Shown here: positions 1 through 64,000 of the stretch, in pieces
Position numbering within the stretch: position 1 is the first letter of the stretch
Layout: each line of letters starts with the position of its first letter
DNA from: Bowmanella denitrificans
GTDB lineage: Bacteria; Pseudomonadota; Gammaproteobacteria; Enterobacterales; Alteromonadaceae
NCBI RefSeq assembly: GCF_002887595.1
Contig: NZ_PEBU01000006.1
Location: 235,634-299,633, forward strand
Length of the DNA stretch: 64,000 bases
Direction: 5' to 3'
Made by a program: the position numbers and the translations under genes
The notes under the pieces: generated by a model
The model's input: only the letters and a program-made list of their open reading frames with translations
The model's database searches: none
Told to the model about the DNA's origin: nothing

Positions 1-76
1 TGGTGGATGGTACTGGGTTCGAACCAGTGACCCCCGCCTTGTAAGGGCGGTGCTCTCCCAGCTGAGCTAACCATCC
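1..76 (-). tRNA. tRNA-Val (UAC), copy 1
   Basis: The reverse complement folds as a full 76-nt tRNA with encoded CCA, a T-loop GGTTCGAACC and anticodon loop CTTACAA, giving anticodon UAC (Val). It begins at the first base of the window, so further copies may lie outside. It is identical to the copies at 110-185 and 219-294 and is the most promoter-distal of those visible. Confidence 0.96.
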
Positions 77-109
77 AGGGAGGATATGCGTTTACTTCAC
101 TAAGTGAAG

Positions 110-185
110 TGGTGGATGGTACTGGGTTCGAACCAGTGACCCCCGCCTTGTAAGGGCGGTGCTCTCCCAGCTGAGCTAACCATCC
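110..185 (-). tRNA. tRNA-Val (UAC), copy 2
   Basis: Identical in sequence to the neighbouring copies, with anticodon UAC and encoded CCA. It is separated from each neighbour by the same 33-bp spacer, which contains a short hairpin (CTTCACT/AGTGAAG). All copies probably come from one transcript started at the promoter near 340-364. Confidence 0.96.
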
Positions 186-218
186 AGGGAGGATATGCGT
201 TTACTTCACTAAGTGAAG

Positions 219-294
219 TGGTGGATGGTACTGGGTTCGAACCAGTGACCCCCGCCTTGTAAGGGCGGTGCTCTCCCAGCTGAGCTAACCATCC
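219..294 (-). tRNA. tRNA-Val (UAC), copy 3
   Basis: Promoter-proximal copy of the tandem tRNA-Val array, with anticodon UAC and encoded CCA. The strong minus-strand promoter at 337-364 lies just upstream. Confidence 0.96.
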
Positions 295-607
295 ATTATT
301 TCACCTTGCCGCAATGTGCTTGGCAAGTGGGGGCGTATTATAGGGGGGCGAGCTTGGCTGTCAACAGTAATTTTAGCGCGATGGTTTGACTGCGCAAAAA
401 GCCATCGCCCTGATGGCATTTTAGGCATACCAGCCTGAATTATCTCATGTTAAATGCCGCTCAGCAGCGGTCTTAGGGTTCAGGATGCCTTTGGTTTGAA
501 CAAAGTTAATCCGCGAAAGCTTTAAACGTCTCAACTGGGTGCCATGATAGGTTTCTGACTTCAAGGCTGGTAAAATGCCGCCACTTTTTTGTTAGACAGG
601 ACAGACT
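295..607. other. Intergenic region between tRNA-Val array and gltX
   Basis: Holds the tRNA-Val promoter (337-364) and a hairpin at 401-417 (GCCATC/GATGGC) that has a T-tract when read on the minus strand and could act as a terminator. The rest should contain the gltX promoter; I see only a -10-like TAAAAT near 571 without a convincing -35. No gene is seen here. Confidence 0.6.
337..364 (-). promoter_or_regulatory. Sigma70-type promoter of the tRNA-Val array
   Basis: On the minus strand there is a perfect -35 TTGACA (359-364), a 16-bp spacer and a perfect -10 TATAAT (337-342). It is followed by a GC-rich discriminator (ACGCCCCC), typical of stringently controlled stable-RNA promoters. Confidence 0.85.
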
Positions 608-2011
608 ATGACAGTGGTGACCCGTTTTGCGCCCAGCCCTACTGGCTATTTACACGTGGGTGGTGCCCGCACCGCGCTTTATTCCTGGCTGTATGCCAAG
701 AGCCAGGGCGGCAAGTTTGTATTGCGTATTGAAGACACCGATATTGAACGGTCAACCCAAGAAGCCATGGATGCCATTTTAGAGGGCATGCAATGGCTGG
801 GATTGGATTGGGATGACGGACCTTATTACCAGACCAAGCGTTTTGACCGCTATAACCAGGTGATAGATTCTCTGCTTGCCGAGGGCAAAGCCTATAAATG
901 TTACTGTTCCCGTGAGCGACTGGATACCTTGCGTGAAGAGCAGATGGCGGCGGGCCTGAAACCCAAGTACGACGGCAAATGTCGCCATGGGGTTGAGCAG
1001 GAAGGCTCTTTTGTGGTGCGATTCAAGAATCCGCAGGATGGTTCGGTAGTGATTAATGACCATATTCGAGGTCGTATTGAGATTGCCAACAGCGAACTGG
1101 ATGACCTGATTATACGCCGTACCGATGGCACACCGACGTATAACTTTTGTGTGGTGGTGGACGACTGGGATATGGGTATTACCCATGTTGTACGTGGTGA
1201 AGATCATATCAATAACACGCCCAGACAGATGAATATTCTGGAGGCCCTGAACGCGCCTTTACCTGAATATGCCCACGTATCCATGATTCTTGGCGATGAT
1301 GGTAAGAAACTGTCGAAGCGCCACGGCGCGGTGAGCGTTATGCAATACCGTGATGATGGCTTTCTGCCTCAGGCTCTGTTGAACTACCTGGTGCGTTTGG
1401 GCTGGTCTCATGGTGATCAGGAGATCTTCAGTCGCGAAGAAATGATCAAGCTGTTCAGTCTGGACGCCATCGGCCAGTCCGCTTCCGCGTTTAATACCGA
1501 CAAGTTGATTTGGTTAAACCAGCACTATATTAAAACCTTACCTGGCGCAGAAGTAGCTGAATATGCCAAGTGGCATTTTGACCAGCAAGGTATTGATATC
1601 AGCCAGGGACCAGCTCTTGAGCAATTACTGGCCATTCAGGCGGACAGGGTTAAAACGCTAAAAGAGCTGGCTGAGACCAGTCGCTATTTCTATCAAGAAT
1701 TTGATGACTTTGATGAGAATGCTGCCAAGAAGCACTTGCGCCCTGTGGCTAAAGAGCCGCTCGAACTGGTGAAACAGAAGCTACTGGCTGTTGTCGATTG
1801 GAATCCAAGCCAAATTCACGATGCCATTAATGCCACAGCTGAAGAGCTGGGGGTGGGGATGGGCAAAGTGGGTATGCCACTGCGGGTGGCGGTAACTGGC
1901 TCTGGTAATTCCCCTTCACTGGATGTCACCCTGGCTTTGTTGAAAAAAGACCAGGTTGCACAGCGTTTGGACAGAGCGCTCATTTATATAGCAAACAGAT
2001 CTGAATCTTAA
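608..2011 (+). CDS. gltX: Glutamate--tRNA ligase
   Basis: Charges tRNA-Glu with glutamate in the cytoplasm. This is a class I synthetase of 467 aa, the usual bacterial length. The N-terminus carries the [13 protein letters not shown] signature with the HIGH-equivalent motif at residues 16-19, and the KMSKS-equivalent KLSKR is at about 234-238. Cysteines at 98, 100 and 125 match the zinc-binding insert of the E. coli-type enzyme. The ATG at 608 follows an AGGACAG ribosome site. Two tRNA-Glu genes lie immediately downstream, so enzyme and substrate tRNA are neighbours. LanB dehydratases use Glu-tRNA, so the product of this gene is also needed by the lanthipeptide cluster at 54.7-63 kb. Confidence 0.98.
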
Positions 2012-2019
2012 AAAAAGCG

Positions 2020-2048
2020 TTGACAGGGAATAGGGGCGTGCCTAGAAT
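2020..2048 (+). promoter_or_regulatory. Promoter of the tRNA-Ala/tRNA-Glu operon
   Basis: Perfect -35 TTGACA (2020-2025), 17-bp spacer, -10 TAGAAT (2043-2048) and a GC-rich discriminator (GCGCCCCGC). This is a strong stable-RNA promoter with the hallmark of stringent control, sitting directly after the gltX stop codon. Confidence 0.88.
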
Positions 2049-2088
2049 GCGCCCCGCTGTCACACAACAGCAACCTGTTACAAATAAT

Positions 2089-2164
<76 letters not shown>

Positions 2165-2193
2165 AATTTTAGGTTACAGTTAATCGCTGTAAC

Positions 2194-2389
2194 TAGTTAC
2201 CAAGCCTAGTTGGTAGCGCAGAATAAATTCAGTAAGGAAAAGGTCGCTCGGTTCACTGGCTCACCTCGCCTTACAGAATTTTAGCGAAGCGGTGCTTCGC
2301 TGACAAAAATTCTGTCCCCTTCGTCTAGAGGCCTAGGACACCGCCCTTTCACGGCGGTAACAGGGGTTCGAATCCCCTAGGGGACGCCA
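2194..2389 (+). repeat. Duplicated tRNA-Glu unit, copy A
   Basis: Leader (from TAGTTACCAAGCC) plus tRNA-Glu. It recurs with only a few substitutions at 2610-2805, an offset of exactly 416 bp. The leader contains a hairpin of the form AGAATTTTAGCGAAGC...GCTTCGCTGACAAAAATTCT just before the tRNA 5' end, possibly a processing signal. Confidence 0.85.
2314..2389 (+). tRNA. tRNA-Glu (UUC), copy 1
   Basis: 76-nt tRNA with encoded CCA, anticodon loop CTTTCAC giving anticodon UUC (Glu), and T-arm GGGGTTCGAATCCCC. The preceding leader of about 120 nt is shared with copy 2. Confidence 0.96.
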
Positions 2390-2404
2390 TATTTAGAACC
2401 AAAG

Positions 2405-2548
2405 GGTTACGCTGTATGTGACAGCGGCACCGACGGGGTGAGAACCCCTGGTTCGACTAAAACGCTGGAGCGTTTTAGAACAGCCGGAAGGCTGGCCCGA
2501 AGGGTTAAAGGCAGGAGCCTGGAATAATCCCCTAGGGGACGCCATATT
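2405..2548 (+). repeat. Diverged repeat ending in a tRNA-Glu 3' fragment
   Basis: A diverged copy of the array element found at 2852-3575. It has the same order of small hairpins (around GAACCCC..GGTTCGAC, AACGCT..AGCGTT, AGCC..GGCT). It ends at 2526-2544 with 19 nt identical to the 3' end of tRNA-Glu including CCA, and the match continues a few bases into the downstream flank. It is not a functional tRNA. Confidence 0.75.
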
Positions 2549-2609
2549 AAGTTTGCAGATGTTAGTTGACAGTTTGCAGAAGGAATGCCGAAAATTGGCT
2601 GTAAGGATA

Positions 2610-2805
2610 TAGTTGCCAAGCCTAGTTGGTAACGCAGAATAGATTCAGTAAGGAAAAGGTCGCTCGGTTCGCTGGCTCACCTCGCCTTACAGAATTTTAG
2701 CGAAGCAGCGCTTCGCTGACAAAAATTCTGTCCCCTTCGTCTAGAGGCCTAGGACACCGCCCTTTCACGGCGGTAACAGGGGTTCGAATCCCCTAGGGGA
2801 CGCCA
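2610..2805 (+). repeat. Duplicated tRNA-Glu unit, copy B
   Basis: Second copy of the leader plus tRNA-Glu block at 2194-2389, differing at only a handful of leader positions. Confidence 0.85.
2730..2805 (+). tRNA. tRNA-Glu (UUC), copy 2
   Basis: Identical to the copy at 2314-2389, with anticodon UUC and encoded CCA. Last tRNA of the operon, followed at once by a strong terminator. Confidence 0.96.
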
Positions 2806-2806
2806 A

Positions 2807-2848
2807 ATAAACAAAAAGCCCGCTCTATGAGCGGGCTTTTTGTTTATT
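2807..2848 (+). terminator. Terminator of the tRNA operon
   Basis: Near-perfect inverted repeat with core AAGCCCGCTC/GAGCGGGCTT, extended by A-rich and T-rich arms, so it can work on both strands. Confidence 0.9.
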
Positions 2849-2851
2849 TAT

Positions 2852-3575
2852 TGTACCCACGAGGGATGCTGAACCCCTTCGGGTTCGACTACAACGCCAG
2901 GAGCGTTGTAGAACAGCCGCAGGCTGGCCCGCAGGGCGAAGGGCAGGAAGCCCGGAGTAATCCCCTGTAGAACACTTAGACTGTGTCAGAAATGACCGGG
3001 GTGTTTTTTTATTTGCTGTACCCACGCGGGATGCAGAACCCCTCCGGGTTCGACTACAACGCCAGGAGCTTTGTAGAACAGCCTTCAGGCTGGCCCGCAG
3101 GGCGAAGGGCAGGAAGCCCGGAGTAATCCCCTGTAGAACACTTAGACTGTGTCAGAAATGACCGGGGTGTTTTTTTATTTGCTGTACCCACGCGGGATGC
3201 AGAACCCCTCCGGGTTCGACTACAACGCCAGGAGCGTTGTAGAACAGCCTTCAGGCTGGCCCGCAGGGCGAAGGGCAGGAAGCCCGGAGTAATCCCCTGT
3301 AGAACACTTAGACTTTGTCAGAAATGACCGGGGTGTTTTTTTATTTGCTGTACCCACGAGGGATGCTGAACCCCTTCGGGTTCGACTACAACGCCAGGAG
3401 CGTTGTAGAACAGCCTTCAGGCTGGCCCGCAGGGCGAAGGGCAGGAAGCCCGGAGTAATCCCCTGTAGAACACTTAGACTGTGTCAGAAATGACCGGGGT
3501 GTTTTTTTATTTGCTGTTCCCACGAGGGATGCTGAACCCCTTCGGGTTCGACTACAACGCCAGGAGCGTTTTTAC
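2852..3575 (+). repeat. Tandem array of about 166-bp rtT-like repeats (4 full copies plus a partial)
   Basis: Units start at about 2852, 3017, 3183, 3349 and 3515 (periods of 165-166 bp); the fifth is cut off near 3570. Each has a fixed series of hairpins (AACCCCTTCGGGTT, CTACAACGCC..GCGTTGTAG, AGCC..GGCT, GGGC..GCCC) and ends with a long CCCC..GGGG stem followed by seven T, so every unit ends in a potential terminator. The piece AATCCCCT in each unit matches the tRNA-Glu 3' half. The array is analogous to the 178-bp tyrT/rtT repeats of E. coli. Short reading frames within it look accidental. Confidence 0.85.
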
Positions 3576-3711
3576 TCATCCCATCCCTGTGGTTCGTCCT
3601 TTGGACAAGCTAAAGCTGTTGATGGTTGCTCCAGGCAACCATGCAGAACAACTACATCCCCGTTAAAGCCATCTATAGTTAGGCACACTACTACCCATTT
3701 TAGACCTGCAA

Positions 3712-4128
3712 ATGTCAGTCAATAAAACCCAGGCCACAGAACATCCAGTCGAAGATTATCTGGCTTCCTTGTCAGATCCAATCCAGCAACAGGACTGCTA
3801 TACATTGCTTAACATAATGCAAACGGAAAGTGGTGAAGCACCGGTGATGTGGGGAGACAGTATGATTGGCTTTGGCCGTTATCATTATCGCTACGAGTCG
3901 GGACGAGAAGGCGATTTCTTTCGAATGGGGTTTTCACCCCGAAAAGGTAAGCTGGCACTTTATATTATGCCTGGCGTTAACCAGTTTGCCGACTTACTAG
4001 ACCAACTGGGTAAATACAAAACCGGAAAATCCTGCCTCTATATAAAATCGCTTGTACAGGTTGATACGAAGACATTGCGCGAGTTAATTGCTGCAGCCTG
4101 GCTGGAAATGGCTAAACGCTATCCATAA
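3712..4128 (+). CDS. DUF1801-domain protein
   Basis: 138 aa, resembling the DUF1801/YdhG-like family of small cytoplasmic proteins of unknown biochemical role. The recognisable parts are the central WGDSMIGFGRYHYRY stretch, then a strand-rich FSPRKGKLALYIMPG, and a C-terminal helix ending in a LRELIAAAWLEMAKRYP pattern. It stands alone between the repeat array and the next operon. The family call is by eye; no function can be inferred from the context. Confidence 0.85.
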   Translation: MSVNKTQATEHPVEDYLASLSDPIQQQDCYTLLNIMQTESGEAPVMWGDSMIGFGRYHYRYESGREGDFFRMGFSPRKGKLALYIMPGVNQFADLLDQLGKYKTGKSCLYIKSLVQVDTKTLRELIAAAWLEMAKRYP

Positions 4129-4199
4129 AGCGTATCTGCGCATTTGTTTCAGCGCTGTTTTGCGGCACAATAGCGGCAATTCCATTGATGGACCTTATT

Positions 4200-4586
4200 A
4201 TGTCGCAATCAAGCCCTTGTTTAGACGATCTGCTTCAACAAGACCCTGAGAGCAGGGCCGAGTTCTGTTTGCAGTACTTAGCCAGCCATCACTATCTGTT
4301 TGGACTTGAAGCTAAGCAGGGCTGGGTCATGCTAAGTGCTGAAGGCGACGCCTGCACACCATTATTTCCCGATATGCAAAGCGCTCAGTTGTGGCTTAGC
4401 CAGCAATATCCAGAATGTAAACCCAAAAAAATAACCCTGATTGAGTTGCAACAAACCTTGTTCGGTCAGTGGCGTGAAGATGAGGTGTTACTGATGTTGT
4501 TTCCGCTGGCTGACGAAGAGGAAGGCATCATGGTGAAAGTGGAGGAGTTGCAGGCTGCGCTGGCTGAAGAACAGGGTAGTCAGTGA
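4200..4586 (+). CDS. DUF2750-like protein
   Basis: 128 aa from the ATG at 4200; an ATG at 4188 in the same frame is an alternative. The pattern of a hydrophobic strand with GW (LEAKQGWVML), a PLFPD turn, WLSQQYPECKP and a C-terminal LMLFPLADEEEGIMV resembles the DUF2750 family, whose role is unknown. Its stop overlaps the start of the next gene by 4 bp, making it the first gene of a three-gene unit ending in the SufE-like gene. Confidence 0.65.
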   Translation: MSQSSPCLDDLLQQDPESRAEFCLQYLASHHYLFGLEAKQGWVMLSAEGDACTPLFPDMQSAQLWLSQQYPECKPKKITLIELQQTLFGQWREDEVLLMLFPLADEEEGIMVKVEELQAALAEEQGSQ

Positions 4587-5137
4587 AACATTTCCCCTTA
4601 GTTGGTCTGGGAGACAGTAACGCGCAATTTAAGGTGTATATTGCCAATCGCCCCAAGCTACCTCAATACTTGTCTCTCAGCAGCCAACTGACGCTGAAAC
4701 AGAACGACATTGCGACCATCGGCCAGGCCTGCGGCAATGGTTGGCGTAAAGTGTTTAATGTATATGCCAAGCTGATGTTTGCGCTGCAGGCGCAAGGTGT
4801 GCACCTTGCCCATGGGTTTTCCAGTTGGCAGCAATATCGCGATCAACGTATGTTGCAGAGTCAGTCCTCGACAGCCTTAATGTTTTCGCCCCCGGTGCTT
4901 GATGAGCAACAACCGGCTATTCAGGTTATCTGTGGCCGCACTTATGCGCAGCAACTGGATGCTGAGTACGGCTTAAGACTGTTCTGGTTAAATGCTGAAT
5001 TTGCCGTGAGTCCAATGTATCGCTTGTTTGTTTGCCCTTATTTTGATTATCGCCAGCTAAGCAACCTAAAGATTGCCTATCTACAAACGCTGATAGGTGA
5101 ATATGGCGCATCGGCAAATGCTAAGGAACGGCTTTGA
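4583..5137 (+). CDS. Conserved hypothetical protein (possible DUF6942 type)
   Basis: 184 aa with a GTG start inside the GTGA overlap with the previous stop, and a 4-bp overlap with the next gene. I see no signal peptide, membrane segment or catalytic motif; it looks like a soluble cytoplasmic protein. It may belong to a conserved Alteromonadales hypothetical family (DUF6942 comes to mind, but I am unsure). Tight coupling to the CsdE-like gene suggests co-expression only. Confidence 0.7.
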   Translation: MKHFPLVGLGDSNAQFKVYIANRPKLPQYLSLSSQLTLKQNDIATIGQACGNGWRKVFNVYAKLMFALQAQGVHLAHGFSSWQQYRDQRMLQSQSSTALMFSPPVLDEQQPAIQVICGRTYAQQLDAEYGLRLFWLNAEFAVSPMYRLFVCPYFDYRQLSNLKIAYLQTLIGEYGASANAKERL

Positions 5138-5544
5138 ATCTTCCGATAGCTGAAAAAGTGCATCAGGCTAAGGGCTGGGATGCACAAATGCGGGAATTAA
5201 TGCTGGCTGGCAGCTCACTAGCGGTTTTGCCTGAAGCCCTGCGCGTGGCCCAGTTTGAAGTGCAAGGCTGTGAAAGTCAGGTATGGTTAAATTGTAAGAT
5301 CCAAAGCGCAGGTACACTTTCGATAACCGCCTGGTCAACCAGCAAGGTGATCCGTGGCCTGCTGGCTTTGATGCTGGAAGCGCTACAAAATTGCAATGTA
5401 GAGGAAGTACTGCAATTCGATATGCAAGCCTATATGCAACAACTTGGGCTGGAGAGGCATCTCAGTCAGTCCCGAAACAGCGGTCTGCGCGCCGTTATGC
5501 AGCATATTCAGCAGCAATGTCGACTACACAGCCAACAACCCTGA
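5134..5544 (+). CDS. csdE: SufE/CsdE-family sulfur acceptor
   Basis: 136 aa, a sulfur-transfer protein that takes persulfide sulfur from a cysteine desulfurase. The conserved acceptor cysteine is in VQGCESQVWL (Cys46), followed by the family pattern ending in LSQSRNSGLRAVMQHI. A TTG start overlapping the previous stop by 4 bp is the only start that keeps the whole domain. In E. coli csdE sits with csdA and tcdA (csdL); here tcdA lies 1.4 kb away on the other strand and no csdA is present. SufE versus CsdE cannot be settled from sequence alone, but the nearby tcdA favours CsdE. Confidence 0.8.
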   Translation: MNLPIAEKVHQAKGWDAQMRELMLAGSSLAVLPEALRVAQFEVQGCESQVWLNCKIQSAGTLSITAWSTSKVIRGLLALMLEALQNCNVEEVLQFDMQAYMQQLGLERHLSQSRNSGLRAVMQHIQQQCRLHSQQP

Positions 5545-5559
5545 AATTTAGGTATAAGC

Positions 5560-6969
5560 ATGGAACGCGATTCTTTACCCACAGACAGTCATGCGCGGTT
5601 AAAGCCAATCTCTGAGCAGCAGCGTTATATCGTTCTGGATATTCTGCGAGGTTTCGCCCTGTGCGGGATCCTGTTTATGAATATCGAATGGTTTAATCGG
5701 CCTATGGCCGACTTTGGTGATTTGGACAGCAGTCAGCGGGGCTGGCATCACAGCGCTGACTGGCTGGTGAGTTTTGCCGTGGAAGGTAAGTTCTACACGC
5801 TGTTTGCCCTGCTGTTTGGGATGGGATTTGCCATCATGTGGCGACAAGCCAGGCACAAAGGCAACCAGGCTGTAGCCTGGTTTATTCGCCGTCTGGTGGT
5901 GTTGTTTGTATTTGGCCTGTTACACCTCAGCTTGTTGTGGAGCGGCGATATACTCAATACCTATGCACTGGGAGGCTTTATGCTGATAGGGCTGGTACTG
6001 GCTTATGAACGCGGCAACTTGCAGGCATTTAACCACACAGCAGCACAGTTAAAACTGGCCATGCTATGGTTATTGATACCTGTAGCTTTAACGGTGGTGG
6101 TAGGGGCGGTCGTTAGTGCCAGACAGGACCAGCAGGACATCCAGTCCCACTGGCAATATCAACAGACGCTGGATGCGCGAGCCCAGTTGCTGATATCCGG
6201 CGCAAAGGCGCTGCCAATCGATACTGCCAGCACTGATTTAAGTGAACTGCAAGCCTTGGAGCAGGCCGCCGCCGAGGTGGCTGATGAACATCAGCAAAAT
6301 CTTAGTACTTCGATGGCAGAACAGCTGGTGCTGACGACGGGTAGCTTCTGGCAGGCTACTCAGCATAGGTTGACTTATATACCATTGGCATTGGGCATGA
6401 GCCTTGCTCTTTGCCTGTTTGTTATTGTGCCATTGTTTTTAATTGGTTATGCCCTGGTACGGGGCGAAATTATTCAACAATATCAGCACTATTTAGCGTA
6501 CTGGCGGGTGCTTACCCTGGCTGGACTGGGATTGGGTAGCAGTTTGGCTGTACCGGCGTTATTGCTGGCATCACACCCGGCGGCGCAGATCGATCCCTGG
6601 TTGAACTTTACCGCACAGGGCATGAACTACCTAAGCCAGTATCTGATGAGCGTCGGCTATCTGGGCGGCATGCTCTGGTTGCTGTGTCAGGCTAAATGGC
6701 TGGCTCGCTTGTCGGGTCTTGCGGCGATGGGCAGAATGGCACTGAGTTTGTACCTGATGCAGTCGCTGATGCTCAGTCTGATCTTTTTCGGATATGGCCT
6801 TGGCTGGTATGGTCAGATTGACCGGGCCTGGCAGTTGCTCATGGCCGTGGTTATCTTACTGCTACAGTACGGCTTTAGTCGTTGGTGGCTGAAACACTTC
6901 CACTTCGGTCCGCTGGAATGGGTATGGCGCTGCCTGACCTATATGGCCTGGCAGCCGTTTCGTCGCTAA
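5560..6969 (+). CDS. DUF418-family membrane protein
   Basis: 469 aa, a polytopic inner-membrane protein. The N-terminal RYIVLDILRGFALCGILFMNI and a long C-terminal block of paired hydrophobic segments are typical of DUF418 (YeiB-like) proteins, which belong to the wider acyltransferase-like membrane group. About eight hydrophobic segments are visible, with a charged, Gln/Ala-rich loop around residues 190-250. It follows csdE by 15 bp and converges with tcdA. Substrate and function are unknown. Confidence 0.88.
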   Translation: MERDSLPTDSHARLKPISEQQRYIVLDILRGFALCGILFMNIEWFNRPMADFGDLDSSQRGWHHSADWLVSFAVEGKFYTLFALLFGMGFAIMWRQARHKGNQAVAWFIRRLVVLFVFGLLHLSLLWSGDILNTYALGGFMLIGLVLAYERGNLQAFNHTAAQLKLAMLWLLIPVALTVVVGAVVSARQDQQDIQSHWQYQQTLDARAQLLISGAKALPIDTASTDLSELQALEQAAAEVADEHQQNLSTSMAEQLVLTTGSFWQATQHRLTYIPLALGMSLALCLFVIVPLFLIGYALVRGEIIQQYQHYLAYWRVLTLAGLGLGSSLAVPALLLASHPAAQIDPWLNFTAQGMNYLSQYLMSVGYLGGMLWLLCQAKWLARLSGLAAMGRMALSLYLMQSLMLSLIFFGYGLGWYGQIDRAWQLLMAVVILLLQYGFSRWWLKHFHFGPLEWVWRCLTYMAWQPFRR

Positions 6970-6975
6970 GCTGTT

Positions 6976-7773
6976 TCAGGGCTCAACCTGTTGTCTTTGG
7001 CAGCGCTGTAAATATTTATCAATAACTCTGGCGGCGGCCACAAAACCAAAAGTACCGGTTACCGCCACGGCGGCACCAAAGCCCGAATTACAATCCAGTT
7101 TTACACTGCCGTCATGAAATTGCTTGGTATGGCACACTGTGCCGTCGGTCTGCGGATATTTAAGCTGCTCGGTGGAATAGACACAATCTACTGCAAAGCG
7201 TCTTTTGGGGTTGCTGGTAAAGCCATAATCCCTGCGCAGTAAAGAGCGTACTTTGGCTGCCAGAGGGTCCTGACTGGTTTTACTTAAATCTGCCACCCCG
7301 ACCTGGGTCGGGTCGGTTTGACCACCGGCGCCCCCTATGGTGAGTACGGGGAACTTCTTGCGTTTACAATGTGCAATCATCGCGGCTTTGGCATTAACCG
7401 AATCGGTGGCGTCAATCACATAGTCAAAGCCATTGAGATACACACCAACATTATCCGGGGTGACAAAGTCTTCAATGCAGTTCACCTGACAGGCAGGGTT
7501 GATCAGGCGGATGCGCGCTGCCATCACTTCCACCTTACTTTGTCCAACCGTATTCTGCAGGGCGTGAATTTGGCGGTTGGTGTTGGTGGTGCAAATGTCA
7601 TCAAGATCGATCAGGGTCAGCTTACCCACTGCGGTTCTGGCCAATGCCTCGGCCACCCAGCATCCAACGCCACCTATACCCACCACACAAAAATGTGCCT
7701 GGCTCAGCCAAAGGGCCTGCTGATGCCCGTATAACCGGCTGGTGCCACCAAATCGTTGTTGAAAATCGCTCAT
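6976..7773 (-). CDS. tcdA: tRNA threonylcarbamoyladenosine dehydratase
   Basis: 265 aa E1-like/ThiF-fold enzyme that cyclises t6A37 of tRNAs to ct6A in an ATP-dependent reaction. The nucleotide-binding GIGGVG motif is at residues 32-37, followed by LIDLDDI and NRQIHAL, both typical of the family. It belongs with the CsdA/CsdE sulfur relay, whose E component is encoded at 5134-5544. The start codon lies only 23 bp from the left attachment site of the prophage, so the native upstream promoter region has been replaced by prophage DNA. Confidence 0.95.
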   Translation of the reverse strand: MSDFQQRFGGTSRLYGHQQALWLSQAHFCVVGIGGVGCWVAEALARTAVGKLTLIDLDDICTTNTNRQIHALQNTVGQSKVEVMAARIRLINPACQVNCIEDFVTPDNVGVYLNGFDYVIDATDSVNAKAAMIAHCKRKKFPVLTIGGAGGQTDPTQVGVADLSKTSQDPLAAKVRSLLRRDYGFTSNPKRRFAVDCVYSTEQLKYPQTDGTVCHTKQFHDGSVKLDCNSGFGAAVAVTGTFGFVAAARVIDKYLQRCQRQQVEP

Positions 7774-7795
7774 ACCAGATCAAGCTCAAAAACAG

Positions 7796-7815
7796 GGGCC
7801 GCACTATAGCACAAT
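7796..7815. repeat. Left attachment site
   Basis: GGGCCGCACTATAGCACAAT, identical to 22530-22549; the flanking bases differ. It lies 23 bp upstream of the tcdA start codon. On the minus strand the site contains TATAGT, a possible -10 of tcdA. Confidence 0.88.
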
Positions 7816-7958
7816 TGTTGTCCCTTGAACCCTGCTTAATTCCTTTGAAAGCCTTGCTGTTACTGGATTCTCTAATTTTCCTGCTTTTTTGTGATTCGAA
7901 TGCTCGCGGCTGTATGGCTTTTGAGCGGTTTAAAGTTTTCTGCTTAAGCTACAGGCGT

Positions 7959-7985
7959 AAAAAAAGCCGCAATAATGCAGCTTAT
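7959..7985 (-). terminator. Terminator of the repressor gene
   Basis: On the minus strand AAGCTGC-loop-GCGGCTT followed by a run of T, starting 16 bp past the repressor stop codon. Confidence 0.7.
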
Positions 7986-8000
7986 TTGTTCAGAAAATTG

Positions 8001-8249
8001 TTATGACGCCAGACGTCTAAATGCCTCTGCAACCCTTGGATTATGTAGCTTTTCGGCATATACGGCTAGGTACAGGCGCTCGGGCGGAATGCCGCTAACT
8101 TCAGACATTCTATCTAGAATTTCATCAGAGGGGAGTCTGTAACCATTTCTATAGCTGCTAAATGATTGGCGGCTAATGCCCAGTTTTTTTGCTGTCGCAT
8201 AGTCAGAAGACCCAGCCGCAATGGCATTTAATGCTTCTTGAAAAGTCAT
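8001..8249 (-). CDS. Prophage Cro/CI-type HTH repressor
   Basis: 82 aa, almost entirely a helix-turn-helix domain: DYATAKKLGISRQSFSSYRNGYRLPSDEILDRMSEVSG at about residues 16-52. The C-terminal tail (AEKLHNPRVAEAF) resembles small phage regulators of the DUF3693 type. It is transcribed away from the rest of the prophage, with the candidate operators at 8311-8354 between it and the rightward early genes, the usual layout of a lysogeny switch. Confidence 0.82.
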   Translation of the reverse strand: MTFQEALNAIAAGSSDYATAKKLGISRQSFSSYRNGYRLPSDEILDRMSEVSGIPPERLYLAVYAEKLHNPRVAEAFRRLAS

Positions 8250-8310
8250 ATTTTTGGCCCGTTTCTGTAGTTCGCTTGCCCAATATAGTTTAGGCGTAAG
8301 CGGATCGCAA

Positions 8311-8354
8311 TACGTCCGCTACCCTGTGGACGGATGTACGCAACCCTGTGTACA
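8311..8354. promoter_or_regulatory. Candidate repressor operator cluster
   Basis: Two overlapping dyads: TACGTCCG (8311-8318) with CGGATGTA (8331-8338), and TGTAC (8335-8339) with GTACA (8350-8354). A direct repeat ACCCTGTG occurs twice about 20 bp apart within them. The position between the divergent repressor and early genes fits an operator. Confidence 0.55.
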
Positions 8355-8441
8355 TTGTTCAGGCCTTCGGGGTTGAGCAGTGGGCCGTGTAGTTCGCACC
8401 TACCAAGCGATTCAGTCATTCAATCCCAAGCGCGTTTCTGT

Positions 8442-8491
8442 CCTCTGTAGGCGGGGGAGTCGGCCGACGAACCCGCCAATTTTCACAGAGG
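8442..8491 (+). promoter_or_regulatory. Long hairpin in the leader of the early genes
   Basis: Nested inverted repeat CCTCTGT...ACAGAGG enclosing GGCGGG...CCCGCC and TCGGCCGA, ending 25 bp before the first rightward gene. It could be an RNA leader element or a replication-related structure. Function unknown. Confidence 0.5.
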
Positions 8492-8516
8492 TTTACTTAA
8501 CGGGGGATTAATCAAT

Positions 8517-8732
8517 ATGAATACTTACCAAGTCACACACGGCAACCAGGAGCACCCGGTTGTTGCAGAATCTTTAAGGGCGGCAGCACAAAGCGTGCTG
8601 CCAACCGATACCCAGGCGGTTGAAGTTGGACCATGTGCCTTTGCGGCGGTTGTTGTAGAACGCCGCCTGGATGGCTGGCCGAGTATGGAAAGGGGCTACT
8701 TTGCCGCTGTGGTACAGGGTGGCCGCGCATGA
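8517..8732 (+). CDS. Small prophage protein, unknown
   Basis: 71 aa with no recognised domain. The ATG is preceded by a GGGGGA ribosome site (AACGGGGGATTAATCAATATG). First gene of the rightward early unit; its stop overlaps the next start (ATGA). A role in early or regulatory functions is suggested only by position. Confidence 0.65.
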   Translation: MNTYQVTHGNQEHPVVAESLRAAAQSVLPTDTQAVEVGPCAFAAVVVERRLDGWPSMERGYFAAVVQGGRA

Positions 8733-8917
8733 GCCACCATATCACCCTGAGCTTGGAAGAATTACTGTTGGCAGACCAAGCCATTGGCATTTTACAGCGC
8801 AACGTCAGCGCCGTGATTGAACAGTACAAGATTAAAAACCTGCCCGCCCCGCAGTCCTATCTGGAAGACCAGAAGTTACTACGCACCCTGCAAACCAAGT
8901 TAGACGCCCGTTTATAG
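8729..8917 (+). CDS. Small prophage protein, unknown
   Basis: 62 aa starting MSHHITLSLEELLLADQ, predicted helical and soluble, with no recognised domain. It is translationally coupled to the previous gene by an ATGA overlap. A GC-rich hairpin (GCCCG/CGGGC, 8906-8921) spans its stop codon and may end the transcript. Confidence 0.65.
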   Translation: MSHHITLSLEELLLADQAIGILQRNVSAVIEQYKIKNLPAPQSYLEDQKLLRTLQTKLDARL

Positions 8918-8989
8918 CGGGCTTTGTCAATGGTCTGCGGGTTTCCATTCTCCATCCGTAGGCCATTGCCAAAGCTCGTTAAAGCAACC

Positions 8990-9467
8990 GGGTTACATAA
9001 ACGCCCTGACGTTTGGATCAAGATGCCTTTGGGCGTTGGGGGTAACCTGGAAGGGCTGCGGAGGCAGCAAGCCGGTACAAGGGATAGCGCCAAGCAGTCC
9101 GGCACGGTACGAAGCAGTAGATAGCGACGGGTCACGGGAGTCGCGCCCCGGACAAACCCCAGCGGGAAGGAGCGAATGCCGGCACCGCAATATAAACCAG
9201 CCGTGTAGGGGTTCAACGTGCATTTACTTGGTGGAGCCGTTGGTGTGGGGGTAGGCGTAAGCCTATTTCGAATAGTCCGCCATGCAATGCCCAAGGTCGA
9301 CAAGACGAACGACGCGAGATAGCACCTCGCCAGTGCGCCCTTTCAAGGTGAGAGCTGAAAGCTTAGCGCATTGGTGAACAATGTTAAAGCACTTGCTGTG
9401 CTTGGCATTGGGGCAGTGAGCCGACCATGGTCGCAGAGTCCTAAACCGCAAGAGATTGCGGTTTTTT
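8990..9467 (+). ncRNA. Candidate large structured RNA in the prophage
   Basis: There is no credible reading frame on either strand, but many nested inverted repeats in series: ACGCCC/GGGCGT (9000-9036), GCTGC/GCAGC (9056-9068), GCCGG/CCGGC (9071-9103), GCGAC/GTCGC (9124-9144), AGGC/GCCT (9253-9263), GCGAG/CTCGC (9314-9330), GCGC..CTTTCA/TGAAAG..GCGC (9334-9370), CAATG..AAGCAC/GTGCTT..CATTG (9379-9410), the palindrome CGACCATGGTCG (9422-9433), then a terminator (9443-9467). This density plus a proper terminator suggests an RNA of about 450-550 nt, comparable in kind to phage-borne ornate RNAs such as GOLLD or ROOL. No family can be assigned by eye. Confidence 0.6.
9443..9467 (+). terminator. 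Intrinsic terminator ending the structured RNA
   Basis: AAACCGCA-loop-TGCGGTTT followed by a T-tract. No coding gene precedes it for over 500 bp, which implies that the upstream RNA is the transcript being terminated. Confidence 0.85.
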
Positions 9468-10055
9468 AAAGGAGCGTGACTAGGGGCTTGCTGCGCCCAA
9501 GCGCAGCAAGAACAGGTAAAAAAGCCTTTAGCCTTATCCCGTCCGGGATGAGTGGAGGCAACGCCGACAGCCTTTTACTGCGCGGAAAATTAGCGCCGCT
9601 GCAAGCGGCAGCGTTAACGGCCCGCAGGGGAAAGAAAAAAAGAAAAAAACAGAATATGGATGCTTGTTGCTTTGGGCCTGTGTGTAAACGGGAATTAGGG
9701 AACGACTGTGGGCAATGGCTGTGGTCAGCTCTGCTGTCCATCAGCCTTGTCCATAGGTAGTGACCGGCCCGCAGGGCAATTCCGGTTTTCCACAGGGCGT
9801 ATTCTGGCCGACAGGCCATTTTTTGGTCCTTTTTTAACCTCGCCGTGATGGCGATATGGTCCGGTGCAAGGAACCTTATGATTGAGTTAACCCCACCTTT
9901 GGCGGCTTGTTGGGATAACACCCGCCAACCCTTTCACAGAGCGCGTTTCTACGTGCACCGTTCCTGGCTACCACCGCCATAGCCGCGCAGATTTCACGTA
10001 GCGACACCGTTTTTTTCACCCAATTTTTAGTATTACCAGCCGTAGAGGTAAACCC
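9468..10055. other. Non-coding, origin-like prophage region
   Basis: No credible gene. It has three strong hairpins close together: CTTGCTGCGC/GCGCAGCAAG (9487-9510), ATCCC/GGGAT (about 9536-9550) and GCCGCT/AGCGGC (about 9595-9610). A purine-only A-rich run follows (about 9628-9652), and one DnaA-box-like TTTTCCACA is at 9786-9794. The element shows no replication gene, so an origin used by host proteins is a reasonable guess, not a demonstrated one. Confidence 0.4.
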
Positions 10056-10280
10056 ATGTCAAACATTCAACCATCCCAAGCCGTTCAGTCCCTGGTTAAC
10101 GACACCAAAGCGCTGATTGTGTTTGCTAACCAGGACATTCCAGGATACCGGCCAGACTTACAAATGAAAGTCGCCCAGGAAGCCGGGCAACGGGCCATGC
10201 AGTTAACCGCGCAATTGGTGGACGTGATCCAATCCTTTGACGCCCGTCTGGCCCAACTGGAGGCCGCCAGCAATGCGTAA
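10056..10280 (+). CDS. Small prophage protein, helical
   Basis: 74 aa, helical and soluble (QEAGQRAMQLTAQLVDVIQSFDARLAQLEAA), with no recognised domain. Preceded by GTAGAGGTAAACCC. It opens the virion/packaging operon, and the next gene starts 8 bp before its stop. Confidence 0.7.
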   Translation: MSNIQPSQAVQSLVNDTKALIVFANQDIPGYRPDLQMKVAQEAGQRAMQLTAQLVDVIQSFDARLAQLEAASNA

Positions 10281-10791
10281 GGATAACCCCACCGTTATTG
10301 GTGAAATTCGCTGTACTACGCCCGGCTGCAACCATATCGCCCAGGTACGCGAGCGTAGCAACGGCCAGAAGCTGAAATACCTGTACTGTGAAAAACAGTG
10401 CAAGGTCACCCAAACCGCCGGAGAAGCGTTTCAGAAGTACATTCAGGACAATATGCGCCCCGTGGGCAGCTTAAGCGCCGAAACCGCGCAGACGGACGCC
10501 CAGGCAGCCGAAACGGTCAGCCAAACCGAACCCCAACCCGAACAACCGGCACAATTGACCGAATCGAACCCCCTACAGACCACCGAAACCGCTACCGACC
10601 CCGAGCCGGATTTGTGGCGGCCGTCGGTTAAAGCACCGAATCAACACCCAACCGGCACCGAAGCCGTGACCCAAAAACGCCTGTCCGGGGTGCATATCGT
10701 CGGTATCTTGCTGCTGGCCGGGACCGCTATCGGTGGACTGGTGTGGTTCTTCAGGCGTCGTAGCGCTGAGCCAGTGGCGGCGGGGGCATGA
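10273..10791 (+). CDS. Zinc-ribbon, single-pass membrane prophage protein
   Basis: 172 aa from the ATG at 10273. The N-terminus has paired cysteines (RCTTPGC and YLYCEKQC) that would form a zinc ribbon. A Thr/Glu/Pro/Gln-rich linker follows, then one membrane segment near the C-terminus (VHIVGILLLAGTAIGGLVWFF) ending in a basic RRR tail. The architecture suggests an N-terminal domain tethered to the membrane, plausible for a virion or assembly component. Starting at an upstream ATG (10237) would only add overlap with the previous gene. Confidence 0.75.
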   Translation: MRKDNPTVIGEIRCTTPGCNHIAQVRERSNGQKLKYLYCEKQCKVTQTAGEAFQKYIQDNMRPVGSLSAETAQTDAQAAETVSQTEPQPEQPAQLTESNPLQTTETATDPEPDLWRPSVKAPNQHPTGTEAVTQKRLSGVHIVGILLLAGTAIGGLVWFFRRRSAEPVAAGA

Positions 10792-11300
10792 TGCAGGAGC
10801 TATACGATGAGTTTGGCGGCCCGTCTGAAAACCTCGGGCTGGCTGCCTTTTTGGCCGAACAACAGGACGGTGGCAGCGCGAAAAGCCAAAGCAGCAGCCA
10901 ATCCGATACCGAACACACCGAAAAGCTAACCGGGGATATTACCGAAGAGCAGGCCAAACAGGCCATTACCCAGGGCGCAATGGGTTTAACCCGGATCATC
11001 GGCATGGCCACCCGCACCGATGCGCAGTTATCGCCGCTGGAATACCAAGCGCTGGCTGATGATTTGGCCCCTGGGGTGGTCAAGCTGTGGAATTCCCAGT
11101 CCACCTTGCCGCCCTGGGTAAAACAATTACTGGAATTCGCCCCTTATGCCTGGATGACCGTTGCGGTAGGTATGTTCGTGCTATCGGTAGTGCGCAAAGT
11201 GCAAACCGAAAAGACCAAACAAGCCAAAGCCAAACGCGCCCAGGAGAAAGTCATTAACCCTACCAAAGAGGATGCCAACGATGGCCATCAATCCGAATAA
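10788..11300 (+). CDS. Prophage membrane protein, unknown
   Basis: 170 aa beginning at the ATGATG overlapping the previous stop. It has an acidic, Gln/Ser-rich N-terminal half, one membrane segment at about residues 113-134 (LEFAPYAWMTVAVGMFVLSVV) and a basic C-terminal tail rich in Lys. It overlaps the ATPase start by about 20-30 bp. It may anchor the packaging ATPase at the virion membrane; that role is inferred only from position. Confidence 0.72.
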   Translation: MMQELYDEFGGPSENLGLAAFLAEQQDGGSAKSQSSSQSDTEHTEKLTGDITEEQAKQAITQGAMGLTRIIGMATRTDAQLSPLEYQALADDLAPGVVKLWNSQSTLPPWVKQLLEFAPYAWMTVAVGMFVLSVVRKVQTEKTKQAKAKRAQEKVINPTKEDANDGHQSE

Positions 11301-12072
11301 CGCCTTAGACCTAAGAAATGTTTGCTATGTGGCCGCCAGTGGTAACGGTAAAGGCGTGGCAATTCAAAATATGGGCCTGATACCGGCTAAGCCGTTTCTA
11401 GCCATCTTTGACCCTTATGGTGAATACCGCTGGAAGGACCGTAAAGGCGGCTTAGGGGGCAGGGCGGTGTACCACTTTACGGACCGGCGCAGCTTTGCGC
11501 GGTCCTTTGTCACCGCCTGGAACAGCAAGAAACCGTTTCGCCTCGCTTATCAACCGAGTGGCGGCACCAGCCGTACCGAATTGCTTTGGTTTTGTCGGTT
11601 AATGTGGGAAGCGTCAGACGGTAAGCGGGAACTGCATGTTTTGGTGGAAGAAATGGCCCGTATGACCGAAACGGCCGGTAAGGAAGACAGTATCCTGGGT
11701 GAGTGCTACACCGGTGGCCGCAAGTTCGGCCAGATATGGCACGCCGCCTTTCAGCGCTCCAGTGAGATACCGAAAACGGTTTGGAGTAATTCCCCCTTTA
11801 AAGCCATTGGTGGCCAGGAATCCATGATAGATGCGGAACGGATGGCCAAAGAGCTGTCTTGTACGGTGGCCGACGTCATAGAGCTGGGTAAGCTTAACCA
11901 GGACTGGGCGGTTAATGGCAAGAAAACCCGCTTACACTATTTGCTTAAGCGCCCTGGGCTGGGGAATTTTGAGAAAGTAGCCGTATCAGTTCGAGCCAAT
12001 AAACACTTAGCCAAGTTGATAAAACCTGAATTGAAAACTGATTGTTGGAGAGGGTATAAGAAACTGTTTTAA
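11272..12072 (+). CDS. Packaging ATPase (A32/PM2 P9-like)
   Basis: 266 aa FtsK-HerA superfamily ATPase that would drive genome packaging into a preformed capsid. Walker A is ASGNGKGV at about residues 18-25. The Walker B-like strand is LHVLVEEMARM at about 122-132. An FQRSSEIPKTVWSNS block near 162-176 fits the Arg-containing motif of this family. Tailed phages use terminases instead, so this gene is a key indicator of a tailless membrane-containing virus. ATG at 11272 and 11281 are both possible. The last residues lie in the inverted repeat shared with the neighbouring PIN gene. Confidence 0.85.
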   Translation: MPTMAINPNNALDLRNVCYVAASGNGKGVAIQNMGLIPAKPFLAIFDPYGEYRWKDRKGGLGGRAVYHFTDRRSFARSFVTAWNSKKPFRLAYQPSGGTSRTELLWFCRLMWEASDGKRELHVLVEEMARMTETAGKEDSILGECYTGGRKFGQIWHAAFQRSSEIPKTVWSNSPFKAIGGQESMIDAERMAKELSCTVADVIELGKLNQDWAVNGKKTRLHYLLKRPGLGNFEKVAVSVRANKHLAKLIKPELKTDCWRGYKKLF

Positions 12073-12094
12073 CTAAAAAGCTTCTAATTTAATG

Positions 12095-12150
12095 CTGCCG
12101 AAGTATTTATTTTATATTCTGTATTTTAAAATAAACTAAATTTTCGGCAG
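12095..12150. terminator. Bidirectional terminator between ATPase and PIN gene
   Basis: Outer stem CTGCCGAA/TTCGGCAG with an inner AT stem (TTTATTTTA/TAAAATAAA). It lies between two convergent genes and probably ends transcription from both sides. Confidence 0.75.
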
Positions 12151-12157
12151 AATTAGA

Positions 12158-13324
12158 TCAGTTTTCAAGAATTTCTGTGCCTAGATGTACGATTTTATCA
12201 AGCTTGGGTGTAGTTAGATTTTGTGATTGAGATAAATTTGCATTCCAATGTACTTCAAATTTTTCACGTTCTTTGAAATCCACAACTTTCTTTGTTTTGA
12301 AATTTGGGCTGTTTAAATCAAGGGTTTTCCAATTGGCTGAGTTGGGATCATTCGATTTTCCACCTAGTAGCTCTGCTACAGTGAAGGGGGACAAGGTGGC
12401 TGAAAGTGGAGTACCCTCATTTTCGTAATGAAATATTTCTAAATCCCGAGATACAACGCTAGACCAAAAAATTCTCTGTCGCTCCTTTTTTATAAATATT
12501 GGGCCTGATATCCACCAAGGACCTTTATCGTCACGATTGCGACTCTCTGATCTTATGGGTAAAAAAACTTCGGAGAATTGCGACTTTATTTGTTCGGAAA
12601 TTTTTTCTTTAGTAAAAATACACTTATCATTATCTTTATCGAAAAATAGCTTGGCAGCCTTAATGGTCAACTCTGCTACTAAGTCTTCAGGGACAGTTGA
12701 AACAAGCGTATTGATCAGGACTTCCAAGTCATCAAGACTAGATAATATGCGTACGTTTTTCGAACTTTTTGATAGTTCGCTTAAATAATTTTGTAACGCT
12801 TTGTCGTTGGTCACAAAAGCCAGTAGGCAAGATGTGGGGGTTATAGGTGAAGAGTTCATTAATTGAATGAAAGAGTTCGCTATTACTGAATCCCTAAATC
12901 CTTTTTCTTTTTCATTTGGTTCAAAAGGCGGCTCCCTGTTAATTGAGCGAGAAATTATATCTGACCAATCTACATTCTTCGTGTTACAAGATATTACTTT
13001 TATATTTAGTCTTTCAGTGGACTTTTCAATTGCATTGTTAACATGAAGCTTTAAGGTATCTTCACCTATTCCAAATGAATGACCTAATAGCTTCTCCATC
13101 TTTTTCATGTTTGGCAAAAGATCTTTTGCTCTTGACAGCATTTGATAGGCACGCTCTCCTATTACTGCTTCTGGCAAAAACCACTCAATCTGAAGATCAG
13201 GGTGATTGGAATTATCTAGAATAATTCTGCTCACATCAGGTTGAACCAAATCTGAAGCAACTTGTGTATAAAGTGCGTTTGTATCAAAGACAACAAGAAG
13301 TCGTAGCGGGCGTTTTTTCTTCAT
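12158..13324 (-). CDS. PIN-domain protein (DUF4935-like), cargo RNase candidate
   Basis: 388 aa from the ATG at 13324; an in-frame GTG 12 bp upstream has no room for a ribosome site. N-terminal PIN nuclease fold: LLVVFDTNALY gives Asp14/Asn16, LPEAVIGE gives Glu52, GFRDSVIANS gives Asp145 and FVTNDKAL gives Asp174, the usual acidic metal-binding set. The C-terminal half (about 200-388) is unassigned. PIN enzymes cut RNA. The gene is much richer in A+T than the flanking virion genes and runs against them, with the HEPN gene directly upstream, which marks both as acquired cargo. The likely role is defence or toxicity, by inference. Confidence 0.75.
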   Translation of the reverse strand: MKKKRPLRLLVVFDTNALYTQVASDLVQPDVSRIILDNSNHPDLQIEWFLPEAVIGERAYQMLSRAKDLLPNMKKMEKLLGHSFGIGEDTLKLHVNNAIEKSTERLNIKVISCNTKNVDWSDIISRSINREPPFEPNEKEKGFRDSVIANSFIQLMNSSPITPTSCLLAFVTNDKALQNYLSELSKSSKNVRILSSLDDLEVLINTLVSTVPEDLVAELTIKAAKLFFDKDNDKCIFTKEKISEQIKSQFSEVFLPIRSESRNRDDKGPWWISGPIFIKKERQRIFWSSVVSRDLEIFHYENEGTPLSATLSPFTVAELLGGKSNDPNSANWKTLDLNSPNFKTKKVVDFKEREKFEVHWNANLSQSQNLTTPKLDKIVHLGTEILEN

Positions 13325-13391
13325 TGTTAATTCCACTTTCCTATTCTATAAGTGCATAAATGCAATTCTTTATATATTCATTTGTTATTTT

Positions 13392-14717
13392 TTATTGTAG
13401 ATCTTGACTTTTATCTTCTATTAAGTCGTTCAAGTCCGCCTCATGCAGCCATGTATTGAATTCATCTTCCGAAATGTTCTTATTATTCATTAAAGATTTA
13501 ACTACGCTATCAAGCGTCTTACTATATTTTATCTGTTCGTTCTCTCCGCATGCGCTTATAATTCTCTCAATTTGCTCTTTTGAAAAATCAGTTGCATACA
13601 TTCTTACAGTATTGGAAAAACTATTTGCTTGTGAGAAGCTATTTGAGTCTCCATATATTTCAACTACCTTGTCTGCTGCAACCTTTGATATTGAGAAGAA
13701 AATAACATGTTCCATCTCTTCTCTTGACATTTTATTTATTCTCTTGTTTAAAGATGGAATTAATTCTGGTATATCCCATAGGTTTTCAATAAACCCAATA
13801 TTTTCTTTGGGAAGGATTTCAAGATAAAGCTCGATCTTTTGCTTTATGTCATCCTCTAAGTGAGTCCAGCAATCATTGATGATGGAAATGAGTTTTAAGG
13901 GTTTTCCAAGTTCTTCACTTTTTAAGTTTCTAATTATTCTTGAAAGATCGCTCTTTAATATCTCAATGTAGCGCTCTCGATGTAATTTTCCTATGGATTT
14001 TAAGGCGGCTGATATCCTCATGAACTCCTTGTATTCCAAATCTTGATGAATAATCATCTTTATTAGAATTATTGTAAAATTTCTTACTAGACTATCTCTA
14101 GCTCTGTTTAATGGTCCATGCCTGAATGCTATAAGAGCTTTTTTATCGTCAGTTGGAAAGTATTCTGATTTCACCTCGGAAACCAGTGTTTCCAATGCGT
14201 ATTTACCTTGAGCTGGAGGATGCTGAAGTAGATGTTCAACAGCAGTTCTAATATGGAGCCTTGCCAATTCTGCAGGAGGGTTTAAAGCATTCCCGTCAAT
14301 TGTCATGCTAGGATGAGCACATCGATTTCTATCTTCAAGTAATCTGTTTAGGTCAATAAACTCGATTGGTGAAATAAACTCAAGTTTATCTTTGCAAACT
14401 GTCAAGATTTTCTTTTCAAAAGAAAGTGATTGGGAAATATCTCCTTTTCTTCTTGCTTCTTCAAATTCTCCAATACATTTATCTGCTTCTTTATCACCAG
14501 CAAGGGACAACTCTTTTAGTTTTTCAATTATATCGAATGATACAGCTATCCATGTTAAAACAATTGCAGCTCTAAATGCCCCTGCTTTATAGCAAGCCAC
14601 CGCTTCTCTTATGTGCTCTTTTGCCTTTTGGTCTCTGCACCTTAAGATTAGTTCATCGAGATCAGACAGTGTAGAAATCACTTTCATCCTTAATATGGCA
14701 GGTTTATATCGATTCAT
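13392..14717 (-). CDS. HEPN-like protein, cargo RNase candidate
   Basis: 441 aa. The N-terminal region has a helical CYKAGAFRAAIVLTWIAVSFDII segment and then EDRNRCAHPSM, which contains an R-x4-H motif (Arg130, His135), the catalytic signature of HEPN ribonucleases. This arrangement of a helix followed by RNxxAH is typical of HEPN domains near residues 30-160. The remaining roughly 280 residues are helical and unassigned, perhaps a sensor or target-binding part. It is AT-rich, minus strand, 67 bp upstream of the PIN gene and probably co-transcribed with it. Confidence 0.65.
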   Translation of the reverse strand: MNRYKPAILRMKVISTLSDLDELILRCRDQKAKEHIREAVACYKAGAFRAAIVLTWIAVSFDIIEKLKELSLAGDKEADKCIGEFEEARRKGDISQSLSFEKKILTVCKDKLEFISPIEFIDLNRLLEDRNRCAHPSMTIDGNALNPPAELARLHIRTAVEHLLQHPPAQGKYALETLVSEVKSEYFPTDDKKALIAFRHGPLNRARDSLVRNFTIILIKMIIHQDLEYKEFMRISAALKSIGKLHRERYIEILKSDLSRIIRNLKSEELGKPLKLISIINDCWTHLEDDIKQKIELYLEILPKENIGFIENLWDIPELIPSLNKRINKMSREEMEHVIFFSISKVAADKVVEIYGDSNSFSQANSFSNTVRMYATDFSKEQIERIISACGENEQIKYSKTLDSVVKSLMNNKNISEDEFNTWLHEADLNDLIEDKSQDLQ

Positions 14718-14864
14718 GCATGATTACCATGAATTTCGAGAAAGTCTACCCAAACCTTTCGGTATATCAACCAAACCCAAACCAAAAACCATTCGGTTTC
14801 CCACTCCCCGCCTTGTTATTCCTGTTAATGGACTTTTCCACTAACGATAACGAGGCAATACCTA

Positions 14865-14990
14865 ATGAATTTTCTGACGAAGAAGGCCAGCTTTAGCGTA
14901 ATGACGCTGCTGGGCCTGATGATTGTTGTAGCCGGTGTAGTTGTTTGGACTTCAAACAACGTAGATGCCGTTGAAGACGTAATCGGCTAA
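14865..14990 (+). CDS. Small prophage membrane protein
   Basis: 41 aa: MNFLTKKASFSVMTLLGL..., one membrane segment (LLGLMIVVAGVVVW) with a positively charged N-terminus and an acidic C-terminus. It sits directly before the capsid gene, separated by GGGGAGG. One-pass proteins of this size are typical of internal-membrane phages. The codon choice matches the virion genes, not the AT-rich cargo beside it. Confidence 0.75.
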   Translation: MNFLTKKASFSVMTLLGLMIVVAGVVVWTSNNVDAVEDVIG

Positions 14991-15005
14991 GGGGAGGGCA
15001 TCAGC

Positions 15006-15830
15006 ATGAATCTAACCCCTCGCTGCATTCAACTTGCCAGCCCTTCGGCCACTGAGTATGGCCGCGAATCCATTATTAAAATGGATGCCGGTTATGTGTA
15101 TCACACCATTGAACTGGTCACGAACCTGAAGAAGTACGCCACCATTACCCGGATCACCCTGGATATTGGCGGTACACCTATTACTTATGACCGTGCCGCG
15201 ATTCGCGACATGCTGGATAAGGCCTACAAGCGCTTTCGCAAAGAAGGCCGTATCGTTATCCCGTTGTCCAAGTTTGAGATGCGTAGCCCTGCCGGTATCT
15301 ATCAAACGGCGCTGGCCACCGGGGCCGGTGATGACATCACCCTAAAAGTGGAATTTGGCGCAAAGGATGCCGAAGACCCAGCCGTGCCGACTCTGCGCGC
15401 CTGTGCGTATGTATCGGAAAACCCTGCCGCCGCCTTGCCCGGTGGGGGTCGCAAGTTTCTGCCGATGCGTTATGAGCATGTGCAGGCACCCGCCGCTGCC
15501 GGTGACCACAATTGGACCTTTCCCAACGGTAGCCCCAACAAGTGGCTGCAGCGCCTGATTTTGGACGAATCCGAAGTGCAAGTCACTGAGCTGCACATTA
15601 AGAACGGCACCAAAACCGTGGAAAAGTATTACCGGGACGATATCGAGTTTGCCTTGCAACGTCAGGCTGATGGGGTGTTGCAGCCGGGCTTTCTGATTAT
15701 TGATTTTGTGCGTTTAGGCTTTGGCAAGAACGATGCAATCAATACCCATGGTTTGGGCTTTACGTTTGTGGTCAGCGGCAAAGGTGCGCTGAAAACCTAC
15801 GTGGACGGCTTCGAGCAAATCGCCGCATAA
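15006..15830 (+). CDS. Candidate double jelly-roll major capsid protein (PM2 P2-like)
   Basis: 274 aa, strand-rich and without signal or membrane segments. The length matches PM2 P2 (about 269 aa), and both the order of elements (an early YHTIEL-type strand, TRITLDIGGTPI, a basic RFRKEGRIVIPLS turn, then a second barrel with VTELHIKNGTKTVEKYYRDD and ...FLIIDFVRLGFG) and the genomic position look like this family. A strong AGGGGAGG ribosome site precedes the ATG, as expected for the most abundant virion protein. The fold is inferred by eye; structure prediction should show two adjacent eight-stranded jelly rolls. Confidence 0.75.
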   Translation: MNLTPRCIQLASPSATEYGRESIIKMDAGYVYHTIELVTNLKKYATITRITLDIGGTPITYDRAAIRDMLDKAYKRFRKEGRIVIPLSKFEMRSPAGIYQTALATGAGDDITLKVEFGAKDAEDPAVPTLRACAYVSENPAAALPGGGRKFLPMRYEHVQAPAAAGDHNWTFPNGSPNKWLQRLILDESEVQVTELHIKNGTKTVEKYYRDDIEFALQRQADGVLQPGFLIIDFVRLGFGKNDAINTHGLGFTFVVSGKGALKTYVDGFEQIAA

Positions 15831-15840
15831 GGGGGAGCCG

Positions 15841-16116
15841 ATGGAAACCCAAGAACCCAGCTTTTGGGACAGCATTGGCGACTTTATCGAAGGGGCATGG
15901 GAAACCGTGTCGCCTGTCGCCCAAGATGCTCTTGGAGCCTGGACCAATGCCCAGGTAAATCAAAATCAAACCAGCCAGGGCAATCAAAGCCAGGGCAACG
16001 GCACTACCACCCAGCAGCCAGCCCAACCGGCCAACACCGGCTTGGTACTGGACACCAAAACCGCCCTGATTGGCGGCGGGGCGTTGCTGGTCCTGGTGTT
16101 GTTGTTACGGAGGTAA
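15841..16116 (+). CDS. Virion-associated membrane protein candidate
   Basis: 91 aa. Acidic/amphipathic N-terminus (FWDSIGDFIEGAWETV), a Gln/Asn/Thr-rich linker, and a C-terminal membrane segment (ALIGGGALLVLVLLLRR). It starts 10 bp after the capsid gene with a GGGGGA ribosome site. Likely a capsid-to-membrane linker or minor membrane protein. Confidence 0.72.
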   Translation: METQEPSFWDSIGDFIEGAWETVSPVAQDALGAWTNAQVNQNQTSQGNQSQGNGTTTQQPAQPANTGLVLDTKTALIGGGALLVLVLLLRR

Positions 16117-16120
16117 GGTC

Positions 16121-16258
16121 ATGCCACTTATTCCCGTTTTATTGGTGGCCGGAGGCTTTGCCGGTGGGTTCTGGGCAGGCAATGGCCTGTCCAATCTCAC
16201 TAAGCTGGCTTTGGTCGGCGGCGCGGGCTACCTGATTTATACGCAGGTGGCCAAGTGA
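16121..16258 (+). CDS. Small two-segment membrane protein of the prophage
   Basis: 45 aa, MPLIPVLLVAGGFAGGFWAG..., with two Gly-rich hydrophobic segments. It overlaps the next gene (GTGA at 16255). GGAGGTAAGGTC precedes the ATG. Typical of small virion membrane proteins; not recognised by name. Confidence 0.68.
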   Translation: MPLIPVLLVAGGFAGGFWAGNGLSNLTKLALVGGAGYLIYTQVAK

Positions 16259-16443
16259 TCCCCGGCCTTCCCACTGGTATGCCACTCCCCAATATCAGTA
16301 GCGGCCCAGCCGTGTCAGGTAATGGGGATAGCATGTTTGACGCAAGCGGCAAATTCGGCGGGCTGAACTACAAAACCGGGGTGAATCCCTGGCTTATAGC
16401 CTTTGTGGTTGGCGCTGCCGTGCTGCTGATAGGAAATAAATAA
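16255..16443 (+). CDS. Small membrane protein of the prophage
   Basis: 62 aa from a GTG start overlapping the previous stop. Pro/Gly-rich N-terminus and a single C-terminal membrane segment (PWLIAFVVGAAVLLIG). It ends directly at the next start codon, so the genes are translationally coupled. Confidence 0.65.
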   Translation: MIPGLPTGMPLPNISSGPAVSGNGDSMFDASGKFGGLNYKTGVNPWLIAFVVGAAVLLIGNK

Positions 16444-16824
16444 ATGCGCAGAGTCCAACTGACTGAGCCAGTCAAAAAAGCCCTGAAGCCTGCGCTTTGG
16501 GGCAATGCTAAAAAAGCCGTGTTTGCCGAGATTGAATCCGGCAAAGCCGGGGTGTTTGTCACCCACAACAACCAATTGTTAACCGTGCTACGCCTGGAAG
16601 GCCGGGAAATGGTAGTGGTGGCGGCCGTGGGGCAAAACCTGCGGGCCAACCGCCAGGAACTGATTAACTTTGCCCTGGCTAATCACGCCATGACCTTACG
16701 CTGGCACACCAAAGCCCCGCAGCATCTGCAAAAAGGCGTAGCAGGCCTGCCGGTGCAACTGGCCGAGGTGCGCAAGCGGGCCCTGGGGCCGGATGAGTAC
16801 GTTTATAAATTGCAGGTGGCCTGA
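16444..16824 (+). CDS. Soluble prophage protein, unknown
   Basis: 126 aa, mixed alpha/beta, with basic ends and no membrane segment (LLTVLRLEGREMVVVAAVG is a strand pair). No recognised domain. Tightly packed between membrane-protein genes of the virion block; its stop overlaps the next start by one base. Confidence 0.65.
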   Translation: MRRVQLTEPVKKALKPALWGNAKKAVFAEIESGKAGVFVTHNNQLLTVLRLEGREMVVVAAVGQNLRANRQELINFALANHAMTLRWHTKAPQHLQKGVAGLPVQLAEVRKRALGPDEYVYKLQVA

Positions 16825-17507
16825 TGGGCAGCAAGAGCAAAAGCCAGCAGCAAACCACCAACCAGCAAACCACCACCAATCATGTCAATGATGGTGAGTT
16901 TGCCGGGGCCAGTAACATCGTTATTGATGAATCTGACCGTTCAGTAGAAGACAGCAATAACACCACCCTGGATATCCGTGATTCCAACAACACGGATAAC
17001 AGCCAGGAAGTGGAAATCAAGGACAGCTTTAATACCACCACGGAAATCACAACCGATATCCGCCAGGAGTATGACCAATCCACCACCAACAGTGGCGAAT
17101 ATGCCGGTAACACCGGCACCATCACCATTACTGACGGTGGCGCGATTGACCAAATGGGCCAGACCTCACGCGAGGCCTTAAAGGAAGGTTTTGAGTTTGG
17201 CGGTGATGTGATTGCGGAGCTGCGCAAACAGTCGGAAGAATACGCCCATGCCCTGGAGGCGCAGTTTGAAGACTTCACCAGTTCGCTGTCAGCCAATGCC
17301 GCCATGACCGCACAAACAAATGCCTCGGTACTACAAAGCCTCAATGAGTCGAGCACCGCAGATAAACAAATCATTGCTGATTTGGCCAAATCCACCGCCC
17401 TGGATGGTCAGGATGTTGTGGCTAAAACCTCTGAGCGCATGATCCTGTATGTCTCCGGCGCGTTTGGCTTAATTGCCCTGGTATTACTGATTAAAGGGGG
17501 CCGCTAA
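16824..17507 (+). CDS. Repetitive Asn/Thr-rich protein with C-terminal anchor, spike or stalk candidate
   Basis: 227 aa. Residues 1-100 are rich in Ser, Thr, Asn and Asp with a loose repeat (DSNNTTLDI, DSNNTDNSQEVEI, DSFNTTTEI), as in beta-helical or trimeric fibre shafts. Residues about 110-200 are helical and probably coiled coil. The end is a membrane segment (MILYVSGAFGLIALVLLIKGG). This looks like a vertex-associated fibre or stalk anchored in the virion membrane. The function is inferred from architecture and position only. Confidence 0.65.
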   Translation: MGSKSKSQQQTTNQQTTTNHVNDGEFAGASNIVIDESDRSVEDSNNTTLDIRDSNNTDNSQEVEIKDSFNTTTEITTDIRQEYDQSTTNSGEYAGNTGTITITDGGAIDQMGQTSREALKEGFEFGGDVIAELRKQSEEYAHALEAQFEDFTSSLSANAAMTAQTNASVLQSLNESSTADKQIIADLAKSTALDGQDVVAKTSERMILYVSGAFGLIALVLLIKGGR

Positions 17508-18151
17508 TGCCCGTAATTAAACTTAACCCTGGCCAGGAACTGGATATTGGCACCCCGGCCAAGTTCCTGTCGGTGATTAATGCCAATGGCCAGTTTGTGA
17601 TTGAGTCGCCCGCCTTTGGCAAGGTGGCCGGTAAAGTCGGACGTCAGTATGTGCTGGAGAACGTCGGCAATGTGACCTTTATCAACCCCACTGACGGGAT
17701 ATTGGATATCGACTATGAGATAGCCAATATCCAGATTTTTGGGGCAGGTAATGGCACGGTCAGTATTGATAACAAGCCCACCATTCAGCGTATTGAAGAG
17801 GCAATCCAGGTTGAAGCTCAGGCCACAGTAGAAGATGGCAAGATGCGCCAGATTCAGCCCAATGTGCTGGCCGCTATCAACCAACAGACTATCCCGGCCG
17901 GAGCCGTGCGCCAGTTCGTACCGGCCAGGGATAACACCAACCGCAGAGTAACTATTCAGGTGATATCTGAGGCGCTGACGGTGCTTCGCATTGGGGCAGA
18001 TAACACCATCACCCAAACCCAAGGGGCAATTGTCGCCGGGTCGCTGGACGCCATCGGCACCGCCGTACTGGATACCGCCTCGGCTATCTGGCTGCGCAAC
18101 ACCTCAGACACTGACGCCATTGTTACCGGCATGGAGGAATACCGCCCATGA
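17507..18151 (+). CDS. Strand-rich virion protein, vertex/penton candidate
   Basis: 214 aa, almost all short beta strands in two similar halves (KLNPGQELDIGTPAKFLSV.. and ..IPAGAVRQFVPARDNTNRRVTIQV), with no signal or membrane segment. Two strand-rich domains after the capsid gene fit a penton or vertex protein, but no family was recognised. One-base overlaps with both neighbours. Confidence 0.6.
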   Translation: MPVIKLNPGQELDIGTPAKFLSVINANGQFVIESPAFGKVAGKVGRQYVLENVGNVTFINPTDGILDIDYEIANIQIFGAGNGTVSIDNKPTIQRIEEAIQVEAQATVEDGKMRQIQPNVLAAINQQTIPAGAVRQFVPARDNTNRRVTIQVISEALTVLRIGADNTITQTQGAIVAGSLDAIGTAVLDTASAIWLRNTSDTDAIVTGMEEYRP

Positions 18152-19047
18152 TGATTTCAAACCCAGTTAACTTGCGTCCCGTTATGGACGCACAGAAAAC
18201 CGAAATCCTGGCCACCATTCAGCAAGAAAATGCGGTGGAGCGTATGCAGCCGCTACTGGATGCCCTGTTTAACAACATTAATGCGCGCCTGATGTCCCAG
18301 GAGGATGAAAACAGCCTGTACGACAATATCAGGGATGAGGTTTCATCACTGCTTTACAGCACCATTAAAAAACCAGATTCGCCGGACTCCGTGCGGGTGA
18401 TGGTGGATTGGATACTTGCAGAGCTACAACGCACCGATGCAGGCAGCATTCTGGAGCGAATCAACTACAACCGATCTGTGCAATTTGGGATTCGAGACAC
18501 CTTAGTTGGGCTGATTAATGGCTTGCCACAGAGAGCAACGTTAGATGACCTGCCGCGCCGCTTAGTATCCGCTGCCCAAATCGCGAGACTGGTGAATCCT
18601 GGAAGCTATGCCAGAAGCAGCACTGAAGGGTTTTGGGAAGATTCAATTAATAGCTTTGGCACAAAGGGCGCGTCAGGAATAAGTGGTGGGTGGACGGTGA
18701 TTGCTGATGTTGGCGGCGCTGGCGCGTTTATTGGCCACATGACCAGAGCCTGTCAGGCTGGCGCGACAATCACAGTACGCATCACGATTGATGGTGTGGC
18801 AAAGACCTATACGGTTGTCAGTGGTAATGCCACTACGCGCTACGTTATTGGCAATTTTGAGTCATCCCCCAACATAGACGCACAGGTTTTTGCCATGGGG
18901 TCATTAGCGGCTGATGTGATGAATCGGCCTTGTGTGCCCTTTACAACGTCTCTGCGAGTAGAAGAGCACATCTCGACCATTTACAACGTGCCGAATTATT
19001 CCAGCGCACTGGCCGCTTACCACTTAAATGATAAATACATAGGGTAA
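18148..19047 (+). CDS. Prophage structural protein, receptor-binding candidate
   Basis: 299 aa. The N-terminal half is helical (residues 1-150). The C-terminal half is Gly/strand-rich (GISGGWTVIADVGGAGAFIGH, ITVRITIDGVAKTYTVVSG), like a small receptor-binding head on a helical stalk. It follows the vertex candidate with a 4-bp overlap. No family recognised; the role is inferred from architecture. Confidence 0.55.
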   Translation: MMISNPVNLRPVMDAQKTEILATIQQENAVERMQPLLDALFNNINARLMSQEDENSLYDNIRDEVSSLLYSTIKKPDSPDSVRVMVDWILAELQRTDAGSILERINYNRSVQFGIRDTLVGLINGLPQRATLDDLPRRLVSAAQIARLVNPGSYARSSTEGFWEDSINSFGTKGASGISGGWTVIADVGGAGAFIGHMTRACQAGATITVRITIDGVAKTYTVVSGNATTRYVIGNFESSPNIDAQVFAMGSLAADVMNRPCVPFTTSLRVEEHISTIYNVPNYSSALAAYHLNDKYIG

Positions 19048-19049
19048 CC

Positions 19050-19211
19050 ATGAAAATCATCAACCTAACCACCTTTCAGCAGTTAGACCTGCAAAGCCCG
19101 CCAGCAGAGGGAACGCTGGTGATGTATATCCACCAAGCCAATGAAGACGGCAGCCCGGCCGTGTGGGAAATCAAACAGTTCTACACCGCACCTGCAGAGC
19201 CAGAGCAGTGA
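19050..19211 (+). CDS. Small prophage protein, unknown
   Basis: 53 aa starting MKIINLTTFQQLDLQ, soluble, with no recognised domain. The start follows the previous stop by two bases and its stop overlaps the GTG start of the hydrolase gene. Similar short proteins with a VWEIKQFY-like end often accompany phage structural genes; function unknown. Confidence 0.62.
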   Translation: MKIINLTTFQQLDLQSPPAEGTLVMYIHQANEDGSPAVWEIKQFYTAPAEPEQ

Positions 19212-19657
19212 AGCCCTGGCACCTTGTCATTTTAATTACAGGAGCGTTTTTGCTTATGAGCAGTCGCAAAAACATCAATGTCAGAAACAACAACCCGCTG
19301 AATATTCGCTACAACCCGGCCAACAACTGGACCGGCCAAACCGGCCAGTCAGGCGGCTTTGCCACCTTTGTTAGCCCGGAATATGGGTTTAGAGCGGCGG
19401 CTAAGCTGATCCGCAATTATCAGGTCAACCATGGGCTGACCAGTATTGCCGATATCGTCAATCGCTGGGCCCCTGAAGCCGACAACAACGACACCCAAGC
19501 CTATATCAACTATCTGGCGGATAAGTTAAACAAACTTACCTGGACGCCGGTATTTGAGAGTGAAATCCCGGCGCTAATGCTGCATATGAGCAACTTTGAA
19601 GGGGGCAAGGGGCATTTCACCTATGAGCAAGCAGAGCAGGGGGCCGCCCTGGTATGA
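19208..19657 (+). CDS. Virion-associated peptidoglycan hydrolase/structural protein
   Basis: 149 aa from the GTG at 19208, coupled to the previous gene by a GTGA overlap. A hydrophobic N-terminal anchor (HLVILITGAFLL) is followed by NVRNNNPLNIRYN, ...FVSPEYGFRAAAKLIRNYQ, IVNRWAPEADNNDTQAY, a set seen in small phage virion proteins with a lysozyme/transglycosylase-like fold. It may open the cell wall on entry or exit. Starting at the internal ATG (19256) would remove the anchor. Confidence 0.78.
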   Translation: MKPWHLVILITGAFLLMSSRKNINVRNNNPLNIRYNPANNWTGQTGQSGGFATFVSPEYGFRAAAKLIRNYQVNHGLTSIADIVNRWAPEADNNDTQAYINYLADKLNKLTWTPVFESEIPALMLHMSNFEGGKGHFTYEQAEQGAALV

Positions 19658-19764
19658 AAGGTTCAACCTTAACCTGGGCCGCCTTGGCCATTGGCGGCGC
19701 TGTGCTTGGCGCGATTGCCGTCTATCAACTGAAAAAACACACCTCGGGGATAGTCGATGATTGA
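19654..19764 (+). CDS. Tiny prophage membrane protein
   Basis: 36 aa, MKGSTLTWAALAIGGAVLGA..., one Ala/Gly-rich membrane segment and a basic, polar tail. Overlaps both neighbours (ATGA with the hydrolase gene, 8 bp with the holin gene). Position suggests the lysis or entry module. Confidence 0.65.
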   Translation: MKGSTLTWAALAIGGAVLGAIAVYQLKKHTSGIVDD

Positions 19765-20131
19765 AACATTGATACCGGCCTTTATCCCGGTGCTATCGGA
19801 TGGCGTTCGCGCCCTGGTTAACCGATTTACCGGCAGTGCCGGGGCGAAACCTGCAAATGTGGGGGAAGTTATCCAACTTATGCAAGCCGACACTGAAAAA
19901 CTTAAAGCACTGGCCGAACTGGACAGAACTGGCAACGTATCGCTATGGGTAGCGAATATCCGAGCTTTGCAACGGCCTGTCATTGGTCTGAGTGTGATTA
20001 CTGGCTATGTGGTTGCTGTGAACACTGGGGCAAGCCCTGAAACACAGATCCAACTTGGCCAATACGCTTCAATGGTAACCTTTTATCTATTTGGTGACCG
20101 AACTTGGCAGTACATAAGAGGGCGGAATTAA
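19757..20131 (+). CDS. Holin family protein (3-TM type)
   Basis: 124 aa matching the gene-transfer-agent/3-TM holin type: an N-terminal amphipathic stretch (IPAFIPVLSDGVRALVNRFTG), a central EVIQLMQADTEKLKALAELD segment, then ANIRALQRPVIGLSVITGYVV and a final ...MVTFYLFGDRTWQYIRGR. Holins permeabilise the inner membrane at lysis. It follows the hydrolase and overlaps the next small gene by one base. Confidence 0.78.
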   Translation: MIETLIPAFIPVLSDGVRALVNRFTGSAGAKPANVGEVIQLMQADTEKLKALAELDRTGNVSLWVANIRALQRPVIGLSVITGYVVAVNTGASPETQIQLGQYASMVTFYLFGDRTWQYIRGRN

Positions 20132-20262
20132 TGGAGTTCAAGCTACTAGAAGCATTGGCCGCTGGCGGAGATCTGGCAACAATGGCAATTGCTATCGCAT
20201 TGTTCAAGCTTCATACAAGATTGACCAGAGTGGAAGCAAAAATGGAGTCTGTAACTAAGTAA
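20131..20262 (+). CDS. Small membrane protein of the lysis block
   Basis: 43 aa, MEFKLLEALAAGGDLATMAIAIALFKLHTRLTR..., one N-terminal membrane segment and a charged helical tail. The last gene of the rightward virion/lysis operon. Possibly an accessory holin or anti-holin; unproven. Confidence 0.65.
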   Translation: MEFKLLEALAAGGDLATMAIAIALFKLHTRLTRVEAKMESVTK

Positions 20263-20273
20263 TTGAACTCTTG

Positions 20274-20349
20274 TCCGTATAATGTACGGAAATGTTTGAC
20301 TTGAGTGGGGAGAGGGAGTACAGTGTGGGTGTTCCGTACATGGTACGGA
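20274..20349. promoter_or_regulatory. Paired palindromic operator upstream of the TA genes
   Basis: Two near-identical 17-bp palindromes with matching arms TCCGTA/TACGGA: 20274-20290 and 20333-20349, 59 bp apart. They are probably binding sites of the DUF1778 antitoxin or its complex, since such systems repress their own promoter. Confidence 0.6.
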
Positions 20350-20520
20350 TAGAAAAAATGAAACTTAAAATCAAATAATCATTAAATCGAATAATTATTA
20401 AATCAATACAAAACGGAGATAAAAAATGAAAAATCACAATTTAGGGTTGCTGCTTACTGCACCCGGTTAATAAATATCGGAGGTTATATTAGTAAAGAAT
20501 TTTAAAGGTGGGACAAATTA
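20350..20520. other. AT-rich leader before the TA operon
   Basis: A very AT-rich stretch of about 170 bp. A 14-codon frame at about 20426 (MKNHNLGLLLTAPG) follows a good ribosome site (ACGGAGATAAAAA) and could be a leader peptide, but is too short to judge. Nothing else is seen. Confidence 0.35.
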
Positions 20521-20521
20521 T

Positions 20522-20806
20522 ATGCAATTAGCATTTACAGATAGAAGAAGTGGCTCTCGCACTAATACTGCGAGAATTGAATTAAAAACAACCCCAGAAG
20601 TTAAGGTGGCGTTAGAACAGGCGGCTATAGAGAGCGGTGTAAGTTTAACTGCTTTTATAGTGGGCAGAGCTTATGAGGAAGCCAAGAAACTGATTGATTC
20701 TAGGAACGTAACTAGACTCAATGAAGTAGCTTGGGAAGCTCTTGATAAGCATATGAAAAGCCCTACTAATGCACCGAATGCTTTGAGGGAACTTATGAAA
20801 AGGTAA
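20522..20806 (+). CDS. DUF1778 antitoxin (TacA-like)
   Basis: 94 aa. The N-terminal RHH-type DNA-binding segment (ARIELKTTPEVKVALEQAAIESGVSLTAFIVGRAYEEAKKLI) is characteristic of DUF1778 antitoxins, and the C-terminal tail would wrap the toxin. It pairs with the GNAT gene 8 bp downstream. Palindromes at 20274-20349 are likely targets. AT-rich composition again marks cargo within the prophage. Confidence 0.88.
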   Translation: MQLAFTDRRSGSRTNTARIELKTTPEVKVALEQAAIESGVSLTAFIVGRAYEEAKKLIDSRNVTRLNEVAWEALDKHMKSPTNAPNALRELMKR

Positions 20807-20813
20807 AGATAGA

Positions 20814-21371
20814 ATGAATAATAACGGTGTTGAAGATGATGATCAGGTAATCATCGGAAAACTTGAAGAGCTACTCAACTCGGAACTTAAAGCTTCATTG
20901 AAGAAGTTTGATTGTGGAGATGTGCTTCTTAACCAGTTTGCAAAGAAACAGCTAGTTAACAAGGACGAAAATGGGTGGGTCAGGGCATTTATTGCAGTAC
21001 ACAATAATCAAGTTGTTGGGTACATAACTGTAAGAGCCCATAGCCTCCTAAGAGACAGAATACTCGCGTCGGGTCCGCGAGAGTTCCCATCGTTGATGGT
21101 GGATCAACTTGCTGTAGATAAGCGCTACCAGAGCAAAGGTATTGGACAAACTTTGCTAGCACGTGCATTTCAATGCGCTGTAATAATTAGCAAAGAAGCG
21201 GGGATTAAAGGTGTAACGTTATGGGCACATCCTCGTGCGACAAATTTTTACGAAAACCTTGGCATGATCAAGGTTACATCCGCAACTGAACAGTTCGGAG
21301 AAGTAGAACTACAATTAATGTATATAAACATCGAGATGCTTGTTCAAGCATATTGGGATAAAAGCGCCTAG
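20814..21371 (+). CDS. GNAT-family toxin (TacT-like)
   Basis: 185 aa acetyltransferase of the type that acetylates aminoacyl-tRNA and blocks translation. It has the LKKFDCGDVLLNQFAKKQ start seen in these toxins, GWVRAFIAVHNNQVVGYITV, the acetyl-CoA site YQSKGIGQTLLARAF and a final RATNFYENLGM. It is encoded directly after the DUF1778 antitoxin. Expected role: stabilising the prophage or limiting phage infection. The target is not provable from sequence. Confidence 0.88.
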   Translation: MNNNGVEDDDQVIIGKLEELLNSELKASLKKFDCGDVLLNQFAKKQLVNKDENGWVRAFIAVHNNQVVGYITVRAHSLLRDRILASGPREFPSLMVDQLAVDKRYQSKGIGQTLLARAFQCAVIISKEAGIKGVTLWAHPRATNFYENLGMIKVTSATEQFGEVELQLMYINIEMLVQAYWDKSA

Positions 21372-21376
21372 TTTAA

Positions 21377-21405
21377 AAGGCCCGGCCAATTCAAAGTCGG
21401 GCCTT
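21377..21405. terminator. Bidirectional terminator between TA genes and integrase
   Basis: AAGGCCCG-loop-CGGGCCTT, placed between two convergent genes. Confidence 0.8.
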
Positions 21406-21482
21406 ATTGCTTTGAGGGTATGATTGCCCACTATAATCTGGGGTTCATGTAAGCACCGTTCAGGGCTTGACAAAATAAATGT

Positions 21483-22385
21483 TTAAAAAGGCAGTTGTTG
21501 AATAGCTTCAAATTCAGATTTTTCCCCCCGTGCATCATACAAGCGTGTGGTCGCAATATTCTTATGCCGCATTAGGCGCTGTACAGTAAACAGATCCACC
21601 CCAGTTTCAAGCAGGTTAGTAGCAAAGGATCTACGCAGATCATGCGGGCTAAAGCTACGCACCCCAGCCAGTTCATAGCGCCGTTTGATAATCTTCCCGA
21701 TGGTATGGCGGCTTACCCGCTTTTGTTGCAGATACTGGCTATTACCGACATGTGAGAAGAGGGCTTCAAACTCGCCAGTTCGCATACCAAGCCATTGATC
21801 CAGCACCTTCTTAGCGAAGCCTGGAAGCACGACAAAGCGCCTATAACTGCCTTTTCCATTCACAATAAGGCGCTGGCCGTCGTAATCACTGGTGTTTAGC
21901 CTGGCTATCTCACTGCGGCGCAGTCCGCCGCCATAGGAAATGGCAATTATGGCGCTGTCACGGGTTTCTCTGGGAATCGCTTCTTCCAGTCGGTAATTGA
22001 TAAGGGTATTGAGTTCTTCAACGCTCAGGCCGCGCCCGCGAGTGGTGGAGTTACCCCGAACCGGCCGCACATCTTTAATCCGCATATAAGTGTCTGTGCT
22101 GATAAGTTGCAGTCTCCAGGCTTCACGGATGGCCCCGCGCATTATAATCAGATAGTTATTGATGGTGCCGGGCTGCAAGCCTTTATCTATCAGCATCTTC
22201 TTAAGCTTTAAGAACTCTACATAGTCAATCTGCGACCAGTTAAAATCTGCAAAGCCGGAGCTGCCCAACAGGCGGCATACGCCGTTAAGCGCAAATGTGG
22301 AATTTCTGACCGACATGGGTGAATCAAGGGAACTAAGGTACACCTCGGCCGGATTTTTATAGATTATTTGGTTATTATTTTTCAT
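21483..22385 (-). CDS. int: Tyrosine-type integrase
   Basis: 300 aa site-specific recombinase that would integrate and excise the prophage. An N-terminal SAM-like core-binding domain (about 10-105) precedes the catalytic domain with Arg156 (GGGLRRSE), Lys178, His248-x-x-Arg251 (HDLRRSF), His274 (MRHKN) and the nucleophile Tyr283 (RLYD). The set is complete, so the enzyme should be active. It is transcribed inward from the right end, with its start 145 bp from the right attachment site. Confidence 0.95.
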   Translation of the reverse strand: MKNNNQIIYKNPAEVYLSSLDSPMSVRNSTFALNGVCRLLGSSGFADFNWSQIDYVEFLKLKKMLIDKGLQPGTINNYLIIMRGAIREAWRLQLISTDTYMRIKDVRPVRGNSTTRGRGLSVEELNTLINYRLEEAIPRETRDSAIIAISYGGGLRRSEIARLNTSDYDGQRLIVNGKGSYRRFVVLPGFAKKVLDQWLGMRTGEFEALFSHVGNSQYLQQKRVSRHTIGKIIKRRYELAGVRSFSPHDLRRSFATNLLETGVDLFTVQRLMRHKNIATTRLYDARGEKSEFEAIQQLPF

Positions 22386-22529
22386 TTATTACATCCCCTA
22401 AAGTAATAAAAAAGCAGAAAAAACCAAATTATAGAGAGTTGTAAAAATAAGGCTCTTGCAACGATTTCTACTCGTACGCTGCAAAATAAAGAATGAACTA
22501 AGGGAGTGTGCTTATTCTGTGGGCTGTCC

Positions 22530-22549
22530 GGGCCGCACTATAGCACAAT
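22530..22549. repeat. Right attachment site
   Basis: GGGCCGCACTATAGCACAAT, an exact match to 7796-7815. It separates the prophage from the macA upstream region. Confidence 0.88.
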
Positions 22550-22659
22550 GACTATTGTGGGTTTGGAAAATCAGCCTTTACGCAAACTTTACACTGGCCT
22601 GACAGACGGTCAGAGCGGACTTTTTTATACTGAGCGCAGGGAATAATGAGGGATACCAA

Positions 22660-24090
22660 GTGCGTAAAGTTGTTTTCTCGGTTGTTGGTCTGACGCTGTT
22701 CGTCGGCGGCTGGTATTGGCTGGGGGGCGAGGCCCGGTCAGCGTCAGTGCACTATCAAACCCAGGCCGTGAGTCGCGGCACATTGCAAAGTCTGGTCAAT
22801 ACGTCCGGCACATTGCAGGCCGTCGTTACCGTGGACGTGGGCTCCGAACTTTCTGGGCAGATAGTTGAACTGCTGGCTGATTTCAATTCGCAAGTAGAGA
22901 AAGGCCAGATTATTGCCCGTCTCGATGATCGCACCATCAAAGCCAAATTACGTCAGGCCGAAGCGGATATTCTGATGGCCCAGGCCAGTATCAGTCAGCA
23001 GCAGGCCAGTTTGCAAAAGGCTGAGGCGGAGGGGCGGCGTGCCCGGCGGGCCTTACAACGGGCACAACAATTATTTCAGCAGCAGCTCAGCAACGATAAT
23101 GATTTGGACCAGGCCAAACTGGATCAAGAGGTGGCCGAGGCGCAGATTCAACTGGCCAGTGCGCAGGTAACCAGCGCACAGGCGCAACTGGCGCAGCGCC
23201 AGGCGCAGAAAGAGCAAATTGAACTGGATTTGACCCGCACCCTGATCCGTTCGCCGGTTTCAGGTACGGTTATCAGCCGAGAAGTGGATGTAGGGCAAAC
23301 GGTTGCTGCCAGTTTATCTGCGCCGGTATTGTTTACCATTGCCCAGGATTTGTCCCAAATGCAAATAGAAGCCGATGTGGATGAAGCCGATATCGGTCGC
23401 ATTGCCGAAGGGCAGGCCGTGCGCTTTACGGTGGACACTTACCCGGAGCGGCAGTTTAGCGGCCGCGTCAGCCAGGTTCGAAAAGCCGCTAACCTGGTGT
23501 CCAATGTGGTGACCTATAAGGTAATAGTTGAAGCACCTAATCGTCGCGAGGCTTTGCTGCCCGGAATGACGGCCAATCTGGACATTGTGCTGGGCGAACG
23601 CACAGATGTATTGCGCCTGCCCAATGCCGCCCTGCGTTTCAAACCCAAAGGAACAAGCCTTGGGCCGCAACCGTCTGAGACAAGACAAATGCCGGATTGG
23701 GTGGCGCAATTACAGCTTTCAGGTGAACAAGCTAAGCAGGTGCGGGCGTTACAGGACAGTACGCGCGACAACATGCGTGTATTGCGCCAGCAAATGGCAG
23801 GCGGGCCACCTCCAGGCGGGGTCAATCCAATGCAACAGCAGCGCCAGGCTTTTCAAAATAAGCTCAAATCGCTGCTGAGTGAGGAACAGTTTACCCGTTA
23901 TCAAGCGTTAAACCGTGAGCAACGCAGTACTCGAAATTCATCGGCTTCTGTATGGGTGCTGTCAGAAAACGGTCAGCCTGAAGAGCGTAAGATTCTGATT
24001 GGATTGGAAAATAACGACTACACTGAATTGTTAGGCGAACAACTGGCTGACGGTACGCAATTGATTATTCGTGCTCAGTATGGGGAATAA
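22660..24090 (+). CDS. macA: MacA-type periplasmic adaptor protein
   Basis: 476 aa, an inner-membrane-anchored HlyD/MacA-family adaptor linking an ABC exporter to an outer-membrane channel. GTG start, N-terminal anchor (VVFSVVGLTLFVGGWYW), lipoyl/barrel half (TLQAVVTVDVGSELSGQIVE), alpha-hairpin at about 100-190 rich in Gln and Ala, second barrel half (LIRSPVSGTVISREVDVGQTV). Residues about 331-428 form an insert (LSGEQAKQVRAL..., LLSEEQFTRYQAL) that recalls the LTxxQ repeats of Spy/CpxP chaperones. It is followed by the ATPase and permease genes in one operon. Confidence 0.92.
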   Translation: MRKVVFSVVGLTLFVGGWYWLGGEARSASVHYQTQAVSRGTLQSLVNTSGTLQAVVTVDVGSELSGQIVELLADFNSQVEKGQIIARLDDRTIKAKLRQAEADILMAQASISQQQASLQKAEAEGRRARRALQRAQQLFQQQLSNDNDLDQAKLDQEVAEAQIQLASAQVTSAQAQLAQRQAQKEQIELDLTRTLIRSPVSGTVISREVDVGQTVAASLSAPVLFTIAQDLSQMQIEADVDEADIGRIAEGQAVRFTVDTYPERQFSGRVSQVRKAANLVSNVVTYKVIVEAPNRREALLPGMTANLDIVLGERTDVLRLPNAALRFKPKGTSLGPQPSETRQMPDWVAQLQLSGEQAKQVRALQDSTRDNMRVLRQQMAGGPPPGGVNPMQQQRQAFQNKLKSLLSEEQFTRYQALNREQRSTRNSSASVWVLSENGQPEERKILIGLENNDYTELLGEQLADGTQLIIRAQYGE

Positions 24091-24092
24091 GC

Positions 24093-24830
24093 ATGGCATC
24101 AGTGATTAGAATCAGGCAATTGTGCAAACAATATGGTGCGGGAGAGCAGCAGGTTAAGGCCCTTAGAGGCGTGGATTTGGATATACAGCAGGGCGAGTTT
24201 GTCGCGGTGATGGGCCCATCTGGTTCAGGTAAGTCCACCTTTATGAACCTGATTGGTTGTCTGGACTCGCCCAGCAGTGGCCAAATTATACTGCAAGGGG
24301 AGGATGTATCGCAGTTGTCGGCCAATGCGCTGGCAACGGTTAGAAATAACTATCTTGGGTTTGTATTTCAGCAATTCAATTTGTTAGCGCGCACCAGTGC
24401 GCTGGAAAATGTGATGTTGCCGCTACTCTATTCCATGCTACCGGACGAGCAGCACAAACACCGGGCGCTGACCTGTCTTGAACAGGTAGGGTTGGCGCAG
24501 CGACTCTGGCATATGCCCTCACAGTTATCTGGTGGCCAGCAGCAACGGGTGGCCATTGCCCGGGCCCTGGTCAATGAACCAGCGCTTTTGTTGGCTGACG
24601 AGCCGACAGGCGCATTAGACACCCAGACAGGTCTGGAGATTATGCAGATATTCCAGGCGTTAAACCGCCAGGGCAAAACCCTGGTATTGGTAACGCATGA
24701 ACCTGATATTGCCGCATTTGCCAGTCGTATTCTGATGTTTCGGGATGGGCAACTGGTGTCTGATCAACAGCAGACTCCTGAAGATGCCAGCGATGCACTG
24801 CTTGCTTTTAAACAGGGCGCGGCTTCATGA
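24093..24830 (+). CDS. ABC transporter ATP-binding protein (MacB/LolD type)
   Basis: 245 aa cytoplasmic ATPase. Walker A GPSGSGKST (about residues 42-50), Q-loop VFQQFNLL, signature LSGGQQQRVAIARAL, Walker B LLLADEPTGALD and H-loop VTHEPDIA are all intact. In the classical MacB this domain is fused to the permease; here they are separate genes overlapping by 4 bp. Partner of the MacA-type adaptor and the FtsX-like permease. Confidence 0.94.
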   Translation: MASVIRIRQLCKQYGAGEQQVKALRGVDLDIQQGEFVAVMGPSGSGKSTFMNLIGCLDSPSSGQIILQGEDVSQLSANALATVRNNYLGFVFQQFNLLARTSALENVMLPLLYSMLPDEQHKHRALTCLEQVGLAQRLWHMPSQLSGGQQQRVAIARALVNEPALLLADEPTGALDTQTGLEIMQIFQALNRQGKTLVLVTHEPDIAAFASRILMFRDGQLVSDQQQTPEDASDALLAFKQGAAS

Positions 24831-26056
24831 CCAACAGAAAACTGCTAATGGGGGCGTGGAATAACCTCAGCGTCAATCTGATGCGCAGCATTCTGACTAT
24901 GCTGGGGATTATTATTGGTGTGGCTTCAGTGATCATTATGCTGGCCCTGGGGAATGGTGCCAAACGCCAGGTTGATGAGCAGATCCGCAATCTCGGTGGC
25001 AATGTGTTTGTGGTATTTGGTGGCAGCTTTAACAGTGCTGGGGTACGCGGTCAGGCCGGTTCGCTGCAGCGTCTGACCGATGCCGACGCCGATGCGATTG
25101 AACACAATATTTCAGCGGTAGTCGCTGCTGCGCCAGAATTACGCAGCAATGTGCAAGTGATTTCCGGCAATCTCAACTGGGCAACCAATGTGATAGGGTC
25201 AGACAATCGCCTGTTAGTGGCACAAAACTGGACCCTGAGTGATGGTCGCGAGTTTAGTGCTGCTGAGTTGGGCAGAGGGGCAAAAGTGGCGCTAATCGGC
25301 GAAACTCTGCGCCGGGAATTGTTTGGTGCCGGTGAAGCGATTGGACAAACCATCAGAGTGAATAAGTTGCCGGTCACAGTCATAGGGGTACTGGGGGCGA
25401 AAGGCCAAAGTGCCAGGGGCGACGATCAGGATGATGTGCTAATTATGCCGCTGGATACGGTGCGCAAGAAAATCAGTGGCATTAACCGGGCTAATCCTAA
25501 GGCCATTCGCAGCATCACGGTAAAAGTCGCTACGCAGCAAGACATGCCCTGGGTGGAAGAAGAAATGACCCGGTTGCTGAGTCAGCGACTCAAATCTGCG
25601 GGCAATGACATCCCTTTTCGCATTCGTAATCTGTCCGAAATTGTTGAGACCCGAATGCAGGCCATGCAGGTCTTTAATTCTTTACTGGCGGGAGTGGCTG
25701 CCGTGTCGTTGCTGGTTGGCGGCATCGGCATAATGAATATCATGCTGGTGTCTGTGACCGAGCGTACCAGGGAAATCGGCCTGCGTATGGCAGTGGGGGC
25801 AAAGCCGGGTGACATTCTGCGTCAGTTCCTGGTGGAGTCCGTATTACTGTGTGGTGTTGGCGGCGCTATCGGAATCGTCATCGCTGCGCTTACCTGCCTG
25901 GTATTGGCCCAGGGCTTTGCCATGGCGGCGGTACTACAGTGGCAGGTAGCGATCCTCAGTTTGGGATTTAGTGCGGTCATTGGGATTTTCTTTGGCTACT
26001 ATCCGGCGCGCCAGGCGGCGGGGTTACAGCCCATCGATGCCTTGCGGTATGAATAA
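24827..26056 (+). CDS. ABC transporter permease (MacB/FtsX family)
   Basis: 409 aa. One N-terminal membrane segment (MRSILTMLGIIIGVASVIIM), a large periplasmic MacB_PCD domain (about 45-240), and three C-terminal membrane segments beginning near VAAVSLLVGGIGIMNIML. The TERTREIGLRMAVGAKPGDI block, typical of the coupling loop, is present. It works with the ATPase and adaptor as a tripartite exporter; the substrate may be a macrolide-like compound, lipopeptide or peptide, and cannot be told from sequence. Confidence 0.94.
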   Translation: MTNRKLLMGAWNNLSVNLMRSILTMLGIIIGVASVIIMLALGNGAKRQVDEQIRNLGGNVFVVFGGSFNSAGVRGQAGSLQRLTDADADAIEHNISAVVAAAPELRSNVQVISGNLNWATNVIGSDNRLLVAQNWTLSDGREFSAAELGRGAKVALIGETLRRELFGAGEAIGQTIRVNKLPVTVIGVLGAKGQSARGDDQDDVLIMPLDTVRKKISGINRANPKAIRSITVKVATQQDMPWVEEEMTRLLSQRLKSAGNDIPFRIRNLSEIVETRMQAMQVFNSLLAGVAAVSLLVGGIGIMNIMLVSVTERTREIGLRMAVGAKPGDILRQFLVESVLLCGVGGAIGIVIAALTCLVLAQGFAMAAVLQWQVAILSLGFSAVIGIFFGYYPARQAAGLQPIDALRYE

Positions 26057-26229
26057 GGGCGCGTCTCAGCACGTCAAAATTTTTGACATATTGCTGTAAA
26101 CGAGTTCTGAGCCAACTCAGTCGGGTTATATAAAACAATTAGTTAGGTGGTTTGGCGCGATAAGTGCATTGGTAAATTGTGTTAGTACATGGACGTCAAG
26201 GTTTGTATTTGGTAAACCACCTGAGGTTC

Positions 26230-26832
26230 ATGATGTTTATGAAAGTATTTGCCCTGACCTTGGCCCTTTTCAGTCTTTCGTCGCAAGCAGCTTTGATTCG
26301 GGCTGATTTTCGAACTGAGTCTAATTTGCCTGATTATGGTTCAGGCCAGCCGTTGGTCTATCAAAGTCTGAATCAGACCGTTGGCGCAGGTTATGAACTG
26401 GATAGCGCTGATTTCGTGCAAAATCCCGATGGTTGGTATGGCGGGGTGGTCTGGGTAGACTACGATCCGGCTAGTGCAATCATTACACTCTGGTCGCAGG
26501 ACTATTGGGATTTTCAGACGTTCGATGTGTGGATTAGCAATATTCAGTTCGATGTTGCTGGTGAAACTATCGCCAATGTCGTACTCTTATCCGACAATCT
26601 GATCGAAGAAGCGATTGCGCCGGTTGTCAGTATTACCAGCAACAGCCTTCACATTGCTTATGATTATCGTCCCGACACCTTTTTGTTCAGCGGCGGTATG
26701 GCCAGGTTTAAAATGGAATCCAGGGAGGGTGACATCACACAGCCCCTTGTCAATGTGCCGGAACCTCTGACGGCATTGATAATGCTAGTTGGGCTGTTTG
26801 TGATTGGACGACAGCAGTATGGTATTAAATAA
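26230..26832 (+). CDS. PEP-CTERM sorting-signal protein
   Basis: 200 aa secreted protein. Signal peptide MMFMKVFALTLALFSLSSQAA, a strand-rich middle of unknown family, and a C-terminal tail VPEPLTALIMLVGLFVIGRQQ with the Pro-Glu-Pro motif, a membrane segment and basic end of PEP-CTERM proteins, which are processed by exosortase. No exosortase gene is in the window. The ATG at 26230 follows TGAGG and keeps the signal peptide complete; ATG 26239 is an alternative. Monocistronic, with its own terminator. Confidence 0.82.
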   Translation: MMFMKVFALTLALFSLSSQAALIRADFRTESNLPDYGSGQPLVYQSLNQTVGAGYELDSADFVQNPDGWYGGVVWVDYDPASAIITLWSQDYWDFQTFDVWISNIQFDVAGETIANVVLLSDNLIEEAIAPVVSITSNSLHIAYDYRPDTFLFSGGMARFKMESREGDITQPLVNVPEPLTALIMLVGLFVIGRQQYGIK

Positions 26833-26853
26833 ATCATTCTCCAATGACTTATG

Positions 26854-26878
26854 GCCCTGTTTATCAGGGCTTTTTTTT
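26854..26878 (+). terminator. Terminator of the PEP-CTERM gene
   Basis: GCCCTG-loop-CAGGGC followed by eight T. Confidence 0.88.
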
Positions 26879-26889
26879 AAATACTACAT

Positions 26890-27675
26890 TTATCCCCGCG
26901 GGCTGTAATGGCGTTTAAGCCACTGGCTTAATCCTTCTAAGCCAGGGAAAAGCACCCGTTCCGTGATATTGGCCTGATCCAGCTTGTCGCGTACTTCCCA
27001 TTTTAATGCGGCTGGCAAAATCACCCGTTGAAATTGCGTATTGGTTTTGTTTAGCAGTTCGTCCATTAAAATACTGGCTGAAGACGCTACACTGAACAGT
27101 GCATGTTGGTTGATAATGCGCCCGTCCAGTGACGGCGGTTCAAAGAACAAAAAGAAATCGGACTGATCCAGTTGGGCAAACGCATCCAGGTCGCGCACCA
27201 GCTCGGTTAGCAGCTCCACGGTGAAGACGTTGCCCCCTTCGAATTCGAGTTTTTCACGCATTGGCTCTGGCAATTGCTTGCATGAATCATGGTAGTTGAC
27301 CTTCCATATCACCCCGTCTTTGTCACCCTGGCGAATATCCGCGGTAGCAAAATGCATCGCCACAAAGGGTGAGTAGGTCCAGTCCAGCAAGCGCGTGGGT
27401 AAGCCCTGATGCTGAGCCATGGTCAGCCAGTGCCAGATGGGCCCAGTGGTGTCAAAGCTGTCATGCCCGTATTTTCTGAAATTTCGCAATAAATGGCGTT
27501 CAAGGCTGGCATACTCGCCGCCCAGACGAGCCAGCGAGGTTTTCAGATTGAAACTTGCGTCCGGTAACCCTCTGAATACAAAAGGGGAACGATAGCGGCT
27601 AATGGCCGGGCTCCAGGACTCATCAAATAACAGCTCCTGCAGGTGGCTCCAGGATTTGGCAATCAAAGTATGCAT
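26890..27675 (-). CDS. FRG-domain protein
   Basis: 261 aa. The FRG domain is recognised by FVFRGLPDASFNLKTSLARLG near residues 32-52, ...LERHLLRNFRKYG, and HQGLPTRLLDWTYSPFVAMHFA around 108-130. The family's biochemical role is poorly defined; some members occur near defence genes or mobile elements, but here it stands alone between a PEP-CTERM gene and a CoA-transferase operon. No catalytic function can be assigned. Confidence 0.85.
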   Translation of the reverse strand: MHTLIAKSWSHLQELLFDESWSPAISRYRSPFVFRGLPDASFNLKTSLARLGGEYASLERHLLRNFRKYGHDSFDTTGPIWHWLTMAQHQGLPTRLLDWTYSPFVAMHFATADIRQGDKDGVIWKVNYHDSCKQLPEPMREKLEFEGGNVFTVELLTELVRDLDAFAQLDQSDFFLFFEPPSLDGRIINQHALFSVASSASILMDELLNKTNTQFQRVILPAALKWEVRDKLDQANITERVLFPGLEGLSQWLKRHYSPRG

Positions 27676-27738
27676 GGATAATACGGGTGCGATTCTGTGT
27701 AGTTAAGTCTAGCCAAGGGATGTGACGAAAAAATAAAA

Positions 27739-27758
27739 AAGCCAGCATAAGCTGGCTT
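27739..27758 (-). terminator. Terminator of the CoA-transferase operon
   Basis: On the minus strand AAGCCAGC-loop-GCTGGCTT followed by T-rich sequence, about 40 bp past the subunit B stop codon. Confidence 0.85.
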
Positions 27759-27796
27759 CGCGATAGTACCTGAAATTCAGGGGCAATAGCTTGCAG

Positions 27797-28453
27797 TTAG
27801 AACTGCATTTCCGGAATGTCACCTTCAATGATCAGTTTACCGGCGGTTTTCTGGCGAATTTCATCCACTGACACTCCAGGCGCACGTTCCAGTAAATAAA
27901 AGGCGTTGTCGCGGATCTCGAGCATGGCCAGATCGGTAATAATGCGGTTAATACAATTGACTCCGGTCAGCGGCAGGGTGCATTGCTCCAGCAGTTTGGA
28001 TTGACCATGTTTATCAGCATGGGTCATGGTGACAATGATATTTTTGGCACCCGCGACCAGGTCCATGGCGCCGCCCATGCCCTTCACCAGCTTGCCGGGG
28101 ATCATCCAGGATGCGATATTGCCCTGCTGGTCCACTTCAAACGCCCCCAACACGGTAATATCCACATGGCCACCGCGGATCATGGCAAAACTTTCGGCGG
28201 AGCTGAAAATAGACGCACCGGTACTGGCCGTGACGGTTTCCTTACCGGCGTTGATCATATCCGCATCCACCTGCTCTTCGGTAGGATAGGGGCCCATACC
28301 CAGCAGACCGTTTTCCGATTGCAGCATCACGGTAATACCTTCAGGTACATAGTTGGCCGCCAGGGTAGGAATGCCAATACCCAGATTAATATAGCTACCG
28401 TCTTTAAATTCCTGCGCCACGCGCATCGCGATTTGTTCTCTTGAAAGGGCCAT
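27797..28453 (-). CDS. scoB: 3-oxoacid CoA-transferase subunit B
   Basis: 218 aa catalytic beta subunit. It moves CoA between a dicarboxylic acyl-CoA (usually succinyl-CoA) and a 3-oxoacid such as acetoacetate. The catalytic glutamate is in LQSENGLLGMGP, and GIGIPTLAANY is at the N-terminus. Start at 28453 chosen because AAGGAGAACAAT precedes the ATG; a longer frame would enter subunit A. The gene follows subunit A by 10 bp. Substrate choice (acetoacetate or another oxoacid) is by family resemblance. Confidence 0.92.
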   Translation of the reverse strand: MALSREQIAMRVAQEFKDGSYINLGIGIPTLAANYVPEGITVMLQSENGLLGMGPYPTEEQVDADMINAGKETVTASTGASIFSSAESFAMIRGGHVDITVLGAFEVDQQGNIASWMIPGKLVKGMGGAMDLVAGAKNIIVTMTHADKHGQSKLLEQCTLPLTGVNCINRIITDLAMLEIRDNAFYLLERAPGVSVDEIRQKTAGKLIIEGDIPEMQF

Positions 28454-28463
28454 ATTGTTCTCC

Positions 28464-29165
28464 TTATGCGCTGCGGGTGACTTTGCGTTCGATGCGTTTT
28501 TCAAAGCTGCCTTTGATCACGCGATCCACGTAAATGCCCGGGGTTTGGATTTGACTGGGGGGGATCTCGCCAGGCTCGACAATTTCCTCCACTTCCACCA
28601 CGGTGATTTTGCCCGCGGTGGCCGCCATCGGGTTAAAATTCTGCGCAGTATGGCGGTAAACACAGTTACCGTAACGGTCCGCTTTCCAGGCTTTCACAAT
28701 GGCGAAATCGCCGGTGATGGACTCTTCCAATATGTAAGGGCGGCCGTTGAATTCCCTGACTTCTTTGCCTTCCCCCACTGGCGTACCATAGCCGGTGGCG
28801 GTATAAAATGCCGGGATGCCGGCACCGCCAGCTCGCATTTTTTCTGCCAGCGTGCCCTGTGGGGTTAGTTCTACTTCCAGTTCACCGCTAAGCAGTTGTT
28901 TTTCAAACAAGGCGTTTTCACCCACGTAAGAGGCGACCATTTTCTTTATTTGCCGGTCTTCCAGTAAAATACCCAGACCAAAGCCGTCCACACCGCAGTT
29001 ATTGGAAACCACGGTCAGTCCTGTTACGCCCATGCGCTTAATCTGGCCAATCAGGCCCTCGGGTATACCGCACAGACCAAAGCCACCGGCAATGACCGTC
29101 ATATTGTCTGTCAGTCCGGCCATGGCCTCTGCGTAGCTGGACACCACCTTGTCAAAACCTGCCAT
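28464..29165 (-). CDS. scoA: 3-oxoacid CoA-transferase subunit A
   Basis: 233 aa alpha subunit, forming the transferase with subunit B. Typical motifs are [15 protein letters not shown] near residues 25-39, [14 protein letters not shown] and [15 protein letters not shown]. The ATG at 29165 has AGGAGAATCCG upstream. Transcribed first in a two-gene operon, divergent from a LysR regulator gene, which suggests control of ketone-body or short-chain acid use by that regulator. Confidence 0.92.
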
Positions 29166-29295
29166 CGGATTCTCCTGTTTAGCTGATAAATTGCCCAGCG
29201 CCAAGTGTAGAAAGCAGCCAGGCTATTGCGCCAGTATTGAGTAATGTTGTAAATATGTAAAATCAATTTAATTTACCAACTAATAAATTATATTT

Positions 29296-30207
29296 ATGAA
29301 TTTGTCTGTGCCCAACTCGGTATCTTTACGCCAGTTGCAGATTTTTGTGCAGTTGGCTGACAGCCGCTCCTTCGCCGAAGCGGCGAGCAGATTGCATTTG
29401 TCGCAACCGGCTTTGTCTATTGCCATCCGCAAGTTTGAAGAGGCGGTGGGGGGAAATTTATTTTCCCGCAGCACCCGTCAGGTGGAATTAACCCCTGAGG
29501 GGCGGGCTTTTTTGCCGGTGGCACAGCGCCTGCTGCACGACTGGGATGAAGCCTTTACCGATTTACATAATCTGTTTGCCATGCAGCGTGGAAAATTGAC
29601 CCTGGCCGCCATGCCGTCTTTTGCCAATAGTTTGCTGCCAGAAGTGCTGCAGGCCTTTCATCAGCAGTATCCGAATATCAATATCAGTTTGCTGGATATG
29701 GTGATGGAAAGAGTGATAGACGCGGTATTAGACGGTCGCGCAGAGCTGGGCATTATATTTGAGGCGCAGCATATGCCGGGGTTGGACTTTACCCCCTTAT
29801 TTGATGACAGCTTTGTGGTTATTCTGCCGCTGGCGCACGCACTGCAGCACAGAGCTGCGTTAGGCTGGCAGGATCTGCAAGGCCAGCCCTATGTGGCAAT
29901 GAACCGCGGCTCGACTATTCGCGCCTGGTGTGAACAGGCGCAGCAGGAAACAGGGGTACAGGTGAGCGTGGTGGCCGAGGCAAGTCAGCTATCCACGGTC
30001 GGGCAACTTGTTGCGGCAGGGCTGGGCGTGTCAGTGGTGCCGGCCATTTGCCAACAGGATATGCAGCGCCGTGGCCTTTGTACCTTGCCTTTGCAACATC
30101 AGGGCGGCGCCAAACGGGTTGGCATAATCCACCGTAGCCGTAGTAACTTGTCGGTGCCCGCCCGGCAGTTACAACTTATGCTGGAAAGCCGTTTTCGCTC
30201 TGGTTGA
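29296..30207 (+). CDS. LysR-family transcriptional regulator
   Basis: 303 aa. N-terminal winged HTH (LRQLQIFVQLADSRSFAEAASRLHLSQPALSIAIRKFE, about 11-47) and a C-terminal substrate-binding domain. It is divergent from the CoA-transferase genes with 130 bp between start codons, an AT-rich gap suited to a LysR box. LysR proteins usually regulate the divergent neighbour; the effector is unknown. Confidence 0.92.
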   Translation: MNLSVPNSVSLRQLQIFVQLADSRSFAEAASRLHLSQPALSIAIRKFEEAVGGNLFSRSTRQVELTPEGRAFLPVAQRLLHDWDEAFTDLHNLFAMQRGKLTLAAMPSFANSLLPEVLQAFHQQYPNINISLLDMVMERVIDAVLDGRAELGIIFEAQHMPGLDFTPLFDDSFVVILPLAHALQHRAALGWQDLQGQPYVAMNRGSTIRAWCEQAQQETGVQVSVVAEASQLSTVGQLVAAGLGVSVVPAICQQDMQRRGLCTLPLQHQGGAKRVGIIHRSRSNLSVPARQLQLMLESRFRSG

Positions 30208-30361
30208 ATACCTGTTGCCGAATAAATTTCATTCACCGCACAGACGCTGAGGGCAAAGAGATTCGCAGCGGTTTAGATGTTTCTGCTGCTACAAGGTAGA
30301 CTGGGTGGCTGCACAGTGCATATGGGTCAACAGTCTGACTGCGCCAATGGCGCAGCCACTA

Positions 30362-31126
30362 CTACCACTTTTTCTTGGGCGCAAATAATTCGTCCAGGTC
30401 ATCCCGCTCTGAATCTTTGCGTTTGGCGCGGTCAGCGGCGTTGGCGTTGCGTAGGTTGTCCTGGATGGTTTGCAACTGGTGCTCCAGTTCCTGGCGTTTG
30501 CTGATAACATATTCATCCGGCGATGGCTGGGCGTTTAGCGCGGCAATGGCTTTTTCAAAATACTGTCTGGCCGAGCCCAGCATATTGCTTTGTACTGCCC
30601 CTCTGGCCCTTTTCGCCAGGGTTTCGACGTTGACTTTAAGTTGCAGGCGCTCCAGGCGTTTATCTTCATCAAGAAATACATGGGTATCCACCTTGCCCTT
30701 GGAATTTTCAGAGCGCAACAAAGCACGCAGTTTCTTAATACCCTGGATCAGCATAATGATTTGCTTATCATTTTCGGGCAGCATGAAGTTGTCGGTGGGT
30801 GGGGCAAGTTGCTCGGGTTTGATGGCATCCACCCGTTCCTGTGCATCCTTGACCCGTTGCTTGATATCCATCGCCTTGGGGTTAAGCTCGTACATGCTTT
30901 GCAGGGCATTAAGCACGCGTTTATTCAGGATGAGGATCAATTGCTGCGATACCGGCATTTGTGCAGCGGCCATCAGCACGTCCTCGGTTTCATCGACAAT
31001 GGACTTCTGCTTGGCGGCTTCGGCGCGCCGCTCCGCCTCAACCTGCTCTTTATGCTGTTGAATGGCGTTGATCACAATGGCCACAATGATCAGGGCCACG
31101 ATAAGGATGATGACTATGGTAAACAT
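30362..31126 (-). CDS. Membrane-anchored coiled-coil protein, unknown
   Basis: 254 aa. One N-terminal membrane segment (MFTIVIILIVALIIVAIVINAI), then a long, charged, helical cytoplasmic part with coiled-coil character and a basic tail (FAPKKKW). It seems conserved in Alteromonadales-type genomes, but I recognise no family. It lies 45 bp downstream of the histidine kinase gene and may be co-transcribed. Confidence 0.75.
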   Translation of the reverse strand: MFTIVIILIVALIIVAIVINAIQQHKEQVEAERRAEAAKQKSIVDETEDVLMAAAQMPVSQQLILILNKRVLNALQSMYELNPKAMDIKQRVKDAQERVDAIKPEQLAPPTDNFMLPENDKQIIMLIQGIKKLRALLRSENSKGKVDTHVFLDEDKRLERLQLKVNVETLAKRARGAVQSNMLGSARQYFEKAIAALNAQPSPDEYVISKRQELEHQLQTIQDNLRNANAADRAKRKDSERDDLDELFAPKKKW

Positions 31127-31171
31127 AAAATCGTCACTTTCTTGTTATTATATCCGCTCTGGCGCAGCATA

Positions 31172-31870
31172 TTAGGGTAATTTCAGGGTAAACACACTAC
31201 CCCCCAGTTTGCCGCCGTTTTCCAGGTGAATGGAACCCTGGCGATGATTATTACTGTGTGCCCGGGCAATCATTCTGGCAAAGAACAAGCCCAATCCGGT
31301 GCGCCCGCTGGCAATATCAAAGTCTTGCATATCGCTGTTACCGGCCAGCAGCATACTTGGCGGATAGCCAGGGCCGTCATCTTCAATGCGAAAACACAAA
31401 TAGCCATCTTCTTCAAAGGTGCTCAGCTTAAGCTGTTTTTTGCTGTAACGCATGGCGTTTATTAGAATATCGTTTAACAACACATTGATAAGATCAGCAT
31501 CCAGATACCAGGCAATATCGTCGGCTACTTCAATATCCAACTGCATTTTCTTGTTGCTGATGTAACCTTCATTGGTGGCCAGAATATCTTCAACAATATC
31601 TCCCACATAGTGCTCATCCACACTGATGGGCAGGTTTTGCTTTTCCGCCCTGTACAGTGACAACAATTGCATCAGCCCGGTATTTAAACGAAACGCCTCG
31701 TATTGCAGGCTGGCCAGGTTTTCACTGATCTGCGGGTTGCTGTCGGGCACCATCTGACTGAGGTTTTCAATGGACTGTAACAGCAGGCACAAGGAGTTTT
31801 TCATGTCGTGCACACCGGCAGCCAGTACAGAAGAAAAATCAATCAGCTTGGATGATGTAGGCATAGTCAC
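31172..31870 (-). CDS. Small soluble sensor histidine kinase
   Basis: 232 aa, with no membrane segment or sensor domain. A dimerisation box with the phospho-acceptor His21 (AAGVHDMKNSLCLLLQS) is followed by a HATPase domain with N box DILINAMRYSKK, G1 EDDGPGYPP and G2 GRTGLGLFFAR. Such stand-alone kinases often receive input from partner proteins. No response regulator gene is adjacent, so the partner must be elsewhere. Confidence 0.88.
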   Translation of the reverse strand: MTMPTSSKLIDFSSVLAAGVHDMKNSLCLLLQSIENLSQMVPDSNPQISENLASLQYEAFRLNTGLMQLLSLYRAEKQNLPISVDEHYVGDIVEDILATNEGYISNKKMQLDIEVADDIAWYLDADLINVLLNDILINAMRYSKKQLKLSTFEEDGYLCFRIEDDGPGYPPSMLLAGNSDMQDFDIASGRTGLGLFFARMIARAHSNNHRQGSIHLENGGKLGGSVFTLKLP

Positions 31871-32043
31871 CGCTACCCGGATAAGATGTTCTGATTTATA
31901 CCAATAATGCCTCGGCAGGGAAAGCCAAATGCCTTAACCTACAATTGGTTATCGCCCCTAAATGAAGAAAATCCCGGTATTTATCTAAAATTTTATGGAA
32001 TTAATCTTCTCATCAGTATATATATTTTGCATATAGGAAATAA

Positions 32044-33042
<999 letters not shown>

Positions 33043-33060
33043 GTTGGCAGATAATTAATT

Positions 33061-33116
33061 GCGAGTTGCGAGTTGCGAGTTGCGAGTTGCGAGTTGCGAG
33101 TTGCGAGTTGCGAGTT
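33061..33116. repeat. 7-bp tandem repeat (GCGAGTT x8)
   Basis: Eight perfect copies of GCGAGTT, 20 bp after the cysB stop codon. It is non-coding and the copy number is probably variable between strains. A further direct repeat, TTGTGCAAGTTAATT twice, follows at about 33157-33187. Confidence 0.92.
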
Positions 33117-33261
33117 TTGGCGGGGGATGTCGGAATAAATTCCAACCCACTGGGCTTTGTGCAAGTTAATTTTGTGCAAGTTAATTAGACGAGAAAATTT
33201 GCCTGCTTTGTTACTGGCAGAGCAGTCGGCAGCCGTTGCTGCCGATGGTTGAACAATTCGC

Positions 33262-34533
33262 CTAAATTGAGCATTTCAGTTGCTGGCCGAGCATACCTGC
33301 GGTGACCAGGGTCACGCCCTTGCTGGTGACGCGAAAGCCGCGGGCCTCATCAGCGGCTTTGTCGATACCAATCTGGGTGCCGTCGGGAATATCTACGCCA
33401 CGGTCGATAATGGCTTTACGAATATGGCAACGCTTACCGATATTGACGCTGGGCAGAATCACTGAGTCTTCCACCTGTGAATAATCACTGACGGTCACTT
33501 CGGAAAACAGCAGGGAGCCGCGAATACGGGCGCCGGAAATGACGCAGCCGCCGGAGACCATGGAGCTGGTGGCCATACCCACCCGATCGCCATCTTCCAG
33601 CACAAACTTAGCGGGTGGCTGTTGCACCTGATAGGTCATTATCGGCCATCTGTCATCGTATAGGTTGAGTTCGGGCACTACCGAAATCAGTTCCATATTG
33701 GCTTCCCAGAAGGCATCCAGGGTGCCTACATCCCGCCAGTAAGCACGTTTGCCGCTGTCCTGATCGCGAAACGGAAAGGCATAGACCTTACAGCTTTCTA
33801 TCAATGACGGAATAATGTTTTTGCCAAAGTCGTGTTCCGAACTGTCGTTGTTTGCATCTTTGACTAACTGGTCAAACAAAAATTCGGTATTAAATACATA
33901 GTTGCCCATAGAGGCCAAAGTCTGGGTGGGATCACTGGGTAAAGGCGTAGGATGCGGTGGCTTTTCGTCGAACTTGCGAATGCGCCAGTCTTCATCCACT
34001 GTCATCACACCGTAGGCACCGGCGGCTTCTTCTATCGGTACCTCAATGCAGGATACGGTCATATCGGCGCCGGATTCCACATGGTAGGCCAGCATTTCAC
34101 CATAATCCATCTTGTAGACATGGTCACCGGACAATACCAGCACATATTTGGGCGCTACCGAGCGGATAATATCAATATTCTGGAAGATGGCATCGGCGGT
34201 GCCTTTGTACCAGGCTTCCGAGGTGCGCTGAGAAGCGGGCAGCACATCAACAAATTCACCCATGTTCACATTAAGATGCGACCAGCCCCGCACCAGGTGC
34301 TGGATTAACGAGTGGGCTTTATATTGGGTGGCGACACCGATTTTTTTGATACCTGAGTTCAGGCAGTTAGACAGGGGAAAGTCGATAATCCGGAATTTTC
34401 CGCCAAAATACACCGACGGCTTAGCACGCCATTCGGTCAGTTCATGCAGCCTTGAGCCCTTGCCCCCCGCCAAAATAAGGGCGTAGGTGTCTCGGGTCAT
34501 GCGGCTGATAAAACGTTGATTCTTGTCGAGCAT
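33262..34533 (-). CDS. glgC: Glucose-1-phosphate adenylyltransferase
   Basis: 423 aa, making ADP-glucose for glycogen synthesis. The N-terminal nucleotidyltransferase signature [39 protein letters not shown] (about 18-56), central [14 protein letters not shown] and the C-terminal left-handed beta-helix are all present. A strong match in length. The gene is alone here without glgA, glgB or glgP beside it. Confidence 0.96.
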
Positions 34534-34884
34534 TACGTTCTCCCTGGATGCAGGTCGGATTTGAAAACGAAAGTGGCACGTGACAGCACAAACACGCTAT
34601 GCACCTCCTGTGCTGTGTTCAATATAACGTCGTTAATTTGCCGCTCATAGAAAAACCGGACAAAAAAGTGAAAAAATACAGCAGGCTAGCTAATGTTTGC
34701 AAACCGTCCAGAAGTGATATCGCTATTCAAATCCCATATGAAATCAAACGAAACCAAAGTGAAAATCACCAAAATCCTATGAGCCCTTTCATCGCAGAGA
34801 ACGCCGGGTTGAAATTCCAATAATTTCTCCTCTGTGTTCTCTGCGTCTCTGCGGTGAATATGGGAATGTTTCAGTGGCAATCCG
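34534..34884. other. Intergenic region between glgC and mnmC
   Basis: About 350 bp with no gene. It holds the glgC promoter side (minus strand). At 34827-34858 it has a copy of an interspersed motif containing CTCTGCGTCTCTGCGGTGAA, a related inverted copy of which lies at 30232-30260. Confidence 0.6.
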
Positions 34885-36882
34885 CTAGCTATTGCTTGCA
34901 GGTTTACGCTGGCAATCACGGATTAAAAAGCGATTAGGGCTAAGGGCTGCCAGCGTCGCATTGTCCAGTGGCAAGGGCTCGCCCGCTAATTGGCTGGCCA
35001 ACATCTCGGCCAGCAAAGGCGCCGTGCATAATCCACGGGAGCCCAGCCCCATGAGCAAATACAAGCCCGGCAGATCGGTGGCCTGAGCATAGCCTTGAGG
35101 CGCCTTACCCAAATACAGGTTCGCATAGCTCATGGACTGTGCGGGTAAGTCCGGCATAGCACCAACCAACGGCAAGTGATCGGGCAGACCAAGGCGCACC
35201 GAAGCCCGTCCCTGACCATCGGTGATTAGCTGACCGGCCCAATCGCAACCCGCCATTGCCTGCTGGTGAATGGCCAGGTTTTGCTCGGCTTCCGTGCTGC
35301 GGTAGTCGCAGAGCATATCCTGCTTAATATAAGTGGAACCCATAGCGTGGCGGCCATTTAATGCCGGGGTCATATAGCCTTTATGACATAACACGGTTTT
35401 AAGCTTGGTATAGGCCGGCAGGCTGGGGATATGTTCCACCTGGCCGCGTACCGGTCGCAGCGGCAGGTTATGCAATAGTGGTAAATGCACCGATTCAGCC
35501 CCGGTTGCCAGGACCACCAGGGGATGATGGTTATGGCTACCATCCTGCCAGTGCAGTTGCCATTGTCCATCTTGGTGGACGAGCTCCTCAAGTACTTTGC
35601 CCTGTATGATTTGAAGATTGTCGCCACAGGTTTGTAGCAGTGCCTGGGTTAGTCCGGCCGGGTCCAGCCAGCCACCATCCTGAATAAACAAGGCTGGGTA
35701 GGGGATATCCAGTCCGGCAATATCTGAGGCTGCGCGACTGTCAATGGGCTTAAGCAGATTCGCCGGCCAGTGCCCTTTTTGCACCAGTTTTTGCTGTTTG
35801 TCCTTAAGGGCTGCATTAAAGGCAATCTGCAGCACCCCACAAAAATCGTGGTCCACGGTCTGGCTTGTCAGTAATTCTGCGTAGCGACGACGGGCAAAGC
35901 CAAAGGCCTGGGCCATAAAGCGGCTGGACAGGTTGTCATCCACATGCAATTGAGGGTAGAAGCCGCCCTGGCGATTACCCGAGGCGCCATCTGCAATGGC
36001 TTTACTGTATAAGCAGACCTGGTAGCCTTTTTGGCAAAGGCTATACGCAAGATTTGCGCCGGCCAGTCCTGCGCCGATGATGGCAACCTGTTTATGTGCT
36101 GCTGTGCGGCGAAAGTACCAGGGTTGATTATCTGCCTGCGGGAGCTTGCTGGGCAGGTAACCGGCCAGCATATCGCGTTTGTGACCAAATCCCTGGCGTT
36201 TTTCCACTGCAAAACCGGCCTGCTGTAAACCGCGACGCACAAAACCTGCCGCAGTAAAAGTAGCGAAAGTACAATCTTGTTTCCCCAGTGTTGCCATATG
36301 TGTAAACAACTGCTCTGTCCACATATCCGGGTTTTTACTGGGGGCAAATCCATCCAGAAACCAGGCATCCACCAGTCCTGTTGGTGGGCAATGCCACTGC
36401 ACCAGCAATTCGTGTAAATCGCCCAGCCATAAATCAAGAACCACGTCGGCGTCATACAGGGTAAACAGCAGGCGGTGACAACCAGCGGTAAGATGAGGAT
36501 AGTTATTCAGTAGTGCCTGGCTGTATTCTGCCAGCACAGGCCAATGATTCAGGGCCTGTTGCAGGTCCCCCTGAGATAAAGGGAACTTCTCGGTGCTGAT
36601 AAAATACAAACGCTTAAGCGGTGAGCTTGGGTGATTCACACGAAAGTCTGCGAAGGCGGCCAGACTGGCCAGGAAGTTCAACCCCGTGCCAAAACCGGTT
36701 TCGGCAATTATAAAATGCGCGTTCTGCCACTGTTGCCAACGTTGTGGAATCTGATTGTTGTGCAAAAATACATAGCGTGTTTCCTCCAAACCGTTGGCGT
36801 TAGAGAAATACACATCGTCAAAGGCATTGGCCACTGGCGTGCCTTGTTCGTTAAAATCTATCTGGGCGGTTTGAATGGCCAT
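34885..36882 (-). CDS. mnmC: Bifunctional tRNA 5-methylaminomethyl-2-thiouridine biosynthesis protein
   Basis: 665 aa, catalysing the last two steps of mnm5s2U34 formation in tRNA. The N-terminal methyltransferase part (MnmC2, about 1-240) has FIIAETGFGTGLNFL and WFLDGFAPSKNPDMW. The C-terminal FAD oxidoreductase part (MnmC1) has VAIIGAGLAGANLAYSLCQKG near residue 268 and a final FAD-binding stretch LLMGLGSRGLCTAPL. The length is that of the fused E. coli enzyme. Divergent from fabB, as in E. coli. Confidence 0.96.
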   Translation of the reverse strand: MAIQTAQIDFNEQGTPVANAFDDVYFSNANGLEETRYVFLHNNQIPQRWQQWQNAHFIIAETGFGTGLNFLASLAAFADFRVNHPSSPLKRLYFISTEKFPLSQGDLQQALNHWPVLAEYSQALLNNYPHLTAGCHRLLFTLYDADVVLDLWLGDLHELLVQWHCPPTGLVDAWFLDGFAPSKNPDMWTEQLFTHMATLGKQDCTFATFTAAGFVRRGLQQAGFAVEKRQGFGHKRDMLAGYLPSKLPQADNQPWYFRRTAAHKQVAIIGAGLAGANLAYSLCQKGYQVCLYSKAIADGASGNRQGGFYPQLHVDDNLSSRFMAQAFGFARRRYAELLTSQTVDHDFCGVLQIAFNAALKDKQQKLVQKGHWPANLLKPIDSRAASDIAGLDIPYPALFIQDGGWLDPAGLTQALLQTCGDNLQIIQGKVLEELVHQDGQWQLHWQDGSHNHHPLVVLATGAESVHLPLLHNLPLRPVRGQVEHIPSLPAYTKLKTVLCHKGYMTPALNGRHAMGSTYIKQDMLCDYRSTEAEQNLAIHQQAMAGCDWAGQLITDGQGRASVRLGLPDHLPLVGAMPDLPAQSMSYANLYLGKAPQGYAQATDLPGLYLLMGLGSRGLCTAPLLAEMLASQLAGEPLPLDNATLAALSPNRFLIRDCQRKPASNS

Positions 36883-37009
36883 GCAAGGTCTTTAATCACA
36901 ACAGCAGGGGCGCTATTCTACGTGATAGTGGGATGGCAGTAAAAAGTTGCCCGGCCCGCTTGGCATAAAGCAAAACAATGGCTTTAACATTGAACCGTCG
37001 GTAGCGCGT

Positions 37010-37031
37010 CTGGTCTTAAAGAGCAGACCAG
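37010..37031. promoter_or_regulatory. Inverted repeat upstream of fabB
   Basis: CTGGTCT-N8-AGACCAG, a perfect dyad about 55 bp before the fabB start. It resembles fatty-acid regulator half sites (FadR/FabR type) without matching a consensus fully. Regulatory role inferred from position. Confidence 0.45.
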
Positions 37032-37085
37032 TTTTGCCGAGAAAATCATTACCATAAGGGCACTTTTTTAAGTGAAGGTAACAAA

Positions 37086-38300
37086 ATGAGAAGAGCCGTG
37101 ATTACCGGACTGGGCGTGGTGTCCAGCATTGGTAACAATAAGCAGCAAGTATTGGAATCCCTGCAACAGGGCAAAAGCGGTATCCGTTATTCCCAGCAAT
37201 TCGCCGATATGGGCCTGCGTAGCCAGGTATGGGGCAATATTGAACTGGATGTGAGCGAGCATATCGACCGCAAGGCCCTGCGTTTTATGGGCGAAGCAGC
37301 AGCTTATGCCTTTATTGCCATGCAACAGGCTATCGAAGATGCCGGGCTGAGTGATGAGCAGGTTTCCAATGTGCGCACTGGTTTGGTTGCTGGCTCCGGC
37401 GGCGCTTCTTCGAAAAATCAGGTGGAAGCGGCGGATATTCTGCGCGAAAAAGGCGTAAAACGGGTTGGCCCATATATGGTGCCCCGGACCATGAGCAGCA
37501 CCGTATCTGCCTGTCTGGCCACGCCCTTCAAAATCAAGGGTATTAACTACACCATCTCCTCAGCCTGTGCTACCAGCGCCCATTGTATTGGCCATGCCCT
37601 TGAACAGATTCAACTGGGTAAGCAGGATATTGTGTTTGCCGGTGGTGGTGAAGAAGTGGACTGGACCCTGGCCATGCAGTTTGATGCCATGGGCGCGTTG
37701 TCCACCAAATACAATGACAGCCCGGATAAAGCGTCCCGTACTTATGATGCTGATCGTGACGGCTTTGTGATATCCGGTGGCGGTGGCATGGTGGTGGTGG
37801 AAGAGCTGGAACATGCCTTAAACCGCGGTGCCAAGATTTACGCCGAGATAATTGGCTACGGCGCCACATCCGACGGCTACGATATGGTGGCGCCTTCCGG
37901 TGAAGGTGCGGTGCGCTGTATGCAGCAGGCCATGCATGGTGTGGAAGAGAGTATTGATTACCTCAATACCCATGGTACATCGACTCCGGTAGGTGATGTG
38001 AAGGAACTGGAAGCCATTCAACAGGTGTTTGCTGGTAAATCACCGGCCATCAGTGCCACCAAGGCCATGACCGGCCATGCACTGGGCGCTGCGGGTGTGC
38101 ATGAAGCCATCTACAGCCTGCTGATGCTGGAACATGGTTTTATTGCTCCATCCGTCAATGTGCATAACCTGGATGCTAAAGCGGCCGGGCTGGACATTGT
38201 TACCGAACCGCGTCAGGCACAGCTGAATACCGTGATGTCCAATAGCTTTGGTTTTGGTGGCACCAATGCCACCTTGGTATTGCGCCGCTATCAGAAGTAG
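37086..38300 (+). CDS. fabB: 3-oxoacyl-ACP synthase I
   Basis: 404 aa condensing enzyme of fatty-acid elongation, needed for unsaturated fatty acids. The active-site Cys161 is in [16 protein letters not shown]; the two catalytic histidines are in [11 protein letters not shown] and [27 protein letters not shown] precedes the ATG. FabB rather than FabF is supported by length, by the [16 protein letters not shown] start and by the neighbouring mnmC. Confidence 0.96.
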
Positions 38301-38560
38301 CTAGCTGCAACACTGAGCTCTGATTATTTTTGTACCTCCAGGGGTGGATGGTATGTCGGCTTGGCAGGGAGCCAGGCCGATGATATTCCTGCCACGCATA
38401 GACTTATCGGCGCCAAACTGGTAAAGTGCGCGCCTCTTTTGGCATCCGTCGGTCGGTGCCTGTCTAGCGAATCCTCTTAATATTCCCCGGACGTTTTATT
38501 TTCCCCGCCTAAGACCGTGTCAGCGCCAAGCGCTGAGTAGGCCGGTTACGGAGTACAATT

Positions 38561-39859
38561 TTGAATTCATTTGACCAACTTGGCCTGTCGGCCGAATTGT
38601 TGCGTGCTGTTGCCGAACAGGGCTACAGCCAACCTACCCCTATCCAGGCCCAGGCCATTCCTGTGGTTTTGGAAGGACGTGATGTAATGGGCGCTGCCCA
38701 GACGGGGACCGGCAAAACCGCCGGTTTTACCTTGCCACTACTGCACAGGCTTGGTGGTCAGCGCCATAGTCAGGGCATTCGCCCGGTACGAGCGCTGGTG
38801 CTGACTCCTACCCGTGAACTGGCAGCCCAGGTGGGTGACAGTGTCCGCGACTATGGTAAATATCTGCCGCTCACCAGTGCGGTGATTTTCGGTGGTGTGA
38901 ATATCAACCCGCAAATTGCTGCGTTGCGCCGCGGGGTTGATATTCTGGTCGCCACCCCAGGCCGGTTACTGGACCATGTCAATCAGAAAACCCTGGACCT
39001 GTCCAAGGTAGAGATTCTGGTACTGGACGAAGCTGATCGTATGCTGGATATGGGTTTTATCCACGATATTCGCAGAGTGCTGAAATTATTGCCGGCCATG
39101 CGTCAGAATCTGTTGTTTTCTGCTACCTTCTCCGATGAGATTAAGCGCCTGGCCGATGGTTTGCTGGACAATCCTGCGCTGGTGGAAGTGGCCAGACGTA
39201 ATACCGCCTCAGAGGCTGTGGCACAGACAATCCATCCGGTGGATAAAGATAAAAAACGCCAGATGTTGTCCTACCTGATAGGCTCCAACAACTGGCAGCA
39301 GGTCCTGGTGTTTACCCGTACCAAGCACGGCGCCAACCGTTTGGCTCAGCAACTGGAAAAAGACGGCCTCACTGCCGCCGCTATCCACGGTAATAAAAGT
39401 CAGGGGGCCCGTACCCGTGCGCTGGCCGATTTTAAATCTGGTCAGGTACGTGTGCTGGTAGCCACCGACATTGCCGCGCGAGGACTGGATATCGACCAGT
39501 TGCCTCATGTGGTTAACTTTGAGCTGCCTAATGTACCGGAAGACTATGTACATCGTATCGGCCGCACCGGCCGTGCCGGTAACGAAGGTGAAGCCGTATC
39601 ATTGGTGTGTGTCGACGAACACAAACTACTGCGCGACATTGAGAAACTGATCAAACGTGAATTGCCAAAAGTGGTGATTGACGGTTTTGAGCCGGATCCC
39701 AATGCCAAACCCGAGCCGATTCAAAAGCCACAGGCCAGGGCTCAGCGTCGACAAATGGGTGAAAAGCCCAGAGGGCAGAAGTCGGAACGCCCTGCAGGTG
39801 AACAAAAGCGCCGTCGTCGTCGCAGCAAACCTAGAAATCCAGCCGCACACGCAGCCTGA
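38561..39859 (+). CDS. rhlE: ATP-dependent RNA helicase RhlE
   Basis: 432 aa DEAD-box helicase acting in RNA turnover and ribosome maturation. Q motif ([14 protein letters not shown]), Walker [13 protein letters not shown] in [13 protein letters not shown] (FSATFSD), and helicase C motifs ending in [10 protein letters not shown] are complete. The C-terminal 50 residues are Arg/Lys-rich, as in RhlE. The start is TTG, with TACGGAG about 10 bp upstream. The 260-bp leader is GC-rich with hairpins and may carry temperature or autoregulatory control, which is a guess. Confidence 0.94.
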
Positions 39860-39923
39860 TCGGACTGGTAATTCCCGGGTAAGTGGGCAAAATAGCGGAC
39901 TTTGTCATTCGTCTGTTTTGCCC

Positions 39924-41054
39924 ATGCAAATCTACTGTGAAGATTCCCTGTTGTATGCCCGCGAGTTTTTTGCCGATTGGGGGCAGTTACATTTTTTCAG
40001 CGGCCGCACTGTCACGCCATCTCAACTCAAAGACGCCGATATTCTGCTGGTGCGCTCTACCACCAGGGTCGATGCAGAAATGCTCAGCCATTGTCCCAAC
40101 CTTAAATACGTGGGTACGGCGACCGCCGGCACCAATCATCTGGACATCCAGGCCTTAAAATCCCGCGGCATCGCCTATGGTTCCGCCGCTGGCTGTAACG
40201 CCATAGCGGTAGCTGAGTATGTGGTAAGCGCATTGTTTGCGCTGGCTCAAACACAAGGCTGGCAGTTGCTGGACAAACAAGTCGGGATTGTGGGGGCCGG
40301 ACATGTAGGCAGCCAGTTACATAATAAGCTCAGTGCCCTGGGTATTCGCACTTTACTTTGCGACCCGCCGCTTGCAGCGCAAGGGGACAAGCGCACCATG
40401 GTGGATATGGATGCCATAATGGCCTGTGACATCATCAGCCTGCATGTGCCTTTGGTGGAGCTGGGGTCTTATTCCACCCGTGGGTTGTTTGGCCCACAAC
40501 GATTGGCGCAGCTCAGTGACAATCAGGTGCTGATCAATGCCTGTCGTGGCGAGGTAGTGGATAATCAGGCGCTGTTGGCACTGTACCGTCAGGGGCGGAA
40601 ATTCACCACTGTACTGGATGTGTGGGAAAACGAACCGGATATTCTGACTGACTTGCTACCCTATGTCGCCTTAGCCAGCGCCCATATCGCAGGCCATACC
40701 CTGGAAGGCAAAGCCAGAGGCACCTGGATGCTATATCAACAGGTTGGTGAGTTGCTCAGCCTGCCTGTCGAACTGCCTCTTGAAGCCGTTCTGCCCGACG
40801 CGGAATTAGCCGCAATGACTATTGATGAGGCCGAACAGGCGCAACTGGCAAAGCTGGTATTTGGTGTTTACGATATTCGCCAGGATGACCAGCTTTTCAA
40901 AACGCAGGTGAGTCAGCCGGGACAGTTTGAATATATCCGCAAGCACTATGCTATAAGAAGAGAATTCGCTGCATTGCAAGTTAGTGCTGGAAATTCTGTG
41001 CTGAAAAAGGCAATCTGCGGGCTCGGCTTTGCTAGTAAAGCCGCTAATTCTTGA
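39924..41054 (+). CDS. pdxB: Erythronate-4-phosphate dehydrogenase
   Basis: 376 aa NAD-dependent enzyme, second step of the DXP-dependent pyridoxal phosphate pathway. The start at 39924 (MQIYCEDSLLYAREFF) is the family N-terminus; the frame stays open upstream inside rhlE only by chance. It has VGIVGAGHVGSQL (nucleotide binding), INACRGEVVD (catalytic Arg), and SAHIAGHTLEGKARGT (catalytic His region), with a C-terminal PdxB-specific dimerisation domain. First gene of the conserved pdxB-to-purF arrangement. Confidence 0.96.
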   Translation: MQIYCEDSLLYAREFFADWGQLHFFSGRTVTPSQLKDADILLVRSTTRVDAEMLSHCPNLKYVGTATAGTNHLDIQALKSRGIAYGSAAGCNAIAVAEYVVSALFALAQTQGWQLLDKQVGIVGAGHVGSQLHNKLSALGIRTLLCDPPLAAQGDKRTMVDMDAIMACDIISLHVPLVELGSYSTRGLFGPQRLAQLSDNQVLINACRGEVVDNQALLALYRQGRKFTTVLDVWENEPDILTDLLPYVALASAHIAGHTLEGKARGTWMLYQQVGELLSLPVELPLEAVLPDAELAAMTIDEAEQAQLAKLVFGVYDIRQDDQLFKTQVSQPGQFEYIRKHYAIRREFAALQVSAGNSVLKKAICGLGFASKAANS

Positions 41055-41104
41055 TCAGTTTTTGATCGTCAGGCTTGACCCCAACCAAGGAGATTAAACA
41101 GAAA

Positions 41105-42121
41105 ATGTCACGAGCCTTTGATGTTGCCGTTTTAGGTGCTACCGGTCTGGTAGGCCAGCATATGATCGAAATCCTCGAACAACGGGATTTTCCGGTTAAT
41201 AAACTTTATCCTCTGGCCAGTGCTCGCTCTGCCGGTGGTACGGTGAGTTTCAAGGGTAAGGACGTGACAGTACTGGACGCCGACACCTTTGACTGGTCAC
41301 AGGTGCAACTGGGCTTTTTCTCCGCCGGTGGCAGTGTGTCTGCCAAATATGCACCACTGGCTGCCGAGGCAGGTTGCGTGGTGATCGACAATACCTCGCA
41401 GTATCGTTATGAGCCGGATATTCCGCTGGTGGTGCCAGAGGTTAATGCTCATGCATTGGCCGATTTTCGTAACCGCAATATTATTGCCAACCCCAATTGT
41501 TCCACCATTCAGATGCTGGTGGCGCTTAAACCCATTCACGATGCGGTGGGTATCAGCCGTATTAACGTCTGCACATATCAATCGGTGAGTGGCGCGGGTA
41601 AATCAGCCATGGAAGAGCTGGCCAGACAGACAGCAGATCTGCTTTCCAGCCGTGAAGTGACGCCAAAAGCCTTCAGTCGCCAGATTGCTTTTAACGTTAT
41701 TCCGCAGATTGATGTATTCATGGATAACGACTACACCAAAGAAGAAATGAAAATGCATTGGGAAACCCAGAAAATCATGGGTGACGATAGCATTATGGTG
41801 AATGCCAGTGCAGTGCGCGTACCGGTATTTTACGGTCATGGTGAAGCCGTGCATATTGAAACTCATCAGCCTATTGATCCTGAAGCGGTGAAAGATTTAC
41901 TGGCCGATGCACCCGGTATCACCTTAATGCGGGAGCGCGAAGATTTTCCCACCCAGGTGGGCAATGCCAGTGGTAAGGATGAGGTGTTTGTTGGTCGTAT
42001 TCGTAAAGATCACTCTCACCCCAATGGCTTGAATTTGTGGGTGGTATCTGACAACGTACGTAAAGGAGCGGCCACCAACAGTATTCAGATTGCCGAAGTG
42101 TTGGTGCGCGACTACCTGTAA
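41105..42121 (+). CDS. asd: Aspartate-semialdehyde dehydrogenase (Usg position)
   Basis: 338 aa NADP-dependent enzyme reducing aspartyl phosphate to the semialdehyde for Lys, Met, Thr and cell-wall synthesis. GATGLVGQHM binds nucleotide. The catalytic Cys132 is in IANPNCSTIQM, with GHGEAVHIET and RKGAATNSIQIAEVL. In E. coli the paralogue at this place (usg) has lost activity; here the key residues are present, so it should be active. The ATG at 41105 follows AGGAGATTAAACAGAAA. Confidence 0.92.
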   Translation: MSRAFDVAVLGATGLVGQHMIEILEQRDFPVNKLYPLASARSAGGTVSFKGKDVTVLDADTFDWSQVQLGFFSAGGSVSAKYAPLAAEAGCVVIDNTSQYRYEPDIPLVVPEVNAHALADFRNRNIIANPNCSTIQMLVALKPIHDAVGISRINVCTYQSVSGAGKSAMEELARQTADLLSSREVTPKAFSRQIAFNVIPQIDVFMDNDYTKEEMKMHWETQKIMGDDSIMVNASAVRVPVFYGHGEAVHIETHQPIDPEAVKDLLADAPGITLMREREDFPTQVGNASGKDEVFVGRIRKDHSHPNGLNLWVVSDNVRKGAATNSIQIAEVLVRDYL

Positions 42122-42142
42122 GCTCGCTAAGATTAGACTGGT

Positions 42143-42179
42143 AAACAGGCCCGGAACTTGGTTCCGGGCCTGTTTTTTT
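42143..42179 (+). terminator. Terminator after asd
   Basis: ACAGGCCCGGAAC-loop-GTTCCGGGCCTGT followed by a T-tract. Confidence 0.92.
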
Positions 42180-42414
42180 GCGTTCAAAGAAAGCGAAAGT
42201 CCGCCGATAATGGGTATAAATCTACAGTATCGGCTTTATGGATCAGGTCAGGTATCTGGTTTATAGTTCGTGTTGGAATGTAAATTGCTGATAAATTTAA
42301 TCCAGGCCGAAAAAATGGCGGTAACCCTCAAGGTTACTTATAAAAAGTGATAACTATTAAATCCGCGGAGAGGCTGGTTCCGTGGGTACTTTGTTGGGGC
42401 TGCGAAGGAAGACT

Positions 42415-45276
42415 ATGAGAATACGACCGTTGCTGATGCTTTGTCTGGCAAGTTTTTTCTCCTTGGGCCTTCCCCTTGCCAGTCAGGCGCAGTCTGTGGC
42501 CATCAAAGGTCCGAAGAATGCCACACGGGAGTTCTCGGGCGTAGTATATGGCCCGATCGAATCAAATGATACCTTGTGGCGTATCGCCCAGCGTTATCGT
42601 CAGAATCAATCCCTCAGCATCTACCAGGTGATGGTGGCGATTTATGAACTCAACCCAAACGCGTTTGAACAGCAAAATCTGAATCTTATGGTGGACGGCG
42701 CCATGCTGCGCCTGCCCAGCGAGCAATACATTGCCCGTATTGATGTAGAGCTTGCCCGTCAGAAGGCTGAATTAGACGAACAGGCGCTCAAACGTGCAAC
42801 CACTGCCACCCCTTCACCGGGGGCCAGTCTGAACAAAGCCATCAACAGCGCCAGTGCCGATGAGCTGGCACAGACCCGCCAAGCTATTGAGGCAAAACTC
42901 AGCAACCTCGATCAGGAAAACCGTCAGCAATTCGACAGTCTTAGGCAACAAATTGCCGCTTCTATTGATTCGGTACAAGCGCTGTTACTCGAAAATAATC
43001 AGGTTTTGCAGCGCCTCGACAAGGTAAATGAAGATATTGAAGCCCTGCGTCAAAGCCAGGAACAGGACAAAACTCAGTTGTCCTCTTTGCTGGAGCAGCA
43101 GAATGAACTGGTGGATTTTTCCCGAGAGATCAAACAGCAACAGGAAGTTGAACGTCAGCAAAGCTGGTTTAATAGCCCGGCTACCATGGTGGCGGCCACA
43201 CTGATCCCAACCTTGCTATTGTTAGGCGGTTTGGCCATGTGGCTGAGGCGTCGCAACAATGAACCACAGCCTGCCGCAAGCTCAACTCAGGCCCCAGCGC
43301 CCGCTCCGGTGATAGAAGATAACCCCATGGATGACTTGTCTGATGCGCTGACCGATGAGCTGTCTGGCGAACTGGAGACAGATGACAAGGATGACGACCT
43401 GTTTGGAGAAGAATTACTCGATGACGTGCTGACCGACGAATTGGAAGAGTCGCTGGATGCCGCCTTGGGTGAAGACTTTGATGACTTCCAGGATCTGGCC
43501 GACGAAATGCTGGTGCCAGAAGATAAACCCAAACAGGAAGAAGCTTCAAACGGTGGTTTACTGGACCAAGGTGATCTCGACGATTTATTCAGTGATGAGC
43601 AGGAATTGCTGGATGAAATCAGTGATATGGATGATGGTCAGGCCATCGACTTGTCTGAGGTGGAGGAATCGCCGGCCACAGCGCCAGAGGACGATGACAA
43701 TTGGGATGATGAACTGGATGATATGCTGGAATCATCACCAGGTGGCGATGAGAAGCCAGAAATCAGCATAGATGAACTGCTTGATGAGCCCATGGCACAG
43801 GATAGCCAGGTGGAAGATGACAGCCTGGATCTGGATAAACTGGATAAGGAGTCATCTCTTAGCGATGAGATGATCGAGCAACTTGATCAGGAAATTGCCA
43901 GCCAGGGTAAACAGCTGGATGAGCTGACTGACGAACTGTTGATGGAACTGGAACAGGTCGACAACCTGCAGGACGACTTGGCCGATGAGCTATTGGCCGA
44001 ACTTGAAAATGAGAATCTGCTGGAAGATGAAGAGGTTGAGTCTGGCGTAAGGGCTGATTCAGAGCCCGGCCTGGATGATCTGTCCGACGAGCTGTTGTCA
44101 GAGCTGGAAGCTGAGAATACTGAAATCCCCGAAACGCAGCAGGAGAGCGCCGGGCAAGCCGATGCAACTCAGGATGACCTGACCGATGAGCTGTTGGCTG
44201 AACTGGAAGCCGAAAATCCCCAACTTGAGGACGCCGCCTCCGAAATTGAGCAGCCGGATATCGCAGGGGACGACCTTAGTGATGAATTACTGGCTGAACT
44301 AGAGGCTGATGAAGCGGATTTGGATGCACCGGCTGAGTTGGCAGAGGATAAAACCGACAACCGGCAAGAACCTATGGCAGAAGAGGAATCTGCTGAATCA
44401 CAGGATATTCAGGTCTCTGCTGATGAGCTGGAGACAATGCTTGATGAAGACGTTGCCCAGACTGAGACGCAAGGGGATGAGATAGATCAGGAGCTGGCGG
44501 AGTTCGAACAGGCATTGGATGCATTTGAGCAGGAAGTGCCTGAACAGGATACTGACACTCAACAGGCGGCAGATGCTGAAGCTGATACGCCAACTGCCGA
44601 ACAGGTTGATAAAGCGGCTGATGAGCCAGGTCTGGATGATATTCTCGACGACGATGCGCTGGAGCAGGCGTTGGCAGATATGGAAGACGAAAGCCTGACT
44701 TCTGATGAACTGGCCAAAGAACTCGATGAGCTGCCGGCCCTGGGCGACTGGCTGGAAAATAAAGACACCACAGCCAAAGCAAAGGTCAGTGACGATGATC
44801 AGATGTTAGATGAACTGGAGTCATCAGACTTTGATCAGATGCTGGAGTCCATGGATGCCGAATCAGAACAAGAATCTGAAGACGTAAAACCTGATGAACC
44901 AGAACTGGATCTTGAAGCCCTGCTGAATGAGCATTTGCAAGATCCTGAGCCACCCAAGCCTCTGGCTGAATCGGAAGAAGATTTCCTCGATATCGACGCC
45001 CTGCTCAGCGAAAGTCTGGAAGCGGAAGAAGAGCCAACTGTGGAGAAGGAACTAAATCTGGATGTGGACTTAGATCAATACTCCGGTGTGAAAGATGACG
45101 AAGACGTAGTGGACGTGGATAAGGACAGCGGATTAGGTGCGAAACTGGATCTGGCCCGCGCCTATCTTGAAATGGAAGACAAAGAGTCCGCCATAGAGCT
45201 GCTGCAGCAGGTGGTGGAAAAAGGTAGCCCTGAACAACAGCAGGAAGCCCAAACCATTCTGAATAATCTGAGCTGA
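42415..45276 (+). CDS. fimV: FimV-family polar/peptidoglycan-binding protein
   Basis: 953 aa, inner-membrane protein that binds peptidoglycan and organises the cell pole and type IV pilus function. Start at 42415 is supported by AAGGAAG and a following signal peptide (MLCLASFFSLGLPLASQAQS). A LysM-like region (NDTLWRIAQRYRQNQSLS..LNPNAF) spans about residues 50-105. A coiled coil is at about 145-245, and one membrane segment (MVAATLIPTLLLLGGLAMWLRRR) is near 260-283. A very acidic region with repeated DDLSDELLAELE units follows, ending in the FimV C-terminal helix pair (LDLARAYLEMEDKESAIELLQQVVEKG). Position after asd matches other gammaproteobacteria. Confidence 0.93.
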   Translation: MRIRPLLMLCLASFFSLGLPLASQAQSVAIKGPKNATREFSGVVYGPIESNDTLWRIAQRYRQNQSLSIYQVMVAIYELNPNAFEQQNLNLMVDGAMLRLPSEQYIARIDVELARQKAELDEQALKRATTATPSPGASLNKAINSASADELAQTRQAIEAKLSNLDQENRQQFDSLRQQIAASIDSVQALLLENNQVLQRLDKVNEDIEALRQSQEQDKTQLSSLLEQQNELVDFSREIKQQQEVERQQSWFNSPATMVAATLIPTLLLLGGLAMWLRRRNNEPQPAASSTQAPAPAPVIEDNPMDDLSDALTDELSGELETDDKDDDLFGEELLDDVLTDELEESLDAALGEDFDDFQDLADEMLVPEDKPKQEEASNGGLLDQGDLDDLFSDEQELLDEISDMDDGQAIDLSEVEESPATAPEDDDNWDDELDDMLESSPGGDEKPEISIDELLDEPMAQDSQVEDDSLDLDKLDKESSLSDEMIEQLDQEIASQGKQLDELTDELLMELEQVDNLQDDLADELLAELENENLLEDEEVESGVRADSEPGLDDLSDELLSELEAENTEIPETQQESAGQADATQDDLTDELLAELEAENPQLEDAASEIEQPDIAGDDLSDELLAELEADEADLDAPAELAEDKTDNRQEPMAEEESAESQDIQVSADELETMLDEDVAQTETQGDEIDQELAEFEQALDAFEQEVPEQDTDTQQAADAEADTPTAEQVDKAADEPGLDDILDDDALEQALADMEDESLTSDELAKELDELPALGDWLENKDTTAKAKVSDDDQMLDELESSDFDQMLESMDAESEQESEDVKPDEPELDLEALLNEHLQDPEPPKPLAESEEDFLDIDALLSESLEAEEEPTVEKELNLDVDLDQYSGVKDDEDVVDVDKDSGLGAKLDLARAYLEMEDKESAIELLQQVVEKGSPEQQQEAQTILNNLS

Positions 45277-45356
45277 ATATGAAGTTTTTGTGACGCTATT
45301 GAGTCACCTTTGCCTGACTCGTAGACTGTCGGTCACTGTATCAACACAGATGACCG

Positions 45357-46616
45357 ATGAAAACCGAATTCGACGCAAGCTGGAAAGAATGGATCCAGAC
45401 CAACGTAGCGGCTGGCCATAGCAAAGACAGCCTGTTTAAAATTCTACTTGATGAGGGCTATGCGCATCAGGCTATTAAGCAGGCACTAGATTATGAACCC
45501 AGTGTTCCTGCGTTCCTGTTAAATAACCCCCTGAAAAGCGATAAGCAGCCCCAGCATAAATACGGGCCAAAGCTGCAAAAAAATCAGTTGTTTCTGGCCA
45601 ATGCCAGAAAACTTGCAACACCCGTTGTGGCCTTTGTCGCCGAAGATTTTTGTCTGGCCGACGAGCGACATACGCTGACAGAATGCCTGACTCAGAATAT
45701 CAGTGCGCAACCGGACAACGCTTTGGGACGCCTGGATCGGCGCCTTTGCCGATATGTGGGGATTGAACCCTCTTATGCGACGCCGGTTGGTTCATTAACC
45801 AATCTGGCGGCCAGCAAGGGCAACCCTGAGCTAGGCTTTATGCTGGTATTGAACGTCTCAACTGCAGCCATACCCATTGAGAGCTTGGATTTATTGCTAG
45901 CGCCCGGAATGCTGTTGTTGGTGCAGAATAGTCCGGCAGGCAGCGCTGATATCAGCCAACTGTTTTCTCCGTTAGATGGCACAGGGCTGCTGTATAAGAC
46001 CTTCTTAAACCGAAGCCAGCTTGAGCCTGCGCCAAACATGTTTAGCAAAGAGGCCAATGAATTTATTCCCAATTACACCTTCAGTGGCTTGATGAAGCTC
46101 AAGCTGGCACCTGGTTTATTTGCCGATATAGCCAGTTATTATTTACTCAATATGCAGCATAGCAAGGAAGAAAATGTGCCGGGTGATTTCATGTTCAACC
46201 GGCACAAGCGGGTTTCCAGTACGCTGATTGAATTGCCGCAAAGCCTGAAGAACAGAGTACATGATGAACTTAAGCCCCTGGTGGAACGCTGGTGTCAAGC
46301 ACCCGTAGAGCCAACTTATGTATATGGTGTGCGAACCTATCATGAAGGGGCAGCGCTGAAGCTGCACCGGGACAGAATTGAAACCCACATACTCGGGGTT
46401 ATCATTAATGTTGATCAGGAAGTGAATCAGCCGTGGCCGTTGGTGATTGAGGACAACTACTATCGTCGTCATGAGGTATTTCTGAAGCCGGGAGAGGTGC
46501 TGTTTTATGAAGGGGCCAGGCTAAAGCATGGTCGTCCTACCCCTTTTGACGGCAAACGCTTTGCGAATATATTCTGCCACTTTACGCCAAAAGGTTATCT
46601 GCCCAGAACATTTTAA
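45357..46616 (+). CDS. Fe(II)/2-oxoglutarate dioxygenase-like protein
   Basis: 419 aa. The C-terminal third (about 315-419) looks like a prolyl-hydroxylase-type oxygenase: [22 protein letters not shown] gives the His-x-Asp iron ligands, [16 protein letters not shown] gives the distal His, and FANIFCHF follows. The first 310 residues are unassigned, with a helical N-terminus ([27 protein letters not shown]) resembling a small binding module. It sits between fimV and truA, where E. coli has no equivalent. Substrate unknown; protein hydroxylation is possible. Confidence 0.78.
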
Positions 46617-46671
46617 GCATTGGCTGGACCCCTGTTATACTCCCGGCAATTTTTGTCTGGCAGAGAAGATA

Positions 46672-47463
46672 ATGCGAATTGCTCTGGGGATTGAGTACGA
46701 CGGCTCAAAATATTATGGCTGGCAGCGTCAGCGCGAAGTCAACAGTGTTCAACAAGAACTGGAAACTGCCCTTAGCCGTATTGCTGCGGAACCAATAGAG
46801 TTATCCTGCGCCGGGCGCACCGATGCGGGAGTGCATGCTACCGGCCAGGTGGTGCATTTTGATGTGAATAATGCGCGGCAAATGAGGGCCTGGACTTTGG
46901 GCATGAACGCCAGTTTGCCAGATGACATAGCAGTGAAATGGGCGGTCGAGGTACCGCAAGAGTTTCATGCGCGTTTTTCCGCCACCGCCAGACGCTATCG
47001 CTATGTGATCTACAATCACCCGCTACGCAGTGGTATTTTGCGGCAGGGGGTAACCCATTATCACAGCCATCTTGATATCCATCGTATGAACGAGGCGGCA
47101 GCCTGTTTGCTGGGAGAGCATGATTTTAGCGCCTTTCGTGCCGCCATATGTCAGTCAAAGTCACCAAACCGACATGTAACCCATGTAGCCTTACATAGGC
47201 TTGGCGATTACGTGGTGCTGGAAATTCAGGCTAATGCCTTTTTACATCATATGGTGCGTAATATTACCGGCTCGTTGTTGGAAATTGGCAGCGGACACAA
47301 ACCGGTAGAGTGGCTGGCGCAGTTATTAGCTGGAAAGGATCGTAGTCAGGCGGCCGCTACGGCAAAACCCAATGGCTTGTACTTGGTGGATGTGACATAT
47401 CCTGAAGCGTTTTGCCTGCCGCAGTCCAGTCCTGGTCCATTATTCCTGCCTCCACAATTGTAA
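46672..47463 (+). CDS. truA: tRNA pseudouridine(38-40) synthase
   Basis: 263 aa, converts U38, U39 and U40 in tRNA anticodon arms to pseudouridine. The catalytic Asp51 is in [15 protein letters not shown]. It begins [20 protein letters not shown], the family start, after GAGAAGATA. The longer open frame upstream runs into the oxygenase gene and is rejected. Member of the conserved pdxB-purF region. Confidence 0.97.
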
Positions 47464-47703
47464 ATAATCTGGCTGAAGACAATATGGCGGACAGAGGATG
47501 TTTGAGCGTTATTGGGATTCCGTGGCGTATGGATCACTTCTAAGACCAGTTAATATTTTTGGTCCTACCTTGATTTATGCTCTAATAGCGCAAAATTAAC
47601 TGGTTCATGCCTTGTTATATCGGCGTGACCTGGCCGAAATCATGTTCGGCACCATATTTCAAGGCAGCGCTTGGCGCTGTACAACATCAGGATTAAGGGT
47701 TCC

Positions 47704-48558
47704 ATGAGCAGCTGGATTCAGAAAATACTTCCCCGTACCCAACAGTCGGCCGCCGCTAAGGCCAATGTGCCGGAAGGGGTATGGACTAAGTGTACCGAAT
47801 GTAATGCCACCCTGTATAAACAGGAGCTTGAGCGCCAACTGGAAGTTTGCCCTAAGTGCGATAACCATATGCGCATTAGTGCCAGAGCGCGTATTGACAG
47901 CTTTCTGGACCAGGGGGAGCGGGTTGAACTGGGGGGCGAATTAGAGCCTCAGGATGTGCTGAAGTTTAAAGACTCCAAGAAGTACAAGGACAGAATTACT
48001 GCCGCACAAAAATCCACCAACGAAAAAGACGCCCTGGTGGTGATGAAAGGCAAGCTCAATGGTATGCCAGTGGTGGTGGCGGCATTTGAATTTGCCTTTA
48101 TGGGCGGCTCTATGGCCTCAGTAGTAGGGGCCCGTTTTGTTAAAGCGGTGGAAGCCTGTCTGAAAAATAATTGTCCGCTGGTGTGTTTTTCAACCAGTGG
48201 CGGAGCACGTATGCAGGAAGCCCTGCTGTCGTTGATGCAAATGGCTAAAACCAGTGCCGCGCTGGCTAAAATGAGTGAGAAGGGCTTACCCTATATTTCG
48301 GTATTGACTGACCCAACGATGGGGGGGGTATCCGCCAGTTTAGCTATGCTGGGTGATGTTAATGTGGCTGAGCCTAAAGCCCTGATTGGTTTTGCTGGTC
48401 CCCGGGTCATCGAACAAACCGTACGTGAAAAGCTGCCCCCTGGTTTCCAGCGCAGCGAGTTTTTGCTGGAAAAAGGTGCCATTGACATGATTGTCGATCG
48501 CCGTCAGATGCGTGACAAGTTGCATAGTCTGCTTAGCAAAATGCATCACTCCAACTGA
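47704..48558 (+). CDS. accD: Acetyl-CoA carboxylase carboxyltransferase subunit beta
   Basis: 284 aa, transfers carboxyl from carboxybiotin to acetyl-CoA to make malonyl-CoA, with AccA. The N-terminal zinc ribbon has Cys30, Cys33, Cys49, Cys52; the crotonase-like carboxyltransferase core has [18 protein letters not shown] and [18 protein letters not shown]. The 240-bp upstream region has its own leader and probably a promoter. folC follows by 3 bp. Confidence 0.97.
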
Positions 48559-48561
48559 TTT

Positions 48562-49812
48562 ATGACACAGCAACCTTCTTCCCAGCCTTCCACATTGGAA
48601 GGCTGGCTGCATTATCTTGAGTCCATTCATCCGTCCACTATTGATATGGGACTGGATCGCACCCGCGAAGTGTTTCAGCGCCTGGCGCTGGATTTTTCCA
48701 GTATCAGGATAATTACTGTGGCAGGCACCAACGGCAAAGGCACGACTTGCGCCATGCTGGAACAAGCTTTAGAGCAAACCGGCCGCCGTACCTGCGTATA
48801 CAGCTCCCCGCATATTCTGGACTACCGTGAACGCTTGCGTGTAAGTGGACAGATGCTTAGTGAGCAGGCCCACTGCCAGGCCTTCGCGTTAGTGGAACAG
48901 GCCCGGGCGGACACCAGTCTGACCTACTTTGAGTTTGGCACCCTGGCGGCCTTGGTGCTTATTGCCCAGCAGCAGCCGGACTTTGCCATTTTGGAAGTCG
49001 GGTTGGGCGGTCGACTGGATGCAGTGAATATTCTTGATGCTGACATTGCTGTGATTACCACCATTGATCTTGATCATCAGGATTGGCTGGGCAATACCCG
49101 TGAACTGGTGGCAGCGGAAAAAGCCGGTATTTTTCGGCGTAATGGACAGGCCGTTGTGGGGGAGCCGCAGCCGCCGGCGAACCTGGTGGACATAGCCGAC
49201 AATCTCAATCTGGACGTGAGTTGGCAGGGCCGGGACTTCAGTTACCGAATTGAACAGAACCGTTTTTATTGGCAGGGCGACAATGGTGTGTCGTTAAGTG
49301 GGCCGCTGCCAGCTATTCCGGCGGCTAATGCTGCCACGGCGCTATCTGTGCTACAACGGCTGGGTGTACTGGCTGAACTGAATGTGGAAGCTTTATTAGG
49401 GGAAATTCACCTGATAGGGCGTTGTCAGCTAATAAATGAACATCCCCGAGTGCTGGTGGATGTTGCACATAATCCCCAATCGGCCAACTATCTATTGCAG
49501 CAAATCAGCCAATATTCAGCGCAAAACGTACATCTGGTTGTCGGTATGCTGAAGGACAAAGATATCGGTGCTTGCCTGAGGCCATTTACCTGTTTAAGTC
49601 CACGTTGGTATTTGGCGCCACTGGGCGGTCCGCGTGGGGCCACGGCCAGGATGCTGGCTGATTTGCTGCCTGATGGACAAAAAGTGCTAGAATGCCAATC
49701 CGTACAAGATGCCTACAGCAAAGCCTTGCAGCAGGCACAACAACAAGATCTGGTGGTGGTGTTCGGCTCCTTTTTTACTGTGGCTGAGATTTTATCTATC
49801 ACCACCTCTTGA
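48562..49812 (+). CDS. folC: Dihydrofolate synthase/folylpolyglutamate synthase
   Basis: 416 aa Mur-ligase-type enzyme adding glutamate to dihydropteroate and folates. P-loop TVAGTNGKGTTCAMLE (about 51-66), YSSPHILDYRERLRVSG, and EVGLGGRLDAVN, with a C-terminal LVDVAHNPQSA block. It lies 3 bp after accD and before dedD, the E. coli order. Confidence 0.96.
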   Translation: MTQQPSSQPSTLEGWLHYLESIHPSTIDMGLDRTREVFQRLALDFSSIRIITVAGTNGKGTTCAMLEQALEQTGRRTCVYSSPHILDYRERLRVSGQMLSEQAHCQAFALVEQARADTSLTYFEFGTLAALVLIAQQQPDFAILEVGLGGRLDAVNILDADIAVITTIDLDHQDWLGNTRELVAAEKAGIFRRNGQAVVGEPQPPANLVDIADNLNLDVSWQGRDFSYRIEQNRFYWQGDNGVSLSGPLPAIPAANAATALSVLQRLGVLAELNVEALLGEIHLIGRCQLINEHPRVLVDVAHNPQSANYLLQQISQYSAQNVHLVVGMLKDKDIGACLRPFTCLSPRWYLAPLGGPRGATARMLADLLPDGQKVLECQSVQDAYSKALQQAQQQDLVVVFGSFFTVAEILSITTS

Positions 49813-49843
49813 ACCCAATTGACACCCAGGCGGGGAGGTAAGT

Positions 49844-50422
49844 TTGTCTTCAGCATTTCAAAACAGACTGGTAGGTACCATTATTCTGGTGGCCCTGGCG
49901 GTCATTTTTTTACCGGATATTCTGGATGGCGAAAAAGTGTCCCATAAAGACACTTTTCTGCAGGTACCTGCACGACCTGACCATCAACCTGTCGCGCAAA
50001 CTGCCGCCTTTCCTGAAGATGAAGTGAAAGAACGGGTCAGTCGCACGGTGGAAATCGTGGATGAAGTGGCAGTGGATGACCCTGTGCAGGCGGATGAGCA
50101 AGTGGCCGCAGTGCCATCCGGCGAAATAACAGAAACGCCAGATGAGGCAGCAGATTATCAAGTTGCTGACAAGACGATTAGTGCTGGTTGGGTTGTGCAG
50201 CTCGGTAGTTTTCGTCACCAAAAGAATGTGCGCGAGCTGATGGACAAACTGGAAGCGGCAGGTTATCGCACATTCAGTCGCAATATTAATACCAGCGCAG
50301 GACAGTTGACCAAAGTGTTTGTTGGCCCTGATCTGCAAAAAGATAAATTGGAAAAGGCGTTGCCTCATTTGCAGGAACTGACCAAATTGCAGGGCAAAAT
50401 CACTGAGTTCAGGGCTGAATAA
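49844..50422 (+). CDS. dedD: SPOR-domain cell-division protein DedD
   Basis: 192 aa. N-terminal membrane anchor (LVGTIILVALAVIFLPDIL), an acidic Pro/Val-rich linker in the periplasm, and a C-terminal SPOR domain (WVVQLGSFRHQKNVRELMDKLEAAG, about 115-190) that binds denuded peptidoglycan at the septum. TTG start with a strong GGGGAGG ribosome site. Its stop codon lies inside the terminator hairpin at 50411-50437. Confidence 0.94.
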   Translation: MSSAFQNRLVGTIILVALAVIFLPDILDGEKVSHKDTFLQVPARPDHQPVAQTAAFPEDEVKERVSRTVEIVDEVAVDDPVQADEQVAAVPSGEITETPDEAADYQVADKTISAGWVVQLGSFRHQKNVRELMDKLEAAGYRTFSRNINTSAGQLTKVFVGPDLQKDKLEKALPHLQELTKLQGKITEFRAE

Positions 50423-50437
50423 ATCAGCCCTTTTTTA
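50411..50437 (+). terminator. Terminator overlapping the dedD stop codon
   Basis: GGGCTGA-loop-TCAGCCC followed by six T; the TAA stop of dedD is in the loop. Confidence 0.82.
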
Positions 50438-50528
50438 TTTGGGCAGCGAATTTCTTATTTCGCAATAATGAAGATTTTCGTATGGGCTTCTGCTAGAATG
50501 CGCGCGGCTTTTTTCATCGAATGACGGC

Positions 50529-51014
50529 ATGAACTGGATAGACTACTGCATTATAGGCATCATCCTGCTTTCCACCCTTATCAGCCTGGTTCGGGGCTTT
50601 GTTAAGGAAGCTGTTTCTCTCGCCGTCTGGTTCGCCGCATTCTTTATTTCCAGTCAGTTTTACGCCGATTTGGCGGTCTATCTGGATAACTTTTCAGATC
50701 CGATGGTTCGTAATGGTGTGGCCATTGCGATCCTGTTTGTCGCTACGCTGATTTTGGGCGGCCTATTAAACTATCTTATTGGACAGATGGTCCAATATAC
50801 CGGGTTGTCTGGCACTGACCGCGCACTGGGTGCCGTGTTTGGCTTGCTCAGAGGGGCACTGGTCGTCAGCGCATTGTTGTTTTTTATGGATGCATTTACC
50901 GGTTTTGGCAAAGCACAATGGTGGCAGCAGTCCATCCTGATCCCTGAATTCAGTATTGTTATTGAATGGTTCTTCGAATACCTCCAGAACCATTCCAGTT
51001 TCTTAAACCCTTGA
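50529..51014 (+). CDS. cvpA: CvpA family protein
   Basis: 161 aa inner-membrane protein with about four membrane segments, starting MNWIDYCIIGIILLSTLISLVRGFVKEAVSLAVW, the family signature. In E. coli it is needed for colicin V production and influences envelope homeostasis. It precedes purF by 47 bp as in E. coli, suggesting co-transcription. Confidence 0.95.
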   Translation: MNWIDYCIIGIILLSTLISLVRGFVKEAVSLAVWFAAFFISSQFYADLAVYLDNFSDPMVRNGVAIAILFVATLILGGLLNYLIGQMVQYTGLSGTDRALGAVFGLLRGALVVSALLFFMDAFTGFGKAQWWQQSILIPEFSIVIEWFFEYLQNHSSFLNP

Positions 51015-51061
51015 GCATCCATGCCTTTGGCAAGATGCACTGGAAAATATAGGTAACTTGC

Positions 51062-52582
51062 ATGTGTGGTATCGTAGGTATCGTGGGTAAAAGCCCGGTT
51101 AATCAGGCTCTGTATGATGGATTAACCGTATTGCAGCACCGGGGGCAGGATGCTGCAGGTATCGTCACCATTGACGATGGCATGTTCCACTTGCGTAAGG
51201 CCAATGGACTGGTCCGGGATGTGTTCCATAGCCGCCATATGCAGCGCTTAACCGGCAATTTCGGCATAGGTCATGCGCGCTATCCCACCGCAGGTTCGTC
51301 CAGTTCCGCGGAAGCCCAGCCATTTTATGTGAACTCGCCCTTTGGTATTGCCTTTGCTCACAATGGCAACCTGACCAACGCTCATGAGCTGGAAGAAGAG
51401 GTTTTCCGTATTGCCCGTCGTCATATTAACACCAGCTCAGACTCTGAGCTGTTACTGAATATCTTCGCCCATGAATTGCAGGAAGGCTCCGGCCTGACCC
51501 TGGAGCCACAGGATGTGTTTAATGCGGTAAGCAGAGTGCACCGTAAGATTAAAGGTGCATATGCTGTAGTGGCAGCCATTATCGGTAACGGTATGGTGGC
51601 ATTTCGCGATCCTCATGGTATTCGTCCGCTGGCATTGGGTAAGCGGGAAACCGAGTTTGGCGATGAATATATGGTGGCGTCTGAGAGTGTGGCGCTGGAC
51701 GTGGTGGGTTTTACCTTTATCCGCGATGTGGCGCCGGGTGAAGCTATTTACGTTACCGAAGATGGCCAGCTGTTTACCCAACAGTGCGCTGATCATCCAA
51801 CCCATACTCCCTGTATTTTCGAATTTGTTTATTTCGCCCGCCCTGACTCCTTTATTGATGGTATTTCAGTATATGCATCCCGAGTCAATATGGGGCGCAA
51901 GCTGGGCCAGAAAATTGCCCGTGAATGGGCTGACCTGGACATTGACGTCGTGATCCCCATCCCTGAAACCTCGAATGATATTGCCCTGCAAATAGCCCAG
52001 GAACTGAATCTGCCATATCGCCAGGGTTATGTGAAAAACCGTTATATCGGCCGTACCTTTATTATGCCGGGCCAGACTCAGCGTAAGAAATCAGTGCGTC
52101 GTAAGCTCAATGCTATCTCTTCTGAATTTGCCGGTAAGAATGTACTGCTGGTGGATGACTCCATTGTAAGGGGCACCACTTCTGAGCAGATTATTACCAT
52201 GGCTCGCGAATCTGGCGCCAAAAAGGTGTATTTTGCCTCTGCCGCACCTGAAATTCGCTTCCCCAATGTCTATGGTATTGATATGCCGTCAGCCAATGAG
52301 CTGATTGCCCATGGCCGCGAAATCGACGAGATCTGCGAACTTATCAAGGCCGATGGTTTGATTTTCCAGGATATTAGCGATTTGGTGGAAGCCGTAAGGG
52401 AAGAAAATCCGGAGATTGGCCGTTTCGAAACGTCAGTGTTTGACGGCGAATATATTACCGGCGATGTGGATCAGGATTATCTGAACAGGCTGGACCTGAT
52501 GCGTAATGACTCGGCTAAGCATAAAAAAGGCCAAATGGAGTTATGCAATTTAGAGATTCATAATCTGGATGGCGAAGCCTGA
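51062..52582 (+). CDS. purF: Amidophosphoribosyltransferase
   Basis: 506 aa, first committed step of purine synthesis (PRPP plus glutamine to phosphoribosylamine). Cys2 is the glutaminase nucleophile after Met removal (MCGIVGIVG). The PRPP-binding motif is [14 protein letters not shown]. There is no iron-sulfur ligand pattern, so it is the E. coli-like type. Last gene of the pdxB-purF block, with a terminator 15 bp downstream. Confidence 0.98.
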
Positions 52583-52596
52583 TTCTTGTTGCAAAT

Positions 52597-52624
52597 AAAA
52601 AACCGCGCTAAAGCGCGGTTTTTT
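52597..52624 (+). terminator. Terminator after purF
   Basis: AAAACCGCGC-loop-GCGCGGTTTT plus additional T residues. Confidence 0.92.
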
Positions 52625-52669
52625 GCGTTTGTAACCTACAGCATTTGTAGATGATATTGAGGTGACGCC

Positions 52670-53269
52670 TCAGGCCATATATTCAGGCCCCAGACCCATT
52701 CCCCACAGAATGACCGAGCCCGCCATAATAATAACCAGCAATACCAGCCCGCAGGTCACCACCGAACTGGCATAAATAAAGCCCTTTTCTTCGGGGATCT
52801 GCATAATAATCGGCACGCCGGAATAGAGCAGATAAACAGAGTAAGTCAGCCCGGCCAGCCCAACCAGCATCACAAACCAAAGTACCGGATACAGCGCGGC
52901 AAAACCTACCATAAACAATGGTGTGGCAGTGTAGGCCGCCAGTTCCAGTGACTGGGTGAAGGATGGATTGGCATCAAAGGTCTTGGCCATCCAATGCACC
53001 AGATAGGCCAGGCCAAATACGCCAGCGACCAACGCCAGATACATGCCGATGCTCATCATCATGGCGCTTTGCTGAGTGAGCTTGATCACATCTCCCACCC
53101 CAATACTCCAGCCGAGATGAGCCGCAGCATAATAGCCGGTAATGGCCGGAATCAGGGCCACGATCAGTATATGGGTCATACTGTAGCTAAGGCTTTCATG
53201 CCTTTTTTCAATGGTTTGCCATTCTTCTTTGGGGTGAGCATAAAGACCCCACAGATGGTTCAGGATCAT
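52670..53269 (-). CDS. Yip1/DUF1282-family membrane protein
   Basis: 199 aa with a short cytoplasmic N-terminus (MILNHLWGLYAHPKEEWQTIE) and about five membrane segments. The start HLWGLYAHPKEEW and the pattern of Gly/Pro-containing helices match bacterial Yip1-domain proteins. No function is established for most bacterial members. Monocistronic and convergent with purF. Confidence 0.85.
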   Translation of the reverse strand: MILNHLWGLYAHPKEEWQTIEKRHESLSYSMTHILIVALIPAITGYYAAAHLGWSIGVGDVIKLTQQSAMMMSIGMYLALVAGVFGLAYLVHWMAKTFDANPSFTQSLELAAYTATPLFMVGFAALYPVLWFVMLVGLAGLTYSVYLLYSGVPIIMQIPEEKGFIYASSVVTCGLVLLVIIMAGSVILWGMGLGPEYMA

Positions 53270-53667
53270 AATCTACCTCACTTAGCGCATTGGCTTCTTA
53301 GTTGATGTTTCCCCACAGCTTTATACTGATGGAGTGTTTTTAACATTGTTTTAACATTAGTTTCATGGACCTTGCTTCGTTCGTCAATAGTTTATTTTAT
53401 CGACAATATAACCCTATGGTTTTACTGGTTTTTACTAACAGATTAGGGCCACTCTTTTTCTCTCTGAAAGGTTTTTCAGTGGTGCTCACATGAAGAGCAG
53501 GGCAACCTTTTAATGGGCAAACTACACAGGGGAAATAAGGTTATCTGCAGCAAGAATGTTGCCGATGACTAACAAGAGCGAACCTCGCATAGCCATGATA
53601 AAATCCCCTTATTTAGCTCTGAACGGGCCAGTGGCTGCTGTACAGATTAAAAGTCTGAGATTGTTGT
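53270..53667. other. Intergenic region upstream of miaE
   Basis: About 400 bp, AT-rich, containing a short direct repeat TTTTAACATT (53337 and 53348 vicinity). It should hold the two divergent promoters. No gene or strong structure is seen. Confidence 0.5.
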
Positions 53668-54420
53668 TTGAATACTTTACTTGCTCCCATTAAATCATTC
53701 CTGCATTGCGAGACACCGAAGCAATGGGTTGACGCCGCGATGAAACCGGTAAACCTCTCTGTGCTGCTTACCGATCACCTTATTTGCGAACTGAAGGCCG
53801 CCCAAAGTGCCATGTATTTGATTCGCAAATATGCGGTAGACGAGGAAAGTGGCGCTGCGCTGCTTAAATGGCTAAAGCCATATGAAGATTTTGCTTATCG
53901 TCAGATTGGTGATTGGCAAGCGTTGGCCGGGCATGACAAGCTGACTAAGGCAATGATACCCCGTTCGACTTCGCCTTATAGTCAAGATCTGATTAATAAA
54001 ATGGTGCTACTGATTAAAGAGGAGCTCCATCATTTCTATCAAGTGCTCGAGCTTATGCAAGTGTTTGGAGTGGCTTACGACAAGATTACCTCAAGCCGGT
54101 ATGCCAGAGGCTTACTCAGTCATGTCAGAACTCATGAGCCAGCGGCATTGGTTGATAAATTGATCTGCGGAGCTTACATAGAGGCTCGTTCATGCGAGCG
54201 TTTCGCAGCCATTGCACCTCATGTCGATAGCAGGCTGGGGGAATTCTATATTTCTTTGCTACGTTCTGAAGCACGCCACTATCAGGACTATTTGACGCTG
54301 GCCCAGGACTTTGCCCAAAACGATATCTCAGCGCGCGTTCAGCACTTTGGCAGCGTGGAAGCGGAGCTGATTTTATCGCCGGATAGTGATTTTAAGTTTC
54401 ACAGTGGCATGCCAACCTGA
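53668..54420 (+). CDS. miaE: tRNA-(ms2io6A37) hydroxylase
   Basis: 250 aa di-iron monooxygenase that hydroxylates the isopentenyl group of ms2i6A37 in tRNA. A ferritin-like helical bundle carries the iron-binding pairs: CELKAAQSA, KEELHHFYQV and SEARHYQDYL. TTG start. Typical of marine and enteric gammaproteobacteria able to make ms2io6A. Stands alone before the lanthipeptide cluster. Confidence 0.93.
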   Translation: MNTLLAPIKSFLHCETPKQWVDAAMKPVNLSVLLTDHLICELKAAQSAMYLIRKYAVDEESGAALLKWLKPYEDFAYRQIGDWQALAGHDKLTKAMIPRSTSPYSQDLINKMVLLIKEELHHFYQVLELMQVFGVAYDKITSSRYARGLLSHVRTHEPAALVDKLICGAYIEARSCERFAAIAPHVDSRLGEFYISLLRSEARHYQDYLTLAQDFAQNDISARVQHFGSVEAELILSPDSDFKFHSGMPT

Positions 54421-54721
54421 CCCTACCTGCAGGGTTTCAACTTCAAATTAGCTGATAGGCTCACTTGGCGGGCGGTGCTTACACAACCGGGGTAAGCATG
54501 CCAATCCTTGGCTTTGCTTTTGCCTGTTCGTCGGTAACATTTGTCAATTATTCTGAACAAGGTTTTTCGTCCGTATTCTGTTTGTTTTTTATTCTGGCTT
54601 GCTGAGTTCCTCCATGAATGTTAACAATATGTTGCTTCTAAAGCAGTTATCTTGAAATGGATAGATGGGGCATGGAGCTGCCATAAGGCAGCAATTCTGT
54701 TCAACGGAAAAGGAATAACAA
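54421..54721 (+). promoter_or_regulatory. Leader region of the lanthipeptide cluster
   Basis: 300 bp with no gene on the plus strand. It contains a hairpin GCTGCC-ATAA-GGCAGC (54677-54692) about 30 bp before the first precursor start, and AAAAGGAATAACA as ribosome site. The promoter must be here; no clear -35/-10 pair could be picked. Confidence 0.5.
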
Positions 54722-55114
54722 ATGAAATTGAAACTGAAGAAGAACACGTTGATGCAACTCTCTAACGACATGGAAGTTGTGCCGCAGAAACTAACGCACA
54801 ACATAGCTGGTGGTGCACCACCTTCCCGCTTTGATCTCTGTCTTACCACTATTCAGCCGCTGGCTGGCCGATGTGATCCTTTCACTGATTTTTGTACATC
54901 GGGTGCAACCTGTGGTTCGACTTGTGGTTCCACCTGTAGTTCCACTTGTGGCTCCACCTGCGGTTCCACTTGTGGCAGTACTTGTGGAGTAACGTGCGGG
55001 GCTACTTGTGGCGCTACATGTGACGGCTGTCAATCTTTACGGATTTGCCCGCCATCGCTTGAGCCCTATGGCAATAATGCAGTGCCAAACAGGCCACATA
55101 CCTGTTTCTGCTAA
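54722..55114 (+). CDS. Lanthipeptide precursor 1 with (Thr-Cys-x-x)n repeat core
   Basis: 130 aa. The leader MKLKLKKNTLMQLSNDMEVV...IAGG ends in a double glycine at residues 30-31, the expected cut site of the C39 exporter, leaving a 99-residue core. Residues 63-103 are a run of four-residue units, mostly TCGS, with ten Thr-Cys pairs and a final DGC. The core has 17 Cys in all. Thr/Ser would be dehydrated by LanB and joined to Cys by LanC, which could give a regular series of thioether rings. The tail CPPSLEPYGNNAVPNRPHTCFC is nearly identical in precursor 2. A strong terminator-like hairpin follows directly. Confidence 0.9.
   Translation: MKLKLKKNTLMQLSNDMEVVPQKLTHNIAGGAPPSRFDLCLTTIQPLAGRCDPFTDFCTSGATCGSTCGSTCSSTCGSTCGSTCGSTCGVTCGATCGATCDGCQSLRICPPSLEPYGNNAVPNRPHTCFC
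54908..55030 (+). repeat. 12-bp coding repeat inside precursor 1
   Basis: About ten tandem units of ACN-TGY-GGN-NNN encoding Thr-Cys-Gly-Ser and variants (S, V or A at position 4, one SS). Synonymous codons differ between units, so the repeat is kept at protein level and is not a fresh slippage product. Confidence 0.9.
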
Positions 55115-55123
55115 TAAAGATGA

Positions 55124-55149
55124 GACAAAGAAGCCGGGCTTCTTTGTCT
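55124..55149 (+). terminator. Attenuator/terminator after precursor 1
   Basis: Perfect palindrome GACAAAGAAGCC/GGCTTCTTTGTC plus T residues, 10 bp after the precursor stop. It probably lets precursor mRNA exceed that of the modification genes. Confidence 0.85.
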
Positions 55150-55259
55150 TTTCCTGATTTTCTGTGCCTGGCTGCTGCCAGGAGTTTTTTGAGCCGGGCA
55201 GCGATAACCAGGCTGTGTCGGCAACAGACAGAGAGTATAAAGGCCATAAGGAGAAGGCG

Positions 55260-56462
55260 ATGTCTGCACTTATCAGCTCTGAACAACAGCACCAACAATG
55301 TCTGCACATTCTCAGACAGATTACCGACAGAATTGACAGCGAGCTGCTCAGTGTCAGGAACTGGGGACTATGCGGTGGTGTAGCTGGCCTGATTTTATTT
55401 CTGGTGGAAATGGAAGCTAACTACCCAAATACCCTGGGTATGGATAAGATTGAAAGTCTGATTGATGCCCTGCAAAGCAATTGCGATTTGAAAACACTGC
55501 CACCGCGACTGGATATGGGGCTGTTAGGCATTGCCTGGTTACGTGAACACCTGCAACAACGCTTTGGTGATGACGATGACGTGAATGCCGATATTGACCA
55601 ACTGATACTCAATGCATTGTCGGTGGATACTTGGTCGGGAGAATATGAGCTACTGGCCGGATTAGCCGGTTTTGGCCTTTATGCCAGCAAGCGTTCCGGC
55701 TACGACAGCGGTAAGCGGATGATTGAGAAAGTGGTGCAGCACCTGCAGTCACTGATGGTGGAAACACCACAAGGGCTGGCGTGGCCAAGCGCCCCCACAT
55801 CGGCTTATCACTCAGACGGGAATAGCGAGCAAGTGGAGTTTAACCTGGGGCTGGCTCACGGTAATGCCTCTGTCTTAGGGTGTCTAACCCACATTTATCG
55901 CTGTCAACCCACGTTAGAACACGAGCGCCTGTTAAGGGGCAGCGCCGATTGGTTATTGGCACAGCGCAACCCTGCCGATACCGGCAGCTACTTTTCCTAC
56001 AACAATCGGCGGGTGATGCGTTCGCGCATTGGCTGGTGTTACGGCGATATTGGTAACGCCCTGGTGTTATGGCGTGCAGGTAAAGCCCTTGAAGATCAAC
56101 GTATTCAGAACGCCGCCAAAGACATTGCCGTCGCTTGCACAACCCGACGGGATTTTAAGTTGACCTCTTGTTATGACGCAGGTATTTGCCATGGCTCAGC
56201 GGGCAATATGCTGATTTTTCAGACACTGCATGATGAAATGCAACATCCGGCGTTATTGGACTACGCGCAATTCTGGCTACAGCAAACGTTCGACTATGCG
56301 CAAAAAGAACCCAATTTGGATGGTTTACGCCGCTTTGATGGTGAAGCCGACGAATATCAGGATTGCCCTGGGATGCTGGAAGGGCTAGCCGGGGTGGGAC
56401 TGTGTTTGTTGGCTGCAGTCGGTCATGACAGCAGTTGGAAAGAATCTTTGTTATTGGAGTAA
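55260..56462 (+). CDS. lanC: Lanthionine synthetase C-family cyclase
   Basis: 400 aa, catalysing Michael-type addition of Cys thiols to dehydrated Ser/Thr to form thioether rings. Zinc ligands are Cys260 (GWCYGDIGN), Cys310 and His311 (CHGSAGN); the general acid/base candidate His200 is in GLAHGNASVLG. The alpha-toroid repeats (GLCGGVAG, GLAGFGLY, GLAGVGLCLL) are visible. The ATG at 55260 is preceded by AAGGAGAAGGCG. LanB follows 4 bp after the stop, so both are made from one message. Confidence 0.93.
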   Translation: MSALISSEQQHQQCLHILRQITDRIDSELLSVRNWGLCGGVAGLILFLVEMEANYPNTLGMDKIESLIDALQSNCDLKTLPPRLDMGLLGIAWLREHLQQRFGDDDDVNADIDQLILNALSVDTWSGEYELLAGLAGFGLYASKRSGYDSGKRMIEKVVQHLQSLMVETPQGLAWPSAPTSAYHSDGNSEQVEFNLGLAHGNASVLGCLTHIYRCQPTLEHERLLRGSADWLLAQRNPADTGSYFSYNNRRVMRSRIGWCYGDIGNALVLWRAGKALEDQRIQNAAKDIAVACTTRRDFKLTSCYDAGICHGSAGNMLIFQTLHDEMQHPALLDYAQFWLQQTFDYAQKEPNLDGLRRFDGEADEYQDCPGMLEGLAGVGLCLLAAVGHDSSWKESLLLE

Positions 56463-56466
56463 CAGT

Positions 56467-59400
56467 ATGCAAACCCAAGGAGTGGCGGAGTTCTTTATTC
56501 TGAGAACCCCCAGGCTGGCTTTTAGTGAGCTGACGCAATGGCACAGCAGTGATAAGCGCCAACTGCGAGAAAAACTTAATGCCTGGCTACACCATCCTGA
56601 AACGCTGGAGGCGTTATATCTGGCCAGCCCATCGCTATTGCAACGCCTGCATCAGTGGCAGCAGGACCCAGACTCCAAACGTGGCCAGAAAATGGAGTTG
56701 GCATTAGCAAAGTATTTTATGCGCATGGCCGGACGTGCCACGCCTTTTGGATTATTTTCGGCTATTAGTCTGGGTAAAGTGGCAGAATCTGACCATTTAG
56801 CACTTAAAAGCAATGATGGTTTCAGCCGCAAGACACGCCTGGACAGTTCTTGTTTGCTGGCCCTTAAAGCCCGCTTGTGCGAGCAGGACTGGGTGGCCAA
56901 AGACATGCCATTGGTGACCAACGACAGCCTCTACAAAATGGGTGCTGAGTACCGTTATGTGGAAAGCTATTTTGTCAAAGAGCAAATTCATTACCGACTG
57001 ACATCTGCGGATATCAGCGAGCCTTTGCAGTTGATGGTGGAATCGGCCAGGGAGCCAGTGCGACGTCAGGTGTTGCTTGATAATCTGATGAGCCTGGATA
57101 CTGAAATCAGTTGCGCGGACGCCGAGACATTTGTTGCTGAACTGGTGGAGGCGCGCATCTTGCTGCCGGTGTTCAATCTTCCTATCAGCGGTGATGATAT
57201 GGGCAGGCAGTTTCAGCGCGAAGCGGCTGCTCTGGGATACCAGCAATTAAGTGCCGAGCTTGAGGCTATACTAAGCGAGCTGGATGGTCTGGATCAGCAA
57301 CAACACAACCCCCCCGAATCTTACCAGGCGCTGTATCAAAGGATGCAGGCCATGGCACTTTCGGCGGATGAGGCTAAGTCTTTTCAGGTGGATATGCTGC
57401 GTCATGCACCAGATCTGACCCTGAGTAAAGATAAAGCCGAACAGGTGCTGGTTGTGGCCAGACATCTGTCGCGCTTATTGCCGGCACCGGGCAACCCCTT
57501 CAGTGACATAATCAATAAAATCAATAATGAGTTTGTCGGCCGGATGATGCCGCTGAAAGCGTTTTTGGACGACGAGTCTGGCTGGTCCATGTCTTCTGAC
57601 ACCGGTTATGCCACCCCTTTATTAAAAGGACTCAACCTTGCCGCTGCGCAAGCTGGCATGGGCAATGCTGGTTTGTCTGCCCTGGACCGCTTATTACTGA
57701 AGAAGCTGATGGCCTGTGCAGATGAGAAAATTACTGAAATCAGTTTGACGGAGAAAGATATCGATCAGCATCAACTCAGTCAGACCAGCTATTTTGCCGA
57801 CAGTTTTGCCGCCAGCCTGGAACTGTATGGCGACAAGGCGGATACCATCAGATTAACCGGCTTTTATGGCCCTTCGGCTGCTAACCTGCTGGGGCGATTC
57901 TGCCATCTTAGCCCACAACTCACCGAATATACCCGTGATTTGCTCAAACAGGAGGAAGCGCAGCGCCCGGATGCTTTATTTGCAGAGATTATCCATCTGC
58001 CCAGTGGGCGCATGGGCAATGTGATTGCCAGACCTGTGCTGCGGGAATATGAAATCTGTTATCTGACCAGTGCCGGGGTGCCAGTGGAGAAGCAAATCGG
58101 TCTGGATGATCTTTATGTGTATGTTGAACAGGGTCTGGTGAGATTGTGGAGTCAATCCCACCAACGTGAAGTGATCCCGCGTCTGTCCAGCGCACACAAC
58201 ACCATGCATAACAGTCTGGGCTTGTATAAATTTCTGGCTGGTTTGCAAAAGCAGCAGGTGCAATACCCGTTTTTTAACTGGCCGGCACTGGCGAGGGAGC
58301 GGGACTATCTGCCCAGGGTGCGTTTTGGTAACGTGCTTTTATCGGTGCGCACCTGGTTTGTGCCAAGAGACAAGCTGACTGCCCTGGCAAAGCTATGCGG
58401 GGATGACTACAGCCAGGCCTGGAAAACGCTGCAGAGCCAACTGCAATTGCCGGATTGGCTGCTGTACAAGATATCGGATAATGCCCTGACCCTGACGCTG
58501 GCTAACCCAATTATGCTGGATGTGCTTTTAGGTGAAACCAAAGGACAATCGCTAGTCACATTGGAGGAACTGCCAGAGACAGAGTGGGGGACCGCTGCCA
58601 CCCTGGATGGGCAAAGCCTGCGCAGTGAAGTGCTGCTGCCGTTTTATCAGCAGAATGATGATGTTTTGGCGGTAGCCAGGCCGCAGCCACCACAGGAAAA
58701 TGTCAGTCGCGAATTTGTAGTCGGCAGCGAATGGTTGAGTATCAAATTCTATGGCGGCAATTCCACAGTCGAGAAGTACCTGCTTGAGGTACTCAGCCCG
58801 TTGTTATTTGCGGCAAAGCAGGGCGGCCTGATCGAAGGTTTTTTCTTTTTACGCTACGGCGATCCCGACTGGCATTTGCGTTTAAGACTGCATGGTGATG
58901 GCGCTAAGCTATTAGCTGAAATGGTGCCGATGATTTATCAGCACAGCGGCGACTATGTTGATAACGGGCCAATTAAACAGGTGGTTATCGACACCTATAA
59001 ACAGGAATTAGAGCGCTATGGTGGTAAGGATGCCATGCCCCTGGCCGAAAACCTGTTCTGTATCAATAGTGAAACGGCCCTGCGACTGCTTGATACGGCC
59101 TTAGCTGATATGGAAAGCTACCGCTGGCAAGCGGTATTGGCAGGGTGTCATAGTTTGCTTGAAGCATTTGCCTTAAGCAATGAGGACAAACTGGAACTGA
59201 TATCCCTGCTGCGTGAAGGCTACGGCAGAGAATTTGGCGACAGTCGCCATCTGCGTAAACAACTGGGGCAGAAATACCGGGATGTACAAGATCAGGTCAT
59301 CAACCTGCTCAACCGTCAGCAGATGGATGAGGTACAGACGCAGCTCTGGTCTATTCTTGAACTGCAAAGCCAGCCACTGCATGTGCTGGTGCAGGGCTAT

Positions 59401-59589
59401 CAGCAATTGGATAAAGAGGGCGCATTGCAAGGCGGTGTTAAGCGTGTTCTTGGCTCTTTTATGCACATGTTCTGTAATCGCATGTTTAAAGCCTATGGGC
59501 GGGAACAGGAGTTTGTGATCTACGACCTGTTGCGCCGCTATTATCAGTTTAAGTGCAACGCCGATACTGCTTCGAAGGATGGAAAATAA
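56467..59589 (+). CDS. lanB: Full-length class I lantibiotic dehydratase LanB
   Basis: 1040 aa from the ATG at 56467 (GGAGTAACAGT upstream). It activates Ser/Thr of the precursor by glutamylation from Glu-tRNA and eliminates glutamate to Dha/Dhb. N-terminal glutamylation domain: FILRTPRLAFSEL start, RMAGRATPFGLFSAISLG at about 94-111, VIARPVLREYEICY and LPRVRFGNVLLS in the later part. C-terminal SpaB_C elimination domain begins near residue 755 with WLSIKFYGGNSTVEKYL, then FFFLRYGDPDWHLRLRLHG. Both halves are in one chain, as in NisB, rather than split as in pinensin-type clusters. Confidence 0.95.
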   Translation: MQTQGVAEFFILRTPRLAFSELTQWHSSDKRQLREKLNAWLHHPETLEALYLASPSLLQRLHQWQQDPDSKRGQKMELALAKYFMRMAGRATPFGLFSAISLGKVAESDHLALKSNDGFSRKTRLDSSCLLALKARLCEQDWVAKDMPLVTNDSLYKMGAEYRYVESYFVKEQIHYRLTSADISEPLQLMVESAREPVRRQVLLDNLMSLDTEISCADAETFVAELVEARILLPVFNLPISGDDMGRQFQREAAALGYQQLSAELEAILSELDGLDQQQHNPPESYQALYQRMQAMALSADEAKSFQVDMLRHAPDLTLSKDKAEQVLVVARHLSRLLPAPGNPFSDIINKINNEFVGRMMPLKAFLDDESGWSMSSDTGYATPLLKGLNLAAAQAGMGNAGLSALDRLLLKKLMACADEKITEISLTEKDIDQHQLSQTSYFADSFAASLELYGDKADTIRLTGFYGPSAANLLGRFCHLSPQLTEYTRDLLKQEEAQRPDALFAEIIHLPSGRMGNVIARPVLREYEICYLTSAGVPVEKQIGLDDLYVYVEQGLVRLWSQSHQREVIPRLSSAHNTMHNSLGLYKFLAGLQKQQVQYPFFNWPALARERDYLPRVRFGNVLLSVRTWFVPRDKLTALAKLCGDDYSQAWKTLQSQLQLPDWLLYKISDNALTLTLANPIMLDVLLGETKGQSLVTLEELPETEWGTAATLDGQSLRSEVLLPFYQQNDDVLAVARPQPPQENVSREFVVGSEWLSIKFYGGNSTVEKYLLEVLSPLLFAAKQGGLIEGFFFLRYGDPDWHLRLRLHGDGAKLLAEMVPMIYQHSGDYVDNGPIKQVVIDTYKQELERYGGKDAMPLAENLFCINSETALRLLDTALADMESYRWQAVLAGCHSLLEAFALSNEDKLELISLLREGYGREFGDSRHLRKQLGQKYRDVQDQVINLLNRQQMDEVQTQLWSILELQSQPLHVLVQGYQQLDKEGALQGGVKRVLGSFMHMFCNRMFKAYGREQEFVIYDLLRRYYQFKCNADTASKDGK

Positions 59590-59596
59590 CTGCAGC

Positions 59597-60565
59597 ATGA
59601 AAAAACAACTTTTCCGCGAACAGGTTCTGGATGCCAAGAAAACCAGCATGTTTGGCAGAGTGGTCCTGACCCAGCCTCTGTCTGTAAGTGTAGGGTTGGC
59701 GTTGACGCTGGGGACACTGGTGGCTGTCCTGGCATTTTTGTGGTTGTTTCAGTATCAGCACAAAATGCAGGTTATCACGAAAATCGAGCCACAAAATCTG
59801 GTGAATATCCCGTATCAGGGGCCGCCAGTCATACTTAAGCAACATCTGGTCGCACCAGGTTCCAGAATTGAAGCGGGTAAAGCCGTGGCAAAAATAACCA
59901 CGGACAGTCCAGACACATTGGAGTCAGGGCAGGCAATAACAGATAGGCTTGCCTATCTGCAACGTACCTTGGTAAGCACCCAGCAACGCCAGCAACTACT
60001 TGCACAATATTTGGCAGAGCATCAGGGAAAACTTGGCGCGGACCAGCAATTGCAGCAGCAATTGCAGCTTATCGAAGCCCAGGACCAGACCAATCGCTTG
60101 AATTATGACATTGCTCAACTGCAAGCTGTACTGGACAAGCAACAAGGTTGGCAGACAGACGGTGATATGCTCAAAGCCCAGCACTACGGGGTGTTGCAGC
60201 AATGGTACGTAAAGGAAGGGCAGAACCTGAGGATGGGAGAACTTCTGTACCGGCTTGGCGATGCTGACGGAAAACTGCAGGCCTGGTTCCTGCTGCCAGC
60301 ATCCTGGTACGGTGATATTGAGCCAGGACAATCCGTACAAGTGCGTTTTGATGACTATCCATACCAGAAATTTGGCGTGCTGGATGCCACAGTGCAACAG
60401 GTGGGGAATCGGCAGGAAAGCGGTGGTTACGCCGCTATGGTGATGCTGCCGCGCCACTGGGCAGATAAAACCGGACAGCAGCAACCGCTGTTTGAGGGAA
60501 TGCAGGTCACCGCCGTGCTGCAGGGGCCAAGTCAATCACTGTTCAGTTGGTTGTTCAGAATTTAA
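59597..60565 (+). CDS. HlyD-type secretion adaptor
   Basis: 322 aa membrane-fusion protein. N-terminal cytoplasmic stretch, one membrane segment (SVGLALTLGTLVAVLAFLWLF, about 27-47), a periplasmic barrel with coiled coil (LAQYLAEHQGKLGADQQLQQQLQLIEAQ) and second barrel half. It would connect the ABC exporter to an outer-membrane channel such as TolC, needed for peptide export in a Gram-negative cell. Start at 59597, or at 59579 overlapping the lanB stop, cannot be decided. The 3' end overlaps the longer frame of the exporter gene. Confidence 0.9.
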   Translation: MKKQLFREQVLDAKKTSMFGRVVLTQPLSVSVGLALTLGTLVAVLAFLWLFQYQHKMQVITKIEPQNLVNIPYQGPPVILKQHLVAPGSRIEAGKAVAKITTDSPDTLESGQAITDRLAYLQRTLVSTQQRQQLLAQYLAEHQGKLGADQQLQQQLQLIEAQDQTNRLNYDIAQLQAVLDKQQGWQTDGDMLKAQHYGVLQQWYVKEGQNLRMGELLYRLGDADGKLQAWFLLPASWYGDIEPGQSVQVRFDDYPYQKFGVLDATVQQVGNRQESGGYAAMVMLPRHWADKTGQQQPLFEGMQVTAVLQGPSQSLFSWLFRI

Positions 60566-60579
60566 TTCAAGGGGCAAGG

Positions 60580-62763
60580 ATGGGTAATCCGGTTGATTTG
60601 TTGAATTTTCGCTTTTTCCGCCGCTCCGGCGCATTGCCGGTCATATTGCAATCTGAGGCCAGCGAGTGTGGATTGGCTGCACTGACCATGGTAGCCGGCT
60701 ACCATGGCTTTAAAACCGATCTTATCCAGATGCGTAATAGAGCGGCGTTGTCGTTGGATGGCATGGATATGATCCAACTGATTGAGCTGGCCGATACTAT
60801 TGGTCTGGGTGGCCGACCGATTCGCCTGGAAACCGCGGATCTGAAGGAATTCCGCCACCCGGCGATATTGCACTGGGATCTGGATCATTTTGTGGTATTG
60901 AAACGGGCCACTGACCGCTTTGTGGAGATCCATGATCCAGGCACAGGGTACCGCCGCATGTCACTGGAAGAAGCGTCCCGGCATTTTACCGGGGTGGCCC
61001 TTGAGCTTTATCCAACAGCCGAATTTACCCGGCGCGACGAAGTGCAAAGCATGACCTTCTTTGATTTCTGGCGCAGCATCCGTGGTCTGAAAGGTTGGTT
61101 GTTTAAGTTGTTACTGCTGTCAGTGGTATTACAGGTATTCTCTCTGGCCAGTCCTTATTACATGAAACTGGTAGTGGACGAAGTGCTGACTACCAACAAT
61201 GAAACCTTGCTGGTGGCCTTGGCGGTGGGGTTTGGTATGTTGATGCTGATCAGCACCCTGATTCAGAGTTTTCGCTCCTATGTGACCATGCATTTTGGCA
61301 ATCAGCTCAGTATTCAGATTGGTTCCAATCTTTTCCGGCATCTGATTCGTCTGCCTATGGCGTTTTACGAAAAACGCCATATTGGCGACGTGGTATCGCG
61401 ATTTGGTGCCAATGAGCAGATTAAAGGTCTGCTCACCACGGGCTTAATTGAGACCCTGCTGGATGGGGTGATGGCCATTACCACCGGGGTGATGATATTT
61501 CTGATCAGCCCAACCCTGGCCTGGGTGGTTGTGGGGTTTCTGCTCGGCTCGTTATTGCTGCAACTGCTATTCTACCGGCCTGTCCGACGTTTGTCGGAAG
61601 AGGCAATCGTGGCTGGCGCCAGTCAGTCATCAAATTTTATGGAGACGGTAAGGGGCATACAAAGTATTAAGCTGTTTGCCCGTGAGCAGCAGCGCCATAT
61701 TCTGTGGCAGAACCGCTATGCCGATACGCTGAATGCGGGAATTAAGCTAGGCAATCTGAACATTCTGCAGGGCATTTGCCAGTCGGTTTTAATGGGGCTG
61801 GAGAACATTCTGGTGATTTTCCTGGCCATAAAATTCATCATGACCGACGTGCTGAGTCTTGGGATCCTGTTCGCTTTTCTGGCGTATAAAGGCCAGTTTA
61901 GTGGCAACATCAATGCCCTAATCAGCCGCTATATTCAGTTTAAAATGCTGGGGCTACACCTGGAGCGGCTGTCGGACATTACCCTGAATAAAAAGGAAGA
62001 GCATCTGACCGTCAGTACCCCGGTAAAACCTAAAAGCTTTGATTTTAAAATTGAAAACGCCAGTTTTCGTTATTCGGACCGTGGTCGGCTGGTGCTGGAC
62101 GAACTTGATCTGCATATCAAACAGGGGGAATGTGTGGCCATTGTCGGGCCATCTGGTTGTGGAAAATCGACCTTGATGAAAGTCATGCTCGGATTGGCTC
62201 ATCCGCATCAGGGGCAAGTGGTTATGGGAGACGTGGATATTCGCGATATGGGTCTGTCCGAGTACCGAAAATGTGTGGCAGCGGTGATGCAAAACGATCA
62301 GCTATTATCCGGTACGATTGCCGAGAATATTTCCTTTTTTGATACCCAGGCGGATATGGAAAAAATTATCCGCTGTGCGTATAACGCCTGTATTCATGAG
62401 GATATCGAGGCGATGCCGCTAAAGTACAATTCGCTGATAGGCGACATGGGCTCGTCGTTATCCGGTGGTCAGAAACAACGTATCCTGCTGGCCAGAGCAT
62501 TGTACAAATCCCCCTATATTTTATTTATGGATGAAGCCACCAGTCATCTGGATGTGATGTTAGAAAAGAGTATCAATCAGGTATTAAAGCAATTTAACTG
62601 TACAAGGGTGATTATTTCTCACCGCCCGCAGACCATCGAAATGGCCGACAGAGTGCTGATGCTTAAGGATGGCAAGTTAAAAGAGCTGGATAAGAATGAC
62701 GCGGAATACCGCCGTTGTGTGGACAAGCCGGATGCTGTACCACTGTTTTCCGCTTCAAGGTAA
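60580..62763 (+). CDS. lanT: C39 peptidase-containing ABC exporter
   Basis: 727 aa bifunctional transporter that cuts double-glycine leaders and exports the peptide. The N-terminal C39 peptidase has Gln24, Cys30 (LQSEASECGLAALTMVAGYHG), His103 (HWDLDHFVVL) and Asp119 (IHDPGTGYRRM), a complete active site. Six membrane segments lie at about 165-430. The ATPase has GPSGCGKST, LSGGQKQRILLARAL and LFMDEATSHLD. Start at 60580 supported by AAGGGGCAAGG. Its cleavage rule fits the IAGG leader ends of both precursors. Confidence 0.96.
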   Translation: MGNPVDLLNFRFFRRSGALPVILQSEASECGLAALTMVAGYHGFKTDLIQMRNRAALSLDGMDMIQLIELADTIGLGGRPIRLETADLKEFRHPAILHWDLDHFVVLKRATDRFVEIHDPGTGYRRMSLEEASRHFTGVALELYPTAEFTRRDEVQSMTFFDFWRSIRGLKGWLFKLLLLSVVLQVFSLASPYYMKLVVDEVLTTNNETLLVALAVGFGMLMLISTLIQSFRSYVTMHFGNQLSIQIGSNLFRHLIRLPMAFYEKRHIGDVVSRFGANEQIKGLLTTGLIETLLDGVMAITTGVMIFLISPTLAWVVVGFLLGSLLLQLLFYRPVRRLSEEAIVAGASQSSNFMETVRGIQSIKLFAREQQRHILWQNRYADTLNAGIKLGNLNILQGICQSVLMGLENILVIFLAIKFIMTDVLSLGILFAFLAYKGQFSGNINALISRYIQFKMLGLHLERLSDITLNKKEEHLTVSTPVKPKSFDFKIENASFRYSDRGRLVLDELDLHIKQGECVAIVGPSGCGKSTLMKVMLGLAHPHQGQVVMGDVDIRDMGLSEYRKCVAAVMQNDQLLSGTIAENISFFDTQADMEKIIRCAYNACIHEDIEAMPLKYNSLIGDMGSSLSGGQKQRILLARALYKSPYILFMDEATSHLDVMLEKSINQVLKQFNCTRVIISHRPQTIEMADRVLMLKDGKLKELDKNDAEYRRCVDKPDAVPLFSASR

Positions 62764-62818
62764 GGACGCCTGCTAGCGGGGCCAAGCCCCATCATTTGAC
62801 CAGGAAAAGGATGAACCG

Positions 62819-63097
62819 ATGAAACTGAAACTCAAGAAACTGACCCTGATGCAGCTTTCCAATGATATGGAAGTGGTGCCACAAGCCCTGACCCGCGATA
62901 TCGCTGGCGGACAAAAGGCCATGTCACACCATACCGGCTGTGGTATGTGTGAAGAAACCTCAAGGTATTGCGTGAGCAAAGAGAGAACCTGTTTGCTCAC
63001 TCGCCTTGATTGTGAGCCGACTTTCCAATGTCCTCCGTCAATTGAGCCGTTGGGCAATAATGCAGTGCCCAACCGGCCACACACTTGTTATTGCTAA
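62819..63097 (+). CDS. Lanthipeptide precursor 2
   Basis: 92 aa. The leader differs from precursor 1 at only a few positions (MKLKLKKLTLMQLSNDMEVV...IAGG) with double glycine at 30-31, giving a 61-residue core. The core starts QKAMSHHTGCGMCEETSRYC, has 8 Cys and no TCGS repeat, and ends in the shared tail CPPSIEPLGNNAVPNRPHTCYC. The ATG has AGGAAAAGG upstream. It probably uses the same LanB, LanC and exporter and may be the partner of a two-component peptide or an independent product. Confidence 0.9.
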   Translation: MKLKLKKLTLMQLSNDMEVVPQALTRDIAGGQKAMSHHTGCGMCEETSRYCVSKERTCLLTRLDCEPTFQCPPSIEPLGNNAVPNRPHTCYC

Positions 63098-63109
63098 AAT
63101 ACAAAGATG

Positions 63110-63134
63110 AAAGGGAAGGGCTAGCCTTCCCTTT
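63110..63134 (+). terminator. Terminator of the lanthipeptide operon
   Basis: AAAGGGAAGG-loop-CCTTCCCTTT followed by GTTGTT; it also lies 5 bp from the end of the convergent gene. Confidence 0.85.
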
Positions 63135-63139
63135 GTTGT

Positions 63140-64000
63140 TTATGGTTTTATCAGAGCCAGCTCGGCGTCTCTGTCCAGTATCACCCACCAGCGCTTACCG
63201 TGATCTTTATCCCAACCTACCAGCGCTTGTCCGGCACATTGCTCGGGCCTGTCTGGCGCTTGTGTCAGCCAGTCTTCATTCCAGGCCATATCCACCACAC
63301 AATCGGCCTGAGTTATGGCCTGCCAGCCATCATTCTGCCTGATGGCCAGTAACAGTCCATCAACGTCCAGCGCATCTGGTGCGGTAAATTGCACTGCGTA
63401 ACGGTCGGCTTTGGCATCAGTGATATCCCATTTGGCACTGGCAGTCAGAGGCAAAGGCATCGGACCTTTGCTGCCGCCATCGGTTTGTGACATTGGCAGG
63501 CCGTTACCTTGACTGTCTTTAGGTTCACCATAGGCACCCTGATATATCCCCGTCTGGTTCTGGGTACCACTGATAATCAGGATATCCGACGCGGTGTCAC
63601 TTTCGCCGGCTAACCAGCTCAAAGTGACATGCTCTTTCAGATCGATACTGGTTTCGGGGATCAGCAGTTCGTTGGCTTCGGTATCCGGCACCACTCTTAG
63701 CGGGCTGTTCAAATTGGGAGTCCAGTTTTCGTGGGGGATAAACAGCCACTGATAGGCCAGCCGGGTCAGATCCATCAGGCTCTCTGCGCGGCTGATACCA
63801 GGAGTGAAAGACAGATCGCGGGTACGGGTATCGGTACGGTTAAAAGTATCGTTGCGTCCGCCCACCAGACGTGCAAAAGAGCCGTCATCGCCATAGCAAT
63901 CATTGGTCAGATACTGGGTCTGGAATACCAGTACGGGGCGGGTGTCATGCAAAATGGAGTTAGGATATATCATGGTTTCGCAGCGGTTGGTGGTGCGGGA
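63140..64000 (-). CDS. Unidentified protein, C-terminal part (runs off the window)
   Basis: At least 286 residues; the frame is open to the window edge with no stop before the apparent Met at 63973, so the true start is probably outside. The visible part is strand-rich and acidic with many Asp/Thr/Trp (TFNRTDTRTRDLSFTPG, HVTLSWLAGESDTASDILIISGTQNQTGIYQG), has a few cysteines and no membrane segment. It looks like a secreted or surface protein, but I recognise no family. Convergent with the lanthipeptide operon and probably unrelated to it. Confidence 0.7.
   Translation of the reverse strand, partial: SRTTNRCETMIYPNSILHDTRPVLVFQTQYLTNDCYGDDGSFARLVGGRNDTFNRTDTRTRDLSFTPGISRAESLMDLTRLAYQWLFIPHENWTPNLNSPLRVVPDTEANELLIPETSIDLKEHVTLSWLAGESDTASDILIISGTQNQTGIYQGAYGEPKDSQGNGLPMSQTDGGSKGPMPLPLTASAKWDITDAKADRYAVQFTAPDALDVDGLLLAIRQNDGWQAITQADCVVDMAWNEDWLTQAPDRPEQCAGQALVGWDKDHGKRWWVILDRDAELALIKP

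Follow-up and report, generated by a model that had tools for sequence, protein, structure and literature searches.

Can an ordinary set of lanthipeptide enzymes act on a core in which one Thr-Cys unit recurs over and over, and which rings would such a core carry? This question is raised by a stretch of 64,000 nucleotides of Bowmanella denitrificans (the window, by which the whole of that stretch is meant). On its plus strand, which carries all the coding features described here, a peptide of 130 residues with an ATG start and 17 Cys (precursor 1, LanA1; 54722..55114) was recognized from the ORF and its Cys count. Its first 31 residues (54722..54814) form a leader that ends in Gly-Gly and fits the published motif LxLxKx5L, and cleavage after the Gly-Gly would leave a core of 99 residues (54815..55111). 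The core contains a ladder of ten Thr-Cys pairs at four-residue spacing (54908..55021), as seen from the ORF translation, the alignment of the units and shuffling. The TC dipeptides stand at residues 63, 67, 71 and so on up to 99 of ORF 54722-55114, and the fixed four-residue register of ten units that an earlier note had described is indeed present in the translation. The span given there, 54908-55030, is right at its start, where the ladder codons begin, but the ladder ends at 55021, since 55030 includes the next Cys (C103). Of the proposed unit Thr-Cys-Gly-Ser the first half is invariant in all ten units, but Gly and Ser vary and the exact motif occurs in five, the others being TCSS (one), TCGV (one), TCGA (two) and TCDG (one). 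Ser is present in six of the ten. The longest in-register TC run comprises ten pairs; when the 99-residue core was shuffled 200,000 times, no run exceeded four.

When all 45 pairs of ladder units were compared, codon differences were found in 38 of 180 cases at position 1, 17 of 180 at position 2 and 115 of 180 at position 3, and the Thr and Cys codons did not differ at positions 1 and 2 in any unit. The excess at third positions indicates that the repeat is kept at the protein level, in agreement with what had been supposed from its varied synonymous codons. The same bias, together with a leader and a tail common to a second precursor, is the reason why the frame of ORF 54722-55114 is taken to be coding. 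The core of precursor 1 appears to be an amplified one, and part of the ladder may have spread through 24-base duplication.

Precursor 1 heads a class I set in which genes for LanC, LanB, an HlyD-type adaptor, a C39-ABC exporter and precursor 2 follow on the same strand. The LanC cyclase (55260..56462) matches PF05147 (E 1.3e-44), and its WCYG and CHG motifs, which hold the zinc ligands of LanC, align with those of solved LanC-like proteins. The LanB dehydratase (56467..59589) is full-length, with Lant_dehydr_N and Lant_dehydr_C in Pfam (PF04738, E 3.5e-119; PF14028, E 3.9e-62), and aligns to NisB and 9g04; it has both the N-terminal and the C-terminal (elimination) dehydratase domain. The HlyD-type adaptor (59597..60565) was identified by PF13437, and the exporter (60577..62763) by PF03412, PF00664 and PF00005 and by its alignment to 4ry2. 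Precursor 1 thus adjoins the enzymes on the same strand and has a core rich in Ser, Thr and Cys, and among the nine Pfam-scanned proteins, all six of the cluster included, neither a radical SAM enzyme, as would be expected for a sactipeptide or ranthipeptide, nor a metal-specific gene was found. Precursor 1 is very likely, on these sequence features, a class I lanthipeptide precursor. Dehydration of Ser or Thr followed by cyclisation with Cys, which had been suggested for the ladder, is well supported by the complete cluster and the leader class, but small rings, if taken to lie within a unit, are not. The machinery is ordinary and the substrate is extraordinary.

Precursor 2 (LanA2; 62819..63097) is an ORF of 92 residues with eight Cys, and it has a similar leader and tail without the ladder. 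The LxLxKx5L motif is present in both precursors (L3, L5, K7, L13). Their leaders agree at 66 of 93 bases, and 19 of the 27 differences are at third positions. The tail of precursor 1, from C109 on (55046..55111), shares 19 of 22 residues with that of precursor 2 (63029-63094), and 55 of 72 bases including the stop are alike. The middles of the two precursors differ despite these similar leaders and tails. A published rule of ring formation puts the same pair of bridges in both tails, Ser to Cys at +16 and Thr to Cys at +3. Neither precursor matches Pfam (E<=0.01) or NCBIfam (E<=0.1).

Class I LanA peptides with an LxLxKx5L leader and a Gly-Gly end have been described from Bacteroidetes by Walker et al. 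2020 (PMC7268733). The present precursors resemble that class, as it is set out there, in the leader motif, in the Gly-Gly end and in having a C39 protease in the cluster, all of which mark the corresponding subgroup. Unlike that class, the LanBs nearest to ours, i.e. the best 80 of 541 relatives, are mostly gammaproteobacterial, and the core here is a ladder. The survey covered precursors of 30-120 residues, so that precursor 1 with its 130 residues lies outside its range (PMC7268733). PciA of Pseudoalteromonas citrea, a class I precursor modified in E. coli and giving glutathione adducts, has the class I system in common with LanA1; the passages describing PciA, on which this comparison is based, make no mention of a ladder (PMC9993889). 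The view that no lanthipeptide with such a core has been described holds among the matches listed and in full-text literature searches, which included the letters of the ladder. Class I lanthipeptides of Pedobacter lusitanus, reportedly treated by Bothwell in 2021, probably belong to the same leader class as precursor 1.

A search for homologues of the repeat core yielded relatives of the leader type but no second ladder in the family, class and phylum genomes, LanB loci, viral contigs and plasmids searched, and the ladder was seen in one genome only among them. Precursor 1 found matches in 34 of 295 family genomes (E<=0.01), and none of the 29 non-own loci retrieved had a ladder in its main ORF. 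As ladder relatives these matches were set aside, being of the leader type, overlapped by longer ORFs, or weak (one, L015, lies in a long unrelated ORF). When the ladder itself was the query, the class search matched 4/369 genomes, one being the own genome and the other three giving readings that a longer ORF overlaps, and the phylum search (4/299 genomes) had the same outcome. Ten viral loci were rejected, each reading being overlapped by a longer ORF with repeats of Pro/Ala or EPQV type. Plasmids gave no ladder match (BLAST with the low-complexity filter on). No (TCxx)4 ladder was found in any frame in the LanB loci, which stand for the best 80 of 541 relatives; of the 44 genomes behind these loci three had leader-type matches and none had a ladder. 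The genome sets of these searches overlap in part. Of 302 loci the ten of the own genome were left out of a final scan; among the other 292, 16 readings resembled a ladder, and every one of them is overlapped by a longer ORF in a different frame. At L278-L287, L166, L167 and L292-L294, coding repeats that are Pro/Ala-rich or of EPQV/TPQP type mimic TCGS ladders in other frames, which is a trap for such searches.

With the leader profile, precursors turned up in 26 of 295 family genomes, the own one among them, and from 277 loci 156 unique precursors and 145 unique cores were collected. More than one consecutive Thr-Cys pair in four-residue register occurs in precursor 1 only among these 145 cores, and its 17 Cys stand against at most eight in the other 144. 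Of 28 chosen genomes, the own one among them, 18 had LanB matches, the near-full-length ones being 36-40% identical, and so had eight of 49 family genomes; the scan of named genomes for LanB, run on a collection of 84,980 species, may lack entries for the window's own genome or for a near one. Even the best 80 of 541 LanB relatives stay at or below 38% identity in their best segment.

These sibling cores can indicate which Ser/Thr-Cys distances are used in the family. Of the 145 unique cores, seven whose leader scored E>=1e-6 were discarded, the own cluster's two were kept separate, and the remaining 136 were reduced to 63 representatives below 40% identity; the set is non-random, since it consists of the leader-profile matches listed plus ORFs from other loci, with one genome (G095) mostly omitted as near-identical to another (G061). 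In the 63 siblings Thr precedes Cys at +3 in 41 cases, where shuffles average 20.6, and at +5 in 38 against 19.1. For Ser the corresponding numbers are 29 against 13.4 at +3 and 21 against 12.9 at +4, the latter a weak enrichment. One-to-one upstream Ser/Thr partners at +3 to +6 were available for 176 of 205 sibling Cys, compared with 92.8 (sd 6.3) in shuffles, none of 200 of which reached this value, although shuffling of whole cores removes any bias of Cys to the C-terminal side and the forward pairing could be inflated by this. The reverse pairing over the same distances covers 92 of 205 against 92.7. In precursor 1 an upstream partner exists at +5 for 11 of 17 Cys (0/1000 shuffles) and at +3 to +6 for 15 of 17 (10/1000), and in precursor 2 at +3 to +6 for seven of eight (3/1000).

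The ladder by its construction excludes +3 and offers +5 throughout, and as the siblings peak at +3 and +5, crossing rings that join each Thr with the Cys one unit further on are predicted. The Thr register begins one unit ahead of the Cys register with T59 (54896..54898), a possible start of the ring chain, and after the last ladder Thr (T99) comes C103 (55028..55030) at +4, its possible partner; this is what would be expected if each Thr reaches one unit forward. The forward +5 linkage, Thr(n) to Cys(n+1), is on balance probably the main one in the ladder. Closure of the whole run without a break is a more doubtful matter, and its chance is lower than that of +5 as the main linkage. Just as tentatively, the mature peptide may be pictured with some ten methyllanthionine rings in uninterrupted succession, each crossing the next and stapling unit to unit, i.e. 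a genetically encoded thioether-stapled rod made by standard LanB and LanC. Its bridges would then number over twice the seven given as the highest known (PMC11251773).

The published rule, which gives the correct pattern for 92 of 100 known peptides (PMC11251773), assigns all 17 Cys of precursor 1 when coded here, with 17 bridges and 10 crossings, though overlaps may be counted slightly differently in that paper. Within the ladder it places eight +5 bridges, and S60-C64 and S73-C76 replace two more. The same code gives eight bridges for precursor 2 and at most seven bridges and two crossings in the 136 sibling cores. In a crude backbone model, which assumes trans peptide bonds and one stereochemistry and speaks for feasibility only, the +5 chain closed as a regular helix from 12 of 34 starts, and in its four best solutions each unit rose by 3.6-5.0 angstroms. 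A regular rod shape for the +5 chain is sterically possible in terms of this model.

From the gene content and the spacing we infer both the modification of the ladder core and its ring pattern. If LanA1 follows the established class I route, LanB would dehydrate Thr and Ser of LanA1 via glutamyl-tRNA and LanC would add Cys to the dehydro residues. Each ladder Thr would then bridge the Cys of the next unit at +5, neighbouring rings would cross, and the product would have a stapled segment between its N-terminal part and the tail that resembles precursor 2. The C39 exporter would cut after Gly-Gly and export the product together with HlyD. The role can be guessed at: the secreted peptide might work by itself or jointly with precursor 2, possibly to harm competitors. 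The cluster does have two precursors, as a two-peptide lantibiotic would need.

Other arrangements of the rings have to be weighed against the forward +5 chain. Each Cys might instead be joined to the Thr of the following unit (C-G-x-T, +3), which would give nine separate small rings in a row. In the crude model such rings of four residues closed readily (27/41 starts), and a reverse partner at +3 to +6 is available for 14 of 17 Cys in precursor 1 (30/1000 shuffles) and for six of eight in precursor 2 (34/1000). The first of these figures is built into the repeat, as is the +1 pairing, which is as regular as +5 (11/17 Cys, 1/1000 shuffles). Since precursor 1 alone permits fairly full reverse pairing, the direction of the rings rests mainly on the siblings, and in them C followed by T at +3 is about as frequent as chance would have it (25 against 21.0). 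Another reverse spacing, C followed by S at +2, is commoner than in shuffles (24 against 13.9; 8/1000 shuffles), which counts against the forward reading. So do the choice of S60-C64 and S73-C76 by the published rule, the occurrence of the ladder in a single genome and the distance of LanB from its near-full-length relatives (36-40% identity). Rings at reverse +3 would leave out T59, T63, C100 and C103, and we regard them as unlikely. Small rings within a unit could come from neighbouring Thr and Cys (+1) or from Ser-x-Cys (+2), and both spacings are present in the ladder by construction, a Ser or Thr being found at +1 for 11 of 17 Cys. The comparison speaks against them: Ser is missing from four units, the siblings show Thr at +1 at chance (21 against 21.9) and at +2 depleted (12 against 21.4), with Ser at +2 in 10 cases against 13.9, and no model start closed for +1 (0/27) or for Ser +2 (0/35), on trans peptide bonds and one stereochemistry. 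Rings of this kind are thus very improbable.

It could also be that the enzymes cyclise the flanks and the tail and leave most of the ladder Cys free or in disulfides, perhaps for binding metal. The 17 Cys are far above the number in any of the other 144 unique cores, and it has been considered that synthesis may limit the number of overlaps (PMC11251773). On the other side, the ten units keep Thr just as strictly as Cys, and free thiols alone would not need Thr; nor was a metal-specific gene seen in the nine proteins scanned. Partial modification of this kind is held to be rather unlikely. That the ladder is an artefact of repeat expansion, without function in the product, would fit its occurrence in a single genome and the 24-base period (2.9 copies, 88% match) within ladder units 1-6, which suggests duplication there. 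Against this, the predominance of third-position over second-position differences speaks for a lasting constraint on the protein, and the leader and the tail are intact, so such an origin is hardly to be expected.

If LanB and LanC do process the ladder core, class I enzymes would be capable of making a long periodic thioether chain, and the ladder, if its predicted rings are true, would be a template for genetically encoded stapled rods with a length set by the number of repeats. The +3/+5 pattern of the siblings makes this a checkable prediction. In nisin, rings D and E are crossing methyllanthionine rings that form a single crossing pair, whereas a periodic chain is predicted for precursor 1. 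The known maximum of bridges is given as seven, with eight predicted and up to five overlaps (PMC11251773). The same paper cites geobacillin I and elgicin with seven bridges, overlapping in geobacillin I, a predicted peptide of Tannerella forsythia with tandem-duplicated modules and eight predicted bridges, and myxococin with five overlapping bridges; the prediction for precursor 1 is 17 bridges and 10 crossings. Whether function limits the number of bridges and synthesis the number of overlaps is left open there, and the ladder substrate would be a direct test of the two limits (PMC11251773).

The cluster occupies positions 54418-63142 of the window, between the match to miaE and that of the next gene. 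In two of four congeners (G062 and G096) these two matches are separated by 53-56 bases, compared with 8,725 in the window genome, and the short interval implies that the cluster was gained in the window genome, or lost in these congeners, as one block. The other two gave no match to the downstream gene at E<=1e-10, and none of the four congeners had a LanB match at E<=1e-20. No Rfam family reached the gathering threshold in 53000-64000, and a scan of two stretches showed no promoter-like site. A stem-loop of 12 pairs between precursor 1 and lanC (55123..55149) is the strongest of the terminator-like ones after precursor 1, and the scan marks it as terminator-like on the minus strand only. One of six pairs (55167..55182) is terminator-like on the plus strand, and the scan covering it gave five such sites on both strands against 1.1 expected from shuffles. 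Another terminator-like stem-loop follows precursor 2 on the plus strand (63110..63134), where the scan lists both strands.

Two further observations concern the relatives. One weak leader match (ORF L060_1_278 of locus L060, E 8e-3) has a core of NTDTVTQ repeated four times, without Cys. Nine genomes (G061, G095, G242, G124, G146, G266, G013, G018 and G230) have one LanB match each (E<=1e-20) and from 9 to at least 27 scattered leader-matching precursor genes, counts that may be low as at most 27 candidates were scored in each. With one LanB and many precursors, this arrangement looks like the prochlorosin system in a class I form.
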